Positions 1-45,249 of a stretch of 45,249 nt of DNA are shown piece by piece. The position numbers and the translations under genes were made by a program. This DNA comes from an uncultured cyanobacterium. GTDB lineage: Bacteria; Cyanobacteriota; Cyanobacteriia; Thermostichales; Thermostichaceae. The DNA is taken from positions 1 to 45,249 of the forward strand of contig CALFBB010000037.1 in NCBI GenBank assembly GCA_937944885.1, given 5' to 3'. How positions within the stretch are numbered: position 1 is the stretch's first letter; each line of letters opens with the position of its first letter. The notes under the pieces were generated by a model that did not search any database, had not been told where the DNA came from, and saw only the letters and a list, made by a program, of their open reading frames with translations.

Positions 1-158
1 GTTGCATGGTTTGACCATACCAGCAGACGCCAGGCTGAAAAACCAAAGACAAGGACGGCTACGCTGTCCGCGCTATCCTTCCTCGCCCTGTTAGCTTGCT
101 CCCGCGCAGCAGTAGAGCGGGGCTTGCCGCGCACCGGGTCAGGCAATCGCCTGGGCAG
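1..158. other. Intergenic leader before trpG, no gene recognised
   Basis: One plus-strand frame stays open through this stretch and into trpG, but its translation looks like no protein I know and the real trpG frame is different, so I read it as chance openness. The segment is GC-rich and contains a short inverted repeat (GGAC...GTCC near 53-70). It may hold the 3' flank of a gene outside the window. No terminator with a T-run is visible. Confidence 0.4.
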
Positions 159-167
159 TGCTAAAAT
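159..167 (+). promoter_or_regulatory. Putative extended -10 promoter of trpG
   Basis: TG-C-TAAAAT matches an extended -10 element. A start of transcription about 7 bases downstream (near 174) would leave a short leader before the GTG at 192 and would exclude the earlier in-frame GTG at 171. No convincing -35 hexamer is seen, which is normal for extended -10 promoters. Confidence 0.45.
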
Positions 168-191
168 AGGGTGCCGTCTTCGGATGTCATC

Positions 192-860
192 GTGCTGGTC
201 GTCATCGACAATTACGACAGCTTTACTTACAACTTGGTGCAATACTTGGGGGAGTTGGGAGCCGATCTACAGGTTTTCCGCAACGATCAGCTCTCGGTTG
301 CCGAGCTAAGGGAGATGCAGCCGCAAGCGGTGGTGATTTCTCCGGGGCCAGGACGCCCCGAAGAGGCTGGTATCTCGCTGGATCTGATTCGGGAGCTGGG
401 GCCATTCTTACCGATTCTGGGAGTGTGTTTGGGGCACCAATGTATTGGGCAGGTGTATGGAGGCCGGATCGTGTCTGCTCCGCAGCTGATGCACGGCAAA
501 ACCTCAGAGATTTACCATCAGGGGGTAGGGGTGTTTGAGGGCTTAAGCCAACCCTTCACGGCCACTCGCTACCACAGCTTGGTGATTGAGCCGTCTACCT
601 GCCCTGCCGAGCTGGAAGTTACAGCCCAAACTGCCGATGGAATCATCATGGGGGTGCGCCACTGTCTCTATCCCCACATCCAGGGGGTGCAATTTCATCC
701 GGAGAGTATCTTGACTGGAGAAGGCAAACGGCTGTTGCACAACTTTCTGCGCACAGCCAAAGTTGCAGCTTCTACTCAGGAAGACCGAAGAAAGCTAAGG
801 AACCCATCGGAGGCACCCTCCCAAGTAGCTGTTGTTCCGTCAGGGATCCCTTGCCCATGA
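192..860 (+). CDS. trpG: Anthranilate/aminodeoxychorismate synthase glutamine amidotransferase subunit (TrpG/PabA)
   Basis: This is the class I glutamine amidotransferase subunit that hydrolyses glutamine and passes ammonia to TrpE or PabB, for tryptophan or folate synthesis in the cytosol. The N-terminus VIDNYDSFTYNLVQ is diagnostic. The nucleophile elbow GVCLGHQ carries Cys79, and VQFHPES carries the His169/Glu171 of the triad. The GTG at 192 was chosen because it gives the family-typical beginning and lies just after a -10-like element; GTG 171 is the alternative. Length is 222 residues, including a C-terminal tail of about 25 residues beyond the usual domain end. The stop overlaps the next start as ATGA, suggesting translational coupling. 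TrpG versus PabA cannot be separated here, and one subunit often serves both enzymes. Confidence 0.95.
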   Translation: MLVVIDNYDSFTYNLVQYLGELGADLQVFRNDQLSVAELREMQPQAVVISPGPGRPEEAGISLDLIRELGPFLPILGVCLGHQCIGQVYGGRIVSAPQLMHGKTSEIYHQGVGVFEGLSQPFTATRYHSLVIEPSTCPAELEVTAQTADGIIMGVRHCLYPHIQGVQFHPESILTGEGKRLLHNFLRTAKVAASTQEDRRKLRNPSEAPSQVAVVPSGIPCP

Positions 861-1642
861 ATCGCCGTCAATTGTTACAAGCCGGGGCTGCCCTGCTGGG
901 ATCAATGACAGGGGGGCTAAGGGTCGCTGCCCAAACGGGTGGGCAAGAAGTACCGGCACCCATAGAATTCACCTCTGCCCCTAGCTTGGAGGGGCTGCAA
1001 CTGACCTGGCTCCACCACAGTTGTGTCCTGTTTGAGGCGGAGGGAAGGCGCTTTTTGGTGAATCCCTTTCGCCCCCTTGGCTGTACAGCCGGCTACCCTG
1101 CCCCGCAAGTTCCTGCCGATCTGGTGCTACTCAGCAGCCGCCTCTTGGATGAGGGAGCTTTGGATGTGGTGCCCGGCAACCCCAAGGTGCTCTTCCAACC
1201 AGGGGACTATCGGATTGAGGGGATCCGGGTGCAAGGGGTGCGCATGCCGCGTGGGCCTCGCTTTGGGGTGAATGTGGGTTGGCGCTGGACCATGGCCGGG
1301 ATTGACATTGTCCATTTGGGGGGAGCAGCAGCCCCGATTACACGGGAACAGTTGATCTTATTGTCTCGGCCTGATGTGATGCTGGTGCCGGTTGGCGGTG
1401 GTCCGAAAAACTACGACCCGGCCGCAGCCAAAGCTGCTATTGAGGCACTGCAACCGAAGCTGGTGATCCCCACTATGTATCGCACTGCAGCTGCAGACGA
1501 GCAATGTGAGCTGGTGCCGCTGCAGGAGTTTTTCAGCCTATTTCCTGCCGCTGCTATCCAGCCTGCGGTCAGTAACCCCCTGATTCTCTCGGCTCAGGCA
1601 CTGCCCCCGCGGGGAGTGATCATTCTTTCTTTTGGGGAGTAG
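857..1642 (+). CDS. Tat-exported MBL-fold protein lacking the canonical metal motif
   Basis: The protein begins MNRRQLLQAGAALLG, a twin-arginine signal with a short hydrophobic stretch, so export to the lumen or periplasm is predicted. The mature part resembles the UPF0173-like metallo-beta-lactamase-fold hydrolases: an opening LxWLHHSCVLFE strand, NPF, then VLLSS. Where the family has HxHxDH, this protein reads SSRLLDE, and the later GDT-type motif is HLGG, so the binuclear metal site appears lost. The ATG at 857 is preferred over TTG 851 because it overlaps the trpG stop and starts the Tat signal directly. It is 261 residues long. Function is unknown; a structural or substrate-binding role is possible. 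The ankyrin gene follows 5 bases after its stop, so the two are probably cotranscribed. Confidence 0.75.
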   Translation: MNRRQLLQAGAALLGSMTGGLRVAAQTGGQEVPAPIEFTSAPSLEGLQLTWLHHSCVLFEAEGRRFLVNPFRPLGCTAGYPAPQVPADLVLLSSRLLDEGALDVVPGNPKVLFQPGDYRIEGIRVQGVRMPRGPRFGVNVGWRWTMAGIDIVHLGGAAAPITREQLILLSRPDVMLVPVGGGPKNYDPAAAKAAIEALQPKLVIPTMYRTAAADEQCELVPLQEFFSLFPAAAIQPAVSNPLILSAQALPPRGVIILSFGE

Positions 1643-1647
1643 CAACC

Positions 1648-2202
1648 ATGGGGCGCCGGGGCTGGGGTTGCAGTATGGGCTTGGGATCCCTGTTGGTGGG
1701 CGGGTTGATGGTTTACGGTTATACCCTAGCGGAGGATCCCGTTGTTTTTGCTCAAACCAACCTGTTGCGCTTACAACTGGCCCTTTGGCTGGGTAAAGAT
1801 GCCAATAGGGTGGATGAGCAGGGCAAAAACGCCTTGTTTTTTGTAGAAAGCGGCCGCAAGGCTCAACTGCTGCTCAAGCATGGGGCCCAGGTCAACCAAC
1901 CCGACTGGGGCGGGGCTTATCCGCTGCACCAAGCTGCTCGTAGAGGTAATCCGGAGGTCACAAAGGTTCTCCTACAGGCAGGGGCTGAGGTCAATGCGCG
2001 CTTTGGAGCGGGTGGGATCCCCTTGCATTTTGCGGCATGGTCGGGCAACCCAGAAGTTGTCAAACTGTTGCTGGAGCAGGGTGCGGCAATTGATGAGCAG
2101 GATGGCTACGGCCTTACCCCTCTAGACATTGCTCGAGATTTGCGGCGTTGGGAAGCAGCAAGGGTGCTCTCCCGCGGGTCCTCCACCAGCTCCGGCGATT
2201 GA
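1648..2202 (+). CDS. Membrane-anchored ankyrin-repeat protein
   Basis: A basic N-terminus followed by a hydrophobic segment (about residues 9-28) suggests a signal anchor or uncleaved signal peptide. From about residue 52 onward, three to four ankyrin repeats are visible, with the typical PLHxAARxGNxEVxKxLLxxGAxVN pattern, including PLHQAARRGNPEVTKVLL and PLHFAAWSGNPEVVKLLL. Ankyrin repeats are protein-interaction scaffolds; no enzymatic domain is present. The gene lies 5 bases after the MBL-fold gene, so a partner role for that exported protein is possible, but this rests only on position. It is 184 residues long. Confidence 0.85.
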   Translation: MGRRGWGCSMGLGSLLVGGLMVYGYTLAEDPVVFAQTNLLRLQLALWLGKDANRVDEQGKNALFFVESGRKAQLLLKHGAQVNQPDWGGAYPLHQAARRGNPEVTKVLLQAGAEVNARFGAGGIPLHFAAWSGNPEVVKLLLEQGAAIDEQDGYGLTPLDIARDLRRWEAARVLSRGSSTSSGD

Positions 2203-2318
2203 CACCCGTGAGGGTATTCGGAAAAGCTTGCTCAGGGCCTAAAGGGCTTCCTCACCCATGTCAGAATGGTGGCGACATTATTCTCCATGTTTGCTTACTT
2301 TCGGTTCATCTTAGGTTC

Positions 2319-4448
2319 ATGCCTTCTGTCAGCACCTCTGAGCCAACGGTCAAAACTGCTGAGCCGGCCTCTGTTGCTTCTGCAGAACCCTTGCCTGCAC
2401 AAGCAGGGATCCCGACAGCAGAGGGTATTGGATCCCTGCGACGCTGGTGGGGGCAATGGAAACAAAAGCTGCGCTTAGAGACCCAGCTGCTCTTTGTGGC
2501 AACCTTGGTAGTGTCGTTAGTGGTGAGCAGTTTCACCTTCTGGGCCATCAGCAATGTGCAGCAGGATGCTCAGTTTAATGAGACCCGCTTTGGTCGAGAT
2601 CTGGGCTTACTCCTGGCAGCCAATGTGGCGCCTTTGATTGCCGAGGATCGCATGGGTGAAGTGGCCCAACTCTCCCGGCAATACTTCGAGAGCACCAGCA
2701 GCATTCGCTATTTGCTCTATGCCGATCCGAATGGGGACATTTACTATGGCATCCCCTTTTCCAATCAAGAGGTCAAAACCTCCCTCAGCCTGACCCGGCG
2801 CATTCAACTGCCGGACAATCGCCCCCCTGCAGAGGGTCAGCCGTTGGTTCGCACCCACCTCAGTCCTGCCGGGCGTGTCACGGATATTTTTGTCGGTATC
2901 TATCAGGATGGGCAATTTTTGGGGACCCTGGGCCTGGGTATCAATCCTAACCCTACCTTGATGCGCTCCAGTCAGCTGGCGCGGGAAGTCTCCATTGGGG
3001 TGTTTTTGGCGGTATGGGTCTTGGCCATCCTGGGTTCGGTGGTGAATGCTCTCACCATCACCCAACCCATCAAGGAATTGGTCAGAGGCGTTCAGGAGAT
3101 TACCAAGGGTAACTTCAGACAGCGCATTGATCTGCCCTTTGGCGGCGAGCTAGCCCAGCTGATCGATAGCTTTAATGAGATGGCAGAGCGGTTGCAGAGC
3201 TACGAAGAACAGAATATCGAAGAACTGACAGCCGCCAAGGCCAAGTTAGAAACCTTGGTCTCCTCGATTGTCGATGCAGCCATTCTTCTGGATGCCGAGT
3301 TCCGGGTACTTTTACTCAACCCGGCGGCCTCACACATGTTTGGCTGGGAAGGAGAGCCGGTACTGGGAAAAACATTGCCGGAGCTGCTGCCAGAAGATTT
3401 GCGCATGCAACTGGCGCGCCCCCTGCTGCAAATTGCCCGTGGGGAGCAAGAAGCAGAGGAAATTCGCGTTAACCTCAGTGGCCCTACCACCCGCATCATT
3501 CGAGTGATGCTCTCGCCGGTTTCAGATCCGCGGCGGCAAAATCTCAAGGGGATTGTGATGACGGTACAAGACATCACCCGTGAGGCAGAGTTGAACGAGG
3601 CAAAAGCACAATTTATCAGCAACATCAGCCACGAGCTGCGCACCCCCCTCTCCAGCATCAAATCCTTTATCGAAACCCTCTATGAATACGGCGAGCAACT
3701 TTCCCCGGCCGAGCGGCAAAATTACCTGGAAATTGCCAACCGTGAGACGGATCGCCTCACCCGCTTAGTCAATGATGTTCTGGATCTTTCCCGCCTGGAA
3801 TCTGGCAAACAGTACCATTTCGAGGCCATTGACATTTCGGCAGTGATTGAGCAAACTCTGCGCACCCACCAGCTCCAGGCCCGCGACAAAGGCATTCACC
3901 TGCGGAAATTCGTGGATCCAGCTCTGCCGCTGGTGTGGGGCAACTACGATCTGCTGCTGCAGGTGCTCACCAATTTGCTGGGGAATGCCCTCAAGTTCAC
4001 CCCTTCAGGTGGGTCCGTCAGTTTACATGCCCATGTGGTCACTCAGCCGGATGGATCCCTGCAGGCAGTACGGGTGGCGGTAGCCGACACGGGGATTGGC
4101 ATTGCCCCCGAAGACCAAGAGCGTATTTTCGATCGTTTTGTCCGAGTGGAAAACCGCGTCCACACGTTAGAAGGCACCGGCTTGGGGCTAGCTATTGTCC
4201 GTAATATCTTGGAGAAACACCACAGCCGCATTCATCTGGAAAGCAAGCTGGAACAGGGCTCTACCTTTTGGTTTGATCTGCATCTGTACGCTGATGGCTT
4301 GCCCATGGAGTTTGCGGCCCCGCCAGAGGAGATGAATCCTCCCAGCTGTGGTTGGCGAGATGGCCCCACAAGTCTGTCCCAACCTCCCTGTGAAGCATCC
4401 CAATGGGAAAAGCATGGGCAGGAATCCTCAACACCTCAGCCACAGTAG
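2319..4448 (+). CDS. nblS: Sensor histidine kinase NblS/Hik33 (DspA)
   Basis: This is a membrane-bound two-component sensor kinase. In cyanobacteria the family senses high light, cold, osmotic and nutrient stress and works with RpaB/SrrA-type regulators. Layout from the ATG at 2319: a low-complexity Pro/Ala N-terminus, TM1 about 56-77, an extracytoplasmic sensor region, TM2 about 225-245, HAMP (TITQPIKELVRGVQEITKGN), PAS about 308-420, then HisKA with the phosphoacceptor His438 in NISHELRTPLSS. The HATPase domain has the N box LLGNALKFTPSG, the G1 box VADTGIGI and the G2 box GTGLGLAI. It is 709 residues, normal for NblS. An upstream in-frame start at 2148 would overlap the ankyrin gene and add residues unlike the family. 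The tail beyond the ATPase domain is about 55 residues and poorly conserved in type. Confidence 0.93.
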   Translation: MPSVSTSEPTVKTAEPASVASAEPLPAQAGIPTAEGIGSLRRWWGQWKQKLRLETQLLFVATLVVSLVVSSFTFWAISNVQQDAQFNETRFGRDLGLLLAANVAPLIAEDRMGEVAQLSRQYFESTSSIRYLLYADPNGDIYYGIPFSNQEVKTSLSLTRRIQLPDNRPPAEGQPLVRTHLSPAGRVTDIFVGIYQDGQFLGTLGLGINPNPTLMRSSQLAREVSIGVFLAVWVLAILGSVVNALTITQPIKELVRGVQEITKGNFRQRIDLPFGGELAQLIDSFNEMAERLQSYEEQNIEELTAAKAKLETLVSSIVDAAILLDAEFRVLLLNPAASHMFGWEGEPVLGKTLPELLPEDLRMQLARPLLQIARGEQEAEEIRVNLSGPTTRIIRVMLSPVSDPRRQNLKGIVMTVQDITREAELNEAKAQFISNISHELRTPLSSIKSFIETLYEYGEQLSPAERQNYLEIANRETDRLTRLVNDVLDLSRLESGKQYHFEAIDISAVIEQTLRTHQLQARDKGIHLRKFVDPALPLVWGNYDLLLQVLTNLLGNALKFTPSGGSVSLHAHVVTQPDGSLQAVRVAVADTGIGIAPEDQERIFDRFVRVENRVHTLEGTGLGLAIVRNILEKHHSRIHLESKLEQGSTFWFDLHLYADGLPMEFAAPPEEMNPPSCGWRDGPTSLSQPPCEASQWEKHGQESSTPQPQ

Positions 4449-4489
4449 GGGAGGGCAAGCAGAGCATTCCTGTAACGAGAGGCCGTTGG

Positions 4490-5140
4490 ATGGAAAGCCT
4501 ACTAACACTTTTCTTAGGATTGGGGCTGAGTGCCGCCTGTGGATTTCGCATTTTTGTCCCCCTCTTGGTGATGAGCGTGGCCGTTCGCTCTGGGCATTTG
4601 CAGCTGGCCGAGGATTTGCACTGGATTGGCTCGGATACGGCTTTAATGGTTGTTGCGGTGGCTACCTTTCTGGAGGTGTCTGCCTACTATGTACCTTGGG
4701 TGGATAACTTCCTGGATGTCGTTGCAACACCGGTGGCGATAGTGGCCGGGATCCTCGTCATGTCGGCGACCATCGGCGATATCGAGGCAATCAGCCCCCT
4801 ACTGCGCTGGACTTTGGCGGCCATCCTGGGGGGTGGGGCTGCCGGCATCACCCAGGGGACAACCGATGTGCTGCGTTTGGTTTCCACCACAACCACTGCA
4901 GGCTTGGGCAATCCGTTGCTGGCCACCACGGAAAATATCACGTCTGTGCTGCTAGCGGTGGTGGCGGTGCTGGCCCCGTGGCTGGCGGTACTTTTGCTGG
5001 GCCTGTTGCTCTACTGGCTGGGTAAACGGGTAGTACGACTATGGTTTCGCCCAAACAGCCAAGCATCCGGTGCAAGCGGCTCCCCTTCAAAGCTAGGGTT
5101 AGGGATCCCTGGAATAGCTCCTCTCGACCGGAGAATCTAG
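4490..5140 (+). CDS. DUF4126 family integral membrane protein
   Basis: This is a 216-residue protein of unknown biochemical role with about five or six hydrophobic segments. The start MESLLTLFLGLGLSAACGFRI and the later VDNFLDVVATPVAIVAG and GTTDVLRLVSTTTTAGLGNP patterns are typical of DUF4126. The ATG at 4490 has a GAGAGG ribosome-binding site 7 bases upstream; an in-frame ATG at 4403 inside nblS lacks one. The gene begins 41 bases after nblS and may be cotranscribed with it. The C-terminal 30 residues are hydrophilic and rich in Ser/Gly. Confidence 0.85.
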   Translation: MESLLTLFLGLGLSAACGFRIFVPLLVMSVAVRSGHLQLAEDLHWIGSDTALMVVAVATFLEVSAYYVPWVDNFLDVVATPVAIVAGILVMSATIGDIEAISPLLRWTLAAILGGGAAGITQGTTDVLRLVSTTTTAGLGNPLLATTENITSVLLAVVAVLAPWLAVLLLGLLLYWLGKRVVRLWFRPNSQASGASGSPSKLGLGIPGIAPLDRRI

Positions 5141-5176
5141 ACTAGAGAGAGTTTGCGTTGTTGGATTGCTGCTCTC

Positions 5177-5488
5177 ATGCCTCCTCGCTGGCCCCGTAAA
5201 CCTTCCCGCCAAGACCCCGAGTTTCGCAAGTTGGATGACCGCTATACCTATGCTGCTCATATTGCGGTGTTTCTTTGCGTAGGTTCTGGGTTGGTCTTTT
5301 TTCAGCAGCTTTACCAAGCAGACTGGCCGTGGTTGGTGCCCCTCTTGGGGGGATGGGCTTTGGCCCTTGGCCTCCACAGCCTCTGGATCTTTTTTGTGGC
5401 TCGTTACCCCGTCAATCCTGGCTACGTCGAGTTAACCCCGCTCGAATCTGCAGACACGCCAACAGGGGAGCCCCCAGAGATGGGGTGA
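5177..5488 (+). CDS. Small two-TM cyanobacterial membrane protein
   Basis: This is a 103-residue protein with a basic, proline-rich N-terminus, the segment DPEFRKLDDRYTYAAHIA, and two hydrophobic helices (about 28-46 and 54-75) ending in an acidic, Pro/Glu-rich tail. I recognise the general appearance of a conserved cyanobacterial hypothetical protein but no assigned function. The ATG at 5177 is used; the TTG at 5153 would add eight residues unlike a normal N-terminus. It lies 36 bases after the DUF4126 gene on the same strand and converges on the CBS-domain gene. Confidence 0.65.
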   Translation: MPPRWPRKPSRQDPEFRKLDDRYTYAAHIAVFLCVGSGLVFFQQLYQADWPWLVPLLGGWALALGLHSLWIFFVARYPVNPGYVELTPLESADTPTGEPPEMG

Positions 5489-5522
5489 GCCCTTGGCGTG
5501 GGATATCCAGGTGGCTGGAATT

Positions 5523-6545
5523 TCAAGAGGAGTTTTGTCGCCGCTGTCGTTGCAACAGCAGCGGGGATAGGTCGCTCTCGTCGTAGATATCTCCCACCAA
5601 TTCTTCCAAGATATCCTCCAGCGTAATCAAGCCGGTAGTACCGCCAAACTCATCCACCACAATGCCCAGATGTTGGCGAGAACGCAGCATTTCTTTAAGT
5701 AACAGGCTAATCCGCTTGGTATCCGGCACAAAAAAGGGCGGTGACATAGCCTTGGTCACGGCTTCGTTCCCCTTTTGCTCCAGATGGCGTAGGGCTTGCT
5801 TCAGATGAATGACGCCAACGATTTCATCCTTAGATTCTCCCTGCACCGGGATGCGGGAATAACCCGTTTCTAGGCATAGCTTCACCACATCTTGCAGGGT
5901 TTTATCGTGGGAGATTGTCTCCATCTTGACCCTCGGCTTGGCCACATCCCGCGCCTGGATCAGATCCAACGCTAGGGCTCCCCGAAACAAGCGCCGTTTT
6001 TGCCAATCCAATAGCCCCCGCTGCCCTAACACATCGATCAAAAGCTCCAAATCCTTGAGGGAAGCTGTTGCTGTCAAGGGGGACAATTCCAACAGATTAA
6101 AGAACTTACCGACAATCCACTCAAATGCTTGAGTAAAAGGGCGCAGTAGCACCGACAGGGTATGTACGGGCCACACCACCCAGCGGAGTACAGCCAGGGG
6201 ATGGCTCACCGCCAAAGATTTGGGGGTTATCTCTCCGAATAAAAGCACCAGAATGGTTACTGGCACGGTTGCCACCAAGGCCCCCAACTGGGGTCCTAGC
6301 AGTTGAATGGAAATCGTCGTGGCCAAGGCGGCAATGGCAATATTGACAAAATTATTCAGCAGTAGCAGGGTGGTAATCAGCCGTGAGCGCTGCTGCTGGG
6401 CCAAGCGGTACAAACCTTGGGGGTCCCCTTGTTCCTCGATTAGGGATTCCAAGCGCAAGTTGTCCATGGCCGTGATGGCTGTTTCTGCCCCAGAACAGAC
6501 CCCTGAAAGAATGAGCAGGAAGACCAACAGAAGTGTGTTAACCAT
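5523..6545 (-). CDS. CNNM/CorC-like membrane protein with CBS pair
   Basis: This is a DUF21 (CNNM transmembrane) domain of about 180 residues with three or four helices and the signature FGEITPKSLAV, followed by a CBS pair (about 200-325) in which ETGYSRIPV and FGGTTGLITLEDILEELVG are clear. The family is linked to magnesium/cobalt or sodium transport and tolerance, with CBS domains sensing adenine nucleotides. At 340 residues it stops right after the CBS pair, so the C-terminal CorC_HlyC domain of longer relatives is absent. The start is the ATG at 6545. Its 5' end lies 113 bases from the panC/cmk stop on the same strand. Confidence 0.88.
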   Translation of the reverse strand: MVNTLLLVFLLILSGVCSGAETAITAMDNLRLESLIEEQGDPQGLYRLAQQQRSRLITTLLLLNNFVNIAIAALATTISIQLLGPQLGALVATVPVTILVLLFGEITPKSLAVSHPLAVLRWVVWPVHTLSVLLRPFTQAFEWIVGKFFNLLELSPLTATASLKDLELLIDVLGQRGLLDWQKRRLFRGALALDLIQARDVAKPRVKMETISHDKTLQDVVKLCLETGYSRIPVQGESKDEIVGVIHLKQALRHLEQKGNEAVTKAMSPPFFVPDTKRISLLLKEMLRSRQHLGIVVDEFGGTTGLITLEDILEELVGDIYDESDLSPLLLQRQRRQNSS

Positions 6546-6658
6546 GCAGGTTGTTCAGGGCAGATCAAGACAGATGTGGCCAGCTCGACACAGACACACC
6601 TCAACACCTTAGCGGCTTTGCCAGGACAGGGCACTCAACCTGGGATCAGAGCTGAACC

Positions 6659-8293
6659 CTACTGATCAAAACAGGGTGTGCCGGAGCGGGCCAACAGCTG
6701 CCGATAGAGGCTGACAATCTTGTCTTGAACCTCTGTCTGGCTGAGGTGATCGGTATCGATCAAAATCGCATCCGGGGCAGGGCGCAGGGGAGAAATCGAC
6801 CGTTCACTATCACGGCGATCCCGCTGCTGGATTTGCACTTCCAATTCTTCCAAGGTCACCTGTTGCCCCTGAGCCCGTAGCTGATTGTGTCGCCGTTGTG
6901 CTCGTTCTTCCACGGAAGCCGTTAAAAAGACCTTTAATTCCGCGTCGGGGAAGACATAGGTGCCAATATCCCGCCCTTCCAAGACAGCTCCTCCATCCCG
7001 TCCGATGCTGCGCTGCCGCTTCACCAATTCCTGTCGTACCCCTGGCACTGCTGCCACCTGCGATACCCAGTGGGTGACTTCTGGTGAACGGATGGCTTGG
7101 GTAATCTCTTCTCCATTGGCCCAAATGCGGGTGGGTTCTACAGCAGAGTCACCACTTTTGAGGGAAAGCTGGGTTTGGGCAGCCAGTTGGGTCAGTTGCT
7201 CAGCATCATCCAAGGGGATCCCTCGTTGTAGTGCCAGCCAAGTGATGGCTCGATACATCGCGCCTGTATCCAGGTACAACAGCTGCAACTGGGCAGCTAC
7301 GGCACGGGCTACCGTAGATTTTCCGGCTCCCGCCGGGCCATCGATGGCAATCAAAGGGCGGCGGGGGGGAGCAGAAGTACCGGATAGCTCTCTGGGGTGG
7401 GTGGTAGCAAAAGGTGGTGTTTCCTCTGCTGGGGTAACGGCCAGCAAGAGGTTATCGATGAGGCGGGTTTGCCCCACATAGGCGGCAATGGCCAGCAGGC
7501 CCTTGTCATCCACCTTTTGCAAGGGCTGCAGGGTTTGTGGATGCACCAATTCTAGATATTGCAGTTGCAAGTGCGGGTAGCGGCTCAGTTCCGCTTGGGC
7601 TGCAGCTAGGATCCCTGCTGCCGAGGGATCCCCAGATCGCCAGTGGTCGTATCCCCGCCGCAAGGCTCGGTAAAGCCCCAAAGCCTCCTGCCGCTCAGCA
7701 GCGGAGAGGTACTGATTGCGGGAGCTGAAGGCCAAGCCATCGGGGTCTCGCACAGTTGGGCAGGGGACAATAGTAATGGGCAGCTGCAGATCCTGTACCA
7801 TGCGCTGCAGGATAACCAGTTGCTGAGCATCCTTTTGGCCAAAGTAGGCCCGCTGCGGTTGAACCAAATGGAACAGTTGCAGAACAATGGTGGCCACCCC
7901 GCGAAAATGACCTGGACGATGGGGGGCACACAAGGTTTGCAACAGAGAGTCCGGCGGTATCACCCAGGTGCGATCGGCGGCACTGCTTTGCTCTGCCCCC
8001 ATTTCCTCCGCAGTGGGCGCAAACACAGCATCAACACCGGCAGCTTCACACAAAGCGCGATCTGCTTCCAGGGTGCGAGGGTAGCGTTCTAAGTCTTCGC
8101 TAGGACCGAATTGCAGCGGATTGACGAAAATACTGACGACCGTAATGTCACACTCTTGCCGACAACGCCGGATCAAGCTGAGATGACCTTTGTGCAGGGA
8201 TCCCATCGTGGGTACCAACCCGACTGTGGATCCCCGCCAGGCAGCCACCTGCTCCCGCAAAGCAGCAACAGTGTGCAGCCAGTGCATTGCCAT
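6659..8293 (-). CDS. panC/cmk: Bifunctional pantoate-beta-alanine ligase / cytidylate kinase
   Basis: This is a fusion typical of cyanobacteria. The N-terminal about 280 residues form PanC, which joins pantoate and beta-alanine using ATP: GLVPTMGSLHKGHLSLI is the nucleotide-binding HxGH-type motif, with VSIFVNPLQFGP and YFGQKDAQQ following. A linker of about 35 residues leads to cytidylate kinase (about 314-544), which phosphorylates CMP and dCMP: IDGPAGAGKSTVAR is the P-loop and YLDTGAMYRAITW the substrate motif, with LEGRDIGTYVFPDA downstream. At 544 residues it matches known fusions. Two starts are possible: ATG 8293, 4 bases after a GAGG, and ATG 8287, 10 bases after it. petG lies 66 bases upstream on the same strand, so cotranscription is possible. 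Confidence 0.95.
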   Translation of the reverse strand: MAMHWLHTVAALREQVAAWRGSTVGLVPTMGSLHKGHLSLIRRCRQECDITVVSIFVNPLQFGPSEDLERYPRTLEADRALCEAAGVDAVFAPTAEEMGAEQSSAADRTWVIPPDSLLQTLCAPHRPGHFRGVATIVLQLFHLVQPQRAYFGQKDAQQLVILQRMVQDLQLPITIVPCPTVRDPDGLAFSSRNQYLSAAERQEALGLYRALRRGYDHWRSGDPSAAGILAAAQAELSRYPHLQLQYLELVHPQTLQPLQKVDDKGLLAIAAYVGQTRLIDNLLLAVTPAEETPPFATTHPRELSGTSAPPRRPLIAIDGPAGAGKSTVARAVAAQLQLLYLDTGAMYRAITWLALQRGIPLDDAEQLTQLAAQTQLSLKSGDSAVEPTRIWANGEEITQAIRSPEVTHWVSQVAAVPGVRQELVKRQRSIGRDGGAVLEGRDIGTYVFPDAELKVFLTASVEERAQRRHNQLRAQGQQVTLEELEVQIQQRDRRDSERSISPLRPAPDAILIDTDHLSQTEVQDKIVSLYRQLLARSGTPCFDQ

Positions 8294-8359
8294 GCCACCT
8301 CACTCAACACTCAATCTCCCAACCAGGACTTAAATGCTCTCAGCAGGCCAAGTCAGTCT

Positions 8360-8473
8360 CTACAAACCCAGCTTATTGCCGCGCTGATACTGCCTGTAAG
8401 CGGCCACAAACAGTCCGGCCAAGGTGACCACCACCATTCCCAGAACAATCCCCAACAAAATTGGCTCGATCAT
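8360..8473 (-). CDS. petG: Cytochrome b6f complex subunit V (PetG)
   Basis: This is a 37-residue single-helix protein needed for assembly and stability of the cytochrome b6f complex in the thylakoid membrane. It begins [20 protein letters not shown] and ends YQRGNKLGL, essentially the whole family consensus. The start at 8473 is fixed by the conserved MIEP N-terminus, with a GGAGAG ribosome-binding site 9 to 10 bases upstream; the frame remains open further upstream but that part is not PetG. A TATGAT -10-like hexamer on the minus strand at 8504-8509 would give a leader of about 25 bases; no good -35 is visible. Its 5' region is shared divergently with thrC. Confidence 0.95.
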
Positions 8474-8633
8474 GACATAGATCTCTCCGTTAGAACCTAG
8501 ATCATCATAAGCCAAGCCTAGGCTCATCCTCAGGGTTTTGGCTGGGATCCCTCTTCCAAGGCTTCGCGGCACCGACACAACCAGTTACAGTTAAGAAGCA
8601 AACCTTGTTCTGGTATTGCCCTTTTCTTGCTGC

Positions 8634-9746
8634 ATGGTGACCCTCAACCCCCTCCATCCCCCTCGCATGGGTGGGCCCCAGTCTCAAGTCGGACTTTGGC
8701 CTGGCCTGATCCAGCACTATCGGGAATGGCTGCCTGTTGGTGCTGCTACCCCTATTGTCACCCTGCACGAAGGTAATACCCCTCTGATTCCTTCTCCTGC
8801 TTTGAGCCAGCGCATCGGACGAGACGTCCAGGTGTATTTGAAATTGGAGGGCCTCAACCCTACCGGCAGTTTCAAAGATCGGGGCATGACCCTGGCTGTC
8901 TCCAAAGCCAAGGAGGCAGGGGCAGAAGCCATCCTCTGTGCCAGCACCGGCAATACCTCGGCGGCGGCGGCGGCTTTTGCGGCCAAGGGCCGGATGCGAG
9001 CTTATGTGTTGATCCCGGATGGTTATGTGGCTAAGGGCAAGCTGGCGCAAACGTTGATGTACGGCGCGGAGATCATCGCCATCCGGGGCAACTTTGACCA
9101 AGCCCTGGCTATGGTGCGCCAAATCTCGGAACACTATCCGATTGCTTTGGTGAACTCCGTCAACCGTTTCCGTTTGGAAGGCCAAAAAACCGCTGCTTTT
9201 GAAGTGGTGGATGCCCTGGGGGATGCCCCCGATTGGCTCTGTATTCCGGTTGGCAATGCCGGCAACATCACTGCTTACTGGATGGGGTTTAGCCAGTATT
9301 TTCAGCAGGGTAAGGCAAGCCAACGCCCTCGGCTGTATGGTTTCGAAGCAGCAGGGGCTGCTCCTATTGTGTTGAATCGGGTAGTGGAGCACCCGGAGAC
9401 AGTGGCCACTGCCATTCGCATCGGCAACCCCGCCAGTTGGGTAAAAGCCAAGGCTGCTGTGCAGGTCAGTGGTGGACGGGTAGATAGTGTAACCGATGAA
9501 GAGATTTTGGCCGCCTACCGGCTGTTGGCCACAGAAGAAGGGATCTTTTGTGAGCCGGCCAGTGCGGCTTCCGTAGCCGGATTGTTGAAATGGCGGGATC
9601 AGGTGCCGGTAGGGGCACGGGTGGTGTGTGTTCTGACGGGGAATGGTCTCAAAGATCCGGATACAGCTACTCAACAGGGGCAAACCCAAATTCACCCAGG
9701 AGTTGAGGCCGATCCGGCCACAGTGGCGCGCTTAATGGGCTTCTAA
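8634..9746 (+). CDS. thrC: Threonine synthase
   Basis: This is a PLP enzyme converting O-phosphohomoserine to threonine. [13 protein letters not shown] contains the Schiff-base lysine, [13 protein letters not shown] follows, and [12 protein letters not shown] is the phosphate-binding loop. At about 370 residues it is the short bacterial/cyanobacterial type, lacking the long N-terminal extension of the plant enzyme. The start is uncertain: ATG 8634 is used, ATG 8667 is possible and would begin just before [10 protein letters not shown], and TTG 8616 is less likely; none has a good ribosome-binding site. lysC, the first enzyme of the pathway, is also in this window but far away, so the genes are not an operon. 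Confidence 0.95.
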
Positions 9747-9780
9747 CCCGATCAGCCAGTCTGAGGAGAGGACATAAGCC

Positions 9781-11622
9781 ATGCAATCTGTGGATTTAAC
9801 CACACTGCGGGCTGTGCAGGCGGATCTCACCCGTGTTGAGGAAAATCGGGATCCCCTCCTACCGGCCCGTGTGGAGTGGATTCAACAGACGGATCTGTGG
9901 ACCGTTATCCTGGGTCTGCGTACCCTCAAGGCCCGTTTGTGTCTGTTGCTGTGTTGGCATCCCCAGGCAGCGCGGATTCATCTCTGTCAACCCCCTGCCA
10001 AGGGGCCGGATCCCTTTCAATTCAGCCAACCGCTGCAACGGCAGCTGAAGGGGTTGGCCCTGACGGAACTGGTTTTGCTGGAGGAATGGGAACGGGTGGT
10101 GGATTGCCGCTTTGCCCCACGACCCGGGGATCCACCGCGACGCCACCTCTATTTGGAGGTGATGGGGAAATACAGCAACGCCGTGTTGGTGGATGAAGCC
10201 GGGATCATCTTGGCCAGTGGTCATGGGGTGAGTGAACGCCAGTCCCGGGTCCGGCCGGTGCAGCCGGGCTTACCCTATGAGGCTCCCCCTGCCCTTACCG
10301 ACCCTATTCCAACCTCTGCAGAACCCTTTGGACAATGGCAGGAACGGGTAGCCTTGATCCCTGGTCCCATCAGCCAGCGATTATTCCGTTCCTATCGCGG
10401 CCTGAGTCGACACTTGGCAGAAGCCATGTGCTGGCAAGCTGGGATCCCACCGGAAACCCCCAGTGATCGGCTGACCTCAGAAGCTTGGCAAGCCCTGTTT
10501 CGGATGTGGCAGGACTGGCTGATTCGTCTGGAGCAGAACCGTTTTGAACCGGCCCTAACTCCGACAGGTTATACCGTCCTGGGCTGGAGAGGGCAAGGGA
10601 GTTCAACTGGCAGGGATCCCTTGGCTGCTGCCCCCCAAGAGAATTTGCACCGGCTGCTGGAAACCTACTATCAAACTCAGCTGGAGCGAGAATCTTTTGA
10701 GCGAGAACGCCACCGGCTGCTGCAAAAGCTCTCCGCTCTGCTCAAAAAGCTCTACCAACGGCGTCAGCAATTCCAAGCCATGCTGGCCGGCTCTGCCGAG
10801 GCGGAAAAAGCAAAACAGGCAGCCGATCTGCTGATGGCCCACCTCCACCTGTGGCAACCAGGCCTGGATTCCATCCAATTGCCGGACTTTGAAACGGGTC
10901 AAACCATTCGGATCCCGCTTGACCCTGAGAAAAATGCCATCCTCAACGCTCAGGCCTACTACCGCAAGCACCGCAAGCAAAAACGGGCCCAAGAAGCCGT
11001 CCTGCCCCTGCTAGAAAGTGTCCATCAAGAAATCCTTTACCTAGAACAGGTGGAATCTGCCCTGCTGCATCTAGAAACCTACCGGGATCCGCAAGATCTG
11101 GCCACCCTCAAAGAAATCGAAGCGGAATTGATCCAGCAACACTACTTAACCGGCCCGGAGCGCCCCTCCCCGAAGCAAAGTTCATCAGAACCTGTGAACC
11201 CCCACCGGTTCACCAGTCCTAGCGGTTTTCCCATCTGGGTAGGGCGCAACAACCTGCAAAACGATCAGCTCACCTTCCACCTGGCCCAGGAACAGGATTG
11301 GTGGTTTCATGCCCAGGAGATCCCCGGTAGCCATGTGTTGTTGCGTTTGCCCCCTGGGGCTGTAGCTGAACCTGAAGATCTGCAGGCGGCTGCCGACTTG
11401 GCGGCTCATTTTAGTCGTGGTCGCCTTAGCGATCAGGTGCCGGTGGTTTATACCCACCCCAAGCAGGTTTTCAAACCCAAGGGATCCCCACCTGGTGTCG
11501 TGATTTACCGCCAGGAGAAGGTGCTTTGGGGCCAGCCCCGTCGCGCTGCCGCAACCTTACTGAAAAATCAACTGCAAAATCAGGAGAGAACAACCCCTTC
11601 TTTGCCGCCGGAACTGCCGTAA
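9781..11622 (+). CDS. rqcH: RqcH/NFACT family ribosome quality control protein
   Basis: This is a homologue of Rqc2/NEMF and bacterial RqcH (older name: fibronectin-binding protein A). These proteins bind 50S subunits carrying a stalled peptidyl-tRNA and direct C-terminal alanine tailing. An NFACT-N domain occupies about residues 1-200 (VDLTTLRAVQADL start; RRHLYLEVMGKYSNAVLVD). A coiled coil spans about 300-460, rich in Glu, Gln and Arg. The NFACT-R domain follows with GFPIWVGRNNLQNDQLTF and WWFHAQEIPGSHVLLRL. The length of 613 residues is normal. The gene starts 35 bases after thrC, with GAGGAGAGG upstream as a strong ribosome-binding site. Confidence 0.93.
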   Translation: MQSVDLTTLRAVQADLTRVEENRDPLLPARVEWIQQTDLWTVILGLRTLKARLCLLLCWHPQAARIHLCQPPAKGPDPFQFSQPLQRQLKGLALTELVLLEEWERVVDCRFAPRPGDPPRRHLYLEVMGKYSNAVLVDEAGIILASGHGVSERQSRVRPVQPGLPYEAPPALTDPIPTSAEPFGQWQERVALIPGPISQRLFRSYRGLSRHLAEAMCWQAGIPPETPSDRLTSEAWQALFRMWQDWLIRLEQNRFEPALTPTGYTVLGWRGQGSSTGRDPLAAAPQENLHRLLETYYQTQLERESFERERHRLLQKLSALLKKLYQRRQQFQAMLAGSAEAEKAKQAADLLMAHLHLWQPGLDSIQLPDFETGQTIRIPLDPEKNAILNAQAYYRKHRKQKRAQEAVLPLLESVHQEILYLEQVESALLHLETYRDPQDLATLKEIEAELIQQHYLTGPERPSPKQSSSEPVNPHRFTSPSGFPIWVGRNNLQNDQLTFHLAQEQDWWFHAQEIPGSHVLLRLPPGAVAEPEDLQAAADLAAHFSRGRLSDQVPVVYTHPKQVFKPKGSPPGVVIYRQEKVLWGQPRRAAATLLKNQLQNQERTTPSLPPELP

Positions 11623-11718
11623 CAGCTCGACAACAGCAAGTTGTGTCCCGCGCAGGGTCAGGAGAACTTTATCCAGGCTCTGACACTAGAATGGGTACAC
11701 TGTCATCTTCTGGTGCCC

Positions 11719-13191
11719 ATGACTGCTGCTGCCCCTGCCCAAGTGCAATACGAAGCCGTAATAGGATTGGAAGTTCACTGCCAGCTCAGCACCCGGAGCA
11801 AGATCTTCTCCAGCAGTGCAACAGCCTTCGGCGCTCCTCCCAATACCCAGATTGATCCCATCTGCATGGGGCTGCCCGGTACCTTGCCCGTCTTGAATGA
11901 AAAGGTGCTGGAATATGCAGTCAAGGCAGGCTTGGCCCTCAACTGTACCATTGCCCCCTACAGCAAGTTTGACCGCAAACAGTATTTCTACCCTGACCTA
12001 CCCAAAAACTACCAAATCTCCCAGTACGACCTACCCATTGCCACCCACGGTTGGATTGAGATTCAACTCAGCGATGGCCGGAGCAAGCGCATCGGCATCA
12101 CCCGCTTACACATGGAAGAAGACGCAGGCAAATTGGTTCATGCCGGCAGTGATCGCCTATCGGGATCCAGTTACTCACTGGTGGATTTCAACCGGGCCGG
12201 GGTACCCCTGGTTGAAATTGTGAGCGAACCGGATATACGTACCGGCGAAGAAGCCGCAGAGTACGTCCAGGAGCTGCGCCGCATCCTGCGCTATGCCGGT
12301 CTGTGTGACGGCAACCTACAGGAGGGATCCCTGCGCTGTGACGTAAATATCTCCGTGCGTCCGCTCGGTTCTCAAACCTTTGGCACCAAGGTAGAAATCA
12401 AAAACATGAACTCCTTCAATGCCATCCAACGGGCGATTGAGTATGAATTCAACCGGCAAGTGAAAGCAGTAGAAGCCGGTGAGCCCATTGTGCAAGAAAC
12501 CCGCCTTTGGGAAGAGAACAGCCAGCGCACCATTAGTATGCGCAAAAAAGAGGGATCCAGCGACTATCGCTATTTCCCTGAGCCCGATCTGCTGCCGATT
12601 CGTGTCACGGAGGCCCAAAAGGATCGCTGGAAGGCGGAATTGCCAGAGCTCCCCGGCGTGAAACGGCAGCGCTACCAGAACGAGTATGGTCTGTCGGTGT
12701 ACGATGCCCGTTATCTCAGCGATGAACGCAATACCGCCGAATACTTTGAAGCCGCCATTGCTGCCGGTGCTGACCCCAAAGCTGCTGCCAACTGGATGAT
12801 GAGCGACATTGCCAGCTACCTCAACACCCACAAGCTGGACTACCCTGACATTGCCCTGAAGCCGGAAACCTTGGCGGAGCTGATTGGTCTAATTGATAAG
12901 GGCACCATCTCCAGCAAAATTGCCAAAGAGATTCTGCCGGAGCTACTAGAAAAAGGCGGGTCGGCCCAGGCATTGGTGGAGGCTAAGGGGATGACGCAAA
13001 TCTCCGATAGCAGCACCCTAGAAAAGATGCTCGCCGAGGTGATTGCCGAGAACCCTGAACAGCTAGAGCAATACCGCAGTGGCAAAACCAAGCTCTTCGG
13101 CTACTTTGTGGGGCAACTGATGAAGAAAACCCAGGGGCGAGCCGATCCCAAATTGGCCAATGATTTGCTGAAACAACATCTTGATGGGTGA
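11719..13191 (+). CDS. gatB: Asp-tRNA(Asn)/Glu-tRNA(Gln) amidotransferase subunit B
   Basis: This is the tRNA-binding kinase subunit of GatCAB, which amidates Glu-tRNA(Gln) and Asp-tRNA(Asn). VIGLEVHCQLSTRSKIFS near the N-terminus, GLPGTLPVLN, RKQYFYPDLPKNYQISQYD, and HMEEDAGKLVH are all hallmark motifs; the YqeY-like C-terminal domain ends in GRADPKLANDLLKQ. The ATG at 11719 gives 490 residues, the usual length. An upstream start at 11641 would add 26 residues without family resemblance. GatA and GatC are not in this window, as is common in cyanobacteria where the genes are scattered. Confidence 0.96.
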   Translation: MTAAAPAQVQYEAVIGLEVHCQLSTRSKIFSSSATAFGAPPNTQIDPICMGLPGTLPVLNEKVLEYAVKAGLALNCTIAPYSKFDRKQYFYPDLPKNYQISQYDLPIATHGWIEIQLSDGRSKRIGITRLHMEEDAGKLVHAGSDRLSGSSYSLVDFNRAGVPLVEIVSEPDIRTGEEAAEYVQELRRILRYAGLCDGNLQEGSLRCDVNISVRPLGSQTFGTKVEIKNMNSFNAIQRAIEYEFNRQVKAVEAGEPIVQETRLWEENSQRTISMRKKEGSSDYRYFPEPDLLPIRVTEAQKDRWKAELPELPGVKRQRYQNEYGLSVYDARYLSDERNTAEYFEAAIAAGADPKAAANWMMSDIASYLNTHKLDYPDIALKPETLAELIGLIDKGTISSKIAKEILPELLEKGGSAQALVEAKGMTQISDSSTLEKMLAEVIAENPEQLEQYRSGKTKLFGYFVGQLMKKTQGRADPKLANDLLKQHLDG

Positions 13192-13429
13192 GCTACGCCA
13201 ATCCTACCGCAGCACAGCCTTCTCCAACTCCTGGGAGATCTGCCTCTCACCCTCTTAGTGCTGAGGAATGCGCGGTGTGGGGCGCGCCGGGTTGAGCATG
13301 ACCCCGCAGAGGGTCTGGGGTGCTCTGCAGGGCATCTCGTCGCTCAAACTCCGGGAACGGGGAATCTCCCGCTATAGGTGTAGCGTTAGCCGCATAAGCG
13401 TCAACCGTTTCCTAGTCAAGGGACACCGA
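13192..13429. other. Convergent gatB-maf intergenic region with a hairpin-rich segment
   Basis: No gene is recognised. The segment near 13351-13372 can fold on itself (GGGA...TCCC). The stretch 13368-13402 (CTATAGGTGTAGCGTTAGCC onwards) partly resembles a second intergenic stretch at 19620-19640. Sequence of this look is seen at right ends of IS200/IS605-type elements, but no transposase remnant can be shown here. No T-run terminator is evident. Confidence 0.3.
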
Positions 13430-14026
13430 CTAGAGTTGCCAGGCTTCCGTAAGAGAGTAGCCCAACTCGTGGAACATGCGTCTGAGCAGCGGCAAGCTCA
13501 GTCCAATGACATTGCCGTGGCAACCTTCGATGCGCTCCACAAACAAGCTGCCACGACCATCAATGGCAAAACAGCCGGCACAGGCTAGGGGCTCACCCGT
13601 TGCCACATAGGCGCGAATTTCCTCATCGCTGGGCTTAGCGAAAAAGACTCGTGTTACAGCATAATGGGCGAGGCGACGCCCCTGAGCCGTATCCACCAGG
13701 GCATGGCCGGTATAGAGTTCTCCCACCTGGCCTCGCATTTGTCGCCAGCGGCGTTCTGCTTCCGCTGCGTCAACGGGCTTGCCGAGGATCTCTCCCTGAA
13801 AATAGAGCACCGAGTCAGCCCCCAACACCAAAACAGCCTCCCGTTGCTGAGCCGCCACCACTTCTGCTTTTGCTAACGCCAGTTTCTGCACCAGCTGCAC
13901 CGGATCCGTCAGTTGAATTTGCCCTTCGTCAAAATAGCTGGGTTGCACGCGGTAGGGGATCCCGGCAGCTTCCAGCAGTTGGCGGCGGGCAGCAGATTGT
14001 GAAGCCAGTACGATGGGAGGCAACAT
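13430..14026 (-). CDS. maf: Maf-family nucleotide pyrophosphatase
   Basis: This is a septum-formation-type nucleoside triphosphate pyrophosphatase that removes non-canonical or modified nucleotides. [17 protein letters not shown] is the N-terminal nucleotide-binding motif. [20 protein letters not shown] carries the catalytic Asp and the following Gly-Lys-Pro. The later [20 protein letters not shown] and [10 protein letters not shown] close the fold. Its length of 198 residues is normal. The start at 14026 is a normal ATG. The upstream gene is divergent, with about 70 bases between the two starts if the channel gene begins at 14097. Confidence 0.93.
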
Positions 14027-14096
14027 CGGTTTTCAAAAAAGTGTCTTTATCCAGTGTGTGCCAAAAGGCCAGTTTTCTTGTAGCCGGATTCCGTTC

Positions 14097-14903
14097 GTGA
14101 CCATTCTCCCTCCCCTCCCAACTGAGGTTGCTCACCCCGGTATCCTCCAGCGCTACTGGGGAGACCAAGATACCCCCGAAAGTCGCTGGGTCAACTTGCT
14201 GGTGACACTCTTGGCTTTTTGTTCAGCTGTCTTCTTCGTGGTGGAAACCTACCCCATACCCGCCGAGGTGCGTCTGTGGCTGGAAAGAGTGGATCGAGTG
14301 ATTCTTGGCTTGTTCCTATTGGAGTACCTCTTGCGTTTTGCTACTGCTCCCCAGAAAATCCGCTACCTCTTCAGCTTGTATTCCATGATTGATTTGCTGG
14401 TCATCCTGCCCTTCTTTAGCGGTATGACCGATATTCGCTTTATTCGTATTTTCCGTTGGTTCCGTATTCTGCGACTGTTGCGCTTTGTGGAGGGAAAAAC
14501 TTTCTTCGGAACGGTTATCTCCTCTGATAGCCGTATTTTGCTACGAATTCTTTTTACCCTGTTTTCGATTATTTTTGTTTATTCAGGATTAATTTACCAG
14601 GTGGAACATCCAGTAAACCCGACTGCCTTTGCTACCTTTCTAGATGCTTTTTACTTCTCTGTTGTGACCATGACTACAGTGGGGTTTGGAGATCTCACCC
14701 CCAGTTCTGAGTTGGGACGTCTGTTGACGGTATTGATGATTTTGACCGGTGTTGCTCTCATTCCTTGGCAGGTGGGGGATTTGGTCAAACAACTGGTGAA
14801 AAGTGGCAACTTGGTGCAACAGGTTTGCCCAGGATGCGGTTTGTTGCAGCACGATGCCGATGCCCAATTTTGTAAACGCTGTGGTACACGTCTGGCGGGT
14901 TGA
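14097..14903 (+). CDS. Voltage-gated-type potassium channel with C-terminal zinc ribbon
   Basis: This is a six-TM ion-transport protein. S1-S4 lie before residue 145; S4 is arginine-rich (RFIRIFRWFRILRLLRFVEG), the voltage-sensor pattern. The pore helix and filter read TMTTVGFGDLTP, close to the K+ consensus T-V-G-[YF]-G-D. After S6 the protein ends in CPGCGLLQHDADAQFCKRCG, a CxxC-x10-CxxC zinc ribbon. The GTG at 14097 is chosen because an ATG at 14013 would overlap the start of the divergent maf gene and add unrelated residues; start confidence is modest. Length is 268 residues. Regulation by zinc or redox through the ribbon is an inference. Confidence 0.85.
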   Translation: MTILPPLPTEVAHPGILQRYWGDQDTPESRWVNLLVTLLAFCSAVFFVVETYPIPAEVRLWLERVDRVILGLFLLEYLLRFATAPQKIRYLFSLYSMIDLLVILPFFSGMTDIRFIRIFRWFRILRLLRFVEGKTFFGTVISSDSRILLRILFTLFSIIFVYSGLIYQVEHPVNPTAFATFLDAFYFSVVTMTTVGFGDLTPSSELGRLLTVLMILTGVALIPWQVGDLVKQLVKSGNLVQQVCPGCGLLQHDADAQFCKRCGTRLAG

Positions 14904-15003
14904 GCCTGTTCACCTCACCAGGTCGTAAAACATTGGGGATAGTTTCCTACTTGGCAGTCAAGACAAGATAGGCTAAGGCGGATTGTTCTATGGAGAAGTG
15001 GCG

Positions 15004-15555
15004 ATGTTGGCTCACTCCCGGCTGGTTATCCCTGGCAAGGTGAATGTGAAGGCGGGCCTGCTGATGCTTTTGGCAGCCATTGCTCTGGGACTTTGGCTTA
15101 GCCAAGTTCAGCCCTTGCTGCCTGCTTCTGATCTTTTCACCCCAACCTACCCCGCTGATGAATTGACAGAACCTATTCCGGAGGCGGAGCAGAGTTTTGT
15201 CTCTTGGCAGGAAGTTCCCAAACAAAAGTATGCCTGGCATCTTTGCTATGCCTTTCTTGGCAACATGGGGCTGGTGAATATTGGTGGCGGTCTGGCTTTG
15301 GTGGTGCTGGGATCCCGACTGGCGGTGGGGCAAATTTTTTCCCAAATTTTGCTCCTGGGGGGGATGTTACACCCAGCTTCTTGGGCTTTGGTAGCAGTGA
15401 CCGGTTTGGAAGGTTGGCGTTGGCTAGGGAATATCGGGGCAATGGCCGTGGCCGGGGTCGTACTGCTGTTATTCGGCCACTTGGCTTGGGCGACCTACTG
15501 CTCGCTGCGAACCCTTCAAAAACTGACCCAGCCCCGTCCCCCCATCAAGTTCTGA
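15004..15555 (+). CDS. Membrane protein of unknown function
   Basis: A 183-residue protein. A hydrophobic segment near residues 17-36 is followed by an acidic, Pro-rich extramembrane loop of about 40 residues. Three further hydrophobic stretches follow (near 75-95, 103-125 and 135-160), the second rich in Gly and Leu. I do not recognise the family. The ATG at 15004 is supported by GGAG about 8 bases upstream; an earlier TTG has none. It sits 68 bases before the PH-domain gene on the same strand, so the two may be cotranscribed. Confidence 0.7.
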   Translation: MLAHSRLVIPGKVNVKAGLLMLLAAIALGLWLSQVQPLLPASDLFTPTYPADELTEPIPEAEQSFVSWQEVPKQKYAWHLCYAFLGNMGLVNIGGGLALVVLGSRLAVGQIFSQILLLGGMLHPASWALVAVTGLEGWRWLGNIGAMAVAGVVLLLFGHLAWATYCSLRTLQKLTQPRPPIKF

Positions 15556-15623
15556 GGCTGTTGGGAAAAACTGAGAAAACGTTTAAGATCATTAACATCA
15601 TCAACCTGTAGGTAAGACTCGCC

Positions 15624-16037
15624 ATGGCTGTGCAAGAGGATGTATTTTTTGAGGGTGGCCCTCACAGTGGCGATTTGGTGCTGAACTCTTTGATCGGAGC
15701 CACGCTTGTTGGATTGCCTCTGTTTGTTGGGGCTTTGGTGCGCAAGCTTTGGGTACACTATCGCATTACCAATCGTCGCATTACTGTGATTGGGGGATGG
15801 GGAGGCAAGGAGCGCTCCGACATTATCTACAGTGAAATTGCTAAGGTGGTCACCGTGCCGCGGGGCTTGGGAGCTTGGGGAGACATGGTCCTTACCCTTA
15901 AAGATGGCAGCCGCCTGGAAATGCGAGCTCTGCCCCGCTTCCGGGAGATTTACGCCTACATCAATGAGCGGATTGATGAGAAAGCCAAACAGGTGAGTGG
16001 CCCGATCGGTAAGCGGAAGCGTGCTGTTAAATCCTGA
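15624..16037 (+). CDS. Bacterial PH-domain membrane-associated protein
   Basis: This is a 137-residue protein with one hydrophobic segment (about 20-40), then a PH-like domain of the DUF304/bPH_2 type: YRITNRRITVIGGWGGKERSD, then IAKVVTVPRGLGAWGDMVLTLKDGSRLEMRALP. The pattern Y-R-I-T-N-R-R-I is typical of these domains. It ends in a lysine/arginine-rich tail. An AGGTAAG sequence about 8 bases upstream of the ATG is a good ribosome-binding site. Function is unknown; such proteins sit at membranes and may form oligomers. Confidence 0.82.
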   Translation: MAVQEDVFFEGGPHSGDLVLNSLIGATLVGLPLFVGALVRKLWVHYRITNRRITVIGGWGGKERSDIIYSEIAKVVTVPRGLGAWGDMVLTLKDGSRLEMRALPRFREIYAYINERIDEKAKQVSGPIGKRKRAVKS

Positions 16038-16117
16038 AAGCCTTTAATCGCTACGGGATCCCAATCCCTATGGTCCCCACAACTCAACATGAGAGGGATC
16101 CCCTTGGGCCTAAGTGC

Positions 16118-17287
16118 ATGGCTTTGGTGCATGAGTATTTAATCCAGCCGGGTGGCTCAGAAAAGGTGGTCCAGGAGTTAAAGGCCTTTGCTCCGCAAGC
16201 TCCTCTCTACGTTAGTCTTTTCTCGGCTGACACCATGCCCCCTAGCTGGCAGGAGATGGAGATTCACACCTCTTTTTTGCAAGGTTGGGCCAAAGGCTTA
16301 GGGGTACTGCGCCGGGATTACCATGCCCGCCTCAAGTATCTGCTGCCTTGGATGCCCCTGGCTTACGAGAGCTTTGACTTTTCGAGCTACGACTGCGTGA
16401 TCTCTAGCAGCCATGCGTTTGCCAAAGGGATCCTCACCGGAGAACAGACCCTTCACCTCAGCTATATCCACAGCCCTACCCGTTACCTTTGGCAGGAAGG
16501 GGAGCTGTACCTGGAACGGGCAGGACTACGGAGTAGCAGATCCAGGCTTCGACTTACTTATGCGCTTAGCCAATGGTTGCTCCACCGGCTACGGCAATGG
16601 GATTTCCTGGCTGCCCAGCGCCCAGATCTATTGATTGCCAATTCCCAACACATTCGCCGTCGCATCCGCAAACTCTATCGCCGCGATGCAGTGGTTATCT
16701 ATCCGCCGGTACCTTTGCAGGGGTTTGAGCCGGTGGTCCATCCCCGTGCCGACTATGACCTGGTGGCAGGCCGCCTGGTGCCCTACAAACGGGTGGATCT
16801 GGCCATTGCCGCCTGTGAACGGCTGGGTCGCCGTTTGCTAGTTGTGGGGGAAGGGCCGGAGCTGTCCCGTCTGAAAAGATTGGCAGGACCCTTGGTGGAA
16901 TTTTTGCCCCATCAACCGCAAGCCCGTCTACAAGAACTCCTGGCCCATTGCCGCACGCTGCTGTTTCCTTGGGTGGAAGATTTTGGGTTGGTACCTGTAG
17001 AAGCCCAGGCCTGTGGCCGGCCCGTCATCGCTCTTAACCGGGGAGGTACCCAGGAGACTGTCATCCATGGTCAAACCGGGATCCACATCCCAGAGGCCAG
17101 TGTGGATGCCCTGGTGGAAGGTTTACGGCAGGCAGATCGCCAAGAATGGGATCCGCAGCAGATCCGGGCCCATGCTTTGCAATTTGCTCCGCCTCGCTTT
17201 CATGCCCAAATGGGATCCCTGCTGCGCTGGGCATGGCCCCGTTTTCAAGCCGGAGAGCCGCTGGATCCGAAAGAATGGCAGACCTAG
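16118..17287 (+). CDS. Group 4 glycosyltransferase
   Basis: This is a GT-B fold retaining glycosyltransferase. The N-terminus MALVHEYLIQPGGSEKVVQE is the family-typical beginning, and LSYIHSPTRYLW is the acceptor-side motif. DLVAGRLVPYKRVDLAIAA begins the GT1 nucleotide-sugar domain. EDFGLVPVEAQACGRPVIA is the E-x7-E motif, with GGTQETVIHGQTG after it. Mannosyl- or rhamnosyltransferase activity in polysaccharide synthesis is likely; sugar and acceptor are not readable. ATG 16118 is preferred; ATG 16070 would add 16 residues containing a GGGATCCC insertion. Its stop overlaps the stop of the convergent coiled-coil gene through a shared CTAG at 17284-17287. Confidence 0.87.
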   Translation: MALVHEYLIQPGGSEKVVQELKAFAPQAPLYVSLFSADTMPPSWQEMEIHTSFLQGWAKGLGVLRRDYHARLKYLLPWMPLAYESFDFSSYDCVISSSHAFAKGILTGEQTLHLSYIHSPTRYLWQEGELYLERAGLRSSRSRLRLTYALSQWLLHRLRQWDFLAAQRPDLLIANSQHIRRRIRKLYRRDAVVIYPPVPLQGFEPVVHPRADYDLVAGRLVPYKRVDLAIAACERLGRRLLVVGEGPELSRLKRLAGPLVEFLPHQPQARLQELLAHCRTLLFPWVEDFGLVPVEAQACGRPVIALNRGGTQETVIHGQTGIHIPEASVDALVEGLRQADRQEWDPQQIRAHALQFAPPRFHAQMGSLLRWAWPRFQAGEPLDPKEWQT

Positions 17288-18957
17288 TAGGGTCGCCGCT
17301 GCACAAAAGCTGGTAGCTCAATGCGGCTGCGGGAGGTACGACCACCCTCTGCTACGGGCCGTTGTCCGGTAACAGCTGCCAAAGCAGAGCGTTTCAGCAA
17401 TTTTTCCGCCCGATCTTCTCGCTCCTCCAGCGTCAGGGGAGGGATCCCTGTAGGGGGTGTTGGAGAGGTTCCGCTGGAGCTGATGTGCGGGTTCCCCGTC
17501 GATTTCACTGCAGCGACCAGGGGTTTTGAGGTCACCTGCTCAGCATGAATTGGATCCCAGCCGGGACGAGATACCAATGATCGGGGTTCGACCACCTCCA
17601 GAGAGGGTGAAACAGAGGCAGGGGATTGCTGACGCAAATTGGCCAGTTGTTCTTCTAGCTCCTGCTTGAGCTGCTGGAGCAAAGCCACTTCTTTCTCCTG
17701 GGTTTGTGCATAAGCATGAGCCTGCACACACTCGGTTTTTAGAGCCATGACCTGCTGCTGCAACTTGTCGATCTGCTTCTTGCTCACCAAATAGTGGGCC
17801 TCAGCCACTTCCCGGGCCCGTTGCACTTCTTCGTAGCTTTCTCGAGTTGGGCGTTGCCCAAGTTCCTGCAACTGGTGCTGCACTTCTTCCCATTGGGCCA
17901 GCGTTGGCCGTTGTCTGAGTTCTTGGATCAGCTCATCCCGCTCAGCTTGCAGGGTATTCAATCGGGTGGTTAGCACCTCAAGTTCATGCTCCAGAGCCAG
18001 AATCCGTTCACTTTGTTCTGCATGAGCAGCAGCCAACTCCGGAGATGAGGATTGCCGTAGCGCCGCCAGTTCCGATTCCAGGGTTGCTATCTGCTGCGCT
18101 TGGGCCGCTTGCTGCTGTTGGCTCTGTTGCAACTCTTCCAGGAGGGTAGCCCGCTCGGCCTTAGCAAAAGAGGCTTGTTGGCGTAGCTGATCCAGCTCCG
18201 ATTGCAGACAGGTCCATTGATCCAGGGTAGGGCGTTCTTCCAATTCGCGAATGCGCTGGCGGGCAGCGTTGAGGTCAGCTTCCATGGTTGCTTTCTCGGT
18301 TTCTAAAGCAGTTTTCAGGTGTTGCCATTCGGCTTCCGCCTGGCGATGGGTGGCCTCTAGTTCCTGCCGCAGGGCTTCTAACTCCTGCACAGAGGGCCGA
18401 CCGGCGAGCTCCTGGATCTGAGCTTGTAGGTGAGCTTTCTCTTCCTCTAGCTCTTGGAGACGCAGTTGCGACTGAGCTTGGAGAAGCTCCACCTGCGGCA
18501 GCCTGATGGCGTATTCCCCCAACTGGTTGGCGTGTTGTTTGAGCTCTGCAAGCTCCTGCTGCAGTTGATAAAAACGAGCTGGATCGACCCGCCTTTGCAA
18601 CTCAGACTTGAGCATCTCAATTTCAGCCTGACTGGTTTGCAGTTGCTGTTGCAAAATCTGGTAGTGCTCCAGAGTGGGGCGGCGCTCCATTTCCCAGAGC
18701 AGGTTTTGCAGTTCTTCAATATGCTGCTGTTGCAGCTGAAAGGCCTCTGTAGTGGGCCGCTGTGCCAAAAGGGCTTGCTCCTCCCGACAAGCTTGCAGGG
18801 CTTGCTCCCGTTCTTGGAGTTGAGCCTGCACTTCCAAGAGTTGATGCTCTAGGCGATGGGTACACTCAATCTGCTGCAACGACAATGCTTCCGATTCTGC
18901 CAAGGATCGCTCCAAGTTGCGCACACGCGCCCGCAAGGCTTTTAACTCCTCTTCCAT
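17284..18957 (-). CDS. Long coiled-coil protein with recurring RPT motif
   Basis: A 557-residue protein, almost entirely coiled coil for about the first 435 residues (very rich in Gln, Glu, Leu and Ala) and then a Pro/Ser-rich tail with a basic end. A short motif recurs seven times between coiled stretches, approximately [R/G/E]-R-P-T-x-x-x-[WYF]-x-x-[LV]-Q: RRPTLEHYQILQ, ERPTLDQWTCLQ, QRPTLAQWEEVQ, QRPTRESYEEVQ, plus QRPTTEAF and two degenerate copies (GRPSVQELEAL, RRVDPARFYQL). No enzyme domain is seen. A TTG at 19011 would add 18 residues; ATG 18957 is preferred because the coiled coil begins directly after it. A cytoskeletal or scaffold role is possible but not shown. Confidence 0.85.
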   Translation of the reverse strand: MEEELKALRARVRNLERSLAESEALSLQQIECTHRLEHQLLEVQAQLQEREQALQACREEQALLAQRPTTEAFQLQQQHIEELQNLLWEMERRPTLEHYQILQQQLQTSQAEIEMLKSELQRRVDPARFYQLQQELAELKQHANQLGEYAIRLPQVELLQAQSQLRLQELEEEKAHLQAQIQELAGRPSVQELEALRQELEATHRQAEAEWQHLKTALETEKATMEADLNAARQRIRELEERPTLDQWTCLQSELDQLRQQASFAKAERATLLEELQQSQQQQAAQAQQIATLESELAALRQSSSPELAAAHAEQSERILALEHELEVLTTRLNTLQAERDELIQELRQRPTLAQWEEVQHQLQELGQRPTRESYEEVQRAREVAEAHYLVSKKQIDKLQQQVMALKTECVQAHAYAQTQEKEVALLQQLKQELEEQLANLRQQSPASVSPSLEVVEPRSLVSRPGWDPIHAEQVTSKPLVAAVKSTGNPHISSSGTSPTPPTGIPPLTLEEREDRAEKLLKRSALAAVTGQRPVAEGGRTSRSRIELPAFVQRRPY

Positions 18958-19110
18958 AGCCAGGCTGCTCAACAGGTTATGGGCCTCACTGTAGCAGATG
19001 GTCTTGGTCAATATCTAGGTTGACACTACATATGGAGTAGATCTTTAATCTTTTTCCAAACTGGCGCTAAGAATAGAATATAGCTCACCCCACCTATACT
19101 GGGATCGGCG

Positions 19111-19545
19111 ATGCTCAGACTGAAGGCACAGATGAAACCGGGATCCAAACCATCAGGAGTGCTGCTGGGTTTGCTGGGGTTGGCTCTTACCGGTTGCGGG
19201 GCCGATGCCTTGACGGCCAGCACCCCTCTACCCCCTCTGATCACCAGTAGTGACATTCCTGCAGCCGTGAGTCGAAATGGATTTTTGGAACTTGCGGTTT
19301 CGGTAGCAGTGCCGGGGCGGATCCCGGCGGAGATGGCCTTTCAGGTGTCATGGTCGGGGATCGCGGTCCAGACGCTATCGGCAGCCCAGGTGAATTGTTT
19401 GTCTGGTGAGGTGTCTTGCACAACCCGTTTCAGTATTCGCCCCCCTTTGGGTTTGCTGCCCGGCTCCTATCTACTCAGTTTGCAGGCTTTTGACCGGCTT
19501 GGACAGAGTGCGGTAGTTACAAAAGCCGTGTTGCTGACCGACTAG
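19111..19545 (+). CDS. Small lipoprotein
   Basis: A 144-residue protein with a basic N-terminus, a hydrophobic stretch and the lipobox LALTGC (Cys29), so signal peptidase II processing and lipid anchoring are predicted. The mature part has a beta-rich look and two Cys residues about eight apart (NCLSGEVSC), which could form a disulphide. It ends in a Gly/Leu-rich PPLGLLPGSYLLSLQAFD segment resembling an Ig-like strand pattern. I do not recognise the family. ATG 19111 or ATG 19132 could be the start; the first is given. Confidence 0.75.
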   Translation: MLRLKAQMKPGSKPSGVLLGLLGLALTGCGADALTASTPLPPLITSSDIPAAVSRNGFLELAVSVAVPGRIPAEMAFQVSWSGIAVQTLSAAQVNCLSGEVSCTTRFSIRPPLGLLPGSYLLSLQAFDRLGQSAVVTKAVLLTD

Positions 19546-19603
19546 GGTTTGTCAGTGGGTTGCTATGGATGCCCATCCCAGTAGTATTCTAGGGGATCCC
19601 TGC

Positions 19604-19672
19604 AGCGGGAACACCGACGGCTAGAGTGCAGCGTTAGTGGCTCAAGGTGTGTAGGCAAAGGGTATTCCCGCT
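19604..19672. other. Long-loop inverted repeat
   Basis: The arms AGCGGGAACACC (19604-19615) and GGTATTCCCGCT (19661-19672) pair at 11 of 12 positions across a 45-base loop. It lies between the lipoprotein gene and the next plus-strand gene. It could be an RNA structure, or a degenerate mobile-element end; no T-run follows, so it is not a standard terminator. Confidence 0.4.
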
Positions 19673-19732
19673 GTCTACCGGGTTATCCTCGTGGAGTGCT
19701 GAGCAGAATTGGAGAAGAGGCTGGCCTAAAGT

Positions 19733-20146
19733 ATGGAACGGGGATTGCTGTGGCTACCCCTGCTGGCGGGGTTTCTGGGTTTGGCTGCCCTAGGTTGGTG
19801 GGAATATCGCAAGGTGCAAACCTACGGAGCTTGGGCTAAAAATTTCCAACGCAGCAAGTATGATCTGTACGCGGTCTTGGGCTGGAAAGATACCCAGCTC
19901 ACCTGGGGAAAGCCCTCCCCCTTTGGTCTACGGGATCTCAAGACTCTGGATCTCAAGGCTGTGCAGGCTGTCTGGCTGGTGTTGGATGAGCAGCGCTTGC
20001 CGCAGGGCGAGAGGCCTAGAGGAAGTAAACCCCCTCGCCGAATTGAGCTGGAGTTTCAACCCCAGGGGATCCGCATCCCCTTTAGTCAGCTGGATCTGGC
20101 TTGGATGTGGTGGCAGGCTCTTGGCCATGCTCTGGAGCGGAATTGA
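19733..20146 (+). CDS. Membrane-anchored cyanobacterial hypothetical protein
   Basis: A 137-residue protein with an N-terminal hydrophobic anchor (about 5-22) and a soluble domain containing YDLYAVLGWKDTQLTWGKP, LKAVQAVWLVLDEQR and RRIELEFQPQGIRIPFSQLD. It has the look of a conserved single-domain protein but I know no function. The ATG at 19733 starts the signal anchor directly. The stop codon lies inside a perfect 11-base tandem duplication (20140-20161). It converges on cydB. Confidence 0.65.
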   Translation: MERGLLWLPLLAGFLGLAALGWWEYRKVQTYGAWAKNFQRSKYDLYAVLGWKDTQLTWGKPSPFGLRDLKTLDLKAVQAVWLVLDEQRLPQGERPRGSKPPRRIELEFQPQGIRIPFSQLDLAWMWWQALGHALERN

Positions 20147-20161
20147 TTCAGAATTGATTCA
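20140..20161. repeat. Perfect 11-bp tandem duplication
   Basis: GAATTGATTCA occurs twice in succession. The first copy supplies the TGA stop of the plus-strand gene ending at 20146, so the duplication lies at the gene's 3' edge. Confidence 0.9.
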
Positions 20162-20192
20162 GAGTCTTGATGCGGATATTCGAGTGTTCTCC

Positions 20193-20211
20193 AGGAGTGT
20201 GCGAGACTCCT
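20193..20211. terminator. Possible bidirectional hairpin between convergent genes
   Basis: AGGAGT-GTGCGAG-ACTCCT forms a 6-bp stem with a 7-base loop between the plus-strand gene ending at 20146 and cydB ending at 20227. No T-run follows on either strand, so a rho-independent terminator is only a weak reading. Confidence 0.25.
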
Positions 20212-20226
20212 CCTCAAATCGCTGGC

Positions 20227-21246
20227 CTATTCGCTGTAGGCGGTGCTAACAACTTTGCCACGAAACACTACGTAATTGTAGAGATTATAAGCCAGCATAA
20301 TGGGAATCAAAAAACCGATGAAGGTGAGCATGAAAACAAGAGAGCTAGGGGCAGCAGCAGCCTCATAAATGGTGACGCTGGGAGGAATGATATTCGGGAA
20401 AATCAGAAAACCCAATCCAATGAAAGAGAGGGCAAATAGGAAAAATGTCCAAACAATAGGAGTAACCTCCTCCCGCTTTTTCAAGCTCCGCAGTAGGAGT
20501 CCTATCAACACTCCTCCCAAGACAGGAATTAACCCGAAAATGTAAACCATGGGTGTGCTGAACAAAAGCGCACGTGCCTGCTCAGACAAAATAGGCGTCG
20601 TAACGGTGATAAACAAAGCACCCGCTAGGGTTGTCCAGGTGGCAATGGTGGCTGTCTTGTAGTGGGTCTCCTGCAGATCCCCAGAGGTCTTGAGAATAAG
20701 GTAGGTGGATCCCACCAAAACATAAGCTTGCACCAGGGTCAGAGCTACAATCACCGATCGCCAGGTCAGCCAGTCCCAGATGCTGCCGGCAAAGTGACCT
20801 GAAGCATCCACAGTGATACCCTCAAACACACTGCCAAGAGCAAAACCTTGACCCAAGGCTGCCAGAAAGCTGCCCACCCCAAAGGCGAGATTCCAGACCA
20901 GCTTATTGTCAGCATTCTCGCGAAACTCAAAGGAAACCGCCCGGAGAATTAACCCCACCACCATAATGACAGCCGGCAAATACAAAGCATTCAGAATGGT
21001 GGCATAGGCCAGGGGAAAGGCCCCAAACAGGGATCCTCCCATCAGTACCAGCCAAGTTTCGTTGGCATCCCACACATTCCCCAGGCTGGTCATCAGAATG
21101 CTGCGTCGTTCCTCACTAGAGGCAGTCAAAGACAGGATACCGACACCCAAGTCGAAGCCATCCAGAAGAACGTAGAGAAACAGGAACAGTCCCAGAACGA
21201 AAAACCAGACTTGGGGTAAAAACTTTTGCAAAGGTTCCAGTTCCAT
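20227..21246 (-). CDS. cydB: Cytochrome bd-type quinol oxidase subunit II
   Basis: This is subunit II of the bd-family terminal oxidase, a multi-helix membrane protein with about eight helices and 339 residues. VWFFVLGLFLFLYVLLDGFDLGVG at the N-terminus, with its acidic residue in the first helix, and VWDANETWLVLMGGSLFGAFP are family signatures; the former includes the conserved DGFDLG. ATG 21246 has GAGG with a spacing of about 5 bases. It starts 10 bases after the cydA stop, a clear cydA-cydB operon. The pair oxidises plastoquinol or another quinol and reduces O2 to water without pumping protons. Confidence 0.95.
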   Translation of the reverse strand: MELEPLQKFLPQVWFFVLGLFLFLYVLLDGFDLGVGILSLTASSEERRSILMTSLGNVWDANETWLVLMGGSLFGAFPLAYATILNALYLPAVIMVVGLILRAVSFEFRENADNKLVWNLAFGVGSFLAALGQGFALGSVFEGITVDASGHFAGSIWDWLTWRSVIVALTLVQAYVLVGSTYLILKTSGDLQETHYKTATIATWTTLAGALFITVTTPILSEQARALLFSTPMVYIFGLIPVLGGVLIGLLLRSLKKREEVTPIVWTFFLFALSFIGLGFLIFPNIIPPSVTIYEAAAAPSSLVFMLTFIGFLIPIMLAYNLYNYVVFRGKVVSTAYSE

Positions 21247-21256
21247 CTCAACCTCA

Positions 21257-22699
21257 TTACTGCTGTGCTTCAGCGGGACGGCGGTCAGGCATATGTTGAG
21301 CCAGGTCAACTCCCAGTTTGGGTCTTGCCCCGATAGTAGGAGCATCCAGCTGCAGATTCGGACCTTTAGCTAGAATGCGACCCCCGAAAAATAGGGCTGC
21401 CCCCAGGAACACCACATACATGCTGGTCAACCCCACCAGAGAAAATAGGACTTCACCGGCCGGGAGGTGAGAGACAGAGTCCACCGTTCGCATTTGACCA
21501 TAAACAATCCACGGTTGCCGCCCTACACAGCGGACAATCCAGCCCGTCTCAACGGCTACATACCCCAAGGGTGCAGCCAGAATCCAGCTGCGCATTAGCC
21601 ACTTCTGCTGAATGATCCCCTCCTCCGATAGCTTGCCTCGCAGCCATTGAATGACAGTGAAGATCATCAAGGCGGCAAAGAAGAGACCAATACCCGACAT
21701 GATGCGGAAAGAATAGTAAATCAACCCGATCATGTGGGGACGGTTGGCCGGATCCCATTCCTTTAAGCCTTTTACAGGTGTGTCCAGTGTGGGTTTTAGC
21801 TCCAGTAGATAACCGAGGGCGCCTGGAACCTTAACCTCCCACTCGTTGCGTTCCGCCTTATCATTGGGGATCGCCAGTAAACTCCAGTCAGCTCGCTCCC
21901 CTGCCGGGATCGTTTCCCACTGAGCTTCCATGGCGGCCAGTTTGGCCGGCTGGTAGTGATATACCTGCTCAGCACTCAAGTGCCCCACAAAAACCTGCAG
22001 TGGGGCGATCAAAATCAACCCGGCTAGGATGACCTTAAAAGATTTGGCAAAGAAAGCGGCATGACGCTGCTTCAACACATACCAAGCGCTGATCCCACCG
22101 ATAACAAACAGAGAGGTCTCCAACGTGGCCAAAAACATGTGTAGGAAGCTTTTGACCATAAAGGGGTTGGCGATGGCCTGGAAATAATCCTGTACAACAA
22201 ACTTTCCATTTACAAAAACTCCTCCGGCAGGGGTTTGTAGCCAGGAGTTAGCTGCCAGGATCCAAAAAGTTGAAAGATTTGCCCCAAAAGCCACCAAAAT
22301 TGTGGAAATAAAGTGAATCAACGGTGGTACCCGCTCCCAGCCAAAGAGCATAATGCCGAGAAAACTAGCCTCCAACATAAAGGCCATCGTGCCTTCAAAA
22401 CCCAGGACCGTGCCAAAGAAATCACCAACAGACTCAGAAAAAGGAGCCCAATTTAACCCAAACTGAAAGGCCATGGGTAACCCAGAGGCAACGCCAATAC
22501 CAAAATTGAGAACATACAATTTTGACCAGAAACGGGCATGGCGATAGTAGTCTAAATTGCGGGTTTTCAGCCACAGTGCTTCGATGACAATTAGGTAAAT
22601 GGCCATCCCTGTTGTCAGAACTGGCCAGAGCATGTGGAAAATTGCGGTTAATGCAAACTGAAGCCGGGAGAGGGCAACAGTATCGCTAAGGAAGTGCAT
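21257..22699 (-). CDS. cydA: Cytochrome bd-type quinol oxidase subunit I
   Basis: This is subunit I of the bd-family oxidase, carrying the hemes. LSRLQFALTAIFHMLWP has the axial heme ligand His22. KLAAMEAQWET is the quinol-binding segment, and GWIVRCVGRQPWIVYG carries the conserved GRQPW. At 480 residues with a short Q-loop it fits the cyanide-insensitive (CioA-like) branch common in cyanobacteria rather than the long-loop E. coli enzyme; the oxygen affinity cannot be read. ATG 22699 has AGAGGAA about 5 to 6 bases upstream; the frame stays open upstream but that part is not CydA. It overlaps nothing and is followed by cydB. Confidence 0.95.
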   Translation of the reverse strand: MHFLSDTVALSRLQFALTAIFHMLWPVLTTGMAIYLIVIEALWLKTRNLDYYRHARFWSKLYVLNFGIGVASGLPMAFQFGLNWAPFSESVGDFFGTVLGFEGTMAFMLEASFLGIMLFGWERVPPLIHFISTILVAFGANLSTFWILAANSWLQTPAGGVFVNGKFVVQDYFQAIANPFMVKSFLHMFLATLETSLFVIGGISAWYVLKQRHAAFFAKSFKVILAGLILIAPLQVFVGHLSAEQVYHYQPAKLAAMEAQWETIPAGERADWSLLAIPNDKAERNEWEVKVPGALGYLLELKPTLDTPVKGLKEWDPANRPHMIGLIYYSFRIMSGIGLFFAALMIFTVIQWLRGKLSEEGIIQQKWLMRSWILAAPLGYVAVETGWIVRCVGRQPWIVYGQMRTVDSVSHLPAGEVLFSLVGLTSMYVVFLGAALFFGGRILAKGPNLQLDAPTIGARPKLGVDLAQHMPDRRPAEAQQ

Positions 22700-23074
22700 G
22701 AACTTTCCTCTAGAAAGAACCTCTGGAATAGTGGCTTGCACCCAGTAGCCCAAGGTGATAGCTGAAGCTACTTGTCCTACTAACCACCAAGCCAAATGGT
22801 AAAAACGAAACTAAACTTCCTCTACTATTTTTGAGGATATCTTAATATTGCTGAAGGAGAAAAGAAGGAGCATCGCAACGCAAACCAAGGCCTGGCAGCC
22901 TAACCTCAGGCCTGGCGATATCACTCAGTCGTAGCACGCCTGGGAGAGAGGGTGGAAGGCGTTTTTGGGTGCTAAAAACAGGTTAGCGCATCTGAAGATC
23001 TACCTGAGGGGCTGACATCTGCTAGGGTGCAGTGGGTTCCTTCCTTGCTGCAGAAACTTTTTGAGGTTGAGTTC

Positions 23075-23257
23075 ATGTCTCCTGTATTGCTGCAAGCGAT
23101 CCAGTATGCCTGCGGGATCTCGCTGGGGATCTTGGGATTGGTGGTCTTGGTGAATTTTCTTGTCCAGCGCTTGGATCGGCAATCTGAATCCAAGTCCTCT
23201 GAAGCTCAATCTTCTCCAGATCCTGCCGGTACACCTGAGGGATCCCAGTCTGTATGA
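23075..23257 (+). CDS. Small single-helix membrane protein
   Basis: A 60-residue protein with one hydrophobic helix (about 13-32) and a Ser/Glu/Pro-rich tail. ATG 23075 is chosen because GAGG lies 8 bases upstream and the hydrophobic segment then starts close to the N-terminus; a GTG at 23027 would add 16 residues. Its stop overlaps the acylphosphatase start as ATGA, indicating translational coupling. No family is recognised. Confidence 0.6.
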   Translation: MSPVLLQAIQYACGISLGILGLVVLVNFLVQRLDRQSESKSSEAQSSPDPAGTPEGSQSV

Positions 23258-23538
23258 GTGAGTGTGTTCGGGTTCACGTTTGGATAGGAGGCCGAGTTCA
23301 GGGGGTGGGCTTTCGGGCTTATACCGAAGCAATGGCCCGCAAGGTGGGGGTGCAAGGGTGGGTGCGCAACTTGCGGGATGGGCGAGTGGAGGCCGTTTTT
23401 CAGGGATCCCCATCTGCGGTGGAGGCAATGCTGACCTGGTGCGAGCAGGGCAGCCCTGGTTCTCAAGTGGAGTTTGTGGAGCAACGTCCGGAGCCTCCCG
23501 AAGACCTGGTAGGGTTCCAGATTCGTCCCACATTTTGA
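23254..23538 (+). CDS. acyP: Acylphosphatase
   Basis: This is a 94-residue enzyme hydrolysing carboxyl-phosphate bonds such as acetyl phosphate or carbamoyl phosphate. The phosphate-binding loop GRVQGVGFRAY carries the catalytic Arg21, and GWVRNLRDGRVEAVFQG carries the catalytic Asn39; both are intact. The start ATG overlaps the stop of the preceding small membrane-protein gene. It contains a GGGATCCC copy at 23403-23410, read in frame as GSP within the segment after the active site. Confidence 0.95.
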   Translation: MSECVRVHVWIGGRVQGVGFRAYTEAMARKVGVQGWVRNLRDGRVEAVFQGSPSAVEAMLTWCEQGSPGSQVEFVEQRPEPPEDLVGFQIRPTF

Positions 23539-23716
23539 GGGAGCGGGGGCAGTTAAACGCTCATCAATTTGGCAATAGAGCGGTTATTTTCACCCGCTGT
23601 GGAGAAGCGCCTGCGATTTACTTATCGCCAGTTGCTGGCCAAAAGATTCTGCTTCTACGGAATTTGACCTGCCCCGTTGGATCCCAGGGCAGTTGTGGAT
23701 TGACCAAGACCGGCCC

Positions 23717-25063
23717 TCACTTGTGTCGGCGGAGCCGTTGGCAAAAGAACCCATCCCGATCCTGCCGATGGGGCCAGATCCGCAAGGGATCCCCTTCAGC
23801 CCTCCAGTGGGGGTGTGCCTGCAGAAAAGCTGCGATCACCTGCTCATTTTCTGCTGGGTGCAGAGTACAAGTAGCATAGACCAACACCCCTCCCGGCTTC
23901 ACCCAGCGACTTGCAATATCCAACAGTTGAGCTTGTAACTGGGCTAACCTTGCAATTTCTGCCGGGCTCTGTCGCCAGCGGGCATCGGCATGCCGGTGTA
24001 GGGTTCCCAACCCCGAACAGGGGGCATCCACCAAGACGCGGTCGGCACTCTTCCAGTCCGGCAAAGGAGCAGGTGGGTTGGCCGCCGCCGCCAGCGTCAA
24101 CACATCAATGACCTGAGAACGAATACTGGTCAGCCCCAGCCGAGCCACATTTTCCTCAAGGCGCCGCAGGCGATGGGCATAGCGATCTAGGCCCCAAACC
24201 TCCCCTTGATCCTGCATCTGCTCAGCAATATGAGTGGTCTTGCCGCCAGGGGCCGCACAGCAATCGATCACCCGTTCCCCTGGTTGCGGATTCAGGTAAT
24301 GTACCACCTGCTGAGCACTGGCATCTTGCACCGTCCACCAGCCTTCAGCAAAACCCGGCAGCCTAGAGATTTCCCCCCCGTGTTGATCCAGACGCAAAGC
24401 CCGCGGCAGATCCGCTAGCCGCCGATTGGGGATCCCGGCTGCTGCCAAAGCTTTAGCAACTTTCTCTTCATCCGCCCGCAGCGGGTTAACCCGCAAATCT
24501 AGGTGGGGTGGTTGATTGAACCATGCACACAGCTGCTGCGTTTCCACCGGCCCCAGCTGCTCCCACCATAGGTTCACCAACCAGTCGGGGAAACTGTGCA
24601 ACACCCCCAGCGCCTGAATCGGGTCTGCTGGCAGAACATTCTCCAAAACCTGAAGCAGATCCTTTCTCGGTTCTGTGAGCACCTGCCGTTGATAGGCTCG
24701 CAAAATGCCATTGACTACCCCCGTCAAGGATCCCAGTCCCATTTGTCGGGCCAGTTCCACACTGCTATGAATGGCCGCACTGGCTGGGATCTGATCCAAA
24801 AAAACCAGTTGGTACAGGCCAATGTGCAAAATCAGCCGCAAATCCGGAGGTTGCTTGTGGGCAGGGCGTCGGGAAAACCGCTCCAGCAAAGCATCTAGGC
24901 TGCGGCGACGGCGGGTAATGCCGTACACCAGCTCTGTAGCCAAATGTCGCTCTGCCGGGATAAGGTTCGAACCTTGCAGCAGATGCCCAAGCACCTGATC
25001 GGCATAGGCCTTTTGCCGCTCAATTTTTTGCAAAGCCAAGAGGGCCAATCGACGAGCATCCAT
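23717..25063 (-). CDS. rsmB: 16S rRNA (cytosine-5) methyltransferase RsmB
   Basis: This enzyme methylates C967 of 16S rRNA. The N-terminal NusB-like RNA-binding domain occupies about residues 1-145 (ARRLALLALQKIERQKAYAD; LATELVYGITRRRRSLD). The Rossmann methyltransferase follows: DCCAAPGGKTTHIAEQM for SAM, VDAPCSGLGTLHRH with one catalytic Cys, and VLVYATCTLHPAENE with the nucleophilic Cys. It has 448 residues from ATG 25063; TTG 25066 is adjacent but not needed. Its ribosome-binding site (GGGGAG, about 8 bases upstream) lies inside the 3' arm of the pilin terminator hairpin. Confidence 0.95.
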   Translation of the reverse strand: MDARRLALLALQKIERQKAYADQVLGHLLQGSNLIPAERHLATELVYGITRRRRSLDALLERFSRRPAHKQPPDLRLILHIGLYQLVFLDQIPASAAIHSSVELARQMGLGSLTGVVNGILRAYQRQVLTEPRKDLLQVLENVLPADPIQALGVLHSFPDWLVNLWWEQLGPVETQQLCAWFNQPPHLDLRVNPLRADEEKVAKALAAAGIPNRRLADLPRALRLDQHGGEISRLPGFAEGWWTVQDASAQQVVHYLNPQPGERVIDCCAAPGGKTTHIAEQMQDQGEVWGLDRYAHRLRRLEENVARLGLTSIRSQVIDVLTLAAAANPPAPLPDWKSADRVLVDAPCSGLGTLHRHADARWRQSPAEIARLAQLQAQLLDIASRWVKPGGVLVYATCTLHPAENEQVIAAFLQAHPHWRAEGDPLRIWPHRQDRDGFFCQRLRRHK

Positions 25064-25064
25064 C

Positions 25065-25086
25065 AAAAAAGCTCCCCGCAGGGAGC
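25065..25086 (-). terminator. Rho-independent terminator of the pilin gene, overlapping the rsmB ribosome-binding site
   Basis: On the minus strand GCTCCC-TGCG-GGGAGC forms a 6-bp GC-rich stem with a 4-base loop, followed immediately by TTTTTT (25065-25070). It lies 27 bases after the pilin stop. The 3' arm plus loop also supplies GGGGAG at the correct distance from the rsmB ATG. Confidence 0.85.
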
Positions 25087-25112
25087 ATAAGACCCAAGCT
25101 TAACCGCAAGGA

Positions 25113-25646
25113 TCAGTCAAACACGTTGCAGCTCTTGCCCACAAAGGTTGTCAGAGCAGTTACAGCTGTCTCCTGGGATCCCAACCCAATCGTGCACTGA
25201 ATAGGCTTACCAGAAGAGTTGACATACTGAGTTTTGGCCGCATCAGCAGTGGTATCCCAGCGCATCCCGTGAGGGGATACACTGGCTACATTACTCGCCA
25301 CAGGAAGTTTATAGTTGGGGGCACTCCAGGGATCGTTCATATACTTATCACCCCTGGCACCACAGCCTGCGCAACCAAACTTGATTTTGTCGTAGCTATT
25401 CGGATACTGAGTGTTATCTAGGCGGTAGGCTTCAGAGCCACGACCTACGGCCGTCAGGGCAGCTTGGGCCTCAGCGGTACGGGAACGGCGCACTTGGTTC
25501 AAAAATTGCGGGATTGCCACTGCAGACAGCACACCCACAATCACGATCACCACCAGCAATTCAATCAGGGTGAAACCCTTGGCTTTGGAGAGGATTTGCT
25601 GGGACAACTTGGCCCGCAACAGAGATTGACGAGTCTTCGCGCTCAT
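25113..25646 (-). CDS. pilA: Type IV pilin-like protein
   Basis: This is a 177-residue type IV prepilin. A 24-residue basic leader ends in GFTLIELLVVIVIVGVLSAV; PilD would cleave between Gly24 and Phe25 and methylate the Phe, and Glu at mature position 5 is present. The hydrophobic helix continues into AAIPQFL-type sequence, then a globular domain with GCAGCGARGDKYMND and a C-terminal SCNVFD. The two C-terminal-region cysteines (CTIG, SCNV) could form the D-region disulphide. ATG 25646 has AAGGA about 8 bases upstream. A strong terminator follows. Main pilin or minor pilin cannot be settled from one gene. Confidence 0.92.
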   Translation of the reverse strand: MSAKTRQSLLRAKLSQQILSKAKGFTLIELLVVIVIVGVLSAVAIPQFLNQVRRSRTAEAQAALTAVGRGSEAYRLDNTQYPNSYDKIKFGCAGCGARGDKYMNDPWSAPNYKLPVASNVASVSPHGMRWDTTADAAKTQYVNSSGKPIQCTIGLGSQETAVTALTTFVGKSCNVFD

Positions 25647-25955
25647 TGTTGAATCCTTTAGTAAGTCATGAATGAACTTAGCAGCTTAGCTGCTAGGCCT
25701 AACTTACCCACAGCTAGGCAGCTTCATATCAGCAGGAGCCTACGCGATATCCCCGAATTTCCTCCTCCGTCTGTTACCCTTCCAACTTCACAGAGCACCC
25801 CAAGCAGCCTGGGATCCTCAAAACAGCAAAACTACCTGCTGACGCGCACCGATGGGAACTGGGCCAGATATTGTAAAAAGCCCTATCGGTAGCTTGGCTA
25901 GCACCAACCAAACATGTCAGATTAAGACCACAGTTTCCTTCCTGTTTCCGACTGC
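25647..25955. other. Divergent intergenic region between pilA and the GT41 gene
   Basis: No gene is seen. The pilA leader contains an imperfect hairpin (25688-25696 AGCTGCTAG with 25714-25723 CTAGGCAGCT, one bulged base, 17-base loop), 42 to 78 bases upstream of the pilA ATG. A TACAAT-like hexamer on the minus strand near 25870 could be a -10. Promoters for both genes must lie here, but no clear -35 hexamer is visible. Confidence 0.4.
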
Positions 25956-28919
25956 ATGGATACAGCGGCTCTCTCCTCTTCTGCTCCTGCTCTAGTTGCC
26001 AGGACCCTCCTCAGAGAACAACCGGAGGTCTTCCAGCGCTGGGTTCTCACCGCTTACCAGGAGTGTGAACCGGAAAGTTGGCAAGCCCTTCTGAGCGCCG
26101 TTTATGACTTACCTGAGGATCGGCCTGCAGCAAAAGAACCAGGTCCTCTAGCTCAGCCAAGCGAGCCAGCCGACCAAGTCAGCATCACTCTGTCAGTCCT
26201 AGAAAAAATCTTAATCTCGGGTCAGTTGCGCCCTGCCTATCTGCTCTACACTCCCCTGGTTGAAGCTGGGATCCTCCCCAGGGCCAAGGTACTGGAGTTG
26301 CTCCTCGCCTTGGTTAACCGCTTGGAAAACAGCCCCGCTGCTAACCCGGGGCAACGCTTCCAGGTTTGTTTGCAATTGCGGGAAATGGCCTTTGAGCTAG
26401 ATTCAACCGAGCGGGCCAACTTGCAAGTCTTGCTATTCCGGGCTTTGCAAACTGAGGATGAAATGGCTGTGTTGCTCTACGGCCAAGCCTTACTAGAGAG
26501 CCTAGCTCATTTGAGGGAATCCGACCCTGAGGAGCATGCTGTTGATCTGTCTCAAGAGCCTGTACTGACCCAAGTGCTGACCCAGCTTTTGGATGCAGGC
26601 TACCAAGATTTGTTTTTTGAAATCGGCACAGCTCTCCAACCCCTTCTAATAGAAGCCCAACGCTCCGGGTTTGCTGCTCTTCTGGCCCAGCTTGCTCAGG
26701 TGATGGCTCCAGAGCAAGTCTCAGCTTATGCAGGGCTCTGGAGGACAGAAGATTTGATCAGTGATTTTTTCAACAAATGCGCTCGTGCCCTTTTCCAAAA
26801 CTCCACCAGCGATAGCTACTCCATTCTCGGTGAAGCTCTCCTCTCTGCAGCTGAGCAAAATCAAGAGAACTTCACCCTTTGTCTTTCTCTTTTATCTGAG
26901 TCTCTAGAGAAACTCATTCATACTGCCCAGTCAGAACGCATAGATTATGTTCTTCAAAAGATAATCAGCCTTATTTCTTCAAGATCTGTAGAATCACTTC
27001 GGGTGACTGATGAAAATCTGCTCGAAAGTTTCACCCTTGCTAAGGCAATTCTATTTAGAGTTTGCTTCTGCTGGAGCTACCTGAGTGATGATCGCACTTT
27101 AATCCGCTCTTATCAGCAGCTAGGCGGCAGAATCTTTACCGATTGTTTACAGCTGATGGCTTCCCAAAAAGACTTCCTCTGGTCAGCTTACTGGCAAAAA
27201 AATGGGCAAGACTACTTGATAAGCACATCAGGTAAGAAAAAGTTGAGAATAGGCTTCTTGGGCAATTGCTTCCAAAGGCATTCTGTTGGCTTTCTGAGTG
27301 AAGCTATCCTAAAAAACCTATCACGTGAATACTTAGATATCTCTTACTACTACTACCAAGGCTGGAAGACCGAAGAAATGGCCTCCCATGATGATATGTA
27401 CCGGAAGTTCCGCTCTCAAGATACCCTTTACTTTCGGTTTTTTAATGAGGGTATATCAGCTCCACAAGTCGCTGCTCAAGCCCGTGAGGATCGCATTGAC
27501 ATCCTGGTTTTCATGGATTCAATTACCAGTCATGATGCCAATATCGTAGCGGCTTTACGGGCTGCTCCCATTCAGATTGGCTGGCTAGGGGGAGATGCAG
27601 TGGGTTTGCCGGAGTTTGATTATTTCTTTGCTGATCCCTATATTTTGCCGGCAGATGCTCAGCCCGATTACCAGGAGGAGATTCTCCGCTTACCTAGCTA
27701 CTGTGCCGTAGAGCAGTTGGATGTTACCCCCGCAGATGAAGTGGAGTTTCGATCCAAGCTTAAAATAGAACCTCATCATGTTGTCTTCTTAACCGCTGCT
27801 AGCGCCTATAAACGTACACCGGAGTGTATAGATGCTCATCTACAAATTCTCAAGCAGGTTCCCAATGGTATTTTAATTGTTAAAGGTTTCGGTGAAATTG
27901 CCACTGTTATTCGTCGCTATCAAGAAAGAGCTAGAGCACTTGATGTTTTGGATCGGGTACGTTTTCTAGATAAAACGAAAAATGTAGAGGAGCACCGTGG
28001 TCAATTGGGTTTGGTGGATCTTGTTCTTGATACTTTCCCCTACACAGGAGCCACCCACACCATGGAAGCCCTCTATATGGGTGTGCCGGTGCTGACCTTA
28101 GTGGGTCGGCATTATTATGGCCGTATGAGCTACAGCCTGCTCAAAAATGTTGGCCTTGAAGATTGCATCACCGAGTCAGTTAAAGAGTTTATTCAGCGTG
28201 GGATCCAATTGGGCAATGATCCTGAGCGTTTGGCAAAGGCCAAACAAACCATTCGAGATTCCTACGGTCAGTCAGCAATCTGGGATCCAAAACAGGTAGC
28301 CTATGCTATGGAGAAGCTTTACCTGCAGCTAGCCCACAGGCATCAGTTGATTGATTCCATGCCCATCTTGCCAGAGTACAAGCCTCAACCTAAGCCAGCA
28401 GAACCAATTCGGTTGCACATTGGTGGTCAAGAGCCCCATCCTGACTGGAAAATACTGAACATTCAACCGGGTGAACATGTAGATTATGTGGGTAATGCCA
28501 TTGATTTAAGTCAATTCCCTGATAATAGCCTAGAGGCCATCTATACTTCCCACACCCTTGAACATTTTGACTATGCACGAGAGCTACCCAAGGTTCTCAA
28601 AGAGTGGCACCGAGTTTTGAAGTTTGCCGGTCAGCTGATGATTAGTGTCCCTGACTTACCGACTCTCTGCCGCTTGTACTTGAAAGAAGGGATCAGCCCT
28701 AGCCAGCGCTTTGCCATCATGCGCATGATGTTTGGTGGACAGGTGGATGAATATGACTACCACAAAGTCGGCTTATCCTGGGAGCATCTGTTTATGTTGC
28801 TAAGTCAGGCAGGGTTTAGGATCATCCGCAAAGTTGATCGACTTAACCTGTTTAATGATTGCAGCGAACTTGTGGTCTTTGACGAGCTGATCAGCCTCAA
28901 TGTAATTGCGGTTAAGTAA
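25956..28919 (+). CDS. OGT/SPINDLY-like (GT41) glycosyltransferase fused to a methyltransferase
   Basis: A 987-residue protein. Residues about 1-420 are helical and Leu/Glu/Ala-rich, in the place where OGTs carry TPR repeats, but no clean TPR consensus is visible. The catalytic GT41 part spans about 427-800: RIGFLGNCFQRHSVGFLSEA (with the His equivalent to the OGT active-site region), APIQIGWLGGDAVGLPEFDY, FLTAASAYKRTPECI, and DTFPYTGATHTMEALYMGVPV for UDP-sugar binding. A class I SAM-methyltransferase-like domain follows from about 815: LHIGGQEPHPDWKILNIQPG, SHTLEHFDY and ISVPDL. OGT-type enzymes attach GlcNAc or related sugars to Ser/Thr; the methyltransferase could modify the sugar. The gene is divergent from pilA, making pilin a candidate substrate (inference). 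GC content looks somewhat lower in the middle of this gene than in neighbours. Confidence 0.88.
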   Translation: MDTAALSSSAPALVARTLLREQPEVFQRWVLTAYQECEPESWQALLSAVYDLPEDRPAAKEPGPLAQPSEPADQVSITLSVLEKILISGQLRPAYLLYTPLVEAGILPRAKVLELLLALVNRLENSPAANPGQRFQVCLQLREMAFELDSTERANLQVLLFRALQTEDEMAVLLYGQALLESLAHLRESDPEEHAVDLSQEPVLTQVLTQLLDAGYQDLFFEIGTALQPLLIEAQRSGFAALLAQLAQVMAPEQVSAYAGLWRTEDLISDFFNKCARALFQNSTSDSYSILGEALLSAAEQNQENFTLCLSLLSESLEKLIHTAQSERIDYVLQKIISLISSRSVESLRVTDENLLESFTLAKAILFRVCFCWSYLSDDRTLIRSYQQLGGRIFTDCLQLMASQKDFLWSAYWQKNGQDYLISTSGKKKLRIGFLGNCFQRHSVGFLSEAILKNLSREYLDISYYYYQGWKTEEMASHDDMYRKFRSQDTLYFRFFNEGISAPQVAAQAREDRIDILVFMDSITSHDANIVAALRAAPIQIGWLGGDAVGLPEFDYFFADPYILPADAQPDYQEEILRLPSYCAVEQLDVTPADEVEFRSKLKIEPHHVVFLTAASAYKRTPECIDAHLQILKQVPNGILIVKGFGEIATVIRRYQERARALDVLDRVRFLDKTKNVEEHRGQLGLVDLVLDTFPYTGATHTMEALYMGVPVLTLVGRHYYGRMSYSLLKNVGLEDCITESVKEFIQRGIQLGNDPERLAKAKQTIRDSYGQSAIWDPKQVAYAMEKLYLQLAHRHQLIDSMPILPEYKPQPKPAEPIRLHIGGQEPHPDWKILNIQPGEHVDYVGNAIDLSQFPDNSLEAIYTSHTLEHFDYARELPKVLKEWHRVLKFAGQLMISVPDLPTLCRLYLKEGISPSQRFAIMRMMFGGQVDEYDYHKVGLSWEHLFMLLSQAGFRIIRKVDRLNLFNDCSELVVFDELISLNVIAVK

Positions 28920-29192
28920 GTTGAATGAGTAGATGCAGCTTTTTTCGACTTGATGAGGGAGGAGCGGGAGTGGCATGGGCTCTCCACTGTAACCTGCTAG
29001 AGGGGAATAAATGCTGGAGAACTAGCTAGGAGAAAGTTTTGGCGTGACAACTTTCCAGCTGAACTCCTCACATCGGCAAGGATATCGGTTCTCCAACTCA
29101 AGGTTAGCTGCAATAGATCTTGATAGATCTTGCCACAGAGCATTTCTCCTGTACCTGTGGCAAACTAGGGGAAAGTTGGTTTCTTTTCAGCT
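28920..29192. other. Intergenic region before DUF751 gene
   Basis: No gene is seen. It holds a hairpin (29032-29038 GAAAGTT with 29049-29055 AACTTTC, 10-base loop, no T-run) and a perfect 10-base tandem duplication (29113-29132). A promoter for the downstream cluster should lie here but is not obvious. Confidence 0.4.
29113..29132. repeat. Perfect 10-bp tandem duplication
   Basis: ATAGATCTTG occurs twice in direct succession in the region upstream of the DUF751 gene. Each copy contains AGATCT. Confidence 0.9.
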
Positions 29193-29462
29193 ATGCCGCA
29201 ACCGCAGCCTCCCCGTAGATTAGAAGATCAATTTGTGGAGAATGCCTCCCGTTACCCCACCTACTTTGTGACGGTGCTCTTAGGAGGGATCTGGGCCGGC
29301 TTGCAACCCTTTGTTAACCTGTACCGCAAAAGCCCGCTGGCAGGGGCCATGGTAACCTTGGGTGGCCTGTTGTTGTTGCTCTTTCTCTATTTCACCTTGC
29401 GGGCCATGCTGGGGGATCCTGTTTTGCTGGCTTGGGGTAGGGCTACCGGAGATCTCTCATGA
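29193..29462 (+). CDS. DUF751 family protein
   Basis: An 89-residue cyanobacterial/plastid-type small membrane protein. FVENASRYPTYFVTVLLGG and LLLLFLYFTLRAMLG match the DUF751 pattern (F-x-N-x-S-R-Y-P-x-Y-F-V-T at the start, T-L-R-A-M-L at the end), with two hydrophobic helices between. Function is unknown. Its stop overlaps the next start (ATGA at 29459-29462), so translation is coupled to the PCP_red gene. Confidence 0.85.
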   Translation: MPQPQPPRRLEDQFVENASRYPTYFVTVLLGGIWAGLQPFVNLYRKSPLAGAMVTLGGLLLLLFLYFTLRAMLGDPVLLAWGRATGDLS

Positions 29463-29629
29463 GCGAAGCGGTGCGGTGGACTCCAGAAGCAGAGGCTCGC
29501 TTGAAGGAGATTCCTTTTTTTGTGCGCCCTGCTGCCCGTAAGAAAATTGAAAACTTTGCTCGAGAAGCCGGCATCCAAGAAATTACCCCAGAGGTCTACG
29601 AGCAGGCCAAGCAGAAGTTTGGTTCCTAA
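29459..29629 (+). CDS. Stand-alone PCP_red domain protein
   Basis: A 56-residue protein whose sequence WTPEAEARLKEIPFFVRPAA, then RKKIENFAREAGIQEITPEV matches the PCP_red domain. That domain is the C-terminal module of the light-independent protochlorophyllide reductase subunit ChlB/BchB, and also occurs as a separate small protein in cyanobacteria. Start ATG 29459 overlaps the DUF751 stop; the stop is TAA at 29627. Here there is no catalytic ChlB part, so a role as a helper or regulator of chlorophyll synthesis is inferred. It is short enough to be missed by length cut-offs. Confidence 0.85.
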   Translation: MSEAVRWTPEAEARLKEIPFFVRPAARKKIENFAREAGIQEITPEVYEQAKQKFGS

Positions 29630-29716
29630 TCGGCAGCAGAGGAGCATAGCGGGGGGGTTGAATTTGCCGCTAGCTTGGTAGAGGTGTTCCTCCCTATTCC
29701 TTTCTTCTGGCAACTC

Positions 29717-31261
29717 ATGGCAGATTGGATCCTTTTAGCGCTGGTGGGTTCTACAACTTACCTGCTGCTACAAAAAAGTGTGGCCCGCCTCTCCAGGGTG
29801 CCGTGGCGGATCCTGTGGTTGGTGATGATGATGCCACCTCTGGTGTGGGTGCTGGGGCGGCAGATCTTCCAGTACGAGATGCCACCCCTGGTGATGTTGG
29901 TGCTGTTTCTCTCCTCCTACTTTGCGAGTATGACCCTGGTGCGGCGGGGGCGCATCCGACCCCCTATAGCCGGCCCTAAGCCGGATGTAGAGAACGCCTC
30001 CCCAGCTGCCGAGACAGAGCCGGATCCAGACCCTGAGGAAGAGGTTGCTACTGGGGCACTTGAGGATTCCCTCTCCTTGTCTCAACCGGCTGCCTTGGCC
30101 CACACCCCCATCTCGGAGGTGCCCCGCGAGAAACTAAGCCATTGCTTCCCTTGGAATGTTTTTTATCTGCAAAATGTTGAGTACCGCCCCCAGGCCATCA
30201 TCTGTCGGGGCAATTTGCGGGCGGACCCCAGTGAGGCTTACGAGCGGGTGCAGCAAAATGTGGAAACCACCTTTGGTAACCGCTTTCTCCTGGTGCTGCA
30301 GGAGGGGTTTGCTGGTAAACCTTTTTTTGCCTTGGTGCCCAATCCGGCGGCGCGGCGCCCTTTGACAAGTGATCGAGAGCTGCCTTTTTTGGCGGCAGGG
30401 TTGATGCTGGCTACCTTTTGGACAACCCTCAGTGCCGGTGCGCAGGCAGCAGGAGTTAGCCCCGATCAACTGTTCCATCTGCCTTCCCTGATGAAAGGGT
30501 TACCCTACGCTCTGGCCATTCTGGCTATTTTGGGATCCCATGAGTGGACCCGCTACCAGGTGGCCCGCCACCACCGCATCAAAACCTCGTTGCCCTATTT
30601 CATTCCGGTGCCCTTTGTGTTGGGCACGTTCGGGGCCTTTATCCAGCTCAAGGAGCCGGTACCCAATCGCAAGGTGTTGTTTGACATCAGTATTTCTGGG
30701 CCGCTGGCGGGCAGTCTGGTTGCTTTGGGGATGCTGCTGCTGGGTTTGGTTTTTTCGCAGCCTCAGGCCGCTCCTACCCTGCCGGAGGGACAGCCTACGC
30801 CAATTAGTTTTCATCGAATTGATCCGCGGCTATCGCTGCTGCTGGGGATCCTCTCTCGGATAGTGCTTGGGGATCAGTTGCAGCCTGGGCAGGTGATTGA
30901 TTTGCACCCCCTGGCTTTTGCCGGCTGGTTGGGGTTGGTGGTGATTGCTTTTAACCTAATGCCGGTGGGCCAACTGGATGGCGGTCACATTGTGCATGCA
31001 GTGTATGGGCAGCAGATGGGAGCCAATATCGGGCGGGTGGCCCGTTGGCTGGTATTGTTATTGGCTTTAACGGTGCAGCCGTGGTTGTTGTTGTGGGCGC
31101 TGTTGCTGTTTGTGATTTCCAGTGCCGATGAGCCGGCCCTCAATGATGTGACGGAATTGGATGATGCACGGGATCTTTTGGGTTTGGGGATGCTGACGCT
31201 GCTGGTGCTGATCCTGCTGCCGGTGCCGCCTTTTCTGCAAAGTTGGATTGGCCTGGCCTAG
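29717..31261 (+). CDS. Site-2 protease homologue (M50, EGY1-like) with altered zinc motif
   Basis: A 514-residue membrane protein related to S2P/EGY proteases of chloroplasts and cyanobacteria. The N-terminus has TM segments, then an acidic linker (about 95-130), a soluble segment, and an M50-like core. The family zinc motif HExxH reads HEWTR (His275, Glu276, Arg279), so the second zinc-binding His is missing, while the downstream NLMPVGQLDGGH (about 413-424) keeps the third-ligand region. SLPYFIPVPFVLGTFGAFIQLKEPVPNRK is strongly EGY-like. ATG 29717 is chosen; the frame is open upstream via TTG 29675. A proteolytically inactive role, as known for EGY3-type proteins, is likely. Confidence 0.85.
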   Translation: MADWILLALVGSTTYLLLQKSVARLSRVPWRILWLVMMMPPLVWVLGRQIFQYEMPPLVMLVLFLSSYFASMTLVRRGRIRPPIAGPKPDVENASPAAETEPDPDPEEEVATGALEDSLSLSQPAALAHTPISEVPREKLSHCFPWNVFYLQNVEYRPQAIICRGNLRADPSEAYERVQQNVETTFGNRFLLVLQEGFAGKPFFALVPNPAARRPLTSDRELPFLAAGLMLATFWTTLSAGAQAAGVSPDQLFHLPSLMKGLPYALAILAILGSHEWTRYQVARHHRIKTSLPYFIPVPFVLGTFGAFIQLKEPVPNRKVLFDISISGPLAGSLVALGMLLLGLVFSQPQAAPTLPEGQPTPISFHRIDPRLSLLLGILSRIVLGDQLQPGQVIDLHPLAFAGWLGLVVIAFNLMPVGQLDGGHIVHAVYGQQMGANIGRVARWLVLLLALTVQPWLLLWALLLFVISSADEPALNDVTELDDARDLLGLGMLTLLVLILLPVPPFLQSWIGLA

Positions 31262-31308
31262 ATTCGGGGTAGGATCCTGACCACGTCTTCATGGGGTACC
31301 CGCTTGTT

Positions 31309-33150
31309 ATGCAGTCCAGCCTCATTGTCCAGAAATACGGTGGAACGTCGGTTGGTTCGATTGAACGGATTCGAGCGGTGGCGCAGCGGGTAGCTCATAC
31401 TGTAAGACAAGGCCATCAGGTGGTGGTGGTGGTCTCAGCGATGGGGGATGAAACGGACCGCTTAGTGGAGTTGGCGGAGCAGATCCTGGAGGGATCCCCG
31501 ACCACCCCCGGCCAGCAGCGGGAATGGGATATGCTGCTCTCCACTGGCGAACAGGTGAGTATTGCCCTTTTGGCCTTGGCGCTGCAAAAGCTGGGTTGTC
31601 CTGCCCTTTCCATGACAGCGGCGCAGGTGGGCATTCTCACCACTCGGGATCACATGCGCGCCCGCATCCTGGAGATCAACACCGAACGGCTGCGCTACCA
31701 CTTGGATCGAGGAGAGGTGGTGGTGGTAGCCGGGTTTCAAGGGATTACCAGCCCGGTTGAGCTGGAGATTACCACCCTAGGCCGTGGTGGATCCGATACC
31801 ACAGCTGTGGCCTTGGCGGTGGCGTTGCAGGCGCAGCTGTGCGAGATTTACACCGATGTACCGGGGATTTTTACCACCGATCCACGTAAGGTACCAGAAG
31901 CGCGGCTGCTGACAGAGATTACCAGTGCTGAGATGCTGGAGTTGGCCAGCTTGGGCGCACAAGTATTGCATCCCCGCTCGGTGGAGATTGCCCGCAACTA
32001 CGGGGTCAACCTGCGGGTGCGTTCCAGTTTACAACCTCTCCAGGGGGAGGAAGACCATCTAGGGACTCTGATTGTGTCTCCCCCCCCCCGCCCCCGCACA
32101 GGCGGAATTGAGATGGGCCTGGCAGTAGATACCGTTGAGCTGGATCGGGATCAAGCCAAGTTGGTGTTGGTAGGGGTGCCGGATCGGCCTGGGATTGCTG
32201 CCCGGCTGTTCCAGGAGATTGCAGCAGCTGGGGTGAATGTGGATTTGATTCTGCAATCGTTGCAATTTAGCCCTGCGGCTCCTTCAGCCCAGCCAAGCAA
32301 TGATATTGCTTTTACCGTTAGCCGCTCCCAGGCGAAGGTGGCAGCGGCGGTCGCCCAACAAATCGGCTGGGAACTGGGCTGTGCCGAGGTGGTGATGGAT
32401 GAGGCGGTGGCTAAGGTGAGTATTGCCGGGGTGGGGATGATCGGAAGACCGGGGATTGCTGCCCAGATGTTTCAGGTTCTGGCGGAAGCCGGGATCAACC
32501 TCCAGATGATCTCCATGTCGGAGATGAAGGTGAGCTGTGTGGTGGCTGCCGAGCGGGCTGGTGATGCTGCTTTGGCCCTAGGGGAAGCCTTTCAGGTGAT
32601 TCCGCATTTGCACCGGCCCGAGACTCCCTTGGTTCCCCAAGATGGGGATCCTGCTCGTCGCCAACCGGTACGGGGTGTGGCTCTGGATGCTAAGCAATCC
32701 CGCATTGGCATCCGCAAAGTGCCGGATCGACCAGGGACAGCAGCCTACTTATTCGGACAACTGGCAGCAGCTGGGATCATTGTAGATACGATTATCCAGA
32801 GCCAGAGGGGCTATCACAACGGGATCCCGAGCAATGATATTGCCTTTACAGTGCCCCAGGAGCAGGCAGCAGCAGCAGAAGCCCTGTGTCAGCAGGTGGC
32901 AGGTCAGCTCCAGGCGGCCGGAGTGGATAGCGACCATGCGATAGCTAAGGTCAGTATTGTTGGCGCCCAGATGGAGGCTTACCCCGGGGTGGCAGCCCGC
33001 CTGTTTACTGCTTTGGCTGAGGCCGGGATCAACATCGAGATGATTGCTACCTCCGAGATCAAGGTGAGCTGTGTGGTGCGCCGTGAACAAGGGATCCCTG
33101 CCCTACAGGCGATCCATCGTGCTTTTGGATTGGACCAACCCCAGGGGTAG
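31309..33150 (+). CDS. lysC: Aspartate kinase
   Basis: This enzyme phosphorylates aspartate, the first step to lysine, threonine and methionine. The start VQKYGGTSVGSIERIRAVA is diagnostic, and TTLGRGGSDTTAVALA is the substrate-binding segment. After the kinase domain come four ACT domains in two near-repeated pairs: KLVLVGVPDRPGIAARLF with AKVSIAGVGMIGRPGIAAQMF, and RIGIRKVPDRPGTAAYLF with AKVSIVGAQMEAYPGVAARLF. This four-ACT layout (613 residues) is the long cyanobacterial form, and allosteric control by Lys and Thr is usual. ATG 31309 is used; ATG 31291 would add six residues. thrC is elsewhere in the window. Confidence 0.95.
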   Translation: MQSSLIVQKYGGTSVGSIERIRAVAQRVAHTVRQGHQVVVVVSAMGDETDRLVELAEQILEGSPTTPGQQREWDMLLSTGEQVSIALLALALQKLGCPALSMTAAQVGILTTRDHMRARILEINTERLRYHLDRGEVVVVAGFQGITSPVELEITTLGRGGSDTTAVALAVALQAQLCEIYTDVPGIFTTDPRKVPEARLLTEITSAEMLELASLGAQVLHPRSVEIARNYGVNLRVRSSLQPLQGEEDHLGTLIVSPPPRPRTGGIEMGLAVDTVELDRDQAKLVLVGVPDRPGIAARLFQEIAAAGVNVDLILQSLQFSPAAPSAQPSNDIAFTVSRSQAKVAAAVAQQIGWELGCAEVVMDEAVAKVSIAGVGMIGRPGIAAQMFQVLAEAGINLQMISMSEMKVSCVVAAERAGDAALALGEAFQVIPHLHRPETPLVPQDGDPARRQPVRGVALDAKQSRIGIRKVPDRPGTAAYLFGQLAAAGIIVDTIIQSQRGYHNGIPSNDIAFTVPQEQAAAAEALCQQVAGQLQAAGVDSDHAIAKVSIVGAQMEAYPGVAARLFTALAEAGINIEMIATSEIKVSCVVRREQGIPALQAIHRAFGLDQPQG

Positions 33151-33153
33151 GAC

Positions 33154-34692
33154 TCACACCCCTACCGGAGAGCACCGCACCTGCTGATCGGTAATCAGCT
33201 CCACCACATCCATGGCATTGCTAATGACACCCGGCACACTTGGGTAGCCGGCACTGGCCCCCACCAAAAACAAATTGGGAAGTTCTGTTTCATAGCCGAG
33301 GCGGTGTAGCCCCACTTGCTTGGGTACTAGCTTTGCACCGTAGATATTGCCCTGGGGCTGGCCGAGGAAATGCTCACTGGTGGTGGGGGTACCGTATACC
33401 TTCATGCGGATGTACCGATCCACATCGGGGATGAGATCCCGCACACTGCTCATCACCAATTGGTACACCTCCCGCTTCTTGGCCTTGTAAGCCTTGGGAT
33501 CCGTATCCCGTAGCTGCTTAAAGGGTTCGTAAGGACAGACGGTGGCAATCTCCAGCACATGGTGCCCTTCCGGAGCCATGCCCGGTTCGCTGGATTTGCA
33601 AGTTGGGCAAGAGAGAAAAATCCAGGGGTGCTCCAGATTGCCCGCCAACTGCCGGTCATAGGCACGGTTGAGATCCCCATCGGGGTAGTACCAAATGTTC
33701 CAGTTGCCAATACCGTAGCGAGCCGGGTTAAAACGCTCATCTAGGCCTAGGTAAATGTTGAAAGCACTGGCGGAATACTCGTAGCCGGTGAGGCGTTGCC
33801 GCTCAGCTGCGCTCAGGGATCCCCCATGCATCAGCTCTACGGTTAGTTTCGGATCCAGGTCACTGATATAGGCTTTGCTAGCTACAAAGTGGGTTCCCCC
33901 TGCCGTCACCCATTCCACCCCACCCCTTTTGGCTTCAATGTGCTCAACCGGGGTAGAATAGCGGATGGTCCCTCCTGCTTGCACAATCGCATCCACAATC
34001 GTGTCCACAAAGCCCTTGAAGTGCTCCTTCGGATAATAGGCCCCTTCTGAGTAGTCCCAAACCAGCGCCGTATGGGTGAGCAGGGCAATCTCTTTGGGAG
34101 GGAGAGCATAGTCCCCACTTTGACCCGCCAACACAGCCTGCAACTGCGGGGAAAGCCCAACATGGTCATAGAGATCCTGGAGCGTCCAGTGCCGCTTCTG
34201 GAAGAGATTGAGATACTTGGGTAGTTTTAGCCAGTCGTACCATTTCGGGTCGTACCAACGCACCTCTTGGTTGAGGCGGTGGATCTCTGCATGTAGGCGG
34301 TGAATTTCGTCGCAGTAGCGGTTGATGGCCGCTGCTTCTCCAGGAAATCGCTCCAGCAGGCGGCTACGTAAGTTTTCCCAACCCAACGGAATGGCAAAAT
34401 CCACCTCTGGAGTTATCACCCGATCAATACAGTCGGGATCCAGCGAACTAAACTCAACCTCACGGCCAATGTAGTGAAGGAACTGATCAATGGCCTGCCC
34501 CGGCCCACACTGGGAAATGTAGTGGACATCCGCACAGAAGCGATAATTCCCATACTCAAACGTGTGGCAACACCCCCCAGGCAAATAGTGCTTCTCCAGC
34601 ACCGCCACCCGGGATCCCTGACGGCTCAGACAAGCTGCCGCTGCCAGGCCTCCCAATCCAGCCCCCAACACCACATAGTCAAACAGTTCCAT
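33154..34692 (-). CDS. FAD-dependent oxidoreductase (CrtISO/retinol saturase-like)
   Basis: A 512-residue flavoprotein of the phytoene desaturase/carotenoid isomerase superfamily. The Rossmann motif VVLGAGLGGLAAAACLSRQG followed by VLEKHYLPGGCCHTFEYG is clear, and the C-terminal LPNLFLVGASAGYPSVPGVI closes the FAD site. The middle part (PKYLNLFQKRHWTLQDLYDH, NWNIWYYPDGDLN) resembles retinol-saturase-type proteins more than CrtI or CrtH. Substrate is not readable; carotenoid or another polyene is the family norm. ATG 34692 has a strong GGAGG about 8 bases upstream, preceded by a hairpin at 34708-34727. The next gene upstream on this strand is the atypical D1. Confidence 0.85.
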   Translation of the reverse strand: MELFDYVVLGAGLGGLAAAACLSRQGSRVAVLEKHYLPGGCCHTFEYGNYRFCADVHYISQCGPGQAIDQFLHYIGREVEFSSLDPDCIDRVITPEVDFAIPLGWENLRSRLLERFPGEAAAINRYCDEIHRLHAEIHRLNQEVRWYDPKWYDWLKLPKYLNLFQKRHWTLQDLYDHVGLSPQLQAVLAGQSGDYALPPKEIALLTHTALVWDYSEGAYYPKEHFKGFVDTIVDAIVQAGGTIRYSTPVEHIEAKRGGVEWVTAGGTHFVASKAYISDLDPKLTVELMHGGSLSAAERQRLTGYEYSASAFNIYLGLDERFNPARYGIGNWNIWYYPDGDLNRAYDRQLAGNLEHPWIFLSCPTCKSSEPGMAPEGHHVLEIATVCPYEPFKQLRDTDPKAYKAKKREVYQLVMSSVRDLIPDVDRYIRMKVYGTPTTSEHFLGQPQGNIYGAKLVPKQVGLHRLGYETELPNLFLVGASAGYPSVPGVISNAMDVVELITDQQVRCSPVGV

Positions 34693-34707
34693 GACTAGAT
34701 CCTCCCC

Positions 34708-34727
34708 ATAGGGTCAACAGTCCCTAT
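34708..34727 (-). promoter_or_regulatory. Hairpin next to the ribosome-binding site of the CrtISO-like gene
   Basis: ATAGGG (34708-34713) and CCCTAT (34722-34727) form a perfect 6-bp stem with an 8-base loop. On the minus strand it ends directly before GGGGAGG, the ribosome-binding site of the gene starting at 34692. No T-run follows. A role in translation is possible but unproven. Confidence 0.35.
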
Positions 34728-34805
34728 TGCAGATGAACACTCCTCACCAGCCATCTTGCCGCTCTAGCCGGAACCGACCTCCGCCTTGACTGGAAGCCTG
34801 AGTTT

Positions 34806-34847
34806 CTTAGTGGAGTCTTAGGATGAGTCTTAACTGGATCTTAACCA
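34806..34847 (+). promoter_or_regulatory. Pho-box-like CTTA repeats
   Basis: CTTA begins at 34806, 34817, 34829 and 34840 (spacing 11, 12, 11). The last two units read CTTAACTG-GAT-CTTAACCA, close to the cyanobacterial Pho box (YTTAAYYW repeats every 11 bases). The array lies between the atypical D1 gene and the CrtISO-like gene, on the opposite strand to both. No good -10 follows at the expected distance, so it may be fortuitous. Confidence 0.35.
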
Positions 34848-34864
34848 CACCCATCTACAGGGGT

Positions 34865-35935
34865 TTAGCTGAGGGTTTGGGATGCTTCTGCCGCCAACAG
34901 CAGCGGAAAATGATGGGCATTGGGGGCGTGCATGGCTTGGATGCCGAGGTTAGCCCGATTGAGCAGATCCGCATAGGTGCCGATGAAACGCCCTTGGCTA
35001 TCCAGAACCGACTGGTTGAAGTTAAATCCATTCAGGTTAAAGCCCATCAAGCCGATCCCAATGGCTGCTGCCCAAACACCCACCGTGGGTAGGGTGGCCA
35101 TCCAAAAGTGCACTGAGCGGCTGTTCTTGAAGCCCAGGCTAGGGATCCACAAACGCCCCAAAAAGCTGTAGTGACCGGCCAAGAAGTTATAGGTGGTCTC
35201 CTGCTGACCAAAGCGATAGCCGGCATTGGCAGATTCTAAATCGCTGGTTTCGCGGATTAGGCTAGAGGTCACCAAAGAGCCGTGCATAGCCGCTAGCAGC
35301 GCTCCACCGAATACGCCCGCCACCCCTAGCCAACTGGTGGGATGCATGAGAATGTTATGCTCTGCCTGGAACGCCAGCATAAAGTGGAAGGTGCCGACAA
35401 TGCCCAGGGGTAAACCTTCTGAGAAACTACCCTGGCCAATCGGGTACACCAACAGCACCGCCGTTGCAGCAGCTGCCGGTGCCGAGAAGGCCACCGCAAT
35501 CCAGGGGCGCATACCCAGCCGATAGCTCAGCTCCCATTGCCGCCCTAGGTAGCACCACACCGCAATTAAAAAGTGCAGCACAATCAACTGATAGGGTCCG
35601 CCGTTGTACAGCCACTCATCCAGCGAGGCGGCTTCCCAGATTGGATAAAAATGCAGAGCAACCGCAGCTGAAGTGGGCACTACCGCCGCTGAGATGAGGT
35701 TGTTTCCCCCCATCAACGAACCGATAACCGGCTCCCGGATCCCGTCCATATCCACAGGGGGAGCGGCGATAAAGGCAATGACAAAACAAAAGGCAGCCGC
35801 CAATACAGTTGGGATCATCAACACCCCAAACCAGCCGATGTAAAGGCGGTTTTCTGTGCTGGTTATCCACTGACAAAACCCCTCCCAGCTCCCTCTTCTC
35901 GTAACGCTGGGCGAACGCCGAATCGAAATACTCAT
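34865..35935 (-). CDS. psbA: Highly atypical photosystem II D1-like protein
   Basis: A 356-residue D1-family protein with the five-helix fold intact ([50 protein letters not shown]). With an offset of 3 to standard D1 numbering, conserved residues are D59, D61, H118, Q130, Y161 (YZ), E189, H190, H215, H272, H332, H337 and A344. Changed are D170 to Glu, H198 (P680 chlorophyll ligand) to Ser in MHPTSWLG, S264 (QB site) to Gly, E333 to Ala and D342 to Leu. There is a one-residue insertion after Phe255. A normal Mn cluster is not expected. It resembles the rogue/super-rogue D1 group, but the Gln-Asp pair I recall for chlorophyll f synthase is absent (YLGRQWE). ATG 35935 follows AGGAG by 11 bases. 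Confidence 0.9.
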
Positions 35936-36492
35936 GAGGACTTCACTCCTGAACGATCAGCAATTATTGCTAGCGCCTGTCTTTCAGACCGAGCAGCCAG
36001 AGCCTTAACCCCTAGATGAGGTCAAAGTTGAGCAAATCCGAGGAAATCTCATCTCAAACTGTTCTCTGGCAACTCCGTTACCTTCCCTCCGGGTGAGTTT
36101 GAGGTCGCTAGCCAGCTCCTCTCTCCCCCCAGACAGGCCAAAATCTACATGCAAGCTGCCTTATTTGGCAGAAAATAACTCAATTGACTGCACTTGAATT
36201 AACCAAATATCTCGCCAACGATCCTGTAAACAACCTTAAGAAAAGCTCCGAAAGAGCCCTTGAAAAGCCCCTTTTTAACTGAGCTTCTCACCCTAGACTA
36301 GACAATTTTCTCGACAGCGTCAGGGATCCCTAACTGTGAGCAGGAAGAATGTGAAACAAATTCATCTGCTGATACAAAAAGGAACCTAAGTATTGCGATT
36401 TTTTCATTAGCTTTTCCTTGAGGCCGCAACGGCTGGTTGCCCGATTGGCCTTGATTGTGAGTCTGGCTATCTAGGAGAAAATCCGGGGCAGC
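35936..36492. other. Long AT-rich intergenic region upstream of the atypical D1 gene
   Basis: 557 bases with no gene recognised. It contains a perfect 13-base palindrome (35959-35971), a small hairpin near 36245-36258 and a GGGATCCC at about 36324. Its AT content is clearly above that of the flanking genes. It should carry the promoter of the D1-like gene and the 3' end of the carB transcript; a small RNA is possible but nothing identifies one. Confidence 0.45.
35959..35971. promoter_or_regulatory. Perfect palindrome in the D1-like gene leader
   Basis: AGCAATTATTGCT is a 13-base palindrome with one central base, 24 to 36 bases upstream of the start codon. It could be an operator or overlap a -10 region (AATAAT on the minus strand). 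Confidence 0.4.
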
Positions 36493-39723
<3,231 letters not shown>

Positions 39724-39758
39724 GAAAGGGATCCCGTGGATAGCAGAGTCAGCATCTT

Positions 39759-39764
39759 ATTGTA
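39759..39764 (-). promoter_or_regulatory. Possible -10 element of carB
   Basis: On the minus strand this reads TACAAT and would place transcription start about 30 bases before the carB ATG. No matching -35 hexamer is visible. Confidence 0.35.
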
Positions 39765-39842
39765 GAGGGCGCTTGCCGACTCAGGTTGCTCGCAGGGATC
39801 CCCTTGGTGCAAAGAACCGCTAACCCTATGAGGGGAGCAAAA

Positions 39843-39868
39843 TAGTGCTTTTCTGTAGTGCTTTTCTT
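39843..39868. repeat. 13-bp tandem duplication in the carB-ppk2 intergenic region
   Basis: TAGTGCTTTTCTG is followed directly by TAGTGCTTTTCTT, differing only at the last base. It lies upstream of the Pho-box-like array. Confidence 0.85.
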
Positions 39869-39909
39869 CTGATGTTTGCTTTTGAGAGAGCACTGGACTT
39901 CTGCACGGC

Positions 39910-39939
39910 TGGTTAAGTTTAAGTTAAGGTGGGTTCTAA
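39910..39939 (-). promoter_or_regulatory. Pho-box-like triple repeat upstream of ppk2
   Basis: On the minus strand the units are TTAGAACC-CAC-CTTAACTT-AAA-CTTAACCA, three 8-base units with 3-base spacers. The last two match the cyanobacterial Pho box (YTTAAYYW, 11-base period) well, the first only partly. The array ends 53 bases before the ppk2 start, and CTTTATC at 39951-39957, about 11 bases after it, could be the -10. The repeats run on the strand opposite to ppk2, which is a caveat. Confidence 0.55.
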
Positions 39940-39992
39940 GCAGGATCCGGCTTTATCGAGTCAGGGCCCACCTTTGAGTTTGGAGTAGCCAC

Positions 39993-40907
39993 GTGGAGCC
40001 AAATCCTCAACCGACTTCCCTATCCTCTACCCCTGGGGCAAAACCGATGGCCAAGGGTAAGAAGAAGCGGCTGAAAACCGCCGGGATCCCTGGGCCCACC
40101 CTTTTTCAGGGGCAGCCCAGTTCCAAGCGCCGCAAGCTTTCGCGCAAAGATTACGAGCGGGAGTTGTTCCCTTTGAAGGTGGAGCTGGTGAAGCTGCAGT
40201 ACTGGGTAAAACACAAAGGCTTGAAGGTGGTGATTATCTTTGAGGGCCGGGATGCTGCCGGTAAGGGGGGCATGATTACAACATTGACCCAACCCTTAAA
40301 TCCCCGCGGCTGTCGGGTGGTGGCTCTGGGCGTACCGTCGGATCGGGAGCGAACCCAGTGGTATTTTCAGCGTTATGTAGCCCATTTGCCGGCTGCTGGG
40401 GAGATTGTCATCTTCGACCGCAGTTGGTATAACCGGGCTGGGGTAGAGAAGGTGATGGGCTTTTGTACGGAAGAGGAGTACCAGGAGTTCATGCGCTCTT
40501 GCCCCGAGTTTGAGCGCATGCTGGTGCGCTCCGATATTATTCTTTTGAAATACTGGTTTTCCGTTAGTGATGAGGAACAGGAACGGCGCTTCCAAAAGCG
40601 GGTTAACGATCCCCTCAAGCGCTGGAAGCTCAGCCCGATCGATCTTGAATCCCGCAACCGTTGGGTGGAATATTCTCAAGCTAAGGATGCGATGCTGGCC
40701 CACACCAACATTCCCGAAGCCCCCTGGTTTACGGTAGAAGCTGACGATAAACGTCGTGCCCGCCTCAACTGCATTCACCACATCCTCAGCAAGATTCCCT
40801 ACGAAGATCTGATCCCTGAGGCTGTGGAGCTACCCCCCCGCAAGGAAGGGGGAGAGTATCAGCGCCCACCCCGCAATGAGCAGTTTTACGTACCGTCGGT
40901 GTACTGA
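39993..40907 (+). CDS. ppk2: Polyphosphate kinase 2
   Basis: A 304-residue PPK2-family kinase that transfers phosphate between polyphosphate and nucleoside diphosphates or monophosphates. FEGRDAAGKGGMITTLTQ is the Walker A motif and IFDRSWYNRAGVEKVMGF the Walker B and lid start. RVNDPLKRWKLSPIDLESR and the C-terminal HHILSKIPYEDL are typical. The single-domain architecture fits class I. The first 45 residues are basic and poorly structured. The GTG at 39993 is supported by GGAG about 7 bases upstream; ATG 40047 is an alternative. The Pho-box-like array just upstream suggests phosphate control. Confidence 0.93.
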   Translation: MEPNPQPTSLSSTPGAKPMAKGKKKRLKTAGIPGPTLFQGQPSSKRRKLSRKDYERELFPLKVELVKLQYWVKHKGLKVVIIFEGRDAAGKGGMITTLTQPLNPRGCRVVALGVPSDRERTQWYFQRYVAHLPAAGEIVIFDRSWYNRAGVEKVMGFCTEEEYQEFMRSCPEFERMLVRSDIILLKYWFSVSDEEQERRFQKRVNDPLKRWKLSPIDLESRNRWVEYSQAKDAMLAHTNIPEAPWFTVEADDKRRARLNCIHHILSKIPYEDLIPEAVELPPRKEGGEYQRPPRNEQFYVPSVY

Positions 40908-40947
40908 TAACCCTATGACAAAATAGCCTTAGGGATGGGACTTGAGT

Positions 40948-42579
40948 ATGGCTTGGGCAGTCGGTGAGAAGCTACAGGGGGGACGCTACCGCCTTGAGTC
41001 GATCCTGGGGGAAGGCGGCTTTGGCATCACCTACTGTGCCTGGGATGACCTACGAGCCGACCAGGTGGTGATCAAGGTGCTCAACGACAGTTTGACCCGG
41101 GATCCCGACTACCCTCGTTTTCAGCAGAATTTCATCAACGAAGCCCTACAGCTGGCCCGCTGCCATCATCCCCATGTGGTCAAGGTGGAGGAGGTCATCT
41201 GCGAGGGAGAGCGCTGGTGCATCGTCATGGAGTTTATCCGCGGGCAGACCCTGCATCAGCTGTTGCGGCAAAAGGGATCCCTGCCTTTGTCGGAGGCGCT
41301 GCGCCTGACGCGGGAGGTGGGATCCGCCCTCAGTGCTTTACACGAGCAAGGGATCCTGCATCGGGACGTGAAACCTGCCAACATCATGGTGCGGGCCGAG
41401 TCTGGAGAGGCGGTGTTGATTGACTTTGGCTTGGCCCGGGGTTTTGCCCAAGGGATCCTGCAGCGGCACACCTCCTATGGCACCGATGGCTATGCACCCC
41501 TGGAGCAATACGACACCTGGCGACGGCGGGGAGCTTTTATCGATGTTTATGCTTTGGCAGCCACCCTGTACACCATGCTGACGGGGGTGGTGCCTCTGTG
41601 TGCGCCGGTGCGGGCCACCGGTCGGGAATTGGATCCACCCCAATCCTTGAACCCGGCCATCCCCGATAGCCTCAACCAAGCGATTCTGCAGGGGATGGCC
41701 TTGAAATGGGAGGAGCGCCCCCAGACCATAGCGGAGTGGCTGCAACTGCTCCCGGACAGTATTTCCGAGGCTACCGGTGTAGCTCCTCAAGGGGAGGACA
41801 GAGGTCAGCTTCCACCTGGGATTGGACTGCAAAGCGCCGATCTGAAAGCTTTAGAGGAGCTCCTCAGTAAACCGGCACCGCAAGATGAGCTGGAGCAACT
41901 TATAGCCAATTGCTCGGCGGAAGAACTGGAACGCATCGTTGCTCCACCTACCTCGGCCACAGTCAAAATGGCGCCAGATCAAGGAGCACTGATTTTTCCG
42001 GACGTACAGATGGGGTGGGGTTCCAGTCAGCCGGGATCGCAAGTCGGCTTGAACCCGGGAAAGGTAGCTTGGCCGGAGTGGGTTGGGGAAGCAGCACCTG
42101 CCTTTCAGAGATTGTGGGAGCGGTTGCAAGCCGGGCAATGGCAAGAAGCTGATCGCTGGACAACCGCCCTGATGCTGAAGATCGGTGGGCGCTTTCAGAC
42201 GGGCTACTTTACGCCGGAAGATATTCAAGCTTTTCCTTGCCCGATGTTGCGGTTGATCGATCAATTGTGGGTAAAGTCCAGCCTGGGGCGCTTTGGTTTC
42301 AGTGTGCAAAAGCAACTGTGGCAAGGCTTAGATACAAGCGGGACATGGACAGAGAGCACCAGCCGGCGAAGTGCCCTCCCCCGGGAAGAACAGATGGCGG
42401 AAAAGGTGGGTTGGTGCGTGCAGGGTCGCTGGCTGGGCTATGAGGAGTTGAATACTTCTCTACAGGCGGCCAAGGGGCATCTACCCGTCGGGTTCTTTTG
42501 GGGATATGCGGGTGGATTGCGCTCTGCCTTGTTGCTGTTGGATCGGGCGGTGCTGAAAAAAATGAATGCCTGTTTCTAA
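40948..42579 (+). CDS. Ser/Thr protein kinase fused to a GUN4 porphyrin-binding domain
   Basis: A 543-residue protein. The N-terminal eukaryotic-type kinase has GEGGFGITYCAWD (glycine loop), the lysine in VVIKVL (Lys43), HRDVKPANIM (Asp140) and DFGLA (Asp159), so it should be active; the kinase ends near 270. After a linker of about 110 residues comes a GUN4 domain (about 383-520): FQRLWERLQAGQWQEADRWT, IGGRFQTGYFTPEDIQAFPC and SLGRFGFSVQKQLW. GUN4 binds protoporphyrin IX and Mg-protoporphyrin and stimulates Mg-chelatase. The fusion suggests a kinase tuned by tetrapyrrole levels (inference). No membrane segment is seen. ATG 40948 starts 38 bases after the ppk2 coding end. The stop codon lies in a 23-bp tandem duplication. 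Confidence 0.93.
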   Translation: MAWAVGEKLQGGRYRLESILGEGGFGITYCAWDDLRADQVVIKVLNDSLTRDPDYPRFQQNFINEALQLARCHHPHVVKVEEVICEGERWCIVMEFIRGQTLHQLLRQKGSLPLSEALRLTREVGSALSALHEQGILHRDVKPANIMVRAESGEAVLIDFGLARGFAQGILQRHTSYGTDGYAPLEQYDTWRRRGAFIDVYALAATLYTMLTGVVPLCAPVRATGRELDPPQSLNPAIPDSLNQAILQGMALKWEERPQTIAEWLQLLPDSISEATGVAPQGEDRGQLPPGIGLQSADLKALEELLSKPAPQDELEQLIANCSAEELERIVAPPTSATVKMAPDQGALIFPDVQMGWGSSQPGSQVGLNPGKVAWPEWVGEAAPAFQRLWERLQAGQWQEADRWTTALMLKIGGRFQTGYFTPEDIQAFPCPMLRLIDQLWVKSSLGRFGFSVQKQLWQGLDTSGTWTESTSRRSALPREEQMAEKVGWCVQGRWLGYEELNTSLQAAKGHLPVGFFWGYAGGLRSALLLLDRAVLKKMNACF

Positions 42580-42618
42580 GAGCAGTTGCAATTGGTTTCT
42601 AAGAGCAGTTGCAATTGG
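42573..42618. repeat. Perfect 23-bp tandem duplication
   Basis: The 23-base unit beginning TTTCTAAGAGCAG and ending CAATTGG occurs twice without mismatch. The first copy contains the TAA stop of the kinase-GUN4 gene, so the second is its 3' flank. Confidence 0.95.
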
Positions 42619-42814
42619 TGCTGTTGCCGTATATCACCAGAATCTTGAGTGGATGGTCTGGCGGATTCGATTCAAACCAATTGTCAAACTAATTGCAGCC
42701 CAATTCACGAGTTTGACTTCGATGATCCGATATCATCCGCTAGGCTAATTGTGCGCCCTGAGGACAAAAACACAAAACTAAATCCTTCATTGTGTCAAAT
42801 TGGAGACAGACCTC

Positions 42815-45249
42815 ATGTCCACTTCAGCTCCTGCTTCCCAGGCTTTGCCTACCCTCAGCTGGCATACTTTGCCAGAGGAGGAGGTCATTCGGCAAGTTGC
42901 TGTCGATGCTGGGGGATCCCTGACCACCTTTTTGCAAACGGGCCTCTCTCCAGCCTTGGTGGCGGAGCGACAAGAGCAATATGGTCCCAACGAGTTAAAG
43001 GCCAAGAAGGCCACCCCCGCTTGGCTGCGCTTTTTGATGCAGTTTAACCAGTCGCTGCTCTACATCCTGATGGTGGCGGGTGCTATCAAAGCTTTCTTGG
43101 GATCCTGGCGCAATGCCATTGTTATCTGGGCGGTGGTGGTGATCAATGCTGTGATCGGCTATATCCAAGAGACAAAAGCGGAAGAGGCCATCTCGGCTCT
43201 GGCCCAGTCGGTCACGACAGAAGCCACTGTGATCAGGGCAGGACAAAAACTTAAGGTGCCTTCGCGGGAGTTGGTGCCGGGGGATGTGGTGCTGCTTACC
43301 TCAGGGGATAAAGTCCCTGCCGATCTGCGCCTGTTGAGCGTACGCGACCTGCAGGTGGATGAATCGGCTCTGACGGGAGAATCGGTACCGGTGCAAAAAA
43401 AAGTGGGATCCCTGCCGGAGGATACCCCCCTTGCCGATCGTCAAAATATGGCCTACTCCGGTAGCTTCGTTACCTTTGGCCAGGCTATTGGGGTGGTGAT
43501 TGCCATCGGGAACCAAACCCAAACGGGTCGTATCTCCGGGTTAATCGAAAAGGGGGGATCCTTGGAAACCCCCCTCACCCGCAAGTTTGAGCAATTTAGC
43601 GTCACATTGCTGCGGATTATCCTCACCCTAGCTGGGGTCACCTTTGCGGTTGGTCTGGTGCAAGGGCAAGGGGCGGTGGCCACCTTTGAAGCGGCTGTGG
43701 CGCTGGCGGTGAGTGCCATTCCGGAAGGCTTACCGGCTGTGGTGACGGTAACTTTGGCTATTGGGGTCTCGCGCATGGCGCAGCGGCATGCCATTATCCG
43801 CAAGCTACCGGCCGTAGAAACTTTGGGCAGTGCTACCGTAATTTGCTCCGACAAAACCGGTACCCTGACAGAAAACCAGATGACGGTGCAGGCCATCTAT
43901 GCCGGGGGAGAACGATTTCGAGTCACGGGATCCGGCTACAGCCCCCAGGGCCAGATTCTCCGCTCTGCTGCTGAAGGAGAGGCAGACCCGGTGGATCCGG
44001 AAGCTTCTTTTGCTTTGAAAACTTGCCTGATTGCTGGCCTGCTCTGTAACGATACCCGCCTAAAGCGCAAAGACAATGGCCAGATGGAAGTGGTAGGGGA
44101 TCCCACCGAAGCCGCCCTGCTCGTAGTGGGGCAAAAGGTGGGCATGGAAGTGGAGGAGCTGCAGCGGCGCTACCCCCGCCTCGATAGCATCCCCTTCGAG
44201 TCCGAGTTCCAGTACATGGCCACCCTCAATCGGCTTGGCCCAGATGAGCACTGTATTTACGTGAAAGGATCCCTGGAGGCCCTGCTACAGCGTTGCCAGA
44301 GGGAGCTTGACCCACAAGGGGAGCTGCAACCTCTTGATTCGGAGCGGATTTGGCAGCAGGCGAATCACTTGGCCCGCCAGGGATTGCGGGTGTTGGCCTT
44401 TGCCCAGAAGCCTGTTCCTAGCTCCCAGGCCAAAGTTGAGCATACAGATATTGCCTCCGACCTCACCTTCTTGGGTCTGCAGGGGATGATCGACCCACCC
44501 CGCCAAGAGGCCATCGCGGCGGTGCGCTCCTGTCAATCTGCCGGCATCCAAGTCAAGATGATTACCGGCGATCACGTCCTTACTGCCCAAGCGATTGCCG
44601 AACAAATGGGCTTGGGAGGAGGGCAGGCGGTTAAGGCTTACAGCGGACGGGATCTGGAGCAGCTGAGCCCAGAAGAATTTGTAGAAGCAGCCAACCAGGG
44701 ATCCGTCTTTGCGCGGGTGATCCCGGAGCAGAAACTGCGCCTGGTGGAAGCACTGCAGTCCCGCGGGCAAATTGTTGCTATGACCGGAGATGGGGTGAAT
44801 GATGCGCCCGCCCTGAAACAAGCAGATGTGGGTATTGCCATGGGGCGCGGCGGTACAGAGGTGGCCAAAGCGGCTGCCGACATGATCTTGACGGATGACA
44901 ATTTTGCCTCCATTGAAGCAGCAGTGGAAGAGGGACGCACCGTCTACAACAATCTACTCAAAGCCATTGCCTTTATCCTGCCGGTCAACGGCGGTGAATC
45001 CATGACCATCCTGCTCAGCGTCTTGCTAGGGCGGGAGTTGCCCATCCTGGCGATTCAGGTGCTGTGGCTAAACATGATCAACTCCATCACCATGACGGTG
45101 CCCCTCTCCTTCGAGCCGAATACAGGCCGGGAGATGACCCGTCCACCGCGGGATCCCAAAGCCAGCTTGCTCTCCCCCAAGCTGTTGCAGCGGATCCTGC
45201 TGGTTTCTGTCTTCAACTGGATCTTGATTTTTGGGATTTTTGAATACAT
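42815..45249 (+). CDS. P-type cation-transporting ATPase, type IIA-like (3' end outside window)
   Basis: Only the first 811 codons are present; the frame is open to the window edge. The protein shows the P-type ATPase order: N-terminal cation-ATPase domain (SWHTLPEEEVIRQVAVDAGG), M1-M2, actuator motif ALTGESVPVQ near residue 188, M4 AVALAVSAIPEGLPAVVTVT (the IPEGLP motif), phosphorylation site CSDKTGTLTEN with Asp346, KGSLEALLQRC, and hinge MTGDGVNDAPALKQAD from residue 656. M4 and the overall form fit the type II Ca2+ (or Na+/H+) pumps such as PacL/Pma1 of cyanobacteria; the exact ion cannot be read. ATG 42815 has GGAGAC about 9 bases upstream. It starts 235 bases after the kinase gene, past a tandem duplication. 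Confidence 0.95.
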   Translation, partial: MSTSAPASQALPTLSWHTLPEEEVIRQVAVDAGGSLTTFLQTGLSPALVAERQEQYGPNELKAKKATPAWLRFLMQFNQSLLYILMVAGAIKAFLGSWRNAIVIWAVVVINAVIGYIQETKAEEAISALAQSVTTEATVIRAGQKLKVPSRELVPGDVVLLTSGDKVPADLRLLSVRDLQVDESALTGESVPVQKKVGSLPEDTPLADRQNMAYSGSFVTFGQAIGVVIAIGNQTQTGRISGLIEKGGSLETPLTRKFEQFSVTLLRIILTLAGVTFAVGLVQGQGAVATFEAAVALAVSAIPEGLPAVVTVTLAIGVSRMAQRHAIIRKLPAVETLGSATVICSDKTGTLTENQMTVQAIYAGGERFRVTGSGYSPQGQILRSAAEGEADPVDPEASFALKTCLIAGLLCNDTRLKRKDNGQMEVVGDPTEAALLVVGQKVGMEVEELQRRYPRLDSIPFESEFQYMATLNRLGPDEHCIYVKGSLEALLQRCQRELDPQGELQPLDSERIWQQANHLARQGLRVLAFAQKPVPSSQAKVEHTDIASDLTFLGLQGMIDPPRQEAIAAVRSCQSAGIQVKMITGDHVLTAQAIAEQMGLGGGQAVKAYSGRDLEQLSPEEFVEAANQGSVFARVIPEQKLRLVEALQSRGQIVAMTGDGVNDAPALKQADVGIAMGRGGTEVAKAAADMILTDDNFASIEAAVEEGRTVYNNLLKAIAFILPVNGGESMTILLSVLLGRELPILAIQVLWLNMINSITMTVPLSFEPNTGREMTRPPRDPKASLLSPKLLQRILLVSVFNWILIFGIFEY

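Follow-up and report, generated by a model that had tools for sequence, protein, structure and literature searches.

Described GUN4 proteins and kinase fusions

A cyanobacterial protein joining a kinase to a GUN4 domain was reported in 2005 from Nostoc PCC 7120, and a role in chlorophyll production was proposed for it (PMC1262709). A 2007 survey found GUN4 kinases in JA-3-3Ab (CYA_2756), JA-2-3B'a (CYB_0637), Crocosphaera, Trichodesmium and Anabaena, and classed CYA_2756 and CYB_0637, both from hot-spring strains, as cbSTKII GUN4 (PMC2176072). A tetrapyrrole-sensing role for GUN4 fused to kinases, caspases, trypsin or TIR was put forward in 2020 (PMC7159879). Phe196 and Arg214 of Synechocystis Gun4 (F191 and R211 in Arabidopsis) are porphyrin-binding residues, and when either of the Arabidopsis residues is replaced, porphyrins are bound only 2- to 12-fold more weakly (PMC8967248). 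The LxNxLR motif, which includes Asn211, is the bilin motif. Orthologues, Thermostichales ones included, retain it; paralogues lack it and have been proposed to have lost binding, and one Asn substitution abolishes phycocyanobilin binding by Chlamydomonas GUN4 (PMC10156173). This 2023 paper describes paralogues as having lost the motif, and its main text does not contain the word kinase; the count of motif loss given below for kinase-fused GUN4 domains comes from the present analysis. Our literature search turned up no experiments on a kinase-GUN4 protein.

The DNA analyzed here (the window) is a stretch of 45,249 nucleotides of contig 37, which hosts a kinase-GUN4 gene, in an assembly of 2.82 Mb that is 95% complete. 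Two of the genomes compared (G004 and G005) are, we assume, Synechococcus JA-3-3Ab and JA-2-3B'a, hot-spring Thermostichales, and their orthologues of the window gene are likely CYA_2756 and CYB_0637, since the positions fit the locus numbers. CYA_2756 and CYB_0637 are most likely orthologues of the window gene and resemble it in architecture and lineage, but they differ from it in sequence (73-74% identity) and in having an HtrA-type protease gene upstream, not the gene for polyphosphate kinase 2 (PPK2). The Nostoc/Anabaena PCC 7120 protein (gi 17134087, PMC1262709; alr4949, PMC2176072), likened by its description, has the same domain order. Other filamentous relatives (e.g. G088, G109) carry hypervariable tails, unlike the window gene. 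Architecture and chlorophyll inference are thus both already known: an earlier note on this DNA correctly held that GUN4 fusions were on record in cyanobacteria, as the 2005, 2007 and 2020 literature confirms, but the novelty that it saw in the biology of a pigment-linked kinase had been anticipated by the same chlorophyll proposal in 2005 (PMC1262709).

The fusion gene and its kinase domain

The kinase-GUN4 fusion gene lies at 40948..42579 on the + strand, as do all of its features given below, and encodes 543 aa between an ATG start at 40948 and a TAA stop at 42577-42579. The frame is open slightly further upstream (TTG 40942), and the N-terminus MAWAVGE is kept in orthologues. Full-length orthologues are encoded in 5/5 genus mates searched, at 73-81% identity, which together with low dN/dS in both domains shows that the fusion ORF is not a product of chance. 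An exact 23-bp tandem duplication (42573-42618, TTTCTAAGAGCAGTTGCAATTGG twice) spans the stop codon of the gene.

The N-terminal part is a predicted Hanks-type Ser/Thr kinase domain (40987..41751, residues 14-268). Pfam Pkinase matches residues 14-219 with E 3.9e-39 and 135 bits against a cut-off of 31.7, and the nearest solved structures in a PDB sequence search are those of the bacterial kinases PknE, StkP and PknB, types with which NCBIfam also places it. The glycine-rich loop GEGGFGITY (41008..41034, residues 21-29) is followed by catalytic Lys43 in VVIK (41074..41076), Glu65, the catalytic loop HRDVKPAN (41359..41382, residues 138-145) with HRD at 138-140 and Asn145, and the DFG motif (41422..41430, residues 159-161); GTDGYAPLEQ is also present. 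With this complete set of catalytic residues and a profile match above cut-off, the statement in the earlier note that the catalytic residues are intact is borne out, and kinase activity is predicted. A linker (41752..42099, residues 269-384) without domain match joins the kinase to the GUN4 domain. It is fast evolving (mean identity 0.56, dN/dS 0.26), yet a DELEQLL..SAEELE patch within it is conserved in the genus.

The GUN4 domain and its ligand segment

The C-terminal part contains a GUN4 domain (Pfam extent 42100..42492, residues 385-515; 2.8e-32, 112 bits against a cut-off of 29.2) and matches the solved Gun4 structures 1z3x (1.3e-14) and 1y6i in PDB sequence searches. The clear GUN4 domain with GRFGFSVQ (42286..42309) that had been claimed from the letters alone is therefore present. 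According to column counts, however, this motif is common to GUN4 orthologues and paralogues, and FGFSVQ is equally frequent in paralogues without the tetrapyrrole motif, so that it marks the fold and not the ligand function. The Pfam match covers positions 7-126 of the 141 in the profile and stops before the ligand motif.

Ligand residues were compared in an alignment of 89 cyanobacterial GUN4 domains, taken from the genomes searched and the loci of named records, with Synechocystis numbering anchored on PDB sequence 1y6i; the fragments L180 and L181 were excluded from the final residue counts. F196, L209, N211, L213 and R214 are all kept in 38/38 free Gun4 orthologues, including the Gun4 of the window's own genome, a separate canonical protein of 154 aa with GHLPLSNQLRG. 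LxNxLR is found in 0/20 kinase-fused GUN4 domains and in 0/31 other paralogues, the paralogues collected being the top-scoring ones and not a random sample, and neither F196 nor R214 occurs in any of the 20 kinase-fused domains. At the five positions the window protein has Leu, Val, Phe, Trp and Gly, respectively. GHLP is kept just before them and is followed by VGFFWGYAGGL (together 42475..42519), which is conserved in the genus and stands in place of the LxNxLR bilin/porphyrin motif (Synechocystis 209-214). At the position of Synechocystis W192 the window protein has Tyr, the same as the orthologues.

Free Gun4 (Sll0558 type; PDB 1y6i, 1z3x) and the window protein thus share the GUN4 core, GHLP and FG[FY]SVQ, whereas F196 and LxNxLR of free Gun4 are both missing from the fused domain, which in this genus only has about 16 extra residues between QLW and GW. 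The window domain resembles the Sll1380-type GUN4 paralogue clade (PMC10156173) in lacking Asn211 and most of LxNxLR, Sll1380 itself being compared by description only. Judged by LxNxLR, Phe196 and Arg214, none of which it has, the window domain is not classed with the tetrapyrrole-binding Gun4 orthologues. Sensing of protoporphyrin or Mg-protoporphyrin by this domain, as put forward in the earlier note, is not supported, F196, N211, L213 and R214 all being absent. Because known point mutants lose only 2- to 12-fold in porphyrin affinity, these losses cast strong doubt on tetrapyrrole sensing without refuting it, and the fused domain may bind porphyrins weakly. An AlphaFold2 model of the GUN4 part (two-row alignment) had a pLDDT of 38 and was set aside.

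Paralogy and history of the fusion

A GUN4 tree was built from core columns only, with the LxNxLR segment removed so that the motif could not drive the grouping. In this tree, which has few columns and does not resolve finer branching, the free orthologues, including the free Gun4 of the window's genome, form one clade (SH-aLRT 100), and the Thermostichales fusions fall outside it. The fused domain is therefore a GUN4 paralogue, and its tail, GHLPVGFFWGYxGGL, is remodelled yet conserved.

In the kinase tree, one supported clade (98/94) holds 19 kinase-GUN4 proteins, ranging from those of Thermostichales to those of filamentous cyanobacteria, and also one Symploca kinase without GUN4. By its N-terminal kinase, its C-terminal GUN4 and the place of its kinase in this common clade, the window protein is assigned to the cyanobacterial cbSTKII GUN4 family. 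Two G109 fusions group elsewhere in the kinase tree, and the kinase type of locus L181 is also separate from the main clade, suggesting that the kinase-GUN4 fusion probably arose more than once. L181 (G002 C38) encodes this other kinase type (DFGAVK), then a hydrophobic, probably membrane-spanning stretch and then GUN4, with a stop between, which lies within the GUN4 match. A similar layout, in one frame, is seen at L290, on a Stanieria plasmid.

Conservation and gene neighborhood

Six genus sequences were used for identity and dN/dS. Mean identity is 0.86 for the kinase, 0.75 for the GUN4 core and 0.80 for the tail (GHLPVGFFWGYxGGL..LDR..LKK..AC), with dN/dS of 0.09, 0.11 and 0.13, ratios that are rough because dS exceeds 1. 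Both domains are under purifying selection, and the conservation of the tail within the genus argues against decay. Of the two family mates, G002 also has kinase-GUN4 as a fusion; in G003, kinase and GUN4 are encoded separately by two ORFs that overlap, either a natural split or an assembly frameshift.

In the window, a PPK2 gene (39993-40907) on the same strand ends 40 bp ahead of the start of kinase-GUN4. The window, G007 and G008 share this upstream PPK2 gene as well as a P-type ATPase gene on the downstream side, and PPK2 and kinase-GUN4 are possibly co-transcribed there. Judged from translations, the neighbor in G004-G006 is an HtrA-type protease and not PPK2, and those in G002 are an ammonium-transporter-like gene (amt) and aspS. 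In G003, the kinase-GUN4 gene is directly downstream of a heme oxygenase gene (L089, 536-1270 and 1411-3295, reverse-complement coordinates). PPK2 was considered as an operon partner and dropped in view of these other neighbors. Since neighbors vary among relatives, kinase-GUN4 is a unit independent of any operon partner. Its common kinase clade, spanning Thermostichales and filamentous cyanobacteria, marks it as an old unit, retained while gene neighbors change.

Possible roles of the GUN4 module

The fused GUN4 domain has lost the known binding residues for chlorophyll precursors and is therefore probably a sensor of something else. We lean, with a little more confidence than doubt, toward a kinase whose regulation or targeting depends on a repurposed GUN4 module that recognizes a ligand or partner other than a tetrapyrrole. 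The protein would be a soluble Hanks-type Ser/Thr kinase of a thermophilic cyanobacterium of the Thermostichales (Synechococcus JA-type), and its C-terminal GUN4-paralogue module, with core kept and ligand segment remodelled, would control kinase activity or targeting. Binding of a different small hydrophobic molecule, or of a protein partner, to this module might switch or dock the kinase; work on Mg-chelatase would presumably be left to the separate free Gun4 of the same genome. Should the module indeed have another ligand, this would be a type of input new to bacterial Ser/Thr kinases. It counts against this explanation that a flat hydrophobic molecule might find a binding site in the aromatic VGFFWGY tail itself. 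The GUN4 module might still bind chlorophyll precursors or a bilin, with the kinase responding and coupling pigment supply to phosphorylation. The GUN4 fold is certain from Pfam and the solved structures, GHLP, GRFGFSVQ and the Tyr at position 192 are retained, a heme oxygenase gene lies directly upstream in G003, and the same idea is in print for Nostoc (PMC1262709) and for GUN4 fusions generally (PMC7159879). However, Phe196, Asn211, Leu213 and Arg214 are all lost, a single Asn substitution suffices to end phycocyanobilin binding in Chlamydomonas GUN4 (PMC10156173), and no tetrapyrrole gene adjoins kinase-GUN4 in the window, G007, G008 or G004-G006. We regard pigment coupling as doubtful, and keep it in consideration for two reasons: porphyrin binding is weakened, not lost, in the known mutants, and the new tail is aromatic. 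GUN4 fusions are labelled tetrapyrrole sensors in print, and the kinase-fused ones compared here have lost the known binding motif; given the residue counts, the label should not pass to kinase-GUN4 proteins untested.

The module might also need no ligand, serving as a docking domain that takes the kinase to the H subunit of Mg-chelatase or to another chlorophyll enzyme. The core GUN4 segment is conserved, and free Gun4 works via contact with ChlH (cited in PMC10156173), but Synechocystis without its paralogue Sll1380 does not show a gun4 phenotype (PMC10156173), and the additional fusions of GUN4 to caspase, trypsin and TIR (PMC7159879) do not suggest a single fixed ChlH contact, so that we consider docking of this kind improbable. 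A GUN4 part that has degenerated into a functionless passenger would fit the disappearance of the known ligand residues, but it is made very improbable by purifying selection, with dN/dS of 0.11-0.13 for core and tail, and by a replacement motif conserved across the genus; the reading as a remnant domain was rejected on dN/dS.

Variable tails in related GUN4-paralogue genes

In 20 GUN4-paralogue genes, mostly from filamentous lineages as judged from their families and five of them kinase-fused, the stretch after GHLP is variable DNA of 31-93 nt. The loci with variable tails are L133-L166 (e.g. L141, L152, L156) and L252; the window gene is not among them. G+T at codon positions 1/2/3 is 0.74/0.78/0.78 in the tails and 0.54/0.49/0.49 in the preceding 360 nt, and this bias, equal at synonymous sites, points to a cause at the DNA level and not to protein selection. 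The variable stretch is followed by a conserved 3' element, CTTCTCTCGCNTCNAGACTTGTAAACTGTA, which is read in all three frames (in 7, 6 and 7 of the 20 genes, from one common anchor). The orthologue pair G081/G125 is 87.6% identical before the tail and 84.7% after it, but the tails, 56 and 104 nt long, are unrelated; the longer one is 94% G+T and introduces an early stop. Element copies with at most one mismatch sit at GUN4 genes or what remains of them, except for one in G001; the 2-mismatch matches in other places mostly appear to be chance hits. The genome of the window contains no element copy, and within its genus the tails are fixed. Tails are not G/T-rich in L134, L165, L287 and L288.

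This looks like an undescribed DNA-level diversification of tails. A diversity-generating retroelement is unlikely as the cause, since tail lengths differ and the bias is to G and T, not A-to-N. No reverse transcriptase was present among ten neighbors tested at three tail loci, an Rfam search gave only matches far below gathering scores, and a narrow literature search found no description of such tail diversification. Speculatively, and with more doubt than belief, the GUN4 of the kinase family could have been repurposed from tetrapyrrole binding to open-ended recognition, the ligand segment being diversified in filamentous relatives by an undescribed DNA process that lays mostly G/T-rich stretches of variable length before the conserved 3' element; variable sensor tails would result, and the window protein would be a fixed version. 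At L142 (G053 C77), four GUN4-paralogue genes lie close together, two of them with kinases, and all four tails are different.
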